Source: Polychytrium aggregatum (Eukaryota > Chytridiomycota > Chytridiomycetes > Polychytriales). Taken from it: a DNA stretch of 64,000 nt. Shown one piece after another: positions 1-64,000 of this stretch. The notes under the pieces are model-generated. The model searched no databases, was not told where the DNA came from, and saw only the letters and a list, made by a program, of their open reading frames with translations. Each line of letters starts with the position of its first letter. Position 1 is the first letter of the stretch. Made by a program: the position numbers and the translations under genes. The stretch spans positions 248,001 through 312,000 of the forward strand of contig NW_026516226.1 in NCBI RefSeq assembly GCF_025602895.1, in the 5' to 3' direction.

Positions 1-9
1 TGCACGCAC

Positions 10-1209
10 TCAGGCTCGCTGGGCCGCGACGATCTGCTTCAGATGCGCCAGAACGATGCCGAAGCGATCCCAGGCGATGAACGGAACGTTCTCGCGCTGG
101 CACCAAGTCTCCAGGTCCTTTCCGCTCTTTGCAAAGATGACATCGGCCTCGCGGGCAGCGCTGATGTCGGAGATGCCATCGCCCACAAAAACCACTACGG
201 GCCGCTGGGCGGTGTCGGCAGAAAGATAGCGCTCGGTGATTGTTCGCAACGTGAGGGACTTGTCGTGGCCGTGCGGGGTTTCGTCCCGATAGATGATGTC
301 CCAGCCTGCATCGGCGTCGATGCTGATGTCGTTGGCGACAATGTCAAAGAGTCCGCCATGCTCGCTTTCGGAATAGTCCTTCATGAAGGCCTCAACAATA
401 GGGCGGAGGCCGCTGTATGTGATCCGCATGAGCGACGGTGAGTGAATGATCGTCCGATTGCTTGTCTGTGCAGCCTCCAAAACCATAGACCGAGCAACGC
501 AGCTGTTCTTGCCTGCTGACGACGGTAACAGGAATCTTGTGCTGGATACAGTAGCTATGGAACTCGGGAAAGTCGGGGTCGATTTCAACAGCTGTTTCGG
601 GAGTCAGCGCTCGCACTGGGACAAAATGGGTGCCAGCACTCCAAGGCTCATTCGGCTCCGAAGAATCGATGGGACTGGGACGGCCATGCTCGAATCGCAC
701 GGGTGAGGAGCAGCAGGAACGGACCTGAGAGAAGATCCATGGCATGCTCGAGGCTCGCCTTGACCGACTTCCACTGTTCCCGGACTGCATCTCGGTACGA
801 TGTCACGCCGTCGAGCACCTGGGTATCTGGCGTTTCGTGGGTGGCAGGAGAGCAAGATCAATCGGCAAAACGAATCGGGATTGTCGAGTCAGGGCGATCT
901 CCGGCAAAGATGTCGACTCTGGAGACGATTGTCGTTGGCAAGGATAGTGTTTAACTGACCCAGCGCCTTTCTTCGCTCGGGGCCCATGAAGCGGTCCACG
1001 ATGACGTTTCCAGTATCCTGCGGGACGATCCAGAAGTGTTTTGTGGGTGGAGTGTCAATAAAGGGGGGGAGGAGGCGTTGATGTTGAATGCCGCTGGATA
1101 ATGTCGATGCGGAATCTCAGGACAGGCGGGACAAGCACATCGACAAGATTACCGCTGTGCTGACGGTGCCGTCAAAGTCTGTGAAGACAAGAACTTTCGG
1201 ATTGCTCAT
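10..1209 (-). CDS. HAD-family phosphatase, PYP1 (YNL010W)-like
   Basis: Predicted 232-residue cytosolic phosphatase with five exons: 1209-1153, 1017-960, 826-725, 591-513 and 412-10. The N-terminus MSNPKVLVFTDFDGTV carries the HAD motif I DxDGT (catalytic Asp). Exon 4 ends in VVSSG (motif II) and exon 5 holds GDGISDISAA (motif III/IV region). The block IIYRDETPHGHDKS matches the yeast protein YNL010W/Pyp1 closely, and the yeast protein is of similar length (about 241 residues). Known family role: dephosphorylation of small sugar or polyol phosphates; the substrate here is inferred only from family. The start is the first Met before the motif I strand. The intron between exons 4 and 5 appears to use a GC donor (GCAAGA), because only that donor restores VVSSG in frame. 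The stop is at 10-12, so the gene is complete. Confidence 0.88.
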
Positions 1210-1685
1210 GACTGGGAAGATGGCGATGGAGACGGGAGCGGATCGATGGGCGGAACGGGTTGGGCAAGAGGCAGACGGCGTGGATGGGCCTGCGCACGCC
1301 GCAATCGGTCGTTCGCTGGGGCAATGCCTCGGGAACAATGTCTCGCCCTGGCAATGTCTCGGGGGAGGGCTCTGTACAATGATTCATGCTGTGATAGAGA
1401 AAAGGAGTGTATTTGTGGAGGAGGTAGAGCCGGCGGCCAGCGAATGGCGAGTATCCAAGAGGCTGAAGAAAGAGAAATGCATGTCATAGTAGCTCTCAAG
1501 CAACTGGGATCAATGCAATCTGACCGCCGCTTTCCCTTGTCTAGAGTTGAGGGGTCCGTAAATATGCCGATGAAAGATACACATCGGTGAGGGAAATATA
1601 TGAGCCGATGGGAGGGTGAGCGGACTGAGGCGCCAGACATGTGTCCATCCAGTCGCCACTCCCAGCCAGCAATGACATCAGCCTA
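1210..1685. other. Intergenic, no gene seen
   Basis: About 480 bases between the 5' end of the phosphatase gene and the 3' end of the first copper radical oxidase. It should hold the phosphatase promoter. I see no TATA box, RNA gene or convincing coding frame. Confidence 0.5.
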
Positions 1686-4176
1686 TTACAAGAGGGCGAT
1701 GAACGCGGTGGCCAGAGCCAAGAGGAGGCCAAACAGGTTGGCACCAACAATGGAGCCAGCACTGGTAGTGGTGGTGACTCCGGGGGGAATGGAGACGTCG
1801 GTCTGGGCACCAGGACCAAACAGAACCGTGGCTGCAACTGAGGGGACGCCGCCAGAGAGAGCAAACAGCATCCAGTTGCCAGGAGGGGCCACAGAACCGT
1901 TGGGAGGGAGACGGACATAGATGGTGTCTGAAGTCTGGCCAAGGATGTTCAACACGACAAGGCGCTGGTCGCTGTTGGTCTGGTGGGTGGTCGAGGCATA
2001 CCGAACAAAGTGAACCTTGTCAATCTTGGTGCCATCGACGGCCGAGGGATTGAGCTTGAAGGCAATCGAGGAACCGTAGGTGGCACTAGAAGGAGCACTG
2101 GTGATGACCGGTCGGGGCTTGCCAGTTTGGAGGTACGGGGGAGTATAGCGCTCCATCTGGGTACCGAAGGGTGAGGTGCACTTGGTCAAGTCCATGAGCT
2201 GTCCCTGGGGAACGTTGAACGGGCTGCAAGGGGTGGTAGCATTGGCGACATCGGTGTTGCCCCAAATGTCGAAGACGTTCTGCATCTCAGATCCGGCGGT
2301 GTAGATGTATCCCGAAGGAGCCAGCAGAGCCACGGAGTGGTACAGGCGGACAACGTGGTAGTTGGCAGTGGGGGTGTGGGTGTCGGTATCGGGGTCGTAG
2401 ATCTCGGACTGGAAGTTGGGTCCGCGAGCGTACATGGCTTGACCGGCGTTGCCACCAGCCTGGCCCCAAGAGCCGCCGTTGGTGTACAGGATCTTGCCAT
2501 CTGAAGGAAAGACAGCGAGAATGAAAGGAGTGAGCGGCTATACTATCGCTGCGACCAACGGCGATTACGGTGATCATGGGATCATGGACATTGCTGGGAC
2601 CATCCTCGTTATTGTCAGCGATGAACATAACGAGTCTAAGAAGCAGACTCAAACTTACCGGCCATGATGACACCGTCAATCATCAGACGAGGGGTCAGCA
2701 GAGGGTTCTTGGTGGTCCAGGTGGGGTTGGGAGAGTCGGGGTTGATGCTGATGCACATGTCCGAGGCATCGGGTGTGCTCTTCTTGCTGCCACCGCAGAT
2801 CAGAATGGTAGCCTCATAGTTCGGGGGCTTGAGGGGAAGCATGATCGAGTGCGAGGTATAGGGATAGATCCAGGGCTGGTGGTCGTTGGTGATGCTGGCA
2901 GGCATCGAAGGGATTTTGGCAGGGACACTCGGGTTGCCGTAGTCGTTGGTGTCGGTAGCAGGGTCCAGGAGCATTGTCTCGTTGGCGACAAAGACAAAGA
3001 CCTTCTTGGAGGGAAGCTGGAAGACGGTGGGGAAAAGCGAGTAGGGGTAGTTCTTGGACAGAATGTTGAGGGGGCGGGGCCAAGTTCCGGGCTTGGAGGG
3101 GTAGTACTCATAGGTGGGGTTGTCGTTGCCGACAGGGTCCCAGGTGCCGGGGTTGTCCACTGTGTGAATGGAATGCAAGACAAGGTCAGGGCACGCCAGG
3201 GGCAAAGGCAACGACCAAGGCGACGGCCAAGGCGATGACCAAGGCGACGACCAAGGCAGGCAACATACGGAGCCAGCAACGGTGGTCGAAGCGATGGATA
3301 CACAGATTCAGACATGACCCCCTCGATGAATGATGGCCGGGGACAAGCACCGGGACACTTACAGATAATGTTGTTGTTCGATCCAGAGAAAATGATGACA
3401 GTACCATCATAGAGCGTGGCAGAGGTAGGGTACCAGCGCTTGGTGGTCATCGGGCCGATGGAGAGATCCCAGGTTCCGCCAGCGCAAGAAGTGTCGCCGA
3501 CGGCGCAAGGCTTGAAGAGGCGGCGGGCAAAGTGGCCATCGGTAGGGATGGCATTGCCACGGATGGTGTCGGCAGTGAAGTTGTCACCGCCGACGACGAA
3601 GACGTTGCCGTCGGGCAGCTGGACATGGTGACTGCAGAAGGGGTTCATGTCGAGGGTCGGGGTCAGAGTGTAGAGGATGGAGCTAGGGTCGCCATTGTAC
3701 TTGGACGGGTCCAGCTCGGTGGAGACCGAGGGATACTGTCTGCCATCGTTGACGGTGATGGGGTTGGAGGGATACTGGAGGAAGGAGAGCGACGGCTCAG
3801 AAGACATGTTCACAGAGGGCCGGGACAGACAGGGGGATCACAAGGGCGGAGGCAGCAGCAACAGCAACAGCAGCAGCAACAGCACCAGCACCAGCACCAG
3901 CAGAGCAATCCTGCACCGACAGTCTCCCGGCAGCAGAGCCAAGGGACGCCGCCGATCGAGGGCAAAGGCAGAGCCCGATGCAGAGTGGACACTTACGGGC
4001 CAGATGTGGGGACGCTCCATGCACAGGAAGCGCTCGTTCGGGAGCAGAGCCAGATGGATGCAGACGACACCGGTTTGGCCGATGATTTCGAACTTGCCGT
4101 TGGTGGTGTTTTGGGCAGCAGCAAGGGTGGCCAGCGAGGCGCCGGCGAGCGAGAGCCAGTTGAGGAGCTTGGTCAT
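1686..4176 (-). CDS. Copper radical oxidase (glyoxal-oxidase type), copy 1, secreted and probably GPI-anchored
   Basis: Four exons (4176-3997, 3795-3363, 3159-2659, 2500-1686) give 642 residues. Signal peptide MTKLLNWLSLAGASLATLAA is followed by a glyoxal-oxidase N-terminal domain and a DUF1929-like C-terminal domain. All copper and radical ligands of the family can be placed: Cys114 (NPFCSHH) and Tyr182 (KRWYPT) for the Cys-Tyr cofactor, Tyr425-His426 (RLYHS) and His544 (STTHQTNSDQR). The C-terminus is a Ser/Thr-rich stretch followed by a hydrophobic tail ending FIALL, which suggests a GPI anchor. Expected reaction: oxidation of small aldehydes or alcohols to acids with release of hydrogen peroxide outside the cell. 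Intron 1 contains a CAG/CAA repeat. Tandem with a paralog at 5189-7600 that has the same intron positions. Active protein likely; substrate unknown. Confidence 0.93.
3847..3903. repeat. CAG/CAA/CAC trinucleotide repeat in intron
   Basis: About 57 bases of imperfect CAG, CAA and CAC triplets inside intron 1 (3796-3996) of the first copper radical oxidase. It can be read as poly-Gln on the plus strand but lies within the intron. Confidence 0.8.
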
Positions 4177-5188
4177 GGCGACGACGAGAGCCGGGGCAGG
4201 TGGTGAGAGGCGACGGCGACGGCGACGACGAAGCAGGAGGATGGCCCGAGCGGCGGAAGAGGAGCGACAGCCGGCCGACCAGGCGACAAAACCTCCTGCG
4301 AAAATATATACGATTTCTTTGGGCCATCGCCCCCATCCACGGACAGAAACACGCTCGGTTTTTGCGGGGAGCACGGGGACAGGGCGACTTTGCCGCCGCG
4401 GCTGCAGCGTTGTTGCTGTGAAGCCTCGCAGCTGTGGGCTGGAGGCATTCGATCTGTGCACAAGCCCTTGCCGTGGTGGAGCCGCAGAGACAACAGTGTC
4501 ACCCGCCGTGCCAGCCACGGCGCCTGGCGGACAAGCGGCCCCCACAGACAAGGGCTTGTGCTGTGCCCAATGGTGTGGCGCCGTTGCCGGGAGTGCTCGG
4601 TGCTGAGCGGTGAGCAGGAGTCTCCCCAGTTGATCCCCCTGGCTCGCTCGGGGCTCTGCTGCCTGGGCTGCTAATGTCGCACGACATGTGCATAGTCGCG
4701 GTGTGTCCGGCGGCCCACACAGCAGCCCGGAGACTGCCGAATATTCGCTGTTGCCGTCGGAAGGATCAGGCGAGAGAGGAGTGTGCCATATCCATGCCGC
4801 ACTCAACCTGCATACATATCACGCACGCTTCCATCATCCACAGCGACCGTCTGCAATGCCCAGGCGATCGGATACCTGGGCCCATTCTTCCACATCGTCG
4901 CGATGCCAGTGCCTCCCTCGGGGAGGCACAATATCGGTGCGCCGATTAATCGTCGCCAATCGAGATTGACTGGGTATATCGTCAAACGCGTATGTTCCAC
5001 TCTAATCCAAATCAAAAAATGTATATTGCCAACCAAGACGGGGGGAAATCGAACAGCTGATCCCAAAACGGACACTGTCCTTGCTTTTCTTACACCCGCA
5101 GTTGTAACAAGCATAGAGTCGCCCGCACCATCTCGTGAGGAAGCGGACGCACGGCAACAGAAAGCGTTGAGCCACATGAGCCAACCAA
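4177..5188. other. Intergenic between the two copper radical oxidases
   Basis: About 1 kb with the promoter of copy 1 (TATA-like element at 4301-4310) and the 3' flank of copy 2. Open frames here have no family signature and look accidental. Confidence 0.5.
4301..4310 (-). promoter_or_regulatory. TATA box of copper radical oxidase copy 1
   Basis: Minus-strand TATATATTTT lies about 125 bases upstream of the start codon at 4176, a usual distance for a fungal TATA element. Confidence 0.6.
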
Positions 5189-7600
5189 CTAGATCAGCGA
5201 AGCCATTAGTGTGCCAAGAAGGACAACAGCAACGGCAAAAAAATTTGCACCGAAGATTGAGCTGGCACCAGACTTGGAGGCACCTGGGGGAATGGAGACG
5301 TCGGTCTGGGCACCAGGACCAAACAGAACCGTGGCTGCAACTGAGGGGACGCCGCCAGAGAGAGCAAACAGCATCCAGTTGCCAGGAGGGGCCACAGAAC
5401 CGTTGGGAGGGAGACGGACATAGATGGTGTCTGAAGTCTGGCCAAGGATGTTCAACACGACAAGGCGCTGGTCGCTGTTGGTCTGGTGGGTGGTCGAGGC
5501 ATACCGAACAAAGTGAACCTTGTCAATCTTGGTGCCATCGACGGCCGAGGGATTGAGCTTGAAGGCAATCGAGGAACCGTAGGTGGCATTGGAGGGAGCG
5601 CTGGTGATGACCGGTCGAGGGTTGCCGGTCAACAGGTAAGGGGGAGTGAATCGCTCCATTTTGGTTCCAAAGGGCGATGTGCACTGGGTCATGTCCATCA
5701 GCACGCCGCTCTTGTCGGTGATGCCAGCGCTGGTGTTGTACATTGGGTTGTCGGGGCTGCAGATGGATGAGAGGTTGGCGACATCGGTGTTGCCCCAAAT
5801 GTCGAAGATGTTCTGCATCTCAGATCCGGCGGTGTAGATGTAACCCGAAGGAGCCAGCAGAGCCACGGAGTGGTACATCCGGACGATGGAGTACGAAGCG
5901 ACAGGCGTGTGGGTGTCGGTATCGGGATCGTAGATCTCGGACTGGAAGTTGGGTCCACGAGCGTACATGGCTTGACCGGCGTTGCCACCAGCCTGGCCCC
6001 ACGCACCGCCATTGGTGTACAGAATCTTGCCGTCTAGAGCAGCGCGTTCGGAATACAGAGTCAGCATACAGCAGAGTACATGACCAACGAATACAGGCTC
6101 GAACGAGAGCACGCAAAGCTTATCGCAAGACATGCAGATGACGAATGTACACGCGCATGATTCTTACCGGCCATGATGACACCGTCAATCATCAGACGAG
6201 GAGTCAGCAGAGGGTTCTTGGTGGTCCAGGTGGGGTTGGGAGAGTCGGGGTTGATGCTGATGCACATGTTCGAGGCATCGGGTGTGCTCTTCTTGCTGCC
6301 ACCACAAATCTGGATATTCGCTTCATAGTTCGGGGGCTTGAGGGGAAGCATGATCGAGTGCGAGGTATAGGGATAGATCCAGGGCTGGTGGTCGTTGGTG
6401 ATGTTGGCAGGCATCGAAGGGACCTTGGGAGGGATGCTGGGGTTGTTGTAGTCATGTGTATCGGTCGCGGTATCAAAGAGCATTGTCTCGTTGGCGACAA
6501 AGACAAAGACCTTCTTGGAGGGAAGCTGGAAGACGGTGGGGAAGAGCGAGTAGGGGTAGTTCTTGATAAGGATGTCCAGAGGGCGGGGCCAAGTTCCGGG
6601 CTTGGAGGGGTAGTACTCATAGGTGGGGTTGTCGTTGCCGACAGGGTCCCAGGTACTGGGGCTATCGACTGGAATTTGGAGCGGAATGAGGAAATATAGT
6701 TCATCAGTGGCGGCCAGGATCGGACTGAGCGAATTGCTCCGGCTCTCCTCCAGGTTTGGATTGCAAGGGCGCGCCGAACAAGATCTCCCGCAAATCCACG
6801 GACTACTCACGGTCAATGTTGAGGTTGCTGCCGGAGAGGAAAAAGATATTGCCATCATAGAGAGTAACGGCAGTGGGATACCAGCGCTTGGTGCTCATGG
6901 GACCCATCGAGAGGTCCCAGGTGCCGATCGTGCAGTTGGTGGCACCGGCGGGGCAAGGGCGGTAGATACGTCTCATGTTGTGGCCATCGAGCTCGTACGA
7001 GTTGCCGTTGTCTGGGATGATGGTTGACTTGTCACCGCCGACGACAAAGACGTTGCCGTCGGCCATCTGCACGTGGTGGCCGCAGAAGGGACTGTAGTCC
7101 ATCTTGGGAGTGACCTGGTACAGATTGGAGTTGGGATCGCCCGTGTACTTGGAGGGATCGAGCTCGACAGTGAGACTGGGGTACTTGCTCCCAGCAAAGG
7201 TGTTTTGGTTTGGTTGGTACTAGAGCGGTGCGGGAAGGAGAACGAGGAAGGCGGTGATGCTGATTAGATGCGAGAGCTTGCCACAAATCACAGGGTTGAT
7301 GAAGGCGGCATCCAGTCTGCCGGGTCCACCGAGGCAACAGCAGCGTTCCCACCAAGGGGCTGTGAGAGATAAGCATAGGACCAATGCAGGTACTCCAGGA
7401 AGCAAGCACCGACTTACAGGGAAAGGATGGGGTCGCTCCATGCACAAGAAGCGCTCGTTCGGAAGGAGAATCAAGTGGATGCAAGTGACACCCGTGTTTC
7501 CGATGACATCCCACTTGCCCGGGAGGTTCTGCTGGCCCAGGACCGATGGAGCCAAGGTGCTAGCGGCCAGCAAGGCGAGAGTCGCCGATGATGCTTTCAT
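5189..7600 (-). CDS. Copper radical oxidase (glyoxal-oxidase type), copy 2, secreted
   Basis: Four exons (7600-7418, 7219-6811, 6668-6168, 6033-5189) give 645 residues. Signal peptide MKASSATLALLAASTLAPSVLG. Family ligands are intact: Cys107 (SPFCGHH), Tyr175 (KRWYPT), Tyr418-His419 (RMYHS) and His547 (STTHQTNSDQR). The C-terminal tail is hydrophobic (GTLMASLI), consistent with a GPI anchor. Intron positions and phases equal those of copy 1, so the pair arose by tandem duplication. A 303-base stretch of the last exon is identical in the two copies although the N-terminal exons differ strongly, which suggests gene conversion. Compared with copy 1 it has about a 10-residue longer loop after the Tyr-His pair (PDNPMYNTSAGITDKSG region). 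Substrate unknown; an extracellular aldehyde or alcohol oxidase making hydrogen peroxide is expected. Confidence 0.93.
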
Positions 7601-7758
7601 GACTGCGATCTGGGGTGATGTGCGGGGTACATGAGACCGAGTCGTGATAGACATGCCTGGGAAACAGGTGCTCAGACACTCCGAGTTACTTTGCTTTTGA
7701 CACTGCTTACATTTGGTGAGACTGGTGGAAGGTTTGAGATAGCGAAATATGTTCGAAG

Positions 7759-7767
7759 CTTATATGG
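7759..7767 (-). promoter_or_regulatory. TATA-like element of copper radical oxidase copy 2
   Basis: Minus-strand CCATATAAG lies about 160 bases upstream of the start codon at 7600. Confidence 0.5.
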
Positions 7768-8209
7768 CGGCCCCCAGGAGACAAGACCGATGAGAGAGGG
7801 AGAGTATGCCGTCTGGCAGATATGACGCAGCAACAACGACGGCTCTCGCAGCACATGGATGCTTGGGCGGCCCCGGGACCGGATCTGTATTTATTGAGGT
7901 GTCGCGGAGCGAGACAGCCCGCTGTGCGACGGCATGGCATGGGCTCGATCATACCTGACTCATTGCTGGCATGTGCGACATGCGGGTGGTGGGCGGACGC
8001 AGCGAGGAGCGCGTCTGGGGACAGCAAAACGAGCGCACCGACCGGGCCTTGGGGAGGACGACAAGGCCCGAGAGACATGGGCACTTGCGGGTGGCGTGGA
8101 TGCATGACGGATGCTGACTGCGATGCGATCGGCGGACGATCCGGACCAGGCCGCCATGGTTGGCCGAGTCCCGCTTGGATGGGATGATGCCATTCGCTGT
8201 GCAGCAGCG

Positions 8210-8308
8210 ACACAGAATCCACACACAGAACACAGCACACAGCACACAACACACAGCACAGAACACATCACACATCACACAACACACAGAACACATCACA
8301 CAACGCTG
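8210..8308. repeat. CA-rich degenerate tandem repeat (CACACAGAACACA-like)
   Basis: Roughly 90 bases of irregular CACACAGAACACAGCACACA units with ACATCACAC variants. No spacers and no coding signal; a diverged microsatellite. Confidence 0.75.
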
Positions 8309-8549
8309 CCGACTGGCCGAGTCCTTGTTGTGGTGAGGGATTTTTGCGGTGTCTGTATTACCCCGGCTGTGTCTGCGCTGCCACCGTGCCAGGAGCAGTC
8401 GCGGCAAAGGGCGTCCTCTGACACAGCCTTGCTCCTTGCCCCCCCCCTCGCAAACAGGAGCCCCGCCCCCCTTGCCGCTCTTCCGTCCTCGTCAGCAGGA
8501 TCGCATGCACCACATGCCGGCGAAAGCCAGATCATCTTGCCAGCCCAAT

Positions 8550-11500
8550 TCACAGCCCCGGCGGATGCGTGAAGAGCCGCGAAAAGACAGATCGGCTCGT
8601 TGCAATGTCGGTTCCCCCAACGAGGATACTCGAGACCTCGTTCTGGAGGGCTATGCCGCGGATCAGGTTGGCCTCCGCAAAGGTCACGCCCCCAACGACC
8701 ACGACAATCATGCTCGAGAACTGCGACGGGTGGGGCGCACCTCCGAGAAGACGGCTGAGGGGCGGCGTCGTTGGGATGGGTGGTGGTGGGCAGAGGCAGG
8801 ACAGCAGGACAGCGGGACAGCGAGAGGCAAGACGGTGGATGGCAGAGCGGGTGGGTGCAAACGGTTGCATGTGGTCAATGCGATGAGCCAACACACTTCA
8901 AGGATGCGGTCCCAGCGAAACAATCTGGCTTTGGCGGGCCCAACGCACCGCAGCAGACGAGAGACCGAGAGGCGGCGCAGACGCAGCAGACATGGACGAG
9001 CGACACCAGAGGTCCAAGGCCGGATGTCAACGCATCACCCGGACTCATTGCCGGTCGCATCGCCCAGCTCCTCTCTATCAGCCGATCAACTTTGCAGCGG
9101 CCAGTCCGATATGACCGAGGGATTGCATGCACAAACCTAAAGCTGAATCCGCCAATAACGCTGCCTGGATAGGGAACGTGTGTGAGATCGGACACATCGG
9201 GCTGCCCGGGCGGAGGGCGGCCCTTGAAGATTGTCTCCATCACTTGCTGGACCAGAGGCTTGTACAGCTCGGCCGAGGACGGATCCAGCACGGAGCTGAT
9301 GGTTCGAGGCGGCAGGGATGAGAGTCGCGGGCACCAACATTGTCGATGGTGAGAACTGAGTACGAGCCAGTAACTCGGAAAGCGATCGAGCTGCAAGAAA
9401 GGGACCACGCCCAGTCGTCGGAAGCCTTACTGAAAGTGCTTGAGCTCGCTGCGGGCCGCTCGGATCCGCTTGAGAGTGCTGAACGTATCTCGGATCCACC
9501 GATCGACCTCGGCCGCCTGTGGCGAGTTCCTCTGTGGGCTCTCGTACTCTTGGGAATCGCCAAAGGACTCCAGATGCGAGTCAAAGTCGACATCCCAGTC
9601 GGTTTCCCAGCCATCCTGGTGTCCCCATCATGAAAGCCAGAGATTCACTTGTTGGTCAGGTCTGCAAGACTGTATCGCTTACGAACACTGCCACATCACT
9701 GACCGGCTCGGCTCGGCTCCGCTCGACAACAGGAGCAGAGTTGCATGTCAACTCACGGTCGAGGGTTGCTTTGGCTTGGCCTGTGCGTGAGGCTGGGCTG
9801 GACCCAGGAGTGCTCGCTTGAAGGCCTCCTTGAGGGTCTGCTCATCGCGGGCACTGAATGATACAGTGCTGCCAACGAGGGCATGGACCAGGATCGTAAA
9901 GTCGAGCGTATCCTCCAACGTAAACTGAGATCGACCGTCGCCTGCAAGTACCAGAGCCGCGGCGTTAAAGAGCAGCACTCGTCAGGGCAGGATGGGTTGT
10001 CACCAACGCTGCGTCCTTGCACTGCACTAGCTCCTACCTCTCGGAAGCATGCTGGCGATCTGCTGGATGACCACACTCGAGTCCATTGTCTCGGAAAGTG
10101 CAAGCATGGTGGTTTTCTCGATGCCAAGGAGATCGCTCCAGTTGCTCGAGCGACTAGCTTCGCCCCCCCGTCCATGATGGTGGTCCACCCAACCGATAGC
10201 GTTAGACTCAGTCGACTTGTACCAGCCGGCCACGAATGCGCTGCTTACGTTTTGATGATCACAGCGACAGCAGCCGCCAGCGTCTGCAGAAACGCGCTGT
10301 TTTCGTAGACGAAGGCATTGTCTTGTTGCATGATCGTCTGCAGTATAGCATGCAACTCTGTCGGCGTCAGAGCTCGGGTTCCCTGGAGGAGAATACGATG
10401 ATGCAATTATATCAGGCCCGTAAAGCCAAGTTAATACACAACCCTGGTAACGGCTGATCCGCACAATAGCACTCCACAGGGCAGAAGCAGAGGCAGATAG
10501 ACACACAAAGGCGGTATACAGATCAGCACATTACCTTGGCTGCTGCATTTGGCAGCGCCAGATTCTGGTGCTGGACAATGTCCATCAATCGGTTGCTTTG
10601 GATCGGAAATATGATGCCTCCGTTAGAGAGCAAATATACATCGTGCTGCGGCTCCAACGGCAGCTGAGATTGCCACACGGCGGATACAATCAGAAAAAGC
10701 AGGAAACTATGAAGGGAGGGTGCGATATGCTTACCGAATCAAGCCAAGCGCTTCCTTCTGAGAAAGCGCGGTCAGTTCATCAAGAAGACCAGTAGAGTCC
10801 ACGCTCATCCCGTGGGCCAGAGAAAAGACCGCTATGGAGGTGACGGATGGTCGTTAGCAGGTCCTAGAGCGAGGCGCTAATGCCACACCGAGATCAAAGC
10901 CCTGAACCGAACACAGCCTCGGGGCCAGCACGAGGAGAATACAGACTACTCACCGGTATCAGACAATTCAGGCGCATCATCCAGCAGCTGCTCCGCCGGA
11001 ATGGCAATATCCACCGAGCACGGCGTGACCCTGGGGAAGACCTGGTATAGCTGATCCAAGATGTTTTCCGAGTGCTGCATCGGCGAGACCAGATCCAGGT
11101 TCTGGGTGCACGTGTCCATGAGCAGAAATTAAACAAGAGCACGAATGCAGCATCAACCCGCAAAGACGGCACTTGATTTGTCTGCGAGCAGCACTGGGGA
11201 AAGCACACACCAAACGCCGACGACGAGCGGGGGGCATGGCGTGACAGCCGACTGGATAGCCTCGGTCGCCGGTACATCGGCTGCGGGCCAATGCAAGCGA
11301 GCTCTGCTGGCTGATCTCCACCTACCCGATCTATCAAAATTACAGCGACATTGCGGTCGGACGACCTTCTTGCAGCCAACGAGGAGTTGGCTATTACACT
11401 TTTGGCGATCCGCTTTGAGGTCTCGCCTGTGGAGTCGAGGCGAATCCGATATGTGTCAGACGCCATACGATACAAAGATATTGATCCAGTAGCACAAGTC

Positions 11501-13006
11501 CGGTGCCAGACGTGAAGCGGTCAGGTTGACAGTTGCTCACCAAGCACATAAAACTCCTCTCGGAGGTTGAGCGAGTCCAGGATTGTCGACAAAGAGTGGC
11601 TGAAGTGGCGGGCGTTGATCTGTTTGGAGACCATTCCAGCATAGAGACGATCAATGTCCCGATGGAGATGAATCGGGATGAGCGAATCTGATCGAGCCGC
11701 ACAGACAGGCGCTGATGTGCTTGTTGAGATGGATGACACTATGGCCCGAGAGTCCCAGCTGAAGTGCGTTTGGATGTCCCTACCTCATGTGCATCTGTGG
11801 TTGCCGAATGGGTATGGTTGGAAACACAGATGCAACGCAGCGATCCGGAGCGAGGATGATGAGCAGAGGCAATACCGGTGCCACCAGCCGGGACGCCATG
11901 CATGTTGCACTTTCGATCACCACAGCTCGCGGTGGCGATCGACTAATTTGTAGTCTGCTCCCTTGATTGATCTGAGCGACCCGCACTACCGAAACATACC
12001 GGCGGAGGACGAGAGCGGCCCAGGCTTTAGTGTCGGAAAGAGCTCGACTGCCGAAGGAACAACAAAGACATCGCTCGTGATCGATGCCCATAGGAGCGGA
12101 ATGTGCTCGATCTTGATTGTGACAGAGCCGTTGAAGCTGGGCTCGAATCTTGACGTCGATGGCAATGGGGCGGCACGATTAGAACTAGACTGCGGCGCTG
12201 CTGAGACAGTTCAGGGACTCGGTCGGTGTTCAGGGACTCGGCCGGTGTCCAAGTCGGCAGCAACTCCTGTTCAAAGGTATGCTGACGCCAGACAAGTGGA
12301 ATTGCAAAGGCATATACCGACTAGTACATCGACAATTGAGTCTCGGCTTGCTCAACACTCACTTGTTGATGCTCTGGGTCATCCACATGTAGACCACATC
12401 CTCGACAGCCGAAAAATAGTCTGTTGTACTGGATCTCTGGACACCAGCATTGTCAAAATACTCGCACAGCGACGTATCTTGGAGAAGCTCGACCTCCTGC
12501 GCGTGCAGCGGAAGCGATGTGATGATGAAGCACTCATGGTACGAGCACGACAACAGAACCTCGCGGATCACAAATTCGTATAGCGCCAGATGCTTCGAGA
12601 CAATAAAGACAACCCGGGTCGACTTTGGGAGCCTGGAATCGACAACGAACGGGGTTAGGCGATGCCGACCAGCCAAGGCCCGGATTCATGCCATCGAGAT
12701 CGGAGGAGGCTGGGCCGCTGACCGAAGGAGACACATTGTCGACGAGAGCGGCAATACAGGTCGGATGTGGCAGGTGATATCAGCGGGATGCGACATCGAT
12801 CGTCGTTACCTGAGCTTCCCTTGGTCCTCGACTGCCGATTCAAGCGACCGGATCGATGCCGGGCCAAGCGCAAGCAGCTGGTGAGCGCCGCCTGGGTGTG
12901 TCCACTTGACGACTTGTGCGGCTTCGTTGTCGATGTAGACGGTTGCGTCCTTGAGGATTGGCACAGCCCTAGCCCAGGCATCTGAAGAAACCGCTTCGAG
13001 GTTCAT
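8550..13006 (-). CDS. SCFD2-like Sec1/Munc18 (SM) family protein, multi-exon
   Basis: A highly intron-split gene. Conserved blocks lie in order on the minus strand and match human SCFD2. The N-terminus MNLEAVSSDAWARAVP (ATG at 13006, exon to 12810) leads into ILKDATVYIDNEAAQVVKW. Then come RVVFIVSKHLALYEFVIRE (about 12.6 kb), IKIEHIPLLWASITSDVFVV (12.1 kb), LDSLNLREEFYVLGEQ (11.55 kb), SSDRNVAVILIDR (11.35 kb) and LYQVFPRVTPCSVDIAIP (11.0 kb). Near the end are ELYKPLVQQVMETIFKG (9.25 kb) and the C-terminal strand VVVVGGVTFAEANLIRG (8.7 kb), with the stop at 8550. SM proteins act with SNAREs and tethers in vesicle fusion; SCFD2 is a poorly studied ER/Golgi member absent from budding yeast. Not every internal exon boundary could be fixed, so the span is firm but the exact protein is not. 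Confidence 0.82.
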
Positions 13007-13941
13007 GGATACAGCAGGAGCAACGGAAGCACCGATGCTTGTGAATTGCCGAGGGAATATCGTCGAGATGCGGCGCTGTGGTTGACCAGGAGAGCCCGGC
13101 GGTTGAGCAGAGACAGCGAGCCGACCTATGAATCTGGGATGGATCTCTGTTCTCGGCATGGCGCTCTCGCTCGCCAGCGAGAACAATCACGTGCGCCCAT
13201 GTGCCAGATCGCGTGACTCCATCCGTCCTGGGCAACCATGATAGCACCAAAATCGGAGACGGGACACACTCTATTCAGTGGGAAATGGGACACCTGCCCA
13301 CAACCAATTTGTCAGTGCAGTATGCGATGGCATGCGTCTAGCTAGCCATAAGAAATAGAACAGATCACTTTGGCATCCTCCGAGTGAAGACCACAGGTCG
13401 CAGTGCAGCGATGCGGAAATTGAGGGTGTTGTGATTGGCCATGATTGCAATGAGTGGGTGGGTGTATTCAGGTCACAGAAAAACCCCTGTCATGGCTCAA
13501 AACGGGGTGTCCCATTTCATTTTGGAAACGCTGTAACGCCGATATACGACTACGACATCTCATATACGACTACGACACCATGCCCGACCAAGCGAGACCA
13601 GCCGAACTTGCCGGGCCTTGAGGCGATCTCGCCGGGGCCATACAAATACCCGGCGAGCTGCCTCTGGACAGGCAAGTCCGGCCTCCTGACCGACGGTGGT
13701 TTCCAGAAACCCAGCCTCGAACCGGATCCCGCTCGGAAACCCATGTGCATTTTGCGCCTGGGGCTGCCAACCCCCAACTTTCCTGCGACCATCCGGCACC
13801 GCTCTTCCTGCGCATTGCTCCTCTGTTGCTCCACCTCCACATTCCGGATTTCTCCAATCATCATATCGCCGCCTCTCGCCATTATCATCGCCTGTTCAGG
13901 TCCAACATCTCAGCCACGACCAGATCCATCCTGAACCCACG
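13007..13941. other. Intergenic between SCFD2-like gene and TANGO2-like gene, with a dispersed repeat
   Basis: Divergent promoter region of about 0.9 kb. The only structure I see is the repeat at 13282-13518, which has inverted ends and a relative at 22344-22626. No additional gene is supported. Confidence 0.5.
13282..13518. repeat. Dispersed repeat with short inverted ends, copy A (MITE-like)
   Basis: Begins GAAATGGGACACC and ends with its exact reverse complement GGTGTCCCATTTC (13 of 13). Inside are blocks shared with 22344-22626: TTTGTCAG, TATGCGATGGCATGCGTCT, CATAAGAAATA, ACAGATC and CTCCGAGTGAAGACCAC. No coding capacity and no clear target-site duplication. Confidence 0.65.
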
Positions 13942-15095
13942 ATGTGCATCATCTTCTTCACTCTAAACCATCCCGTCTACAAACTGTGAGTCCATCCGCC
14001 GCGTCTGTCTGGTCGGCAGCGTGGGTGCTGCATCGATCGGCATGCTCTTCGCCCGCTCATCAGCCATGCAGCAGCGTAACAATAGCCATGATCGATTTCA
14101 TCACACCCAGGGTCATCGCCGCGAATCGAGACGAATATATAACTCGCCCTGCTCGTCGAGCCGGGGTCTGGCCGCAGAATCCGCACGTTATCGGCGGCAT
14201 CGACTTTGGATTCAACTTCCCCCTCAAGGCACCTCCCAGCCAAGGCTCCTCAGCAACGGCGACGGCAGCGGAAGCGACGGCAGAAACCAAAGAAGCAGCG
14301 TCGCCCGATGTCACTTCGCCTGGTGGCGACCCAAACGGAACCTGGCTCGGCGTTACCACCGACGGCCGATTCGCTTTCATCACCAACTATCGCGAGCCCC
14401 CGCATCTTGTTTCGACTATAGCCCAGTCGCGGGGGCATTTGGTAGGTCGGTTTCTGACGGCCGAACCAGAGCAGGCCGCGTCCCCAGAGGAGTATCTGAC
14501 CCGGCTCTCTCCCGATGCCCATCGATACAACGGCTTCAACTTGGTCGTTGGAGACATCCACGGCTCCATGTTTCACATCAGCAACCGCAAAGCTGGCCAG
14601 TCTGGCCATGCGGTGTGGAATTCGCCGGCGCCCATTCCCCTGGCCAACTCGGCTGTCTATGGCATGAGCAACGGAATGCTCTTTCCCGACTCGGACGATG
14701 ATGTATGGCCCAAAGTTCGAAAGGCCAAAGCCGAGGTCGAGGCCCTGCTGTACCCAACTGATCCTTTAGTCGGCTGCGAATCGCAGGAACAGCTGATTGA
14801 GAAGCTCCTCGACGTTCTGAGCGACACCGCCCAGGTCGAGTCTGCAGAGCTGCTTCCCAAGCGTATGTTCAACTACAATCTAGAGCGACTGCTCTCGGCC
14901 GTGTGTATCGACCGCCGGTGCATGCCCAACCAAAGCTACGGAACAAGAACCCAGACCATCGTGCTCATCGATCGAGATGGGAATGGCACCTTTGTCGAGC
15001 GAGATCGATACAAGGTCGTCGTTGACGAGGCCACGGGACAGGAGAGCATCATCGAGGGCAATTTCACCGAAATAATTCGGTTTACGGCGGCTTGA
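13942..15095 (+). CDS. TANGO2 / NRDE-family protein
   Basis: Two exons (13942-13985 and 14111-15095) give 342 residues. The N-terminus MCIIFFTLNHPVYKL joins across a GTGAGT...CAG intron to VIAANRDEY, recreating the family signature MCI...NRDE (Asn20-Glu23). Further family blocks are GTWLGVTTDGRFAFITNYR, RYNGFNLVVGD, YGMSNG and the C-terminal SYGTRTQTIVLIDRDG. TANGO2 proteins are linked to Golgi organisation and to mitochondrial, lipid or heme handling; the biochemical role is unsettled. An Ala/Thr/Glu-rich insert of about 35 residues sits before GTWLG and is longer than in animal proteins. The start codon is chosen because Met-Cys is invariant in the family. Confidence 0.92.
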
Positions 15096-15731
15096 TCGAT
15101 CCTATGAACAGGTGTCGATGTCGGACCAATTCGATTGGTGAATCCAGCCGCCGAGAAGCAAGCAGCCACTAAATTCAATGGCGCTGTTCACAAAACAGCG
15201 TAGCACTTTGATGAGTGCCGGAAAGTACAGCTTGTTCAGAACAAGACGGGACAGCGGTGTTCCTGAGCGTTCGGCACATCAACGACTAATTGTTGTTGGC
15301 TTTGAGGCACTGTCTTGAATATATCTTGTGGATCTCTTTTGGCAACGATCGACTTGCATCGTGAGCACACTTGGCCATGATGGACGATGTATTGGGGTGT
15401 ATTCCGGACCCAGAAAGTGAGAGCCTGACTCAATGGGGCATCTCGTTTCAGCAGAGACCCGCTGTAACGAGCTATTTGTTCAACCTCACAGTGTGTTTGA
15501 GCACGCTGGCAATCAACATTATCTGCTCCGTGCGCTTGAGCTCCTGGACGATGGGCAGCGTCCTGTTCTGAGTTGCCTTCGAGTTCCTGGTCAACCCCCC
15601 CCCGGACCATCACATGATTCATTCATGGGTGTGGCTTGTGGTTGGGCGGATGGCTTTGCCCTGCTCTCCTTCGTTCCCCCGGCTCGTTCCCTGCAGAGCT
15701 TTGCTTCGTCCTCGCTCTTCGATTGCTCGCC
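15096..15731. other. Intergenic, no gene supported
   Basis: Holds the 3' flank of the TANGO2-like gene and the 5' flank of the Sel1-repeat gene. A minus-strand frame near 15470-15570 (PIVQELKRTEQIMLIASV) looks helical but has no start, splice context or family match that I recognise. Confidence 0.4.
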
Positions 15732-17243
15732 ATGACTGCCAGTACCATGTCCTCCTCCCTCGACATCACTCGACTCTCACTCAAACACAACCAAGACATC
15801 TTCACCATCTTCTGCTGCAACGACAGCTTCCAACTCGCACTCGACTTGAACACAATCAAGACCCTCCTTCGAGTATGCAAACGAGCCCAGTCTCTCCTGA
15901 GCTTCAAGGTGCCTCACTTCCACAGGTGGTGTCAGAGTGCAGGATTGTGCCATCCAGACGGCCAGCTACGGATCGGCCTCACACCGAGCGACCAGATTGC
16001 CCTCTCGCTGCACTGCGAGGATCAAGCCACAGCCGACCGATCCTGGCTGGAAGATCGGGCAGAGCAGGGCAATGCTGCCGCCTCCTACTTCTTGGCACGG
16101 ATTCTTCAAGTCGATCTCGACAAGCAGCAGTCTGCGGATGAATCTGACCGGGTGACTACCCATAATCAAATCGTCCGCCATCTTAAGAATGCAGCTGAAG
16201 TTGATCATTCCATGGCACAGCTCGAACTGGCCGAGTGTTATCGCAACGGTCATGGAGTCGACCAAGACCACACCAAAGCCACCGAGCTGTACCGCAGTCT
16301 TGCAGATCGCGGAATCTCTCAGGGCCAAATCGCTCTCGGCGGTTGCTATGAGGGCGGTGAAGGCGTCGATCAAGATTACAACATAGCCATCGAGTGGTAC
16401 TCCAAGGCTGAAGATCAAGGCAGCGAAGATGGTCGACTCCACATCACGTTCCTGCGAGCCTGGTTCTCGTTCATTGGACACGGCACCGAACAGAGCGATG
16501 CTGATGCCCTCGCTCGCTGGCAGGAAGTCGCCACCCAGTCCACCGATCCAGTCATTAAACCCATCGCCACCCACATGGTCGGCTGGATGCACTACCTCGG
16601 CCGAGGAACTGAGCGAGACGAACAGAGGGGTATCAAGATCATCCGAGACAACCAATCGGACGAGTTCAAACTCGGAGAGTCGGAATGTCTCGCATCGGTT
16701 TGGAACAACATCAAGTCCGACTCACGCACAGCCTGCAAGTTCTTCAATCTCTGTCAGCTCGGATCGGACCGAAACTGGTTGTGCAGACATCTCATGGCTG
16801 TGTGTGTGTTCTTTGGATTCGGAACTACTGAGGACCGAACAAAGGCAGCAGGAATCTTTGAACCGCTCGCCGATGACGGACACAGCGACAGCCAGTTCTG
16901 GATCGGAAGCTGCTATCGATGCGGCGGGGGAGTATCGAGGGACTGGAAAAAGGCATTCGAGGGGTACAGCAAGTCGGCCGACCAAGGCAACTCGTACGGG
17001 CAGTGGATCGTTGGTTGTTGCTGCTACAATGGACATGGAGTCACCAGGGACTACGCCAAAGCACTTGAATGGTTCCGCAAATCGTCTGAGCAAGGCAATC
17101 GATACGGGCAATGGTGGCTCGGTAACTGCTACCAACTTGGTCGCGGTGTCCCTGAGGACATCGACACCGCCATCTCCTGGTTCCGCAGGTCCGCCGACCA
17201 GGGTCATGAATCGGCCTTCAAGGAACTCGAAAGGCGGCCATGA
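15732..17243 (+). CDS. Sel1-like repeat (SLR) protein
   Basis: Intronless, 503 residues from the ATG at 15732 (MTASTMSSSLDITRL); this Met is preferred over upstream in-frame codons, which would add a low-quality hydrophobic extension. From about residue 100 on it has eight Sel1-type repeats, each ending in a GxGV/T-x-x-D turn (GHGVDQD, GEGVDQD, GHGTEQS, GRGTERD, GFGTTED, GGGVSRD, GHGVTRD, GRGVPED) followed by KA...W(Y/F)xKSADQGN helices. Such repeats form alpha solenoids that bind partners, as in Hrd3/Sel1L or Chs4. The first 100 residues are not repeat and lack a signal peptide, so the protein is probably intracellular. Partner and role unknown. SLR families are often expanded in early-diverging fungi. 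Confidence 0.9.
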   Translation: MTASTMSSSLDITRLSLKHNQDIFTIFCCNDSFQLALDLNTIKTLLRVCKRAQSLLSFKVPHFHRWCQSAGLCHPDGQLRIGLTPSDQIALSLHCEDQATADRSWLEDRAEQGNAAASYFLARILQVDLDKQQSADESDRVTTHNQIVRHLKNAAEVDHSMAQLELAECYRNGHGVDQDHTKATELYRSLADRGISQGQIALGGCYEGGEGVDQDYNIAIEWYSKAEDQGSEDGRLHITFLRAWFSFIGHGTEQSDADALARWQEVATQSTDPVIKPIATHMVGWMHYLGRGTERDEQRGIKIIRDNQSDEFKLGESECLASVWNNIKSDSRTACKFFNLCQLGSDRNWLCRHLMAVCVFFGFGTTEDRTKAAGIFEPLADDGHSDSQFWIGSCYRCGGGVSRDWKKAFEGYSKSADQGNSYGQWIVGCCCYNGHGVTRDYAKALEWFRKSSEQGNRYGQWWLGNCYQLGRGVPEDIDTAISWFRRSADQGHESAFKELERRP

Positions 17244-18192
17244 TCCCCGAGTCGCTCCCGATTGTCACATTCCAAGAGCCAGGTGACAGCACTGACCATA
17301 CAAGCAGAGCAGAGCAGCCAAGCAATCCCGCCTTCTGCATCCCTGAGTCTGAAATACCAAACAGCGAGCTTTCAAAGTAGTTCTTGTGCAGCGACAATGA
17401 CCAAGTGATGCAGGATTTGACATTCAGCACATTCGATATACCGAGTAGCGCTGCCCCATAATCATCGCAGCTGTGTGCAGCCCCACAAGTCAATGAGAGC
17501 GGAGGGAGAACGAGAAGCAGACTTTCTGGCTTTCTGTCTCCTCCGCTTATTTTCTAGATCCTTAGTTCCCAGTTTACTCTCTGCCCTACCCTCGCACACC
17601 GCCCGCTTACCGTCCGCAATCATTCCCATCGTCCTTCACACGCTTTCGTCGTTTGTCACCATCTACAACCGACTATTCTACTGCTCAAAAGCAAGGGTGG
17701 TCCGAGGGCGCCGAGCTTTCCCATGACGATATGATTCACATGATGGCGTGGATATTGGGTCAGCGATGAGTCATCGAGCGCAAATTGAGAGAACAATGTT
17801 TGTACCAAGATAGAAGTGCGCTTGATCTAAAATGACCCGTCCGAGCTTGCCAGAGACAAGCTCTCATTGCCTGTGGAAGCGCCGGCGACTGTTGGAGTAT
17901 ATCGAGCAGCAATCCCGCTTGGTGGCAGCGGATCCTCGCCTGGGCCCCATCGACACGGACACAAACCATGAACTCTGTGGGCAAAGACAGGAGTCAGGCT
18001 CCGGCTCCGTGGCGAGGTAGGATCCATGGATTTCATCGATTTCAAGGCTCGCAGAAAAGGGAAAACATGTGGCTCTGGCTTGGCTTGGCTGTCGTGAGCA
18101 GAGCCCTGAAGGATATGGTGATATGACCCAGCATCGAATCAAGAATCATTTACGTTGATGGCACTGAGGATATTCCGGTAGTGTCGCGACTA

Positions 18193-18335
18193 CAGCATCA
18201 GCATCAGCATCAGCATCAGCATCAGCATCAGCATCAGCATCAGCATCAGCATCAGCATCAGCATCAGCATCAGCATCAGCATCAGCATCAGCATCAGCAT
18301 CAGCATCAGCATCAGCATCAGCATCAGCATCAGCA
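18193..18335. repeat. (CAGCAT)n hexanucleotide array
   Basis: About 143 bases, nearly 24 uninterrupted CAGCAT units. It would read as Gln-His on the plus strand and Ala-Asp or Met-Leu on the minus strand, all artefacts of the repeat. Confidence 0.95.
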
Positions 18336-19776
18336 CCGCAACCCAGACCCACAACAGTATGACTGCCAACACATTCCCGAGAAACTGGGAGGGCAGAACG
18401 ATTGTCTATGCAGGGCAGGAGAGCCTGGTACAGGCCCAAGAAGCAGCGTTCAGCCCAGACCCAAGTCCGGATCCAGCCCAAAACTGGTAAGTCTTGGCCA
18501 GCGTGCATTGGCTCAGCCCAACGAGACCAGGGGGGCGGACTTCGAGTGAAAAATGGTTGCTGCGGCGAGGTATTTTAGGTTTGGCGGAATCTCAGTTGAT
18601 GGTGAAGTCAGTCGAGAGTTGATCAAGCTAGGATGGTGAGGATTGCTGAATGCATCCGGCGATGCAGATTCGCAAGACGACTCGCAGACGACTGGGCATC
18701 TTCAACCACGCCAAGCGATCGCAGTCAACAACGACGGGTACGCATTCGATAAATGTGTTATATTGGCTGGGAACCCTCGCAGACATGCATCGATCCATAA
18801 ACTAAACGGAAGCCGGCCTTTGCCGTGCTCATCTAACGACCGCAATGCACCTCCTCGTCCAATATCTGCCACCACCACGACGCCAAGGCTCGACCATGGA
18901 TGTCGTGTTTGACGAGATAGAGTTCTTCAGGTCTGGCTCAGACCCAGCCCCGGCAGCGCCTGGCCGATGCGCCGACGATGTCAACTATGCCGATAATTCC
19001 GAAGATGCCGACAGACACAGACAAAGCCCTCTGGCTCGCTTGTCGCATTGCAGCAGCCCCAGGCGAGAATTATCGTCAGATCGCTCTGGTGAGCGCGGCC
19101 ACATTAGCTTGGCTGTGCTCGACATGGCCGACGACAATGACTCACACCCGGAAGCCGACCCCGCCGACGCTTGCAACGGAACAGATATCGGCTCGAGAAT
19201 TGCAGCCTCAACTCGTCGACAGAGCTTTAGCGACGCTCCCGAGTTTGAGTATCTGCCCCATCGGTTGCATTGACCTAAGCCAGATGGACAAAGTTGTGCT
19301 TGGACCGCTCTGCCCAAGGTTGCATCCGCAACTGGTGAGCCGTAACTGCACATCACAAACGAATAAAGCTCCAGAGCATATGCTACCTCGTCTCGCTGAC
19401 ATGCTCTCCTCCACCGCAGCTCACCCAGCTATTGGCTCCTCAGCCACCGTGATGCATCTTGGGAGTTTCCCCCCGGCAACCAGGTTTGGCGTCACCCCAC
19501 CCAAACAAGCTGCCGACCACATGGCTCCGACCGTGTGCAACCCTGCACCCGATATAGAAGCTGTCAGTACACGTGGGTGCACATGGCTTGGCCCGCCGCA
19601 AAAACAACGCCGCGCAAAAAAGCCGCGGCCCTTCCTGCTTGCGCTCTTGGCCCTCAGCCATCCCTGTTGCCTCCGCTCTCTGGTGATAGCCGAGCCGCCG
19701 AGCCGCCGAACGACCAACCCAACAACCCTGCTGGCCGACTCAATTGCCGCCGCCTGTCGCCCGTCCCCAACACCGC

Positions 19777-19783
19777 ATATAAG
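19777..19783 (+). promoter_or_regulatory. TATA box of copper-fist gene
   Basis: ATATAAG about 180 bases upstream of the ATG at 19959, in a GC- and CT-rich leader region. Confidence 0.55.
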
Positions 19784-19958
19784 TTGCGATCTCCCAGAGC
19801 TCGCAAGCACCGCAAAAACCCCATCGCAAGTCCTCTGCCGCCGCCAACGGGCTGCCATCCCCCCCTCCCGTTCCAAACACGACTCCTGGCCCTCTTGCCC
19901 ACTAGCCTTTCTCCCTCACCCAGCAATCAGTCCGTCTACCGCCAATCTCCCCGCAGCC

Positions 19959-22225
19959 ATGATTTTCTGGGGTACCTATCGCTTCGCCTGCTCAAAATGC
20001 CAGGTCGGCCATCGAAATGCTTCGTGCGACCACCTCTCCCGGCCGCTCATTGAGCTCAAGGGCAAAGGCCGTCCTGTATCCCAGTGCTCGTTCTGTCGGG
20101 ATAAGCGTAGAGCCGGTCAAGGACACGCCCACCACAAGTGCATCTGCGGTAGCCTCTCGAGCTCCATCTCAAAGAAGCGAATGGAGGCTTATTTCGAGAC
20201 GGGAATCGTGATGGTGTTTGAGGGCGAAAACGCCGAGTCCGCCCACCAGAAGCTCCAGAAGGAGCGGGAAATCACCGTCACGATTCAAAAGAAAAAGACC
20301 CAGTCCCCCGATGATCTACACATGAATTTTGTGTTCCAGACGGCCAAGTTCTTTGAAGAGGTTGTCGAGGTCGACATGATGAAAATCCTGGGTGAGTGCA
20401 TGCGCAGATGTGTGAGTGTGTGCGCAAGCTGCTGTATTCGAGACCCCCGTCGTTGTTGCGCCGTAGGATCGAGCGATCGCTCGCAACCGGCTCGCGGATG
20501 GGCTGCGGCCCGAACAGCTTCCGGAATGTACCGGACCTCTGTTCCTCACTGCGCTGCGTTGCTTCGCTACATTGCTTCGGTGGGCCTGGCAACATCCGTC
20601 TCCACGCTTCGCCATCGCTGTTTTGCTTGGTCGTGTTGAAGCAGGCATTGCATTGCACACACGTTTGGCCATCCCGCTGCGCTGTTTTCGACAGTCGTCC
20701 AGCCGCCTCATGCTGATCGCCTCTGTTTGCTCCAGCCAATCCGTGCCAATGTCATATGGGTGGGCCATGTATTTGCTCCGAGCTGCCGGCCCAGCCCCGG
20801 AACAAGTCGAGGAAGGAGACGCCCACCCAGCTCGCCAACATTGCTCCCTCGCTAGCCTCGTCCTCGCCTTCGTCCTCAGCCGTCCGACCGGCGACGGAAG
20901 CTATCCATTCTGTCGCCCCAACCGGCTTCTACTCCAATCCCCAAGCCTTTGATGCCGCGCCCAGCAAGAGCCCTGGCTTTGACTTTAATCTTCAGCAGGA
21001 TCTTTCCTCCCGTGTGTTTTCTGACGCCATGTCTCACCCGTCTATGCTTCCGGCGCAAGAAATGCCCTCGACCTTCCACGGGCAATATCCCATGGTTACC
21101 AGTCACGACCGTACGGCGCTTGAGGCGTTGTTCCAGCTCCGCGACGGCGCCAGCATATACAGCCCGGCCGGCCTTGGCTCGACGCTGGGATTCCAGGCGC
21201 CGCTCCCATCACCGGCCCCGGTCATCGATGCCTCGGGCATAGTCAATCCCAGTCTCCTGGCGCCTTTCCCAATGATGAAACCGAGCACCTTGGATATGCT
21301 ACCGTACATCACTGCAGCCCCTGTGGACCCGGTCCGCGAAATGGCCTACAACGCACGCATGGCCAACGGTCAGCCGCAAGCTGGCTTTGGCAATCCATTG
21401 CCGCCGGTGCAAGGGGACCACCTCCCCAAGCGGTCGTGCTGCTCTTCCAAATCGAAAAAGTCGCCGGCTCCATCAAAGCCCCAGAGCGCCAAGGCCACAT
21501 CCGGATGCTGTGGATCCAAGCCAAAGCCAGACGAGCGAGTGCGCAGCGGCATTGCTTCACCACAAACAGACTCTTGCTGCGAGTCAGGCCGCTCGGAGAA
21601 AGCCTCTCTCGGCCAAGCCCACTCACGGGGCGGCTGCGCGGGATGCGAATCGAATGGGGGCTGTCAATGCGCCAGCTCTGCTGGAGGCTGCCGCTGTTCG
21701 TCCGTCGAAAGCACCGAGTACTCGAGTTCGATTGAAGACAATGGCCACGAATGGTACGACAACCGCAAATGGGTTGAAATCCCACATGCCGATCCGTCGA
21801 GCTCAGCAGCTCCAAGCCCGGCGCACACCAAGTCGACAGGATGCTGCGGTGGCAGCGGCAGTGGTGACGGTGGTGGCAGTTGCGGCGGTCGAAGCCGCGA
21901 GCAGACCGATCGACTGGCTTATGCCATGGCACACCCGGCGCTGCAGGGCTCGGTGGTGGGGCAGCACCAGCATCAGCTCCAGCTCCAGCTCCCTGTCGTT
22001 GACTCGTATGCTTCCCAAGCACCTACCGAGCCAGGAGCTGGCGAGTACGTCTCCACCCCACCCGCGAGCGGCCCGGCGTCGTTCTGCGCATCCAAGCTGC
22101 CGTCGGCGCAGCGGCTCGAAGCTCTTGTGGCCCTGAATACGATCGTCCAAGAGGAAATTGCGCGAGCGACCTGTGCCTGCGGATGCGACCGTCAGGGCGG
22201 GGTATGCAGAAACTGCACCAAGTAA
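19959..22225 (+). CDS. Copper-fist transcription factor with Cys-rich clusters
   Basis: Two exons (19959-20391 and 20736-22225) give 640 residues. Residues 1 to about 62 form the copper-fist DNA-binding domain: MIFWGTYRFACSKCQ...C-x-H zinc knuckle (C-x2-C-x8-C-x-H), the KGRP minor-groove motif and KCICG. Across the GTGAGT...CCAG intron the protein resumes with NPCQCHMGGPCICSEL, a CxCx5CxC cluster like the copper-binding motifs of Ace1, Mac1 and Cuf1. The middle is Pro/Ser-rich. The C-terminal half has several Cys groups (CCSSK, CCGSK, CCESG, CAGCESNGGCQC, GGCRCSS, STGCCGG) and a final CACGCDRQGGVCRNC. Expected role: nuclear copper-responsive regulator; activator or repressor cannot be told. 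The start has the usual MI- opening of the domain; a longer in-frame upstream frame exists but holds no domain. Confidence 0.94.
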
Positions 22226-22343
22226 CCTGGCTCGACACTCGACGACATGCTGTGGGACACCGAGCTGCCCGCAAGATCGTGGCGCGAATAGTTTTGGTGA
22301 CTGGGGTTCGAGAGCGAGGCGAGCTATCGGTCTTTATATGGGC

Positions 22344-22626
22344 AAACGGGACACCCTCACGATCCCATTTGTCAGCCTAGTATGTGATGGCTTGCGTCTG
22401 GCTAAGTCATAAGAAATAAAAACAGATCCCCTCCGAGTGAAGACCACCGGTCGCTCTCCGGTTTCCACAGCCGACTCCGCACTGGTGAATGGTGCTCTTG
22501 GACACTGAATATGGAGGCAACTTTTCTCGGGCTATGGGTAAGGGCGTAGCATCGTAACGCAGAATGGTCATGGCCAGCGCGTGACATAATATCAAGTCGA
22601 TGGTCAAAATCCGTGGTGTCTCGTTT
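22344..22626. repeat. Dispersed repeat with short inverted ends, copy B (MITE-like)
   Basis: Begins AAACGGGACACC and ends GGTGTCTCGTTT, inverted with one mismatch in twelve. It shares internal blocks and their order with 13282-13518: TTTGTCAG, GCGTCTGGCTAAGTCATAAG, ACAGATC and CTCCGAGTGAAGACCAC. It is about 46 bases longer than copy A. Some similarity continues past the right end, so the true boundary may differ. Confidence 0.6.
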
Positions 22627-23161
22627 TTATTGGAATGATTGTAATGACCATCATCACCCGAGGGCCTTGACCTTGGTGCCGCCGGCAAAGCAAGCGATGC
22701 GGGCGGTGTAGGCGATGTGATCCACGGGCGGCCCATTCCGGTTGATGCATGCAGCTCACTGGCGTCACGATGACTCTGGCCGAGCCGAGCCCCACCCGAG
22801 GAACCATCTGCGCTCAGGAACAGGAGCCGACATGAGCCCGCCGCGCGGACTCAGCCTATCGACAGCCTTGGCCGGCAAGCATCGGCACCGCCTGCTGCGG
22901 GCATTGATTCTCCCGTCTGTTCCTTGTCGATGGCTTCTGCACCCACACCCACCCAGCGTGTTGCATATGCGGCTTGTTTGTCTGTCCTGACGCATCGGCT
23001 TGGCGCAGACCCGGCATCCCGACTCCCAGAGCCGGCGGGGCGCTCGTTTCTTGGGCCGCGGCTGACTCAGGTTGGATCACCGCCGCACATTGCGGATTCA
23101 TTCTCCTCCGATGTCCTCCGATGCCCTCCGGAGGACATGCTCGATGCTTCCACGGCCAAAG

Positions 23162-23169
23162 TATAAATA
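23162..23169 (+). promoter_or_regulatory. TATA box of universal stress protein gene
   Basis: Perfect TATAAATA 118 bases upstream of the ATG at 23280. Confidence 0.7.
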
Positions 23170-23279
23170 GCGGCTCCCGCACGGCACGCACCCTCTCCAC
23201 ACATCGAACCCCACTTGCCTTTGCGTCATCCAATCCAACCCAGCTCTCCCGCTCTGATTCCTACTTCGCCCGTGAAGCA

Positions 23280-24141
23280 ATGACCTCCTCCCGCTCCTAC
23301 CACGACGTCATGGTCGCCCTCGACGACTCCTGCTTCGGCACCCTGGCCCTGGAATATGCCTTTGAGCATGTTTTGCACAACAGCGACAACCTCTTTGTCG
23401 TCTCGGTTGTGAGGCCCAGTAACGCCATCTCGGCCAAGCTGAGCCCTCTCAACATCGGTAGGTCTCTTGGTCCTGCAACTCAAGCCCCGCCCGCTCGTAC
23501 ACTCCCTTGTGCTCACCTCCTTGCTCTGCGATTCTGGCGACGGACAGCCACTGCCGACATTGACATGCAGTTTGTCGTAAGTATTCTCCCGACCACTGCC
23601 GGGGCTGAACTGCATACTATCTACATTCATGCTGTTGCCCTGTAGAGGCTTCCCGTTCGCTCGCTCACCCATTCACCCACGGCGCTGCACGGCCCCCATA
23701 GATTGCAAAGAAGGCCCAAGCTCTTGTCGACGAGTTCTCCGCCAAGTACTCCAAGCGTGTTAACGTCCTTGTCAAGACCTTTATCGGCGACCCTCGCCAT
23801 GTCGTCGTTACCTATGCCAACGATGTCAAGGTCAAGCTTATTGTGATGGGTAGCCGTGGTCTTTCCGGCATGACTCAGTAAGCACTCGCCATGCATTGCT
23901 TCACCATGCATCATCGCTTCACCATGCATCCACACATCCGCACACGTTGCCCCGACTAATATCTCGCCCTTTTGTCCTTAGCATGCTCGGAAGTGTTTCG
24001 TCCCATGTCGTTCAACATGCATCTGTTCCCGTACTGGTGGTTCGTCCCCCAGGAGAGTGTCTCCAGCCCAATGTCGAAACTAAACCAGTGCTGGAACAGC
24101 CGCTGGAGCAGCCCTCGGCGAGTCTGGTCGAAGCCAACTGA
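23280..24141 (+). CDS. Universal stress protein (UspA-like)
   Basis: Four exons (23280-23457, 23548-23576, 23702-23877, 23982-24141) give 180 residues. The second exon is only 29 bases and was found because it alone restores phase between SPLNI and IAKKAQALVDEF. The fold starts with HDVMVALDDSCFGTLALEYAF, typical of the first strand and helix. The ATP-binding loop is intact: G119-x2-G122-x8-G131-S132 (GSRGLSGMTHMLGSVS), followed by HVVQHASVPVLVVRPP. A 30-residue tail rich in Glu/Gln/Pro (TKPVLEQPLEQPS) follows and has no recognised domain. Small soluble protein, probably a nucleotide-binding stress regulator; the physiological role is not inferable. Confidence 0.92.
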
Positions 24142-24728
24142 TACCCACCCGCTGAAACCACTTCCTTCGAATGTCCAAGACCACTGCTCGGACTGGAGCG
24201 CTCTTGGCCCATCCAACAAGCTGTATTCTGCATCTCCGTCTCCGTCTTTTGTTCCGTTGTGGGTCCTTGCGTTTGGCACCACCATCCTATCGAATAATCC
24301 GCAGCATTCTCATTGGCAACGCTCCACACATGCAATGTCCTGAGCTTCTTCCTTGTATTTCAATGCTTCTCAATACCATTCATATCATAAATCCGATACC
24401 ATGGCCCTCTGGCAGAGCGTGTGCACGGGGTTGACCAACACACATCGAGTGGATGCACCACGCTCACACATTGAGTGGACGCACTATACCACATCGCCAC
24501 AGGAGATCGACCAAGTGTATTCAAGACCAAACCAACGAAAATAAAGAGATTGCCAACCAGGACAGGAAACAATCGCATGGCTTGTTCACTGGGTCTACGA
24601 AAGTTCAGCAGGCGCTGTCCGGCTTCGTTTTTGAATAAGCTGTACATCTGCCCGCCGTTTCACGACTTGATGTATCGAGTCGGTCGAACCACAGACAAGC
24701 CTTTGGGGTCCCCCCCCGTTGAGGTGCA
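24142..24728. other. Intergenic between convergent genes
   Basis: About 590 bases holding the 3' ends of the universal stress gene (plus) and the START-domain gene (minus). Nothing else is recognised. Confidence 0.5.
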
Positions 24729-26049
24729 CTACATATCAAAAGAGACTGCACCGCTGGACTTCTTGGTCACTTCGAGGCGATATATCTTGGTTGGGTCGAG
24801 TGCGCCGGCGTTCTTGGGGACGAAATGGATCCGCTTCTCGGCCACGTCGCTGCGGATGGCAATCTCGTCACCCGGAGGAGCCGTCCACTTCAAGGACACT
24901 CCATGCGGGTAGATGACCTTTGTGTCGATCGAGAGCGATGCAATCGCATCCGCAGTCGACTCGACGGTGCCACCAAACGACAGCTCGACCACATAGTGGC
25001 CCGAGGCTTGGTCAATCTTCTGGCTCTCGATGGCAGCGTAGGCGGCGGGTTGCTTGGCATTGTTGGGCCACAGGAAGGGCGGAGCGCCGTGGCTCTTGAG
25101 GTATGCGACCACACGGGCAATCAAGAGTGGCGTCTGCGTCGACACCTGCTTCACCACCGCTGTCGGGATGGAGCCACCAATGTCGATGTCGACAATGTAG
25201 GTGATGTCGAGACCGCCCGGTACGGCCGACGACGGCCGGAGGATCCAGCCGGAGATGGCCAGGTTGGCCCGCACCTTGTCCTTTGCAGGCGGGTACTGCT
25301 GGTTGAGTTCGGGAACGCTGAATTGATACAGATAGTGGTGATCGCCTTCTTGAGCAGCATCACTCATGCCGACAATGTCACGTCCACTGCCGACAGTAAC
25401 GATGCCAGATGAATGCTTGAGATTGGCAGTACAGAAAACAGCCTGCGTCCAAGACAGCGTCGCTCAGCAAGGATAAGGACTGGAGTAAAACTCACCTCAC
25501 GATCGGCCAAAACCCGTATTGCAGGGTTTGGAACACATAGGCGGTGGAGTTGAAAATCTTCAAGGCCTGGCCACCCTCGGTGCGAGAGTCCCCTGGAAGC
25601 GTGAATCCGGCCGGTCCGGAGCAAGCGCCATGGCAGGAGCGGCCATCGTCCGAATCACAGCCGCGGAAACGTAGTTGACAGGGCACGAAGTAGTTCATGC
25701 CATGAGAATCAAAGCAGCAATCGGGATATGAACGGCAGACGTGGTATCAGTACCGCGTGGCCCGTGGGATGTGAAGTCGCAGCTCAATCGAGCAGAAGCC
25801 CCGAAACTCACAGTGCTTGCGGAGTTCGCCAAAGCTCGCGACTGAGAAAACGTCCTCGAGACTGCACTCGGCCGGGCCGTAGGTGGCATCGCCACGGATG
25901 ATGGGCACGCTTGCCGACGAGCTGCCCGAATATGTCTTGAGGGTGACGCCTTCGGACTTCTGGACCGTGGTCCAATCTTGCGAGTGGAAAAGGGCCTTGA
26001 GCTTTTGGAGCGCATCGGCTCGGGCCTCTGGGTACGGGATGGATGCCAT
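24729..26049 (-). CDS. START-domain lipid-transfer protein
   Basis: Three exons (26049-25812, 25592-25496, 25386-24729) give 330 residues. The first exon (MASIPYPEARADALQKLKALF...) has the START-type beginning DWTTVQKSEGVTLKTY. The splices rebuild ELRKHWDSRTEGGQALKIF and YGFWPIVSGRDIVGM, matching the START blocks KYWD... and PVSPRDFC. The third exon holds the strand ANLAISGWILRP, YIVDIDIGGSIP and the amphipathic C-terminal helix VVKQVSTQTPLLIARVVAYLK. The C-terminal 120 residues after this helix are beta-rich and not recognised (SFGGTVESTADAIASLS). No signal peptide or membrane segment. START domains bind sterols, phospholipids or ceramide; the ligand here is unknown. Confidence 0.85.
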
Positions 26050-26539
26050 GGCGGGAGGAGGCAGGCGGTCGAGAGGAGAGGAGAGGAGAGGAGAGGAGAG
26101 GAGAGGAGAGCGCGGTGCTGGCAAGACAGGGATGTGGCCAGGGTCCGGTCGGTATTTCACGAGCCCGCATGCTGGCGCGCCAAGGCAAATGACCCGTTTT
26201 TCCAGAGCGAATCCGGAGAAACCCGCCGCCCCACTGCCCCACCGGGCCTGGACACTGCTCGCTCGTTCGGCAGACCTAGGCGAGATCCTCCATCGGGCAC
26301 CGACAGCAGCACCGGCTGTGGCGCCGCATTAATAATGCTCGATTGATAGGCGCCGCTCGATAACTGCGGCAGCATATATTTCGTTGTCGATTTCACAACA
26401 CTACCGCTTTCGTGCCAAGCCCAAGCGTCTGTCAGCACCGCTTGATACCAGGATATTGGACGGGCTTGGGAGCCATGGGAGGTGGTGCGGTGCGAGCCAA
26501 GCCCTCCACCAACCCTCGCAAATGTTTGCAGTGCAGGGC
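26050..26539. other. Intergenic, promoter of START gene and 3' flank of SF3B1
   Basis: About 490 bases. Next to the START ATG is a (GAGAG)8 run (26071-26110). A TATA-like AAATATATGC on the minus strand lies near 26372-26381, about 320 bases upstream of the START ATG. No gene seen. Confidence 0.45.
26071..26110. repeat. (GAGAG)8 pentanucleotide run in START-gene leader
   Basis: Forty bases of perfect GAGAG units. On the gene's sense strand this is a CTCTC pyrimidine run ending about 21 bases before the start codon. Confidence 0.9.
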
Positions 26540-29500
26540 TCACACAATCAGGTCGAGCTCGTAGCGCTGGTAGATGTTGTTGCTGTCGTTCTCGGCTCGG
26601 GGATAGTAGCCCACAAGGGCGCCTTGGGCACCGATGTACAAGCTGTTGTATATCTTCCAGTAAATCTCGCGCACTCGGCGAGCGGGATGGAACAGCCCTT
26701 GAAGAACGTACTGCAGAATCACGGCTGGGCCCAAAGCCACACGCAGTCCCTCGATGGCCTCCATGACAGCATTGATAACGTGCGGCGAGGTTTCTGTTGG
26801 CAAAGGCACGTCGGGTCAGTCGGTGGCGAACAGAGGCAGCAAACTCAATCGCCCTGAGCCGAGTCTGTCCTTTCTCTTGCCTGCATTCAGTCACTAGCGG
26901 GTGCGGGATTCAAGTCGAGAGAGCAGCGACACATGTTCCAAAACCAGATTTCCCAAACGGCTCAGCGGTGCGCTCGTTCTTGCAAATTGCATGGCAACTT
27001 ACCAAAGATGTTCGGCCAGACATAGTTGAGGAGATGATGCATGGCGTCCTCGCAGCCCAGACCAACGACACCGAGGGCCATGTGCTTGACCGTGGTGCAG
27101 GCCGTCTGGCGATGGACCAGATCGCGGTCCATCAGAGCATCCTCCAGCAGCGGCGTGACCGCATAGACATAATCCTTGCCCATCTCGCCAATGTACTCGA
27201 ACAGGAAGCTCAAACTCTTCAAAACGCCGTTCTGGACGTTGAGCTCCGGAACGCGGTACTCGTTCATGAGCGCCGGCAGGACCGTGAAGGGTGAGCACGT
27301 TTCGGCAACGATGGCAATGGCAACGGTGGTGCACACACGGTTCTGGCGCTCCTGGACCTTGAGGTTGTTCAAGAGCGTTGCCAGTACATCCTGCGGACCA
27401 ATCGCCTTGGCAATGTAGCCGAAAGTGTTGACAGTGGCACGCTGGATTGCCTTTTTGTGGGCCTTGAGCATGTCCAGGAGCTCGAAGCAGATGCGCATCC
27501 ATTCGCGGGCCGAGACATACTCGGCGCCACGATCAGCGATGCGGCCAACCAGGTCGATGCAGTTCTCCTGCACCTTCTCGTGTCGGTTCTTCAGGATCGG
27601 AGTCAGCCGAGGAAGGAGCTCCTTGATGGGGGGAGTCATGTTGCTCATGCCAATGACATTGACGATGCTCTTGAGAGCACCCAGGATACTGCCGAGCACC
27701 TCTGGATACTCTTCGCCAAGATACTCATACAGAATCACACCGAGCTTAGCCATGACGGCCTCTTCACCGCAGTTCTTCATCACGACGACGATCCGGGAGA
27801 TCAAGTCGGCAGCCTGCTGACGGACCTTGGCGGATTTGTTGTTGAGGCGCCATCGGATGTTGCCCTCGATCTGAGTGATGTAGGGCTTGACGCGCAAACC
27901 AAGCGAGTTCACGACCGTGCCAAAGCCGTTCAAGATGACAACGTCTTCAATGGTCTGCTGCTGGAAGGCATACAAGATGCCGTCAATCAGGATCTCCTCG
28001 AGGCGATCGTCGATATCGGCCGTGCCGAGCTCCGAGACCACCTTGTCGATCGTCTCCATAACCATCTTGCGATAGGGCTCGCTCTCGTCCTTCAGATCCT
28101 CGACGATCCGCTTGACGATTTCAGAGACTCCGACCTTGCGGGCCAGCTCGACTGTCGTCTCGACCAGTTGCTTATAATTGCGGCGGTCCAGAGCCATCCT
28201 TCGAACCCAAAAGTGCTTGAAGAACTCGTCCAGGATCTGGGTGCGGATGTATTCGGCCGAGACGCCATCCGTCGCCGTGCACTGCTTGACGACCTTGAGA
28301 ACGATTTTCTTCATTTCTTCATCGGGTGACTGGAACTCGCGGATCAGAATCACCATCACTTGGCGAGTGTAGAAGTTGGCGTGCTCGGGGGCCATCAGGG
28401 GGATGATGTAGCCAACGGCCTTCAAGAATGCAGCCAGACCTTTGCCGCGATGCTTCTTGGTGCCCTCCCAGAGTGGACGCAGGGCCGAGTCAAAGGATTC
28501 GATGCCGTATGGTGCAGCTGCTTCAGCCAAAGCCGCAATTGCCAGTGCGCTGATGGTTCGCACTTTCTGCTGTTCATCGGTGATCCCGTGGACGATGGCC
28601 TCAACCAAACTCTTGAGGTGCGGAAGGACAGCGCAGCCCATCAGAATGGCGATTTGCTGCACAATCTTGATGCCTGTATGTCGCGCCTGCCACGACTTTT
28701 GCGACCGACACACGGCGCGCAAGAAAGGAAGGAGCTGAGGAATGCCGAGCGCCGAGGCGACGACCGAAAAGGCTCGCGCAGTGGTGTTGCGGACATATTC
28801 ATCGGGGTTATCAATGTCCGGGCGCATGGTTGGGATCATAAAGGCCAGGCCGGCAGCCTTACTGAGGTTGCTGATGATCTCGCGTCCTTCGACGCGGGCG
28901 TAGTAATCCTCGTCAATGAGCAGCGGCTCGATGACGACAAGGATTTTGTGAACGTACGGGCGAACAAGGTCGTCGAGCTTGTAGAGGATTCGGTCAATGA
29001 CCTTGACAAGCAAGTGGCGCTCCTGGTCCTCCAGGGTGGGTGACATGAGCAGCGGGAGGATCTGGTTGAAGAGCGGGCCGGCACCAAACTCGCGGGCCTT
29101 GTCCGTGATCTGTCGCAAGGCGATCTTGCGAATGGGCGGCGTGCCATTCTTGATCTTGAGAAGCAGGCGCATGATCTTGCGCTCCTTGAGCTCGTCCACG
29201 GACAGATCCGACTCTTCCTTTTCATCAAAGAGCTTTCCAAAGTGCTGCATGTCCTCGGGCTTGAAGAACTGGAGATTTCCGACGCCGGAAAGCTCCGGAG
29301 GAATATCATACTGCTGGTGCCGATCCTCTTCCTGCATCATGAAGCCGGCGCCAACCTGACCGGCCATCGGGGTGGGTGTTTGCATGAGCTTGCGCGCAGG
29401 GGTGCGGATAGGCTGGTAAGTGGCTGGGGGCTCAAGGATCTTGTAGCCAGTCGTGGGAAACATAGCATCGAGCTCCTCGTCGGTGAGCTCTCGGTTCCGG

Positions 29501-30779
29501 TAGTCGATTTCCTTTTCCCAGCGCATTGCATTGACGGCCTCGGGGGTCATGGGGACCTGGACCTGTCCAGGCGTCGGCGTGAGCAAACCCAAGCCTCCAA
29601 CCGGGGTAGCTGCGAACTGGGACGACCCAGCAACAGGGGTCTCGTCCCAACGCGACCGCCTGCCAGCTGTCGGTGTGGCAGCCGGCCCGGCCTGCTTGGG
29701 AGTCGCATCCCACTGTGTGCTTGCGGCCACAGGGGTCTCGTCCCATCGATTGCGTTTGCGCGGGGTCGGAGCGGCTGAGGCAGCAACGGGGGTCTCGTCC
29801 CAGCGGTTCGAGGACGTCTTGGTGGGCTTCTCGTCCTCCTCCCACTCGGACTTGGGCGGGCTGGTGCTGTGACTCTCGCTATCGGATGTAGGGACAACAG
29901 CAGCCTGGTCCCAGCGACGTTTCCGAGGCGCAGGCTGTGTCGACGAGCTCGCAGCCGCTCCGGACTTGTCATTCTCGGCAGCCTCGCTCCGCTTCTCCTG
30001 GATCAACTTCCGGACACGGGCTTCCTCCTTCTCCAGTTCGGCCTCTCTCATGACGTCAGCATAACTGCGCTGCCCAGCCGTGGGCTCTTGGTTGGAAAAT
30101 GCATCGACTCGCTCGGGGGATAGCTGGCGGTTCAGACGCCGCTTGCGGTAATCGTCCTCGCGATCGATGACCTTGCGGGAGGTGCGTGCCATGGGGTCGA
30201 GGCTGTCCTCATCATCGGCCCCGAGAGTAGCCATCTCATCCAGGATGGCCTTTGGGGCAGTGTAGGATGCCAGCCTCTTCTTGGGCTGCGTGTGCATCGG
30301 GTCAAAGTCGTCGTGGCTCTCGTTGATGGGCAGCGAGTCGTCGTACTCGGCATGAGCCCCGCCCGAAGAGCCAAAGCCCTCGACTTCGTCGTATGTGTTG
30401 GTGGATCGGCCAAAGGCGCTGCCTTTTGCCAGAAGAGCCTTGCGCTGCTCCTGGATGGCACGGATATCGTCATCTTCAACTGCATTGCAGAGATCGAGAT
30501 GTGGGAGTAGTTAGTAGCTGGTCAGCAACCACTCGGTGCCATTTGGGGAAGGGTGCCGTTCGCGGATCGCCCCAGAGGTGACGAGCGACTGGCCATCATC
30601 AATGCTCAGCACAAGCAACTGGACAGGTGTAACCAACAGGCCAGAGCATCAGCGATCTGTCGGCCAGACATGGGGATCAGCAGGACGGACCAAGAAACGA
30701 GATCTTGGGAGAGTGCGACAGCGCCCTGACGCACGCCGCTCCGGTCGAGGATACCGAGTCTCAACTCACCGTCGCTCAT
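26540..30779 (-). CDS. SF3B1: Splicing factor 3B subunit 1 (SF3B1/Prp10/Sap155)
   Basis: Three exons (30779-30770, 30479-27003, 26793-26540) give 1246 residues; human SF3B1 has 1304 and S. pombe Prp10 about 1205. The first exon is just 10 bases (ATGAGCGACG), joined to [20 protein letters not shown]. The N-terminal third has repeated RWDETP and TP motifs, with tryptophan-containing U2AF-ligand motifs (RKRRWDQ, RNRWDE, SRWDE) that bind UHM domains. The C-terminal two-thirds are HEAT repeats, very close to the human protein: [49 protein letters not shown] and [15 protein letters not shown]. Positions equivalent to human R625, H662, K666 and K700 are all wild type. Function: U2 snRNP core protein that clamps the branch site. 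The last exon rebuilds [20 protein letters not shown]. Confidence 0.97.
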
Positions 30780-31362
30780 GGTTCCACTTCCCGGCGCCGA
30801 TCAGATGCTGATGGATGTGCAATACGATGCCGCTGCAGACGGTGCGATCAGATCGACACGGTATGCGCAGGGTGGTCGGGGTCGATGGTGGTCCGAGGCG
30901 GTCGGCAGGGCGGGGCTGATCGAGATTCTGGTTCTCCGCGCCGCTCTCGGCGAGGGCGTCTCGCCACGGCGAGCAGCACCGACAGACGGCTCTCGCCTCA
31001 GTCGCATATGAATTCATTTGGTGCCCAGGCCCGATTTTTTTGTTTGACCCTGGTCTTGGAATCAGGACAGCGAGAACACCACCAAAGCCGACAGTAGCAG
31101 GATCGGATTGACAACGGAGCGAAGCGTGCTTTGACTGTAAAGACAAGTGCATCAGCTGAGACTACACTCTTTGTCGGGCCCAAAGCAGCCGAGACCAGGA
31201 CAAGCCAGAAGCCGGCAGGAACCAACAGCAACGGCAACGACAACGGCAACACGAACCCGGCTACCGAAACAGCTGAACGCACAACAACTCGCCGGCACTG
31301 TTGGCCAACTCCTCCTCTATCTCGCAAAGATAGCTTACAAGCCAGATCACACCGCAACCACA
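30780..31362. other. Divergent promoter between SF3B1 and PDCD2-like gene
   Basis: About 580 bases between two divergent start codons. No TATA box or other gene recognised. Confidence 0.5.
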
Positions 31363-34188
31363 ATGGCGTCACCGCACAACTCCCCTGGAAAAGACACATC
31401 CACACCATTGCAGCTGGCGTTCCCCTCGGACGATCTGTCCGTGGACCAGGACAGCGATCCCTATGCCGACAAGCTCGGCGGAGTACCTGTAAGTGCTTTC
31501 AGATCGACTCATTTTCGTCCGAGAAAGAGGTTCCACTCAAAAAGACAAGATCCGTGTTGCCATCTCGAAACGAGTGCCCGTGATGCAAAGAGCTGACCCA
31601 GCACCACTACAAACCATGCCGCAACTCGAATAACTTGTACGGCCAGGTCTGGTTCGACAGCAACATCCTGCCTGATCCCGAGTGGGCACGGTGTGGAATC
31701 TGTGGCGAACCCTTGCATCTGGTGACCCAGATTCTGGCCCAGCTGCCTAGCAAGTCAAATCAGCACGACCGGGTGTTCTACATCTTTGGTTGTAACAAGC
31801 GCGCCTGCTCGATCCAGCCCCAGAGGTAATATATATCCACCGCGATTGGCAGCAGGCTGCAAATGAAGACGAGCTATCACGGCTCGCTGTTGACCTGCAG
31901 CACTCAAATCCACGAGGGCATTGGCTCGATAGAAGCGTGGTGCCGGGGCAGCAAAGCCTGGTGATTTCTTGGCAGGACAATCTCTAAACGTCTCCTCCGG
32001 CTGGCCCAACTTGGCAATGTGCCTGCACAGCTGGAAAGCTATCAGATCGATAAAGGCCTTGAAGCCCAAACCGAAGAAGAAGAACAAAACCCCAAAGAAG
32101 CCTAATGGGAAGCAGGGCCCGGGCAAGAATGCGATCCCAATCGACTCTATCCCCGCGGATGGCTCGCAGCCATCCTCGCTCACCAACCAGACTCCAAAGA
32201 AATCCAAATCAAACGCACACTCTGCGACACCAAAATCGATCCAAAAGAAGCCCAATACCTATTCGACGCCGTCGGGTGGGGACTCGAGGTCAAATCGCAC
32301 TCCAATTGCAACGCCTGTGTTTGGACAGGAGGATGTAAGTCGAGGAGAACAAGACTCTTGCAGATGGCACTCGGCCATATCCCAGGGAGTTCGGAATGAG
32401 CGGACTTGCTCAAACGTAGATCTTTCGGCCACTTACTCACTAGCCGCTCCCTGAATCGGGCGAACCCGAGCAGGATCCGTGGGGGCCGACTGCGATGACA
32501 TCTGAGCCAGCATTTGGGGGCCCGCGCTCGCCCATGCCCACATTCGGATCCAACCCCATTTCCCCTTCGAATCGAGTGCTCTCGACGCCGACAAAGAGAC
32601 CCACCAAACCGTCGTCGCCGTCGATCACGCCCTCCTCAGAAATCTCGGATCTACTGACCACACGGGACCAAAAGTATGCCTGGCTGGATGAACCAGAGGT
32701 ACAAAACGTAAGACATGGCCACACGGCGGAACCAGACAGCGCTCGCCCGTATATCTGGATATCTTGATATCATTTGATGACACCGCGGTTTAGAGCTCGA
32801 CCCTGTATTTGATTCGGGGGACAGATTCGCATACTCATCTGCTACCCACACACACTTCGCATACTTGAGCAGGCACTGCCAAAGCAGCCGGATTTTAATC
32901 AACCGGATGATGAAGATGAAGACAACGAGATAGCTGCCAAGGTTGTCGGAGTTGCGTCGACAAAAGACCAACCTGTTGCCACACTGACCCCAAAGAAGCC
33001 CAAGTCGCGGAAGCGAGGCAAGAAAAAAGGAGTGGATCAGACACCAAAGCCTAGCGAGCAGCACTCCAAGGCTCCGGAGGAAACGGATCCGGCGCCGTCT
33101 CCACACAATCAGCTAGAGCCGCAGTCACAACCTTCTCCCGCTGCAGAGGATGTCCCAGAAGCGCCGCTTCATGTAGCCGATTCAGATGTGAAGAGCGACG
33201 GCGAATACTCCCAGCCGGAGCCACACGGGCCCCAGCTGAGTATCGAGGAGCTACGAGGTGGGAATTGCCGCCACTCGAGAGCACAGAAGGAAGGTGGCTA
33301 TGTTGTAGGAGACGGATCTGACACCCTGAACTGCTCTGCCTTTAGAACGGTGGCAGCATCCACGACCGTTTCCCGCGTGCTACCTCGAGTTTGCTCACGA
33401 ATCCCAGGGCGAGCAAAATTACGACTATGAGATGTTCCTGCTGGCTCAGTACCGAAAGTCGGAAGAATGCAGCGAGCTTGATGATGCGCTGCTGCTGCAG
33501 AGTATGGAGAAGGAGGGACTTTTAGACGCCTCGGAGGGGGCCGGAGGCGGTGGCGGATGGGGCGGGGAGGCCTACGAAAAAATGAAAGGCCCCAAGGGGT
33601 TCAACAAGGCCTTCAAAAAGTTCATCAAGATTGTTGCGGAGGAGCCTGAGCAATGCATCAGGTAGGCATAACTGCTGCTTGGATACAGATGGGACGGACA
33701 TGAAGGGACAAGATTGTGGCTCACGGGTCGGCAACACTAATCCATGGCACCGACGGCAAAGGTACGGCTTCCAAGGCGATCCGCTCTATTACAGCAACGA
33801 TGAGACGTGGAGCAAGCTCACCAAGGAAGGGCCGCCGCCCTGTCCCAAGTGCAAGGAGCCGCGCACCTTTGAGTTTCAGCTCATGCCCGCGATTCTCTCG
33901 GTACTTCCCACCGAACGGTTCGCCACGGAGCACCTGGACACTACCGTCGGGGCTGGGCCAAAGGCAAAGGACCCAAAAGCAGCGTCGAGAGCACCGGATC
34001 GCCCGGACCTTGACGCATTTCTGAGCCAGTATGCGCTGGGCATGGAATGGGGGACGGTTTTAATCTTTAGTTGCTCGAAAGACTGTGACGGCTTCGATCA
34101 CGCCAAAGACGACGAGTGCAGCGGCAGAGTCGCCTTCTTCGAGGAGCACATTGTCGTTCAACGTGAAAGCATTGATGGGGCAGCCTGA
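31363..34188 (+). CDS. PDCD2/TSR4-like ribosome-assembly factor
   Basis: Seven exons: 31363-31488, 31647-31825, 32031-32334, 32444-32707, about 32825 or 32873 to 33257, 33346-33661, 33762-34188. The N-terminal zinc-binding half begins DPYADKLGGVPVWFDSN and has CGICGEPLHLVTQI...RVFYIFGCNKRACSIQPQSWKAIRSIK, the classic TSR4/PDCD2 signature. A long low-complexity Lys/Ser/Pro linker follows (KPKPKKKNK, TPTKRPTKPSSPS). The C-terminal PDCD2_C domain has RPFPACYLEFAHE, YGFQGDPLYY, CPKCKEPRTFEFQLMP and EWGTVLIFSCSKDC. Known family role: co-translational chaperoning of Rps2 and 40S assembly. The start of the fifth exon is uncertain because two acceptors keep phase. The linker is much longer than in yeast Tsr4. 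Confidence 0.9.
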
Positions 34189-34723
34189 GAAGCAAAGCAA
34201 GCTGGGAAGTTCGGGGTTTAATCGCTGTACTTTTCTAGAGAAGCGAAGAATGACTAAGCAACGACATGTGTTGCCGTTTATCCAATTAGCGGTACAAGCC
34301 TTGTGCATGATGATTGTCAATAGGACGAATCGTCCCTAAGAATAGGACCGGATAGCACGTCCATGCGCTTGTCCGTGATGGGCCACTGCTGCACAGGGAC
34401 CGCATTTAACGGCAGGACCGCGCAAGCAGGACGAACAGTTGTATGCGCCTCCCTAACCTTCGCCCACGAGATATCGGTGGTTCCAGCACTGTGTATCGGC
34501 AACAATACTCACGATTGCGATGGCATGGAGTCGCAGGAGGTTGTTGGCAGCACATTGGCGTTCCCCGAGCGAGTGGTGTGAAGGAAATGTATTCGCGATT
34601 GGAACCACAAATAGCGACGGGAGTGATGGCTGAGATCCAGCAGCCGCATCTACTCATGTGCCGCTGAGAAGCCTGTAAACTAAGCATGGATCCCCAAAGA
34701 TGCACCACAGTCCTTGTGCATTT

Positions 34724-34756
<33 letters not shown>

Positions 34757-34867
34757 TGCCGATGCCGATGCCGATGCCGATGCGGATACAGAGAAATATG
34801 AAATCACCAAACCAAGAGTAGAATCAAGTGAGCCCCATCACAGAGGCGACCATGCACCGTCAGGAAT
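34189..34867. other. Intergenic with GATGCC array
   Basis: About 680 bases between convergent genes. Contains the GATGCC repeat at 34728-34789. No gene supported. Confidence 0.5.
34728..34789. repeat. (GATGCC)n hexanucleotide array
   Basis: About ten GATGCC units, the ends slightly degenerate (GATGAC, GATGCGGATAC). Reads as Asp-Ala on the plus strand; not part of a gene. Confidence 0.95.
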
Positions 34868-36597
34868 CTAGAACGGCGTTTGGCCGACGATATTCCCTCT
34901 ATATGTGCGAGGACAGAAACCAACCGGCAGGTATCAGTGTGGGATGTCGAAAGTACATCGCGCCGCGGAGACCACTCCAGTGAGCCACGGCAGACAGCCC
35001 GGGAATGGAGAGGGCTTGAACTCACGCTGGGAAGTAGTTGCACACCACGGTGTATGGGAAGGGATCGCTCGTTACGCCTACGGCACATCCGACAGTTTTT
35101 GTCGTCTTCCATACGATCTAGTCGTCCAAGGGATCAAAGCGGCGATAATGAGAATATGAATGCCTCAAATCGAGGGGCAACTTTGCATAATATCCGGACT
35201 GGCGGCGATATCCAGGTATCCGAAACAGACCTGTGTGTAGTGCCCATAGAGCTCAAAGCTGCCCTGAGGGATGACTTCGCCGTGGTAGTTGACGCTCTCG
35301 GCGCCCCACGATGCTACCGCCTGTTTGCATGAAACCGGGCTTCCGGTACTGGCATATAGGTTTTGTCCCTCGCCTATACATTGTCGCAAGAACGGATTTG
35401 TGTTATGGCTACGACAGAAGCCGCATACAGGATACACAATAGAAATCCGAGGGCAAAGCTGAGCGGGTGGCGTTATATTGCTGGAAAGTGAGATCGAACG
35501 GGGCGACGTAATAAGTCATATGACGAAGGCAGGCCCACATACCGGACTGACTGGGAATCCAATGGTTGAATCCCTGGTGATTCTGAAACCACAGCTGCGC
35601 GTCATTGGCAATGCTACTATCCCACGTAAGCGATGGCAATCCGAGTTGATTTCGGATGGTGTTGTGGGCACTGAGGCAATCGATGATATCTTGTGAGAGC
35701 ACTGGGGATGGGGATGGGGATGGGGATGGGGCCACTGATGATGACGGTGTGGGCGACGGAGACGGCGATGCCGCTTGAAACAAAGGGAATTTAGAACCGT
35801 TGGGCGGTGAGCACTGACTCGAGCTCAGGCTTGCGCCAGAAGGGTATGAATTCCGGCATGCGAACGACGGTGGGACGCCGATCGGCGAGGCGGTGGGCCG
35901 CGGAGATTCGCTTACCGCATTTTTGGCAGGCCCACACAAGCCGAGGGGTACTGTTCAAAGACCAGACTGGCTCAGACGTGCCATCCGCGTACAGTATGTA
36001 GATAACCATGTTTCCGTCAGCCTGAATGCTGAGGAGGAATGTTGCGTTGCTCTGACCCTTTGGCTTGCCGACATTGCTTCCGGTTGCGGCAACGGCAGTT
36101 GTCACGCCAGCTGCACTTGTCCGGTAAACAACCAGATTGCCGTCGCTCTGAAGTGTGGCAAACGTTTTGCCCTGGCCACCATCGAGGGTGTTGGACGAGT
36201 ATCGGGGCTGGATCGTCGGTGGAGTGGCTGTATAGCTGTAGAGCACCAAGTTGCCATCGAGCTGCATCGACAGAAAGTATGCGGAGCCGCTTGAAAGCCC
36301 AAAGACAAATCGGTTGCTGCCTTGCGAAAGAGACTGGTTTTCAAGCAGAACTGCCCCACCGATACCGTTGCAGATGACTCCGGTTTGGCTTGTGAAGGTC
36401 GGAATCGTACAGTTGGTGAAGGCCGAGCAGGCAGTGACGGCTGCCGGGGGTGCATGGAGGCATTTTGGATGGCTGTTAATTGCAAGGCATTATAGATCAC
36501 CCCATTGAACAGATTCGAATCACAGGCTCCTTTTGATGCAGACGACACGATCCATACCGAGACAGAGAAAGAAGGCAACGGAGAGAGTACGGGGCAT
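34868..36597 (-). CDS. Secreted bulb-type lectin fused to a CAP/SCP (Pry-like) domain
   Basis: Six exons (36597-36558, 36440-35916, 35773-35543, 35373-35231, 35117-35026, 34898-34868) give 353 residues. Splicing creates a clean signal peptide MPRTLSVAFFLCLAVTACSA. Residues about 40 to 180 form a bulb-type (mannose-binding) lectin domain with three QxDGNxVxY sites: QLDGNLVLY (73-81), QSDGNLVVY and QADGNMVIY. A Pro/Ser linker (SPSPSPTPSSS) leads to a CAP domain: DCLSAHNTIRNQLGLPSLTW, GEGQNLYAS, GHYTQIVWKTTKTVGCA, YTVVCNYFPAGNIVGQTPF. All four CAP motifs are present, and the splice sites were placed by them. CAP proteins bind sterols or fatty acids, or act extracellularly; the lectin half should bind mannose glycans. 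The last exon is 31 bases. The fusion is unusual. Confidence 0.9.
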
Positions 36598-36780
36598 ATT
36601 GAGCAGTTTGGTTGGCGAGGCACTTGATCGAGGGCTGCGATCGACGATTGGGGGCTAACGTGAGAGGCTCGTTTTGTATCTGGCTGTCTATGCCCTCTCC
36701 TTTGAAGTGACGCCGATCGGATGGTGCCCGACGATGTATAAGAGTGCCACAGATTGCAGGAGGAGGACGGGTTCGGCGGG

Positions 36781-36867
36781 AGGGATGGAATAACCAAAGG
36801 GATGGAATAACCAAAGGGATGGAATGGCCAAAGGGATGGAGTGGCCAAAGGGATGGAGTGGCCAGAG
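36781..36867. repeat. 17-base tandem repeat (GGGATGGARTRRCCAAA) x5
   Basis: Five units at the outer part of the left arm; the right arm has four (about 40821-40890), so the array has changed length since the arms were copied. Confidence 0.85.
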
Positions 36868-37272
36868 AGCCTTGGCCAGGGTTGTTGTTGTCAGCGAGAA
36901 TGGGTCTGTCCCTGGAGCCTTCACCCTCGAGTTGTTTGTCCAAAGGCAGGCGGGCAACGGCTGGAGGATCAGATGAGGATCGGATGAGAGGGGTCACGTC
37001 CCCGGCCCTGATGCCCAGCTCATGCAAACAACGACGTCGATGGCGACGGCGAGGCGGGTAAGACGAGATGTGTGGGCGAAGTGGACGATATGTGCGGGGC
37101 GGTGGGTGAGTGGTGGGCGAGCGGTGGGTGAGCGGTGGGTGAGCATGGCCAGGGCCATGACAGGGCCCAGCCAGGGACAAAATGGCGGCAACGGGATGTT
37201 GCACAAGCAGCTGGTGTAACATGAATGTACAATAAGCGTCTGGTAGGCGAGGCGGTGGACGAGGCCAACAAG

Positions 37273-37343
37273 TCCGCATTGGTCCAGTGGCTAGGATCCC
37301 TCGCTTTCACCGAGGTGGCCGGGGTTCGATTCCCCGATGCGGA
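37273..37343 (+). tRNA. tRNA-Glu (anticodon TTC)
   Basis: Acceptor TCCGCAT pairs with ATGCGGA. Anticodon stem CCTCG/CGAGG with loop CTTTCAC gives TTC. T arm GGGGTTCGATTCCCC. Six bases upstream of tRNA-Thr, with no terminator between, so the pair is probably co-transcribed. Confidence 0.96.
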
Positions 37344-37349
37344 AGACAT

Positions 37350-37422
37350 GCCTTCTTGGCTCAGTTGGCAGAGCGTCTGCCTAGTAAGCAGAAGGTCACC
37401 AGTTCAATTCTGGTAGAAGGCA
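37350..37422 (+). tRNA. tRNA-Thr (anticodon AGT)
   Basis: Acceptor GCCTTCT pairs with AGAAGGC plus discriminator A. Anticodon stem TCTGC/GCAGA with loop CTAGTAA gives AGT. T arm CCAGTTCAATTCTGG. A TTTTTT run follows at once (37424-37429) as a Pol III terminator. Confidence 0.96.
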
Positions 37423-37423
37423 T

Positions 37424-37429
37424 TTTTTG
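37424..37429 (+). terminator. Pol III terminator of the tRNA-Glu/tRNA-Thr unit
   Basis: Six T directly after the tRNA-Thr discriminator base. The mirror copy is at 40259-40264. Confidence 0.8.
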
Positions 37430-37836
37430 CTCGCTTTTTGCTGTCCATGCTTCGATCTGTCTGCCGCTGATCGCTCGCTCGTCTCTCTGCATGCTCTGAT
37501 GTTCTGGTGTCCCTCAGCCCTGTGCTGCACACTCAGTTCTGTATCCTCCATCATCCATCATCCATCCTCCATCCTCTCCCCTGTACACTCTACTCTGCTT
37601 TCCCACTGTCGGTCTCGGTTTCGGCTCCAGTTCTTCCGCTGTGATGTGTCTGTTGCTCCGTTGCTGACCCGGGTGGTGGTGCTGCATTATACCGCCAGCA
37701 GTCCATCACCACCCGGTCGTGCCGTTGCCCTGATCTCGGCCGACCCTGCTTTCTTTCTGCTGCCGCACCACTCTGTCCAGCGTCGTCCTGCTCCACTCTG
37801 GCACCTCAACCACACTTTCATCCCCAATGCTTGTCG

Positions 37837-39842
37837 TCTCCATTCATTTTCTCATCGTTCCACTGTCTCACTGTTCCTTGCTTCGATGGCTCTGTCGACT
37901 ATCCTCCGAATCACTCTCAACTCTCGGTGCTGTCATCATTTCTCATCACTCTCATATGCAGTATCACCTTTCCCGATACAACCCACATCCGCTCCACCCA
38001 ATCTGTACCCACGGTGCCACAACATCCACTCCGACATTCCCATCAAAGTCGCCACGTTCCAATTGTCGGTGCTACTCCATCGTTGCATCTCCGCCTCCAT
38101 TTTACTCGCACATTTCGCCTCCTGCTATTTGCTGCTTGAGTCCGACTGCTCGTGGCCGACTATCAGTAACACTCACTTGTGTGTCGACAAGTATTGGCCT
38201 TGATATGGTTTCGACTGATGATCGCCCAACCCACACCACAATCGACTCGATCTTGTGGAAATGCCAGCTTCGCCATCCCTCGAGTTGACTCGGCCAGCTT
38301 TCCGATTCGTGCTCATACATATGGCCTCACGGATGATATGGACCGACCCACTCATCAAGCACTCTGAGCCTGTGTCGGCTTCTGCCACCACGCATCCCTC
38401 CAACTGCATCACCAACGCACCATTGTCCATGAGGTTGAGTTTGGCTGATCCATCGTCCGACGGAACCGACTGCCATCGTCCCGATCGATGTCGAGCCGCA
38501 TTTGAAGTCTCGCAGCAGCCTCTCACTCCTGCATAGCCTCGCACCTCCAGCTGCCCACCAAACAGCCGTGGATTTCCCAGCCACAGCTTCAAATGCAAGT
38601 GCAAGTCCACTCATTATGGGGAAATCAGGCATGCACCACATGATCTTGATTGCGACTCCAACGAGCAGCTTGTCTCAGCCGACGAGGCACCGACAACCAC
38701 AGCAACAGTTGTTGTCGTAGTAATCAGCGTCGCAGCAATTCGCTGGTTGAATGGCAGCGGCCCTGTTCCTGGGATCAACCGATCTGTCCCTGGTCGACAC
38801 ACAATCTCGTCCAATTGTTAGCCATGAGTGGTGAGCATCGCTGAGTGGACCAGCAAAGCTGATGGAACGGATACTGATTGCCAGGTCGAGGGTCGCATCG
38901 ATGAAGTGATTCGCAGATGATGGAGATGATACCGAAATGGATGTGTGGAATATTAACGGGCTGCAGCAGCGAGCCAACCGCGCCTGAGTGCAACTGCCTC
39001 AGACAGGACTGTCGCGGAAGGGACGAGGAGCGGGCAGTCCTTTGGAGCCTGGGATCGAGGCGGGACGTACTCCATATCGGTGGGACGTGGAGGTGGAGGG
39101 GTTTCTGCAACAGTGAGCAGTCGGGTTCTCATGCTGGCCCGTGCCGCAGACAAAGATTCGGTCCATGGTGAATTGAGACCGAGTGTGACTGAGTGTGGCC
39201 AAGGGCCAGTCGCAGTCAAGTTCGAGGAAGTCTGAAAGTGGGATGCGACTCCAGCGGATCCGACAATTCCGAGGATGGAGGGCGTCGCAGGCAATGCCGA
39301 TGCTGTCTGTTTTTGCAAAATACTCTCGCAGTGGACCGGTCCGGGGAAGAACGAATGATGCGCCATAGCCAGAGCCAATCCGATATTGGCAGAACAGCAG
39401 CGGGCAGCCAACCAAGGTGCGACGATGAGTTGGGGGATGGCGATATCGCAGGGACAGAACGAATTGATGCCGGGGACAGGTGTTGGGTCGCAGTGGCGAC
39501 GATGAAGCAAATGTGTTGCAGCGACGATGAGCCGCGAATTCTGCGGGTTGGTCGGTGGGCCGGCGAGTTGGGGATGGGCGACAGACGCAAGGTGCAGAAA
39601 CATGAAGTGAGAGATTGGGGTGAGGTGCGATGGGAATGGGGCAAAAAGATGAACCGACCGGGATTCGAACCCGGGACGCAAGCTTGGAAGGCTGGCATGC
39701 TAACCACTACACCATCGGTCCTTATTGACGAAGCAAAATCAGGGTATATGACTCTGGCAGGCGAGACACAACAGACGACATAGAGAGAGTGCAGCCGCAC
39801 AGTCACACCCGAGCTGCTGGGTGCAGACGATGAAGATGCAAT
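37837..39842. other. Spacer of the inverted repeat, non-coding except tRNA-Gly
   Basis: About 2 kb of unique sequence between the arms. Open frames here lack family features and change composition freely. The only gene is tRNA-Gly at 39650-39721. Confidence 0.5.
39650..39721 (-). tRNA. tRNA-Gly (anticodon TCC)
   Basis: Minus-strand acceptor GGACCGA pairs with TCGGTTC (one G-U), discriminator A. Anticodon loop CTTCCAA gives TCC; the stem CCAGC/GCTTG has one C-U mismatch. T arm CCGGGTTCGAATCCCGG is perfect. A run of five T follows (39642-39646). Confidence 0.92.
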
Positions 39843-40264
39843 GACAAGCAGTGAGGATGAAAGTGTGGCTGAGGTGCCAGAGTGGAGCAGGGCGACGCTG
39901 GATGGAATGGTGCGGCAGCAGAAAGAAAGCAGGGTCGGCCGAGATCAGGGCAACGGCACGACCGGGTGGTGATGGACTGCTGACGGTATAATGCAGCACC
40001 ACCACCCGGGTCAGCAACGGAGCAACGGAGCAACGGAGCAACAGACACATCACAGCGGAAGAACTGGAGCCGAAACCGAGACCGACAGTGGGAAAGCAGA
40101 GTAGAGTGTACAGGGCAGCGGATGGATGATGGAGGATGGATGATGGAGGATACAGCACAGGACTGAGGGACACCAGAACATCAGAGCATCAGAGCATGCA
40201 GAAAGACGAGGAAACGATCAGCGGCAGACAGATCGAAGCATGGACAGCAAAAGCGAGCAAAAAA

Positions 40265-40337
40265 TGCCTTCTACCAGAATTGAACTGGTGACCTTCTGCT
40301 TACTAGGCAGACGCTCTGCCAACTGAGCCAAGAAGGC
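40265..40337 (-). tRNA. tRNA-Thr (anticodon AGT), second copy
   Basis: Identical to the tRNA-Thr at 37350-37422, in opposite orientation. Six T follow its 3' end (40259-40264). Confidence 0.96.
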
Positions 40338-40343
40338 ATGTCT

Positions 40344-40414
40344 TCCGCATCGGGGAATCGAACCCCGGCCACCTCGGTGAAAGCGAGGGATCCTAGCCAC
40401 TGGACCAATGCGGA
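40344..40414 (-). tRNA. tRNA-Glu (anticodon TTC), second copy
   Basis: Identical to the tRNA-Glu at 37273-37343, in opposite orientation, six bases upstream of tRNA-Thr on the same strand. Confidence 0.96.
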
Positions 40415-41089
40415 CTTGTTGGCCTCGTCCACCGCCTCGCCTACCAGACGGTTATTGTACATTCATGTTACACCAGCTGCTTGTGCAACATCCCGTTGCC
40501 GCCATTTTGTCCCTGGCTGGGCCCTGTCATGGCCCTGGCCATGCTCACCCACCGCTCACCCACCGCTCGCCCACCACTCACCCACCGCCCCGCACATATC
40601 GTCCACTTCGCCCACACATCTCGTCTTACCCGCCTCGCCGTCGCCATCGACGTCGTTGTTTGCATGAGCTGGGCATCAGGGCCGGGGACGTGACCCCTCT
40701 CATCCGATCCTCATCTGATCCTCCAGCCGTTGCCCGCCTGCCTTTGGACAAACAACTCGAGGGTGAAGGCTCCAGGGACAGACCCATTCTCGCTGACAAC
40801 AACAACCCTGGCCAAGGCTCTCTGGCCACTCCATCCCTTTGGCCACTCCATCCCTTTGGCCATTCCATCCCTTTGGTTATTCCATCCCTCCCGCCGAACC
40901 CGTCCTCCTCCTGCAATCTGTGGCATTAGGTGAGCGGAGGCAGTCTTCTGTCATTCATAATTTCCCCCAGTGACTCCAATCTTAAATTCGGTCAATGGCG
41001 CATCACATTTGAGCAAACACATCGCCTTTCAGCGAGCATTTGCGATGTGTCTTGTTGGATACAAACAGCAGTTCCCCCCTCCGATCGTC
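40415..41089. other. Outer part of right inverted-repeat arm and flank
   Basis: Up to 40925 this is the repeat arm, including four 17-base units. The rest is the 3' flank of the scramblase gene. No gene seen. Confidence 0.5.
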
Positions 41090-43065
41090 CTATTCCTCGA
41101 AAAAATCTTTGATGACGGACGTCCATCCCGAAAGTCCCTCACCGCTGCTGACACCCGCTTGTTCATCGGTCAAGAAGCCATCATCGCCCCACTGGTTGGT
41201 TCCGGGTGATGGTGGGGGCGGAGTCGGAGCAGGCGGAATACTATAGTCGGTTTGTCCAGGGTCACTGGTGGAGGCCTCTGTGGTTGAGTTCGTTCCTTGT
41301 GGTGCCGCTTCGCCACTTCCAGGGATGATGATTGGCATCGGCATCGGCATTCCAGCACCAGGGCCGACTGGTGGAACTGGTGCCGGAACAGAGGTCGCGC
41401 CAACTACTGGCACCGGCAAAAACCCGCCGCTGGTGAGATGATCCAATAGTGTGAGTCAAACGGATGCCGCACACTGAGAGGCACCCCAGCGAGAGAGGAT
41501 ATTCGGTTTGGCTGCGATAATAGCGATGATACAGATCGCCCTACTCACTGGGTGTTGGAGTGTCGGCTAAAGTAGTCGATATCGATGTTGATGGCACAGG
41601 CCAGCATGACGGCACGCTCGTCGAGGGCAAGTGAGCGGACCTTTTGTTCGGTTGCATCCATGCGAATGACATACTGTCCTGAATCGGTGAAGATCTATCG
41701 CGAGCGCGTACTGTTAGATGACTGGCGACAAGCCGCAAGCTTTATCATCACCTCAAGGCAACATTTACCTCGCGGGCAAAGCCACTAAAGTTGCGGTTGA
41801 TGCTGCCAAGGGAGCCGCTGCCCTCGTCGCAGATCTCAAAGTCCCAGGCCAGAAGAGGAACATCGATGACAGCAAATTGTCGCTTGCTGCCCATATACAA
41901 ACAGGAAAGATCGGTTGATGATGTGCTTTCGGAGAAAGGCATGCCGATTTCGAGCCGTCGAGGCTCACAGGTGCACATACCCGACGAAAAGATCGTATTT
42001 GCGACGCCATGGGTGCCAAGATCTGTCAAATGACGTCCTGTCAGTCACCAGCGTGTCACCAGCAGGTACAGCCATGCAAGAGGGCTCTCATGTGAATGGC
42101 TTGCCGGTGCCGATTCTGCTTACTGTTTAACCTCGCCAATGCATTGGTCATGAGAATCAAGGACTGAAATCGTGCTGTTGAGGAGCCACTTCACCGGCCG
42201 TCGAACCTTGAGCACAAGCTGGCCGTTCCTGTCGAGGATGTCCGCACCGAATGCACGCCGTGTCCGCATGAGTTGTCGGAGAAGCGATCCGGTGAAGGTG
42301 CTCTCGTCTTCTGCGATGAAGCCCACGTTCTGCATCCAGGGTACATCAGAAGGCAGGTGAGTTACGACTCGGAGTGAAGATGTGGCGGGGGTGCCAATAC
42401 GGTGTGCAGCTTACATTTCCAGAGGCGTCTGTGATCGAATACTTGTTTGCTTGCTCGTAGCCTGCCAAAGCCTGAGATAAGTGTGTGCTCAGGTCGCCGA
42501 GAAGGCAGCCGGGTGCTTCAGAACACATCCCTGACCCGTACCTATGAGGATGTTCATCATCTCAAGCTGCCTTCCAACCATGAGGGCCGAGTGGGCCAAT
42601 ACACTGTACGCCGATGATGCCGTGGTCAAGGTCGCATCGGGACTGTCGGCAGGGATGTCGACAATGTCGGAGATCTGTGTGATCGCCTCGGCCGGAACGG
42701 GCACAAAGTCGGTTGCGGTTTCGGGAGTGGCGGCCGCTTCGGAGCTGGCAGGCTCCTTTGGCCGTGCTTGCGTTCGCCGCTCGGGCTGCTTGTAGAAGTG
42801 GTCTTGCCTTGGAGCTAACGGAGTCGGCTACGTAAGAATATGGAGATGTGCGGCTCCGTTTCAAAGGGAAGGGGAGGGGAGTGGTTGTGGTGGTCATGAC
42901 AGCGCAAACTAACGAACCTCCGCTGGGTGCAGTTCGAAGGGCCCGATGAGCGACATGGTGGGCCAGACTGGAGGTGAGAAAGGCGGGGCGCCCATACAAC
43001 AGCCTGGAGGCCGTGGGTGTCGAGCCTATGGAGCGGATGGCCCCAGCGATGCTTCGGGCGTTCAT
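41090..43065 (-). CDS. Phospholipid scramblase, mitochondrial type (Aim25/PLSCR family)
   Basis: Multi-exon gene from the ATG at 43065 to the stop at 41090. The N-terminus MNARSIAGAIRSIGSTPTA is Arg/Ser-rich without acidic residues and looks like a mitochondrial targeting sequence. Scramblase blocks in order: VGRQLEMMNILIG, YEQANKYSITDASGN, VGFIAEDESTFTGSLLRQLM, FGADILDRNGQLVLKVRRP, FAVIDVPLLAWDFEICDEGS, SINRNFSGFAREV, IFTDSGQYVIRMD, then the C-terminal helix AVMLACAINIDIDYFSRHS. After a final intron (acceptor at 41430) the protein ends in a Pro/Gly/Met-rich tail (PAPTPPPPSPGTNQWGDDG) of about 110 residues, not part of the fold. Expected role: lipid scrambling or cardiolipin-related work in mitochondria, by analogy with Aim25. 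Most internal exon ends were not fixed. Confidence 0.88.
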
Positions 43066-43120
43066 TGTGAGATGGGGGACGCAGTCTGGGCCAGCCAGGC
43101 CGAATTGCCAGTTGGCAATA

Positions 43121-43124
<4 letters not shown>

Positions 43125-43196
<72 letters not shown>
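43125..43196. repeat. (GA)36 microsatellite in divergent promoter
   Basis: Seventy-two bases of perfect GA dinucleotide, 60 bases from the scramblase ATG and 73 from the sulfurtransferase ATG. It lies in the shared promoter or leaders. Confidence 0.97.
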
Positions 43197-43198
<2 letters not shown>

Positions 43199-43268
43199 TG
43201 AAGCGGTGCCCTTGTTTTCGCTCGTCCCTTGCCCATGTCTCCGTTCCTTCCACCCCGGCGATCGATCA

Positions 43269-44798
43269 ATGGCTCTCCTCAACCTTCTGACCGCCCCCCG
43301 GCTTGCCCGCCGCTGCTTCCGACCCCTCATGGCCTCCAGCCCATCCCGCAGCCTCTCGTCGCTCGTGTCCACCCAGTGGCTCCAGGACAACCTTGGCTCT
43401 GTCGTGGTGCTGGACGGCTCTTGGCACATGCCTGCTCTGAAGCGGAATGCTTTCGAGGAGTATCTTGCCCAGCATGTCCCTGGAGCTCGCTTCTTTGACA
43501 TCGACAGGATTGCCGACCAGGCCACCAACTTGCCCCACATGCTTCCCTCGACTAAGCAGTTTGAAGAGCAAGTTGGTAAATGCATCTATTCGTTCTCTGC
43601 GACTGCGACGGGACTGGGCTGGATTGGGCTTTGGAGTGCGCGGGCTCGGACCAGCATGCTGCAGCTCTGGCGGCGACTTGCTCTTGACTCTATCTGACAC
43701 ATACTCGTCTCAGGCCAGCTTGGCATCTCCAACGACGACCATATTGTCGTAAGTGCACTGCCTGTTATTGGTACGGGATAGCTTCTGGACGCGGACTTGA
43801 GGTGGCTGAGCGTAGTATCTTGGCTCTGGTCCAGGTCTATGATTTCAACGGCGTCGTTTCTGCCTGCCGAGTGTACTGGACCTTCAAGGTCTTTGGGCAT
43901 CAGAAAGTGTCGGTCCTCGATGGCGGTATTCCAAAATGGATCAACGAGCAGCGACCCGTCGAGTCCGGCACTGTCGACGGCTTCTCGGTAAGGTGTCCGA
44001 GGCGATACCCAAAGCGTCACTGCCTGTTTGCAAGAGGCACTCTGATCTGCAGCCGATGGACTCGCCTGTTCACCGACAGCCACACCCTCGACCGGCATAC
44101 CCTCTCAACAGAAAACGAACTTCCAAGCTGTGTTTCACCCCCAACTTGTTCGGGATTACAGCCAGATCACCCAGATTTCTGCGACCAAGGCCGAGCAGAT
44201 CGTAGATGCTCGCTCTCTTGGAAGGTCAGTACCGAGCACCGTCATCTGGCAGCTGGCAGCTGGATCGACTCGCTGCTGGTCCGGGCGTGGCTGCCAGAGG
44301 CGATAGCCGATGTTTGATGGCGTCGGTGCAGTCTGCTCAGGACCACATTCATTTGCGGCAACCAGATTCCAGGGCAGCGACCCTGAGCCTCGCGTGGGCC
44401 TCAGCAGCGGCCACATGCCCAACTCGGTCTGTGTTCCTTTTAATGAGCTCTACGACCCGGCCAGCAAGACCCTTTTGCCAGCCGACAAGCTCCGGGAGCT
44501 CTATCGCACCAAGGGTGTCAACCTGAGCCTGCCGATCGTCAACTCCTGTGGTAAGCGATGGTGCCGCCCAACACATGCAAGCTGTGCAGCAGCTGCACCT
44601 GGCATTGTACCTACCGCCACGGACTGACCGGGAATTTCCTCACTATTCGCTCTACCTCCAGGCAGCGGTATTACTGCTGCGGTCAACTACGTTGCGCAAG
44701 AGCAGGCTGGCGCCGAGCAAATCTCTGTCTACGACGGTTCTTGGACTGAGTACGCCTCGAAGCCTACAAGCATCATCGAGGACTGTGGCCCGCGCTAA
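43269..44798 (+). CDS. 3-mercaptopyruvate / thiosulfate sulfurtransferase
   Basis: Six exons (43269-43575, 43714-43748, 43835-43987, 44112-44224, 44366-44550, 44662-44798) give 309 residues. Two rhodanese domains: the first has VVVLDGSWHMP, HVPGARFFDID, RVYWTFKVFGHQKVSVLDGG; the second has IVDARSLGRFQGSDPEPRVG, SGHMPNSVCVPF and the active-site loop CGSGITAAV with Cys264. CGSG rather than CRKG points to mercaptopyruvate sulfurtransferase. The N-terminus MALLNLLTAPRLARRCFRP looks like a mitochondrial presequence. Role: transfer of sulfur from 3-mercaptopyruvate, cysteine catabolism and hydrogen sulfide production. The second exon is 35 bases. Divergent from a mitochondrial-type scramblase. Confidence 0.95.
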
Positions 44799-45480
44799 GA
44801 GCCGTGCGCACTATTTCCCGCGGGTGCCATCTCCAACCGAGAGCCACCAGGCATTGCCTGGGGCGATCCCGGCATTTTCCATGCACAAATGCGAAAGTAG
44901 ACTGGGCGAGGATTTCGGCTTGAATCTGCAGCCAAATATATCGTTGCCGCATCGGCCGGGTCAACCACATACAGCTTGGTGCGATATCTCGATATCGAGG
45001 TGGTCGGATCGGGTCGAGCGAGTCGCTCGCCATGTAGTCTGGGCCATGGGTGTCTGGCGATGTCTGGCGATGGATGTGTATTCAGGATCCAGAAAAGAAA
45101 CCGACAGCCTTGACTCAGAAACCGGGCGGCATGTTTAGAAAAAGGGGGTCGGCTTGCTGGTAACGATGACATCTGGACGTCCTGGTTACGGTTGGAAGGA
45201 CAGTGTTTCTTTCCTCGATCGGTCTGAATAGTGACATGATCGAGCCTTCAGAAACTGGATTTTTACAATAACAAAACTGATCGGAACTATATTTAGAGCG
45301 CGAAGGGGGTACATGTGGATTAATGACTAGACTAGAGCAAGGTGAATGAAGGGATGCATGGAGAAAGGAGTAATGGTGGCGGGAAGATATATGCATGGTA
45401 TAGATACAAGTTATAGGGCAGAGAAATGGTGGTCTGGGAGTCGGTATGGCGAATGGCGAACAAGGGGAGTAGAATCAGAT
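44799..45480. other. Intergenic between convergent genes, nothing recognised
   Basis: About 680 bases between the 3' ends of the sulfurtransferase (plus) and the membrane protein gene (minus). No RNA gene or coding signal. Confidence 0.5.
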
Positions 45481-46626
45481 TCACTCTGGGAGTTTCGGGA
45501 GTGGGTTGCGTGTGAACGGAGGAGGCGTTCGTGGCGAGTATTCAAATTCAAACGTCGCCGGGGGCGGGTGCTGGTGCGCCGGCAAGCCAATCCTGACGGA
45601 CTGCCTCTTGAGACGATGGCGCTCGAGAATTTTTCCGGTATGATCAAGATCCTTTGAAGCGGCGAGATAGCGCTCGTTGGACTGGGAGTGGGAGCGAGGG
45701 CGGTGGGGAATGTCGGCGATTTCGGTCGGGACTGAGATGGTCGTGGCGGAGCGCACTCTGTTCATGGGCAAGGGCAGAGGATAGGGGCTCTTGTCGACGA
45801 CAAGAGCATGGCTGTCGCTGCAGTCGGTGCTTGTCGAGTGCGAGGAGTAGCTCGGGGTCGAGGAGGCGTCGGAGAGAGCCGAGCGCAGCGTCAGGGAGGC
45901 CGAGTCTACAAAAAGACTTGAGGCCTTCATCCGCGGGAGCCCATCCTCCATCCACTCCAGGTCGTCCAGGACCTGGGATTCGTACGATCCCACGGACGGG
46001 CCGGGCAACGTAACGAGGGGCAGACTGGGGCTGTACAGCATAGAGAGACGAGCCCGGGGACTAGACGATAGCGAGACTTGGAGTGATGGCGCAGACAGAG
46101 TCAAGGGATTCAGGACGGGTGTGGACGGTGCAGAGCCATGTGGAGTCGAGATATTGATGCTGACGCTCGACCGGGGACTCGTCCCGGGTGACTTGATAAA
46201 CGTGGCCTTGAGCGGCTCAGAATGCGAGGATGGAGTGATTATGTCGAAGCCCTGGCTGTCGTTGGGAAACACTGGGGGCTTTGGGTTCTTCTGGGAGAGC
46301 ATCTGCCGCCGATGAATGGTAATGTGCTCGAGTTCTCTGGCGACGGCGTCGTCCCTGGGTGATAGTGGCGTGCCTGCGGGCCGTTGCTGGGCCGGTGGTG
46401 AACTGGGCTCGGATTGGCCATTAGACGGCTTACGCTTCCATCCGAGGATCATAAGGCCGACGAGAGCCGCGGCGGCAACACAGCCCACCAAGACGATGAG
46501 GGTCGGGGAGACGCTGCTGATCAGCCCATTCTCGCCGGCGACAGGTGCGGTGTCAGGTACAATAGGTTGGGTCGAGGCGACTTGAGCGGCGGCAAGCGCA
46601 ATGCAGAGAGCGCCAAGGACACCCAT
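45481..46626 (-). CDS. Single-pass type I membrane protein with Ser/Pro-rich cytoplasmic tail, unknown function
   Basis: Single exon, 381 residues. Signal peptide MGVLGALCIALAAAQVAS, a very short outside segment (about 20 residues, QPIVPDTAPVAGENG), then a transmembrane helix LIVLVGCVAAAALVGLMIL at about residues 43-61 and the basic stop-transfer GWKRKPS. The remaining 310 residues are Ser/Thr/Pro-rich with many SP and TP sites (PLSPRDD, KSPGTSPRSS, STPVLNPL, YSPSLPLV), consistent with phosphorylation and disorder. A short acidic stretch (YESQVLDDLEWMEDG) may be a docking motif. The architecture resembles fungal wall sensors and bud-site proteins, but the ectodomain is too short for a WSC sensor. 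I do not recognise the family. Confidence 0.75.
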   Translation of the reverse strand: MGVLGALCIALAAAQVASTQPIVPDTAPVAGENGLISSVSPTLIVLVGCVAAAALVGLMILGWKRKPSNGQSEPSSPPAQQRPAGTPLSPRDDAVARELEHITIHRRQMLSQKNPKPPVFPNDSQGFDIITPSSHSEPLKATFIKSPGTSPRSSVSINISTPHGSAPSTPVLNPLTLSAPSLQVSLSSSPRARLSMLYSPSLPLVTLPGPSVGSYESQVLDDLEWMEDGLPRMKASSLFVDSASLTLRSALSDASSTPSYSSHSTSTDCSDSHALVVDKSPYPLPLPMNRVRSATTISVPTEIADIPHRPRSHSQSNERYLAASKDLDHTGKILERHRLKRQSVRIGLPAHQHPPPATFEFEYSPRTPPPFTRNPLPKLPE

Positions 46627-47398
46627 GCTTGCACAGCGGTGTCTCTGGGGTTGGTCGGACTATTGAAGATAGCAGGCGGCGCGTGGATTCATGCGATGAC
46701 CGGGGAGTTGAGTTCCAGCAGGGCGCGTCGTCACGCTGGCTGATCCGGCCGGGGGGGGTTTGCAGATTGCAAACGGGGTTGTGGATGCCGGTGCTGGCGG
46801 CTCAATGCCCGCAGGAGGACTGGTCGGCAAGGCGGCAGAAGCGAGAGCGCCGACGGGAGGAAGAAAAAATTGAGCGACCGTTTTATGATCGTGCATGTGG
46901 CCGAGGCCAAGAGCAAGCCAGAGAGCCAGCACGCAGCACCAGCCGCGTGCACTGGCTCGTGGCCAATCGGTGCATCGCTCACGCCATCCGACGGGGCTGT
47001 GCGCTGTGCGCTGCTGGCGGTGCGTGCTCGGCCGGTGGGTTTGGTATGAAGAAGCGGCGACGGCCCGGGCGGAACGTGGATGTTGGCAGGACCCAATCCG
47101 GCAAGGCGACGATGCAGGACAGACGCCCACATGTCCCCGGCTGCCGCACCTGGACGGCGGTTCGGAGCAAAGCCTCACCAAACATGACGACCTGTGTGGT
47201 CGTTTGTCGGTGGGCTGGCGCTTGCGACGACAAGGACATGTAGTGGCCGATGTGGCTGAGGGAAACCAGAGCCCGGGACGGCATGGAGGGCAGATTGACA
47301 AGTCGTGGATGTGGATGTGGAGTGGAGGGGGGGGGCGAATTGCGACAATACGCTATCGCTCTGGGTATGTTGGTTGGTTGTCCATGGTCTGATGCGCT
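46627..47398. other. Intergenic, promoter of membrane protein gene
   Basis: About 770 bases. A minus-strand CATAAAAC element lies near 46882, about 255 bases upstream of the membrane-protein ATG. No gene seen. Confidence 0.45.
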
Positions 47399-48995
47399 TT
47401 ATTTTGGCTTGAGGAACTGGAATCGTGTGGCCTTTCCCGGCCCGCTCAGGTCAACCTGCGCCCGCTTGGGTTCGGGAGTGCTCGCGGCTGATGCAGGCGA
47501 CTCGTCGGTGTCCTGGGGCTTCTTCCGCTTCTGGCCGGCACTAACAGGTATGTCCAGCGAGGACTGTTGCTGCGACGCCAGGCGGATAGCCATTTCTTCG
47601 TCGCTGATGGTTGCCCGCCTCTCGTTTTCTATTGCCGTGTTGAGCTTGCCGGTTTTGATTTGCTCGCTTGCCAGTTTCTTCGCCGCGTGCGTATTGAGTT
47701 GGAGCAGATGGAGGAGGAATGGGCCCGTCAGGACAAGTGGGGAACGTGGGTGTGCTGGGGCAGGAAGCAGGGTGATCTCGGACCCGTGGGAGAGTTGCCC
47801 CGCGTTGAGTATCGGCGCTATGGGACGGGGCCATGTCGTCCAGAATCCTGTTGGATGGGCTCCAGACGGACATGGGGCGCTCGGCTGTCTTTGGCGAAAG
47901 AGCACAACAGCGGATCCACAGCGCTTGATGTCCAGAGCGATGGTTGCCCAGGCGAGGGCTTGAGGATCCGCTTGCATCCATGTGCTCCAGGCGAAAGCTT
48001 GTCTGCTACTTTGGTATTACCACACGGGTTCGGCACTGGCCGATGCTTGGTCCAAGCAAGAGATAGGGTCGCCTCTCGCCCCACAATCGGAGCAGCCCAC
48101 ATGCAAATTCCTACCTCGACTTCTTTGTTGAATGTTCCAAACGACTTTCGTCCGACAGCTACATCCGAGAACGCCATGTAGCTTGTGTCTTGGGTGATTT
48201 TGACGGGCCTGCGGGCAACATAGATGGCCACAATGTTGAGCACCTTCCGCAGATAGCAGATGTGTCCGGAGTCGCTTTCCGTCGGGGCAAGAGTAAGAGG
48301 GCACTGCTAAAAGCAGACTTTGCGACAAATCGCTCCCTCAGGACGAGACTGGCCCCACAGACTCGATCAAGGACAACAATCATGCTTCGACAGCACATAT
48401 CGGGCGGCGTACTTTTTGACGGTATCGAGTCCAGAGACCTGGAGGGTCCACTGTGATTCTTTCAGTTCCTTTTGTCGCTGCTCCTCCAGCTGCGATCGGA
48501 TATTGGCTTCGTGTTGCCGCTGCATGAACTGGAGGGGCAGTGGGGGTATACAGACTCGGTAAGCTCGAGCGCATCTGGTGACTGGGATATGGACTCGTGT
48601 AAAGCCAGCAAGGGCTCTGGATGAAACTGCGTTGAGCCATTTCGCTATTTCGCATGTCCCCGTCCCGTCCGAGACTGCAAGATTGCAAGATTGCAAGATT
48701 GGAGGATTGTGGGATTGCAAGATCCTATACCTTCATGCCCAGGATTTTGCTCGATAGCTGGTTGCATATCGCAAGGGTGAACGAGCAAACCTGTTAGAGA
48801 CGGTCATCACTGTCGACTTTCGCCGACTGGCAAAGAGCGGCGGCTTATGCCATCGTGTGCTGCAACCGGGAGGAGGGGACGAGAGGAACGAAGGGCACGA
48901 TCGCAGTCTCTGGTTGCGACAGACCAGCGATCACCAAGCGATGGACGAGGAGAAGTCCTTACCCCTTTGACGGCGGCATCACGTTTTGACGACAT
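47399..48995 (-). CDS. MPP6 (M-phase phosphoprotein 6), nuclear exosome cofactor
   Basis: Small multi-exon gene. Exons fixed: 48995-48963 (MSSKRDAAVKG), 48757-48731 (LSSKILGMK, 27 bases), 48528-48413 (FMQRQHEANIRSQLEEQ...KESQW), 48208-48115 (PVKITQDTSYMAFSDVAVGRKSFGTFNKEVE, in parts); the last exon ends at 47399. The assembled order LSSKILGMKFMQR, ESQWTL, VGRKSFGTFNKEVE, SDEEMAIRL and FQFLKPK matches MPHOSPH6 (LSKNLLRMKFMQR, EEHWYL, YGRMSFRGFNPEVE, SDEEMARRY, MFLKP). Known role: binds Rrp40, RNA and the Mtr4 helicase at the nuclear RNA exosome. The MSSK start equals the family start. The acceptor of the last exon was not resolved. Confidence 0.85.
48671..48722. repeat. Short tandem repeat (GCAAGATT-like) in MPP6 intron
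   Basis: Units such as GCAAGATT repeated about five times with variants (GGAGGATT, GTGGGATT), inside the intron between the second and third MPP6 exons. Confidence 0.7.
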
Positions 48996-49254
48996 GGTGG
49001 CGACGTCCAGCGAACAGATGGGATGGATGGGATGGACGGGCTGGATGGGACGCAGACGAACAGGAAAAAAAAAAAAATGTGACGAAACGCGGAGGCGCGC
49101 AGAAAAACCCAGACAAAACGAGCGACAGGGCAGAGCCGCCGGTGCAGATGGGCCGAGCACGGAAATGGCCCAGCACAAACAGCTGCAAAGATGAAGAGAT
49201 AGGAGGAAGGGCAAGAAAAGTAGAGAAAAATAGAATATGGATCGCAGCAAAAAG

Positions 49255-49326
49255 AGGTCCCACCGAGATTTGAACTCGGGTTGCAGGAGTCAGAATCCTG
49301 AGTGCTAACCACTACACTATGGAACC
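49255..49326 (-). tRNA. tRNA-Gln (anticodon CTG)
   Basis: Minus-strand acceptor GGTTCCA pairs with TGGGACC (G-U allowed). Anticodon stem CAGGA/TCCTG with loop TTCTGAC gives CTG. T arm CCGAGTTCAAATCTCGG. A T-run (TTTTT, 49249-49253) follows. Confidence 0.95.
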
Positions 49327-49330
49327 GATT

Positions 49331-49401
49331 TCCGCATCGGGGAATCGAACCCCGGCCGTCTCGGTGAGAGCGAGAATTCCTAGCCACTGGACCAATGCGG
49401 A
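49331..49401 (-). tRNA. tRNA-Glu (anticodon CTC)
   Basis: Acceptor TCCGCAT/ATGCGGA. Anticodon stem TCTCG/CGAGA with loop CTCTCAC gives CTC. T arm as in the tRNA-Glu (TTC) copies. Four bases upstream of tRNA-Gln on the same strand, with no T-run between; probably one Pol III unit. Confidence 0.95.
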
Positions 49402-49709
49402 TTCAGAGAAGCGTCGTGTCGCACAGAGCGGACCCGAACTCGGGTTCCTGAGCCTGGTGCTTCCCGCTGGGTGCCCAGAGGTGTTCTTGCGACGATGGCA
49501 GAGAATGCGGCCTGGCAACATCAACTTGGCCATGTTTCCACGGGACACGCACACATCCTCTCTGCGCCCAGATCGCCTCCGGTCGCAGCGGATGTGCAAA
49601 CAGCACCCACGATCTGCTCGCTCTCGCATGCTCACGCCATCAAGCACACAGATCGAGTGGCACTTGCCGCAGTGGTATGTATTTCGGACGGCATTGGATT
49701 CCATGTGCT
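49402..49709. other. Short intergenic between POT1 3' end and tRNA pair
   Basis: About 310 bases. It must hold any upstream signal for the tRNA pair. Nothing else recognised. Confidence 0.5.
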
Positions 49710-52700
49710 TCATCCAAATCGGATGGCGCCCGCGGGTCGAGGTGCAGCCACGGTCGTTTCCGTCGAAAGTGCCGTCGCGCCGTCCTCTAGGCCGTCAAGC
49801 ACCCCCAGGTGGACTAACTCGGTTCCGCACAGTTTGTAGGCTGTCACGCTGTTCTCGAGCTGGGCGACATAGATTCCAATGTCGAGCGTCGTCGACTCTA
49901 TCGGCCGAGCGATCGACGAATCAGTTTCGGTATTCCACACTCGGCCAAGGCTGTTCTTTAGTTGCTTCAGCGCATGTTCGTCGGCATGGAGATCTGAGGG
50001 TGGTACGCCGAGCAAATGGCGCTGGTGAAGAGTAGAGGAGGATCACACCGCCCCCCCCATAACAGCGTCGTCGTCAGAAAGGTGCAGGTTGATTCATTCC
50101 ACAGAGTACGCTGGGCTGTATGCCCAGGGTTCTGGTACTCAAGAGGCAGCGAGACCGTCTCATAGCCACACTTGCAATCGTCTTCATGCGACCCAATGCC
50201 GAGACTTACCCCGTCATCGTGCGAGACGCCCACCGGGAGAATATGGGTATCGTCCGTCACCAGGAGCGAGAACATGTACACGTAGCTGTTGCGGATGGCG
50301 ATGCTGCCACACGAGGGACACTGTTCAAGCTGCATTCCAGGCTGCCCTCTGGGTGGGAATGACCGGTGGTTGAATGAGAAAGCATGATGAAACGATCACG
50401 CACAGTCGGAATCCATGGTCGTCGTCGGAATCAAAAGAAACCCAATAGCGTCGAGGCTGGTCTGGCCACGATCTGGTCAAACAGGCCACTCGATTGCTGT
50501 GCGCCTCTGCAGCAAAGACTGATGACTGCTTTGTAATACTGGCGGGATGAGTGCCGTCTTTCCATACCTTGCGTTGCAATCTGGACACAGTTGGCATGTA
50601 AAATCCCTCAGGTTCACGGGACGATAGTCCAGGACTTTGACTTTGCAGACAAAGTATCCCTCTCGCTCTTGGGAAAGCTCGCGAAGGGTCTTTCGGGTGG
50701 GCCATTGCTGGCCGATTGGGGTAACATCTAAAGGGATGAGCGATTTGGGGGGGGGGAAGGCTCGGCTTTGGTGATTTGCTTGTCCTATCGACAGCGGACG
50801 CGAGCCTCTCGCTGGGATGGGCAACCCAAGCTCAAAGATACGCAGCCGCTTCCACCACAACATCACTCAGCATGGAGTGCATGCGGCAAACTGAGTTTCG
50901 GGTCGACAGCTGTCGGCGCTCATACGAGCCACGCTGCATGTGGTCCGAGTGGCAAGAGTACCAACACAGTCGGCCACTAACCTGAGATCGGCTGGTTCTT
51001 GAGCTTAAACTTGAGCTCGCGTCTGAATCAGATGTGTGTCAGTGCATCCCGCCAAATTGGGCATCCTCCGGCTTTGCATTGGGTGAGGAAACGAGTGATC
51101 GCTTGAGCGCCCCTGCGAATCATCGCCAAGACTGAGTGAACAGCCCATCTGCAGCTTCTCCTCCTCGATACCCGAGACAATCGGCCCACCTGATCAAGCC
51201 ATCAATGCGCTGGTCGTCGGCGCTCACTATGGCACCGCATTTTTTGTGGGCATCGCCGTGGATCGACAGTTCGACGAGACCGTCTGATCGCTTGCGAACG
51301 TGCACATTTTGAAACCAGACGTAGTCGTTTTGCTTGAACTGGCTGCCGAATACCGCATGGTTGTCCCTGTGTACGAAGCATTGGTGCACAGCACGAAGAC
51401 AGTGTCGGAGGGTTCAGTTGGATGCGCCACAGTCCGAGCCAAGCGTGCAAATCGGTCTGCGATGAGTGCGAAGAAGGCATGGTGAAGCGGTCACCGCACC
51501 AGAGCGTCAGGTTGATGAGCATGTCACTTGGGAGGACGGGGTCGTCTGCACCGGGATTGTATCTTGCGGCGCTGGATCGAGGCCAGGGTTTGGGAGAGCG
51601 ATATCAGCTGTGCGTTTACGACTTGATCGCTGGCGGATGGCCCCTCCCTGCGACGCTGCCGGCTGTGTTGCCGATATTGACAGCGACACCTGGTTGGTGT
51701 CTTGGTCCAGTGTCGACCACGAGACAGTGTTCAGGGTACTTACAAGCAACGAGGGTTGGCTGTATAATCCGTGACGAGTAGAACAAGTCGCTCGCCACTT
51801 CCGCCTTCGCATTTGTGGACGATCTGTGTGCCCGACGATTAACAAGAATGGCGGATGAGCATTGTTGCTCGCTGGCAAAGCCAGTCAAGCATCACGATCG
51901 AGGCAATCACGCCGCTCAGCAGTGGCGATCCTGGCGTTCATGAGCTATGGCCATAGTCATGGCTCCGGCTCAAAGCAGCCAGTTCGTCCCCGTTCTCAAG
52001 AATGCACTGCGAGCCAGACCCACCTGGACAAACATGTCACAATACTCCTGGCTGTCGTCCAAGTCACAGATCCGCATGATTTTGCGCTTCAAGCCCGGAC
52101 CAACCTGCCCCGTTTGCCCGGCCTGTCCGGCGTGCCCAGCATCGGCGTCCTACCCCGGATTTCGAAGCGCTCGGCTGGTAGATGGTGCTGGTGCGCCAGT
52201 GCCTCAGCTCGGTCGAGATCGCAATATCGGCTTCGCTCAGGGATGGACGGGTTGGTGGAGGGCGCCTCGAATCGAGTGTATCGACGACGACGAACTGCGA
52301 GCCTCGGGTCGACACACCTTGCAACCTGCCGCTGTATCTAGATATCTGGGCGATCCAAGACCAACCGCCCCCAGAGCGATGTGTGTGTTGAAGGATGAGA
52401 GATGGGCCGTGAGCTGCGAGAGCTTCCTGGTCCTTTCCGTGCCATGAGTAACAGCCTTCTGCACGATCGCACTATGGGCCCCGGATCAGATCGATCCTCT
52501 CGTGGGCCTTACACGGATATGGTGGCATTTCAGAATGTCTTCCTTTGCAACGACGGGAAACATCTCTGGGGTCGGCCGGAAGATATTGACGGCCATGCCT
52601 TGCGGATACGATGGGTCGCTGAGGATGACGCTCATAACGCAGTCTGGTACAAGAGAGTCATGGGGGCACGGATTAAGACTGATCATCTTGGGCGAGATGC

Positions 52701-52877
52701 AGCGAGCCGTATGCTTGCTGGACGGACAGGGATGTGATCGCTACCGGTTCCCTTGGACTTGCGGATTTCGGAGAGAGAAACGACCACGCCATAGAAGCTG
52801 CTGACGACGGTATCGGGCACGAGCGAGCCTATGCCCGTCGGCGGCCTGTGCCGTGCAGATGGCGCCGGCAGGTTCAT
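49710..52877 (-). CDS. POT1: POT1-like telomere single-strand binding protein
   Basis: Multi-exon gene from the ATG at 52877 (MNLPAPSARHRPPTGIG) to the stop at 49710. First OB fold: LVPDTVVSSFYGVVVSLSE, then across a GTAGCG...CCAG intron KGTDCVMSVILSDPSYP and VNIFRPTPEMFPVV, typical of Pot1 (KGTDY...L.L.DPS, NIFRP). Second OB fold: IMRICDLDDSQEYCDMFVQ, NDYVWFQNVHVRKRSDGL, VELSIHGDAHKKCG. The C-terminal third OB fold has GYFVCKVKVLDYRPVNLRDF with CQLCPDC and later CPSCG, the paired CxxC ligands that hold zinc in human POT1. It then continues NSYVYMFSLLVTDDTHILPV. Role: binds the G-rich telomere overhang in shelterin. Exon borders beyond the first two exons are not all fixed. Confidence 0.87.
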
Positions 52878-53676
52878 GGTTGTCGGGGCTGGTTGGTTCG
52901 CTGGCTGGCTGGTTCGTTCGCTGTTCGTGACGATGAAGGGAGAGCAAATGGCTGACGAGGGCTGGACATGCGCAGATGGACTTGTCGAGACGCTGCCCGC
53001 GACACACACGCGGAGAATCGGCAATCATGTCCAAGGCTTGCACCGGCACGGCGATTCCCGAATGCGATGCACCGACTGCAGAACGACGATATCGCCCCAC
53101 AATGTCTCGTCAGCCAAGTTCATCGCGGCGGCGTTCGGCCGGGCGGTCGACCGACGCCATTCAGCCCGCATATCTGCTCTCCCGCTTCAGCTGGCTCGCT
53201 TTGATCCTGGCATGCGCTGCCCAGAGCCTTTGCCCTCGCGCTTGCTCCTGCTGTCCCCTCCAGACACCCCGAAGGCCGTCCTGCATGCATCCTCCAAGAC
53301 ACTCGTGCTGGCATTCCCCCCAAGGCCTTGCTTGCGTCGCCCTCATGACCCCAAGATGATCCCCAATCAGGCACAGCTCCCCTGCCACCTTGATCCCCCC
53401 CGCCAAACCCACGGTGCCAAGCGCGGCGCTTGTCCGACCGAGCATGTCCGCCCACGCCTGTGCCACAACTGCGCCCTTGTCAGCGCCGCGCCGGCCAATC
53501 GCGCGCCGGCCCGGTGACCCGCTGCCGCCGTGGCCGCCTTCCTTTTCGGGCGGTGGCTCGTGCTGCGCACCGTGACAAATGCCGCCGCCTCTCGTCCGCT
53601 TCTCGTCCGCTTCTCGCCCGCGCGAGCCGCGCTCTCGCCCTCGGCTGCGCTCTCGCCGCCGCTGTGGCTCAGCCGC

Positions 53677-53683
53677 TATAAAG
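53677..53683 (+). promoter_or_regulatory. TATA box of GCN4-like bZIP gene
   Basis: TATAAAG in the context CCGCTATAAAGCCG, about 110 bases before the first upstream ORF and 378 before the main ATG, implying a leader of roughly 340 bases. Confidence 0.65.
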
Positions 53684-53788
53684 CCGTCCCGCCGCCCGCC
53701 GCCCTCCCCCCTCCTTTTTTTTTTCTTCTCTTCCTCGCACACCCTCCCTCCTTACTAGAACACATATCCCACTCATAGACCCGCAACC

Positions 53789-53800
53789 ATGTGCTGTTAA
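53789..53800 (+). promoter_or_regulatory. uORF1 (Met-Cys-Cys-stop) of bZIP leader
   Basis: ATG TGC TGT TAA with the context CAACC before the ATG. First ATG after the predicted TATA box. Confidence 0.65.
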
Positions 53801-53862
53801 ATCCGCGTCCCGCCCCCCAAGCGCACCTGAGATTCTCATCTCTCCTCTCTCTCTTTTTCAAA

Positions 53863-53871
53863 ATGTGTTGA
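53863..53871 (+). promoter_or_regulatory. uORF2 (Met-Cys-stop) of bZIP leader
   Basis: ATG TGT TGA with the context CAAA before the ATG, 62 bases after the end of uORF1. Confidence 0.6.
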
Positions 53872-53927
53872 CTCGCTCGTAATTTATAGTCTCAAACTTT
53901 TAGTTTGCTGCACTCATTCTGCCCATC

Positions 53928-53960
53928 ATGACTCCGTTCGTGAAAGTAAAATCTCTTTAA
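53928..53960 (+). promoter_or_regulatory. uORF3 (10 codons, MTPFVKVKSL) of bZIP leader
   Basis: ATG at 53928, TAA at 53958, context CATC before the ATG. It ends 94 bases before the main ATG at 54055. Confidence 0.6.
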
Positions 53961-54054
53961 GCTCGACCTACCCAGCTTCTGCCCTTTTTTTCGTTTTGAA
54001 CCACCTCCCCCCAGTTCATTTCCTCCCTCTGTTTCGACCTTGAAAATCACTACT

Positions 54055-54984
54055 ATGCCAATGACTTCCTCAGAATTCGACTTCAACCCTCTGGAATTCA
54101 ACTTTGGCCCCTCCGGCCCTAGTTCCCTCCAAACGTCGCCCCTCGTCTCCTCGGCGGACCTGTTTGCCTCGCTCGATGGCAGCCACAGCACGGCGATGCT
54201 TCTGCAGGACCTGCTGATGCCTGCGGGCCTCTCGGCCTCGGCTCCTGCTTTGCTCGCCGAATCGCGTCTGCCGCTCGGCTTTGCAACCAGCCCCACCGTT
54301 TCCCCTGCGAACGAGTGCCTCCAGGACTTTTCCAACTCGCTCTTCCCCACCCCCCAGCAGTCGCCCCTGTCCGAGTTTGTCTGCAGCGACCCCTTCGCCT
54401 CGCCTGCGGCCTCGTCCTTGGCCCTGTTCCCGTCAACGCCCAGCCTGACCCAGGCTGCTGCGATGCCCTCGCCCAGCATCAGCATTCCTTGGACTCCTGC
54501 CACGCCCGTGGTCTCGACGCCTTCGACGCCGGTGCTGCCCTCCTCCGGCATTGATCTCGGCGCCTTGATTGGACTCGCCATTGCTGGCGCAATCAAGCAG
54601 CAGCCCCCTCCTCCAAGCGCGGCCGCTCCTGCCACGTCCGTCGCAAACATTCCGCCAATCACGATCCAGCAAACCTACCGTGGGCAGAAGCGCAACGTGA
54701 CCGCCGCCGAGATCATTGCCGAGGAGCAGCTCAAGCGCCAGAAGAACACGGACGCCGCGCGCCGCTCCCGCCAACGCAAGGCCGAACGCATGGACACGCT
54801 CGAGCGCCAGATCAAGGAGATGGCTGCCGAGCGCGCCAAGTTCCAGGCCCAGCTCAACGCCATGAACGAGCGCGACGCCGCCCGCGTCAAGGAGATTGAG
54901 GCCCTCAAGGCTGCTCTCAGCCACGCCAATGTTCTCCTCGGCGAGGTCGGTCTCGGCATTGCCGAGCTCGACAAGCCGCTGTGA
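54055..54984 (+). CDS. GCN4/CPC1-like bZIP transcription factor
   Basis: Intronless, 309 residues from the first main-frame ATG (MPMTSSEFDFNPLEFNF). The C-terminal bZIP has basic region LKRQKNTDAARRSRQRKAER at about residues 226-246, nearly the Gcn4 motif NTEAARRSRARK, then a zipper helix (MDTLERQIKEMAAERAKFQAQ) to near residue 300. The N-terminal 200 residues are Ser/Pro/Leu-rich with acidic-aromatic groups (EFDFNPLEFNF, LQDFSNSLF) suited to activation. One stretch, GALIGLAIAGAIKQQ, is hydrophobic. Known family role: activates amino-acid biosynthesis genes under starvation. The leader holds three minimal uORFs, so translation is likely controlled as for yeast GCN4; that is inferred. Confidence 0.93.
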   Translation: MPMTSSEFDFNPLEFNFGPSGPSSLQTSPLVSSADLFASLDGSHSTAMLLQDLLMPAGLSASAPALLAESRLPLGFATSPTVSPANECLQDFSNSLFPTPQQSPLSEFVCSDPFASPAASSLALFPSTPSLTQAAAMPSPSISIPWTPATPVVSTPSTPVLPSSGIDLGALIGLAIAGAIKQQPPPPSAAAPATSVANIPPITIQQTYRGQKRNVTAAEIIAEEQLKRQKNTDAARRSRQRKAERMDTLERQIKEMAAERAKFQAQLNAMNERDAARVKEIEALKAALSHANVLLGEVGLGIAELDKPL

Positions 54985-55841
54985 GCGACGGAGGTGGCCC
55001 TCTGTTTGCAGCTTCTCCCGCAACTCACGATTTTCCCTCTCCATCTCGTTCCATTTCCATCCATTTCATCTCCATTCCATCCGACATTTTCCTCTCGATC
55101 GATTCTTGTGAGCCCATTTCCAAAATCCTGATTTTCAAATAAATTCTTTTTTTTTTGTTCAATCCCAAGCTCTATCCCGTGCTCAGATATATGGCAGAGG
55201 TGTGGTGTGTGGTGTTGTGAGGTGCACTCGAGATTGGATCTGTTTCACTGGCTTATGGTGGTCGTTGCCATCCTTGCTTGCCATTTGCAGCGACAGTCGA
55301 CCTTCAAGTGTGCAAACGTGCAGCCGCATTGCCATTGCGACTCTGATCTGCACACAGCAGCGGTCTTTTGGTCGACCGATCATCATAGCATTCGTGGCTG
55401 ATGAGTGAATGTGTATTTAAGATCTAGAAGCAAGCAGAGGCTGGGCAGCGTCTCGGGGTTCTCGAGATTGGCGAGCGCTGCCTCAGTTCAAGGAGAGGGT
55501 AAAAGAAAGAGAGCGAGAGAAGAAAAAAAAAAGAAAGGGCAGAGACAAGAGCGAGAGAACAGGGTCGCGAGGTCGATTGGGGGAGGAGGCAAACTGATCG
55601 AAGCGGACCCAAGCCGGGCCGAGCCAGTCAAGCCAGGGCGGAGGTTGACGACAGCCCCAGGCGAGGACAAGTTGGCGCAAAGGCTGGAGGAGACATGGAC
55701 GGGGGGGGGATCGAAGCGGACCAGATGGGATTAGATCGGATTGGATCGGATTGGATCGGACAGGATCGGATCGGTAAAGAAATGCGATGGACTGGGAATG
55801 GGGCCGAGTTTGACCAATGTCGATGTCGATGTCGCTTTAGT
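54985..55841. other. Intergenic between bZIP gene and Cys-rich family
   Basis: About 860 bases between convergent genes: bZIP 3' UTR (AATAAATTC near 55138), then AG-rich sequence and a GGATC/GGATT short repeat near 55735-55770. No gene seen. Confidence 0.5.
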
Positions 55842-56955
55842 TTAGAGCGTTAGACCAAGGACGGCAACAGCAGCACCAAAGGCAAGCGAGACCAAGGGGA
55901 CGGCCAGGGTGGCAGCGGAGGACGAGGGCTTGGAGCTCGGGGACGAGCTGGTAGTGCTGCTGGCGGCGACAGGCGAGGGCGACGGCGTCGGAGTGGGCAG
56001 GGTGCAGTTTCCGGTCAAGCCAGCGCGGCCAGTGTCGCCGAGGGCAACCGAGACGGCGAGCAGGTTGGCGGGGGTGGCCGGGATGCCGCCATAGCAGACG
56101 GTCGAGATGCTGTAGGTGATGGCAGCACCGGCAGGGCTGCTCACGTAGACAAAGAAGAGATCGGTGGTGCCGGGGGCAATGGTGGCATTGCACGAGTCGG
56201 TGTGCTGCAGAGGGGGGTTGCTGAAGCCGCTGACGGTGATGGTCTTGCCGGCGAGCGAGGGCTGACCCTTATAGTCGCAGGCAACGGAGATGTCGGCCGA
56301 GTAGTTGGCGCCGGGGCTGTTTGGAGCGATGGACAGATGGGCGGATGGTGGTGAAAGACAGTAATTAGAGATGGCCGTTGATGATCAAGCCGAGGGTAAA
56401 TAACAAGTGGCAGTGTCGGGAGAGTGTGGGATTGGAGAACAACAGCGGCAACGGCAGCAACAGTAGCAACAGCAATAACAATAACAATAACAACAGAAGC
56501 GGCCTTGGTCGTTCGTTTGGTCTCTGTCGCCAGACCCGACACAACCTGCGCGGACAACACACTTACCCCGACGAGTTGCCGACCAGGTCGACGACGGTGC
56601 CGAGCAGAGTGTACTGCGTGCAGGTCGCCAGGCACTGGGCGTTGCTACCGCAGCTCTGAATGACGCTGCAGGTGAAGGTGCCGTCGGTCTGGGCGAGCGC
56701 TGCACAACCAGCACGCAGACACAGCGGGGAATAGAGAGAGGCGATAGCGCATGATGGTGGTGGTGATAGAGCATGGCGATAGAGTAGATGGCATAAGTGG
56801 ATGCAAAGCGGCAGTTTCGATAGGTCCCCGGCGGTGCACTCCTCTGTCTGCAGCACACAGGAATAGGCCAGGCCACACCCCAGCCGGCGATACAGAAAGC
56901 GGGTCTTACCAGAGCCGGCGAGGGCCAGGAGCGAGAGAGCAGTGATGGACTTCAT
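55842..56955 (-). CDS. Secreted Cys-rich protein, probably GPI-anchored, family member A
   Basis: Three exons (56955-56910, 56699-56567, 56316-55842) give 217 residues. Splicing inside the signal peptide yields MKSITALSLLALAGSALA. The mature part starts TFTCSVIQSCGSNAQCLATC (N-terminal Cys block), then LLGTVVDLVGNSSG, ANYSADISVACDYKG, ITVSGFSNPP and ISTVCYGGIPATPANL. A Pro/Ser/Thr-rich stalk (TPTPSPSPVAASS) and a hydrophobic end (FGAAVAVLGLTL) indicate a GPI anchor. It shares intron positions and phases (1, then 2) with the two genes to its right, so the three arose by tandem duplication. I recognise no named domain; a small cell-surface or adhesion protein is a guess. Intron 2 contains CAA/CAG triplet repeats. 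Confidence 0.85.
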
Positions 56956-57538
56956 GGCGGCGGATGGACTGACGGAGTGGTGTGCAGATGGAGAGATGGA
57001 CAGATGGCCGGACAGACTAGACGAATGCTGGCAGCAGAAGCGCTTATGAGGAAAAGAGAGGCGATCGGCACCCAAAGCCAAAGAGCGGCCGACCGAAAAG
57101 CGCCTCGACAGGGACGACGTCGGAAAAGAAGGCCGGCCGGAAAAGGAAGGCGCGCCGCGGCGCCCGCCAATGGGAGCGCGTGGCCGGCTGCGCGTGCATG
57201 CTGCGCAACACTGTACTGTGGCCGCCGTGTGCTGCGACGCGCGCTGGTCGTGTGGCACCAGCTGCGGTGCGCGTTTGGGCTTCTGGATGCGGCTGTGGTT
57301 GGCGGTGGAGGTGGTGGTGGTGGGGGACCGCGGTGATGCCCACGGTCACCAACGTGGTGGCCATGGCACTCGACCAACATGGCCTGGCCGTTCTGTGCAT
57401 GCACATGCACCAGGCCTGTCGCCGGCCCAAGGATCTGGGTCGAGCATCAGGAGCATCAGGAGCATCAGGAGCATCAGGAGCATCAGGAGCATCAGGAGCA
57501 TCAGGAGCATCAGGAGCATCAGGGACGGCGAGCATGGT
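56956..57538. other. Intergenic between family members A and B, with 9-base repeat array
   Basis: About 580 bases: promoter of member A, a GGT-rich stretch near 57305-57330 and the GAGCATCAG array at 57442-57522. No gene supported. Confidence 0.5.
57442..57522. repeat. (GAGCATCAG)9 nonanucleotide array
   Basis: Nine perfect 9-base units, starting 17 bases beyond the stop codon of member B on the minus strand, so it lies in or next to that gene's 3' UTR. No spacers, hence not a CRISPR array. Confidence 0.95.
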
Positions 57539-58600
57539 CTATTCCCGGACTGCTCCCACCACCACCGCTACCGCCATCGCGACCAGCGCTGTCGCCAGCC
57601 CCGCCGACCATCCGGGCCTCTGTCCTTCCGAATACACCATCACAATTTTGGTTCCGTTGGTCCCGTTGACGACTTGCAGCCCGTTGTTCGGCGCAGGGGC
57701 CGGCGTCGACAGCGGCGTCGGCAGAGCACACCACGGATTGCCGTACTGCGTGCCGTTCGTGCCTGTCCCGGTGCTCGGGTACAGCCCCACGACATTGCTG
57801 AGGTGCTGGACGGTATCGTTCGTCACCGCAAACCCTCCGTAGCAGATCGATGTCAGATTGTAGATCGTGAAGGACGTCCCCAGCAGCACATTCTTGTATG
57901 TCGTCGAGTTAAAAAAGAACAGCCGGGTGTCGCCCACGCTGACGTCCGCCTGGCACACTTCGTTGGTCGGCACTGCGGCGGTTGGCTGTGCCCGGGTGAT
58001 GTTGGGGGCATGGTTGAAGTTGTTGATGGTCATGATGTTCCCGTAGAAGCTGCCCTTGAAGCTGCACTGCACAAGGACATTGGCCGAGTAGTTTCCGCTG
58101 GCCCTGGCGATCGAGTTCCGAGGTGGCCCGTCCGAGTGAGCACAGCCAGCATCAGTCTCGGGCTTGGACGTTGTGTGCGTGCAGCATATTTGCAATTCAC
58201 CCTCACAGCCAGTACCAGTCCCAGTCCCAGTACTAGTACCAGCATCACTACGAGCATCACTACCAGCATCGGCCACAGCAGCAACACTCACGCCGGCAAT
58301 CCGGTGCCCGTGTTGACGTTGATGACCCGCCCCAGCACAATGTACGGGCTGCATGTGCTGAGGCATTCAATATCGCTGTTGGGGCATGGATACGAAGCTG
58401 TGCATGGATAGTATCCTGCGTACACCTCCGCTGCTGAGAGCGCAGAGCCGTCAGTTTGCAATCTGGCAGACTTGTCCCTTCTCGCCCCGCCAGTACTCCA
58501 CACACACCACCGTGGCTCTCCTTTTCAGCCTCTGCTCCTCATACGATGTATCTGCCATACCTAGAAGCGACAAGAGGAACAGCGTGCCGCTCAAGTTCAT
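57539..58600 (-). CDS. Secreted Cys-rich protein, probably GPI-anchored, family member B
   Basis: Three exons (58600-58561, 58433-58292, 58103-57539) give 248 residues. Signal peptide MNLSGTLFLLSLLAAEVYA is again interrupted by a phase-1 intron. Mature part: YPCTASYPCPNSDIECLSTC, YIVLGRVINVNTGTG, GNYSANVLVQCSFKG, ITSICYGG-like block (LTSICYGGFAVTNDTV). It has more Asn-linked glycosylation sites than its siblings (NGTNGTK, NSTTY, NLTS). The C-terminus is hydrophobic (LATALVAMAVAVVVGAV) but ends in a charged RE, so a true GPI signal is less clear; it could be a transmembrane tail. Function unknown. Second of three tandem paralogs. Confidence 0.84.
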
Positions 58601-59284
58601 CGCGGTGGTCTCTGGTTGAATCGATAGTGCGTCGCCGAGATAGCAAGCACTTCAAGTCCGGCTCTGACCCTGGCTCTGCTCGCAAATCCCTCTGGCATCG
58701 CTGCGACTTTGGGAGCCTGTGTCGTCTGCGCCAGCCTTGCCTCAGTGTTTGGTAACCTTGGCAGAAGCACACTGCTGCTTTCTGGAACAGCGCTCTCGAA
58801 AAACTGATTCGGAGAAGCACAGATTGCCAACTCTGTTCCGCTTGTGCTGCCAGTCTGTTCCGTTTGCGCTCTCAGTCTGGTCGCAGTCCTGTCTCACGCC
58901 CTTCCTCCAGCGAATCTCGGCGTCGGAGCTACAATATGGAGCAGAAATGCACAAGCATTGCAGTGAATGGCGATATTTCTTCAATGTGGTCGATATATCC
59001 ATGCTCTACGACTCCCCTCCGCTGCCTCGAGCCTGCCTGTTCCTTGCAACACACTACCGCCCTTCGTTTGTACATCCCCACTTTTATGACTGCTCTCGCC
59101 CACTCCGTGTGGGCTGAAGGATTCGCAAAACAGTGCCGGTCGCTCGTTAACAGTGGTTATGTATTCTGCGACTGGATGAGCGGGCTAGTGCTTCCTATCG
59201 CCCCTATCGTTCCAATTGCATATCACCGCACATCGCTCCACATCGCTTCATGTCGTTCCGCATCGCTTCAGTTCCTTGGTACTT
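58601..59284. other. Intergenic between family members B and C
   Basis: About 680 bases. Near 59222-59270 there is an irregular repeat of ACATCGCTCC/CATCGCTTCA units just beyond the member C stop. No gene seen. Confidence 0.5.
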
Positions 59285-60307
59285 CTAGTTAGCCGCCAGC
59301 AGTGCCACCAGCGACCCCATGCCAGCGACAGCGACGGCAAACTTGCCCAGTCGCGGCGAGACGGCGTCGCTCCCCGCGATGAAGCTGCCGCCCGATCCAC
59401 CCGACACCGTTGGAGGCGGGGGAGGAGGGGCTTGAGGAGCCGGAAGTGTGCAGCTCGCGCTTCCAAACAGCGCACCGCTTGTGCCGACACTGGCTCCGAT
59501 AACGTTGCTGACGTGCTGGATACTGTCGGCAGTCACGGGAATGCCTCCGTAGCAGACCGTCGAGATGGCATAGGTCTTGACGGTCGACGTCGACAGGCTG
59601 GAGATGTAAATGAAGAAGAGGTACTGCTTGCCGTCCGCGGAAATGCTGCCGTTGCAGGAGTTGGTGGGCGTTGCCGGTGGGTTACTGAACCCCGAGATCG
59701 TCAGGACTTGGCCGGCCAGCGATACGCCGCCTTTAAAACTGCATTGGACCACCACGCTGGCGGAGTAGGTGGAGCCTGGGCTGGAAGCGGCAGCAGGTCA
59801 GCATCCACCCGCCACCAGGGTCAGTACTGTTAGCGCCAGTATCTGTCGTACCAGTGCCGGCACACTATGCTCTATCGATGAGCATTCGAGAGACCGCCCA
59901 GTCTGATGCCGCCGCCGATTTCACCACCGACCTACCCAAGGACAGTACCGTTTGGTGAAATCACCTGTGAAACGGTTCCCATCACGACAATGTTGCTGCA
60001 AGTCGAGAGACACTCGACATCGTTCCCGCAGTTGATGCCAGACGAGCAGCTGTATGTTGCCGCTTGACAGGACGCTGAGGTTTGAAGTGTTTTAGTAGCA
60101 AGCTCAGGGATTTCAAGAGTTGGTTTGATACTTGTCCACTACGATCGCAGGACAGCCTCCTGTCAAAGATCGCAGCGGGCCATCTGCACTCGATTCCAGC
60201 ACTTGTCTCCCGTCGCACTGGATATCAACCCTCAGTATCCATCGCGGCGCTCACGTATCCTTACCCATTCCTGCTACGAAACCAAGCAACGCGATCAAAA
60301 GCTTCAT
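59285..60307 (-). CDS. Secreted Cys-rich protein, probably GPI-anchored, family member C
   Basis: Three exons (60307-60265, 60074-59936, 59780-59285) give 225 residues. Signal peptide MKLLIALLGFVAGMASCQA with a phase-1 intron inside. Mature part: TYSCSSGINCGNDVECLSTC, VVMGTVSQVISPNGTVLG, STYSASVVVQCSFKGG, LTISGFSNPP, AISTVCYGGIPVTADSI. A Pro-rich segment (APQAPPPPPPTVSGGSGG) and hydrophobic end (VAVAGMGSLVALLAAN) fit a GPI anchor. Closest to member A in the GFSNPP and STVCYGGIP blocks. The exon 1 plus exon 2 length (182 bases) equals that of member B. Function unknown. Confidence 0.86.
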
Positions 60308-61097
60308 CTTGAACTGAATCAGAGGAGCGGGAGCTTGGCTGGTTTGGACGATTGGCTGCTTCCCCAGTCGGCGAATGTGCTGAATAGCCAGCGGGGTTCT
60401 GACGACGGCTTGTGGATTCTGCTGCAGCGGGCTGCTACATCTAGCGTATCGCTTCGGGGGGCCAGACCATCGCCGCTTTTATACCCCCAAATTTCGTCGA
60501 TTCCCTCAGATGTTTGCTCCGCGCACCAAACCCAGATTGTTCTGCCGACGATAGCTCGCTTCTCCCACTCGGATTCCACAGCTCCGCGACAACAAACAAA
60601 CACTCAGTCGAAAATGAAGACAGCGACTCCAACTTTGGTGCCAGGGGTCTCAGTCTAACATGTACTCCGCGACAACCCAACGCCCCTGGCAATAGTTAAC
60701 TGGTCACCTCGGCAGTCCCCGGGTGAGGATCATGGCCAGCCCACGATGTTACGAGACTACAAATCGTTTGGCTGCTGATCCAAAAATGTCGTATTGATTC
60801 CAGCGACTGCAGTCATCACAGGAACATGTTGAAATTGAGCAGCAGCGACCGGGACAGACTCTTTTCTCTCTGAAGGAAACGCCACAGCTTGTTCACCGCC
60901 GAGCACTTCTGCAAATCCCATGCTCTTCGAGGTTGCAGCTTGCGTTTCTCACAGTCTCCCCACACAGCCGCCACCCTCCCTCGCAGTTCCCACTCGGCCC
61001 TCACATACAGCTCCCTCCAAGGCATGACCGGGAGCATCTCGCTCGATGACAACGATGGCGTGTATTCGCATCCACAGATTGATTCGGCAGGCGCCGT
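60308..61097. other. Intergenic, promoter of family member C
   Basis: About 790 bases: TATA box at 60475-60484 for member C and the 3' flank of the siroheme synthase gene. No further gene recognised. Confidence 0.5.
60475..60484 (-). promoter_or_regulatory. TATA box of family member C
   Basis: Minus-strand GGTATAAAAG, about 170 bases upstream of the ATG at 60307. Confidence 0.65.
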
Positions 61098-63321
61098 TCA
61101 ACTATGTTCCGCTGGTTTGACAGCCTCTGCAGACTCGGGCCGGCTATTCAATGCCCAGATTGACTCTCCCACGACGATGAGCGACGGGCTGCCCACAGCT
61201 GCCGCGGCCACAATCTCGACAATTGTCTCGAGGGTGCCTGTGACGACCCGCTGCTCCGGCAGAGTTCCGTTCTCGATCACAGCCACGGGAGTCGCGCTTG
61301 GATATTCCTGCTCCGAGAACAGCTGGACAAGCTCCTTCAGCCGCAGGACAGACATCAGAACGACCGTCGAACGCTTCTCGTAGTACGGCGGGATGTTTGG
61401 ATAGGCGCCATTCTCGCCACGGCCTGAGAGTACCAGCACCTGGTCGGCAACGCCGCGGTGGGTCACAGGGATCATTGCGGCCTCGGGGACGGCAATGCAG
61501 GAGCTGATGCCAGGCACAACCGTGGGCTCGTATCCCTGCTCACGGAAGAATGCCACTTCTTCGCCACCCCGACCAAACAGGAACGGGTCGCCGCCCTTGA
61601 GCCGGACGACGGTTCGGCCTTTCTTCAGCTCTTCGAGGCACATGTCGTTGGCGCTGAGCTGGGCACGGTCGGACTGGCCCGCAGCCTTGCGCGGCACAAA
61701 CCTGAGGGCCGACTTTCGGATCAACTTGAGCACCGACGGCGACACCAGTTGGTCCGACACAACCACGTCGGCCGTCTTGAGGGCCTCGGCCGCCCGGAGC
61801 GTGAGCAGATCGGCCGGTCCTGGGCCTGCTCCCACCAGAATCAACTTGCCAGCGCGTCGGCCGAACCCGAGCGGAAGCGGAAGCGGGAGAGCTCGAACTC
61901 CGGATCCGACCATCGATACAATCGACACCGGAATGCCCACCAAAGCAGCTCCGGTCTGCTGGATGTACGACAGGGTTGAGTACGAGACCGTCTGGAGCGC
62001 TGTCGTGCCGTATCCCTTGGCAGCCGAAATGCTGCTGAGTCCGGCGGTAGCGATACCTCCAAGGAAACCAAGCGTCCCCTGGGGGCGAGATGACGCCTGG
62101 GCAGCTATGTCTTGGGACCGGGAGCCTCGGGAGATGGAGGCTTGGGGAGGGGGTGCCTCGCCCCGCTCGTACGAGTCCAGCAACTTCATCACCTGCGCAA
62201 TAGGATCAGCAGCATTGTAGTGTCAATGACCAGACCAGCGATTCAACGGTCTAATCGCAAACTCTGCCACGCCCGAGCATTTTCCGGGCGCACACACACC
62301 TCGTCTTCGGTCATCTTGGCCATGTCTTCAAAGCTCCACTGGTCGCAGAGGCGGCTGAACCAGCGCATGCGCCGGTCGACCGACTCGGGGCTCATGTCCG
62401 CATGTCGCTCGCGGACCCGCTTTCGCAGGTTGCCGATCCGTTCAACAGCCCGGCATGTTTGCTCGGGTCCGCCAGGAAGCGAGCTGACCACATGGCTTCG
62501 GAGGCGGGCAGCTAGTCGAGGGCCGCAGCCGTTGGTGGAGATGCCGATCTGGCGAGCCGCATCCACAAACAGATCAAAGGATCAGCGGCGTCATTGCATG
62601 GACGGCATGGGCGGTATTGCGCATTGGATGTGGGTTGCAGATATCCAGTTGGGATGAATTCCGCATCGGTAAGGTCGCAAGCCATCGATTGGATTGGGGT
62701 GTGGGTCGTCGATTGCATCGACAGATGCATATTTGGTACCGGGATGTTGATGTGACGCTGCGTTAGTGCATCGACAGGACGCCATATGCAATCCATCGGA
62801 CACAGATGCGACGACGCTCATGCCGGCCAAATCCCAAGCGATTCTCCAACTGAGGGCAAGCGCTTTCCGGTCCATGCGAGTGCCGGTCAACCCTGCTATT
62901 GGCTGCTGACCTGCAACGGCCCCTCGCGATACTGAGCCATGAAGTAAAAGTCGCAGAGGTCCGGGATATCGGCGCAGTTGACGAGGATGCTTCGAGCACG
63001 GCACAGCTGTGCGATCCGGGCCGACTCTTCGTGATCGTCAATGCAGGACAGGACCATATAGACACCGCCGTCGAGGTCCAGATCGGCGTCGTCAAAGTTG
63101 CGGTCCAGATGGCGCACCTGGCCCAGGTCGATGCGTTGCTGCACAGCGGCCGTGAGGCCGGTCTGCGGCGCTACGATCGTGACCCGGGCATCGGCGTCTA
63201 GGGCGAAGAAGATACGCCCGGTGGCTTCCTTGCCTCCTCCGACGATGAGGACGTGCTTGTCAGCGAGTCGTAGGGCGGCCAGGAATGACGCCTGTCCGTG
63301 GACCTGTTTGAGCTCGGCCAT
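61098..63321 (-). CDS. Fused siroheme synthase (Met8-like dehydrogenase/ferrochelatase + Met1-like uroporphyrinogen-III methyltransferase)
   Basis: Three exons (63321-62911, 62548-62300, 62192-61098) give 584 residues. Residues 1-220 are Met8/CysG-N: Rossmann motif HVLIVGGGKEATGR (GGG 28-30), VNCADIPDLCDFYFMAQYR, GPLQIGISTNGCGPRLAARL and a dimer helix region (RKRVRERHADMSPES). Residues 334-584 are the SAM-dependent methyltransferase: GKLILVGAGPGPADLLTLRA, VVRLKGGDPFLFGRGGEE, VVPGISSCIAVPE, PVTHRGVA. Together these cover uroporphyrinogen III to siroheme, the cofactor of sulfite reductase. Budding yeast has the two parts as separate genes (MET8 and MET1); bacteria fuse them as CysG. The linker (260-330) is unusually long and hydrophobic (LGFLGGIATAGL, GAALVGIPVSIVSMVGSGV), possibly membrane-associated. 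Confidence 0.94.
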
Positions 63322-64000
63322 GGCGGTTGGAGGGAGAGTGGCTGTACTTGGGAGAAGAGAGATGGCGGGTAGGGGTTCTCGGGCAGTTCTGCTTTTCTGG
63401 CGAGGACTTGCACAGTGCGGTTCGGTCGTGGACAGTGCGGCTCGGTCTTTCTGTTCGACAGCTCAGCTTGGTCTGGCTTGATCGGGACGGTATGCTCGAA
63501 AGAGCGCAATCAGCCCTGTGCCTGATTTCGGTGTGGCTTTTTTTGGCAGCGCAGTCGGGCACGTGGAATGGCGTGGGCCATGGGACAGGCATGGTCGACT
63601 CAGGGCCGTATCCAGCATGGCAGGCGGGCACTCGACAGCAGGGCCCTGAACATACACCGCTCATCACACACCGTCAAGTGGATATAATCATTTCCCTGTG
63701 TGGGGCGAAGTATCCAGCACAGCGAGCGAACAGGCAAGGTCGCTGGTTTGGGTACCGATCCAAGCCGTCCAGCCAGATCGATCAGCATCAACCGATGTGA
63801 AGGTGTCCCGGTTCAAATCAAGTTCGCTGTAACGAGCGCCAATACCAATCACGAATACGTCATTTGCACACAATCCACACCGTCGGGCCATTCACATATT
63901 TCGAGTAACCTGCTTCGGATAAGCCGCCTCTCCTCTTCACCGCCAGCCCCGTTGGCCTCTGCGTCCCATCGTTCTGTCGTGATGAAGGTCCAGATCGACG
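63322..64000. other. Intergenic to window end, promoter of siroheme synthase
   Basis: About 680 bases with no convincing gene. At 63982 an ATG (MKVQID...) follows a CT-rich leader-like stretch and may start a plus-strand gene cut by the window end; only six full codons are visible. Confidence 0.35.

Follow-up and report, generated by a model that had tools for sequence, protein, structure and literature searches.

Translational control of the GCN4/ATF4 type is already known from ascomycetes and mammals, and basidiomycete homologs carry suitable upstream open reading frames (uORFs) (PMC5487733, PMC5972666, PMC11550727). In Saccharomyces cerevisiae, uORF1 and uORF2 of GCN4 end in the Cys codons UGC/UGU and permit reinitiation, whereas uORF3 and uORF4, with CCG as their last codon, do not; tRNA-Cys readily departs post-termination complexes (PMC5972666), and UGC is one of the penultimate codons that depend least on Tma (PMC11375166). 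In the cpc-1 leader of Neurospora, uORF1 favours and uORF2 blocks translation of the main ORF, and in Neurospora extracts loss of uORF1 lowers reporter expression (PMC5487733). The barriers of the Neurospora and mammalian ATF4 leaders are longer uORFs instead of uORFs with Pro-CCG ends (PMC5972666).

Since cpc-1/cpcA, the basidiomycete homologs and ATF4 all have such uORFs, an ancient origin of this control was already thinkable (PMC5487733, PMC5972666, PMC11550727). Ascomycetes and basidiomycetes are the groups covered by the comparative work on cpc-1 leaders, which describes comparative sequence for other fungal phyla as scarce (PMC5487733); our search of the literature, judged by titles and the opening of abstracts and with most subscription journals outside its scope, found no report on GCN4 or uORF control in chytrid-type or early-diverging fungi. 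Here we describe a locus in a 64,000-nucleotide stretch of genomic DNA (hereafter, the window) at which two Cys-ended uORFs and a longer uORF precede a bZIP gene, an arrangement that suggests, by analogy, the same starvation-switched translation control as in yeast. The interest of the locus lies in its place in the tree, together with its yeast-like Cys endings.

A gene for a likely Gcn4-type bZIP protein

The locus comprises the following features, given in window coordinates.

53677–53682 (+): TATA box (TATAAA), which likely serves the bZIP gene as core promoter, read from the sequence
53700–54054 (+): probable 5' leader, pyrimidine-rich, G-poor and without marked structure or a GTRNG 5' splice site, delimited by composition
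53789–53800 (+): uORF1, Met-Cys-Cys-stop (ATG TGC TGT TAA), read from the sequence; proposed to be reinitiation-permissive
53863–53871 (+): uORF2, Met-Cys-stop (ATG TGT TGA), in the main frame, read from the sequence; proposed to be reinitiation-permissive
53869–53874 (+): TGACTC, Gcn4-type core (candidate site), overlapping the uORF2 stop and supplying its stop codon
53928–53960 (+): uORF3, MTPFVKVKSL-stop, 10 codons, final sense codon CTT followed by TAA; proposed barrier
53929–53934 (+): TGACTC, second Gcn4-type core (candidate site), overlapping the uORF3 start (ATGACTC)
54055–54984 (+): Gcn4-type bZIP transcription factor of 309 aa, encoded by an uninterrupted CDS, assigned by Pfam, PDB and genome search
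54727–54870 (+): basic region and start of the zipper, residues 225–272, LKRQKNTDAARRSRQRKAERMDTLE..., assigned by Pfam bZIP_2, PDB and yeast alignment

The encoded protein is likely a Gcn4-type bZIP. It scores 24.2 bits against Pfam bZIP_2 (cut-off 22.3) and 23.8 bits, below the cut-off of 27.6, against bZIP_1. A PDB search at E 0.01 returned four sequences, all of them GCN4, and the basic region is identical to that of yeast Gcn4 at 18 of 34 positions; residues 231–242 (NTDAARRSRQRK) match the Gcn4-type basic motif NTxAARRSRxRK, defined here as it is seen in the yeast alignment from the PDB search. When the genome was searched with 40 residues of yeast Gcn4, a single locus was found, present on both haplotypes (two places; 16 candidates scored). 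The likeness to Gcn4 that the initial annotation had proposed holds. Among the 28 bZIP places that a PF00170 search recovers in the genome, the two of this gene rank lowest. The heptads of the zipper, counted from L249, read L-M-F-M-R-L-A, and the zipper is therefore degenerate. A pattern search for relatives of the protein yielded 10 matches in viral contigs and 69 in prokaryote contigs, none of which is a relative.

The assembly, 64.7 Mb in size, appears to hold two near-identical haplotypes, with many family matches paired at equal score. The bZIP pair is carried by contigs C116 and C157, C116 being the second haplotype, 99.96% identical over 5.4 kb. As the second haplotype is identical across the entire leader and CDS, the pair yields no signal of selection on the uORFs; a search with the leader DNA recovered both haplotypes only. 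The host had been called an early-diverging fungus. The assembly contains eight matches to the ciliary protein IFT57, the best at E 7.3e-33; 3 of the 14 control genomes also show IFT57 matches, though weak and below the cut-off. Chitin_synth_1N has 13 matches (best 4.3e-23) and none in the 14 controls. An assembly that holds both IFT57 and chitin synthase domains of fungal type fits a flagellated fungus. The designation thus gains indirect support from these two families, which do not establish the phylum.

Three uORFs precede the main ORF

All three uORFs of the initial annotation are present before the bZIP gene at the positions given there, and the main ATG (54055) does lie 94 bases past the end of the third. 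The uORFs, of 3, 2 and 10 codons, all close upstream of the main ATG and none overlaps the main ORF; uORF2 is in the main frame, with uORF1 and uORF3 in the two other frames, and 56 nt separate uORF2 from uORF3. Scanning 53710–54054 for ATG revealed none beyond those of the three uORFs. The three upstream ATGs and the main ATG alike have A at −3. Cys codons make up three of the five codons of uORF1 and uORF2 taken together, adjoining both start and stop. The nine bases preceding the uORF1 ATG (CCCGCAACC) are identical to those before the ATG that we chose as the candidate start of eIF2α.

Stops in the main frame are found in the leader at 53776, 53869, 53887, 53929, 53941 and 53947, and an in-frame N-terminal extension of more than about 105 nt is therefore impossible. 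The RNA fold of 53740–54060 is not notably structured (z-score −1.10; its stability was equalled or exceeded by 15 of 100 shuffles), and an Rfam scan of window positions 50000–58000 gave no matches.

Comparison with described leaders

The leader differs from that of S. cerevisiae GCN4 in several ways: there are three uORFs here and four in yeast; uORF1 is Met-Cys-Cys, whereas that of yeast is Met-Ala-Cys; the leader is about 350 nt long with tighter spacings, the yeast leader and its spacings being longer; and uORF3, of 10 codons, ends in Leu, in contrast to the short yeast barrier with its Pro CCG end. Furthermore, the uORF1 stop of yeast is followed by 12 AU-rich nucleotides, and the corresponding stretch here (ATCCGCGTCCCG) has A/T at 3 of 12 positions and hence is not AU-rich; the AU-rich stretch is itself a detail of yeast uORF1 that is reported to play no part at yeast uORF2 (PMC5972666). 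The likenesses are that a Gcn4-type bZIP is preceded by two very short, Cys-ended uORFs, and that one or more later uORFs without a Cys end stand before the main AUG (PMC5972666). The start-stop/Cys layout had been likened to yeast by way of the first yeast uORF, and the analogy turns out to be closer than was claimed, given that both permissive yeast uORFs are Cys-ended (PMC5972666).

With Neurospora crassa cpc-1 and its Pezizomycotina homologs, such as Aspergillus cpcA, the locus shares a very short first uORF and then a longer one before a Gcn4-type bZIP, and upstream AUGs in good context (PMC5487733). It differs from the Pezizomycotina in that each of the 100 leaders in that comparison has two uORFs, of which the second spans 35–70 codons, and in that the main frame, open far upstream in those leaders, is here closed by stops (PMC5487733). 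An N-terminal extension of the Pezizomycotina/Basidiomycota type is absent, the main frame being stopped at 53947 and further up. Basidiomycete cpc-1 homologs likewise typically start with a short uORF and have a longer one further on; that first uORF is of 4–7 codons, however, and the long one in some cases overlaps the main ORF, which none does here (PMC5487733). Two Microbotryomycetes are described as being without the short first uORF (PMC5487733). Mammalian ATF4 resembles the locus in having a 3-codon uORF1 and an inhibitory later uORF that operate under eIF2α phosphorylation (PMC5972666), but uORF2 of ATF4 overlaps the main ORF, and uORF3 here ends 94 nt upstream of it.

Predicted transcript start and splicing

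The position of the TATA box and the base composition put the predicted transcript start likely near 53700. The number of G residues per 50 nt is 13–17 in the bins covering 53500–53699 and falls to 2 at 53700, which is 18–23 nt past the TATA box. It stays at 4–9 up to 54149, about 95 nt into the CDS, and the upstream bin 53350–53399 is also low (7 G), so the boundary at 53700 is not a clean mark of the leader. A weak TATA-like string, TTATAG at 53884, leaves a start further downstream possible.

None of the 14 GT dinucleotides in 53701–54070 fits GTRNG. As a standard for splicing in this genome we took the four introns of the eIF2α gene, all of which begin GTRAG; these were spliced by hand, and the product aligns with solved eIF2α structures. 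We used these four because the 18 candidates of a de novo intron search were noisy (8 of 18 fit GTRNG, versus 11% of all GTs).

The TATA box, the change in composition and the absent splice donor favour a leader that contains all three uORFs. The alternative, that the uORFs lie outside the main mRNA because transcription starts downstream of them or an intron removes them, seems very unlikely to us. Fungal transcription starts are often multiple, and the string at 53884 could direct a start past uORF1 and uORF2; against this stand the perfect TATAAA at 53677 and the abrupt compositional shift at 53700, and, for the intron, the comparison of the leader GTs (none of GTRNG type) with the eIF2α introns (all four GTRAG). 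Both objections had been anticipated in the initial annotation. That of a uORF-removing intron is answered in part, the leader having no canonical 5' splice site; that of a downstream start is weakened by the TATA box and composition, which place the start near 53700, and keeps some force through the weak string at 53884.

GCN2 and eIF2α

The genome contains exons of a GCN2 kinase gene and an eIF2α gene with the phosphosite motif, as judged by sequence matches. GCN2 was found in pieces on contig C46, with the exons matched one by one. The RWD exon is weak in Pfam (19.5 bits, below the cut-off of 22.8), and the exon preceding it is RWD-like by eye, without a Pfam match. For the two kinase exons, 8 of 12 and 7 of 15 PDB rows are named GCN2, the best rows included. 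The HisRS-like exon has five PDB rows, two named GCN2 and three named only protein kinase, and aligns at residues 984–1114 in three long PDB chains. At the C-terminus, the HGTP_anticodon2 match lies at the cut-off of 24.4 (24.3 bits; 24.5 with neighbouring sequence). Pfam returned no match for five of the nine first fragments of the GCN2 search (four of locus L020 and one of L019) and for two of the three later ones. A stronger PF12745 match on contig C279, locus L019, ranked first in the GCN2 search and was set aside, being an ordinary HisRS.

The eIF2α sequence (locus L045, contig C334), joined from its exons, carries SELSRRRIRS, the Ser of which we take to be the GCN2 target. Its frame reaches some 50 codons further upstream than the portion alignable with most solved structures; the protein may be extended at its N-terminus, or the start may have been misassigned. 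Because alignment with the best solved structures sets in only at about residue 48–52, the start that we chose is a candidate.

The Cys-ended uORF pair is far above chance

We compared the leader with 20,000 dinucleotide shuffles of itself (60,000 in a second run) and with 9,709 genomic segments, each 345 nt long, sampled every 50 nt and hence overlapping, along both strands in 244 kb of this genome, those near the bZIP leader being left out. Three or more uORFs were present in 30.5% of the 20,000 shuffles and in 8,196 of the 9,709 segments: uORF number alone is not above chance. This abundance is what would be expected if the uORFs simply repressed translation constitutively, or were ATGs that had arisen by chance in a long leader, with no starvation control involved. 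We nonetheless regard such a reading as quite unlikely, for it leaves the Cys endings poorly explained, along with the Gcn4-type protein and the occurrence of GCN2 and eIF2α in the genome.

Paired short Cys-ended uORFs are far above chance. At least two uORFs of 2–4 codons ending in Cys were seen in one of 20,000 shuffles, in one of 60,000 in the second run and in none of the 9,709 genomic segments, 114 of which contain exactly one such uORF; in the shuffles, Cys is the final sense codon of 3.6% of short uORFs. As the Cys criterion was taken from the yeast analogy in the initial annotation, it is not wholly post hoc. The strict pattern of M-C-C-stop, 46–76 nt and M-C-stop, which was composed after the locus had been seen, was searched for in the whole genome by a method that skips simple repeats and very common words. 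It occurs at four places, two being the bZIP locus on both haplotypes and two having TGG instead of stops, so that the strict pair with true stops was found in this search only at the bZIP locus, on both haplotypes; the reversed control pattern gave no places in the whole genome. Relaxing the pattern to M-x-C-stop ... M-C-stop yielded 10 places genome-wide, two of them the bZIP locus, and among the matches listed four have TGG for a stop; the remaining four may include further true pairs of the relaxed form.

At least three upstream ATGs with A at −3 are found in 0.4% of shuffles, but 766 of the 9,709 genomic segments (7.9%) have them as well. Because the segments hold more ATGs and reach this frequency, the presence of A at −3 throughout is only mildly unusual. 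In a start-codon profile the upstream AUGs outscore the main AUG, although this profile was built on only 24 gene-like starts and judged to be mixed with internal ATGs, as was likewise an earlier one built on 33 ORFs.

Proposed mode of control

We propose that the gene probably encodes the GCN4/CPC1-type factor that governs the general amino acid response in an apparently flagellated fungus, with a leader that would act, as in yeast, by GCN4-type delayed reinitiation. Scanning ribosomes would translate uORF1 and/or uORF2. At the Cys final sense codons the deacylated tRNA would leave easily, as we infer from yeast, and the 40S subunit would stay on the mRNA and rescan. In fed cells, the 40S would regain eIF2-GTP-Met-tRNA in time for uORF3. 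The main AUG lies 94 nt beyond it, and few ribosomes that had translated uORF3 would reinitiate. Upon amino-acid starvation, phosphorylation of eIF2α by GCN2 would slow this reacquisition, and ribosomes would pass uORF3 and start at 54055.

Some features fit the yeast model poorly, namely the 3' flank of uORF1 that is not AU-rich, a uORF3 without Pro and the 56-nt gap between uORF2 and uORF3. Since uORF3 ends in CTT and not in CCG, its proposed role as a barrier rests on length and distance alone. The degenerate zipper, the bZIP_1 score below its cut-off and the lack of Gcn4-type cores in the HIS3 sequence described below also speak against the proposal. The Cys endings may also matter less than the model implies: when Tma-hyperdependent codons were placed in yeast uORF1, most of them did not render reinitiation Tma-dependent, and lower wild-type reinitiation is named for only some codons in that uORF, namely ATG, GGG, CCG, CCC, AGG and GAG (PMC11375166).

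A simpler arrangement is described for Candida albicans GCN4, where one of multiple uORFs is sufficient (PMC5972666). If the same held here, uORF3 alone would matter as a single barrier past which ribosomes leak under stress, with uORF1 and uORF2 playing minor parts. The position of uORF3, the last uORF before the main AUG and one with A at −3, would suit this, but two short Cys-ended uORFs, which chance rarely supplies, would be left without a reason, and uORF1 and uORF2 also have A at −3 and should therefore be used; we consider a single barrier unlikely. The concentration of Cys codons in uORF1 and uORF2 (three of five, next to start and stop) could instead point to a sensor of cysteine, or sulfur, at which scarce charged tRNA-Cys stalls ribosomes and alters the flow to the main ORF. 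We hold this to be extremely improbable: yeast has Cys codons too, which are explained by easy tRNA release (PMC5972666), stalling at these positions would be expected to block and not to favour the main ORF, and the idea has no independent support.

Returning to delayed reinitiation, a GCN4-type leader in a flagellated fungus would, if the assignment is true, extend the mechanism toward the root of the fungal tree and closer to animal ATF4. A bolder reading, which we think less likely than not, is that the minimal Cys-ended uORF pair is an ancestral or a re-invented feature of GCN4-type leaders in fungi, and that the choice of the codon next to the stop is a deep and selectable element of the starvation switch across fungi. 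Cys would then have been kept, or chosen twice, as the residue whose easy tRNA release makes the best reinitiation uORF. The Cys endings would open to direct test, across many leaders, the idea that the final sense codon of a uORF tunes reinitiation.

Candidate Gcn4-type sites in the leader

The two TGACTC cores of the leader are 60 bp apart and possibly form a candidate autoregulatory site. Such cores occur at a density of 0.51 per kb in 244 kb of the same genome, and finding two in 345 nt is therefore only mildly unusual. In the cpc-1 genes of other fungi, GCREs in the 5' regions are implicated in autoregulation (PMC5487733). HIS3, the one amino-acid gene that we checked, has no TGACTC or TGAGTC on either strand in 3,192 bases, which include about 1.2 kb upstream of its start.

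Other features of the window

Elsewhere in the window, a large ORF with SF3b1 and HEAT domains encodes the splicing factor SF3B1 (27100–30297, −). Two ORFs with the galactose-oxidase-like C-terminal domain GO-like_E_set lie close together (1700–2435, −, and 5300–6067, −) and are perhaps a local duplication. A short tandem repeat (57044–57535, −) gives repeated Asp-Ala-Pro in predicted ORFs, and IRS or HQE in the frames of the other strand. Finally, an ORF with a TP_methylase domain of the siroheme or diphthamide type is located at 61200–62189 (−), about 6 kb from the bZIP gene.
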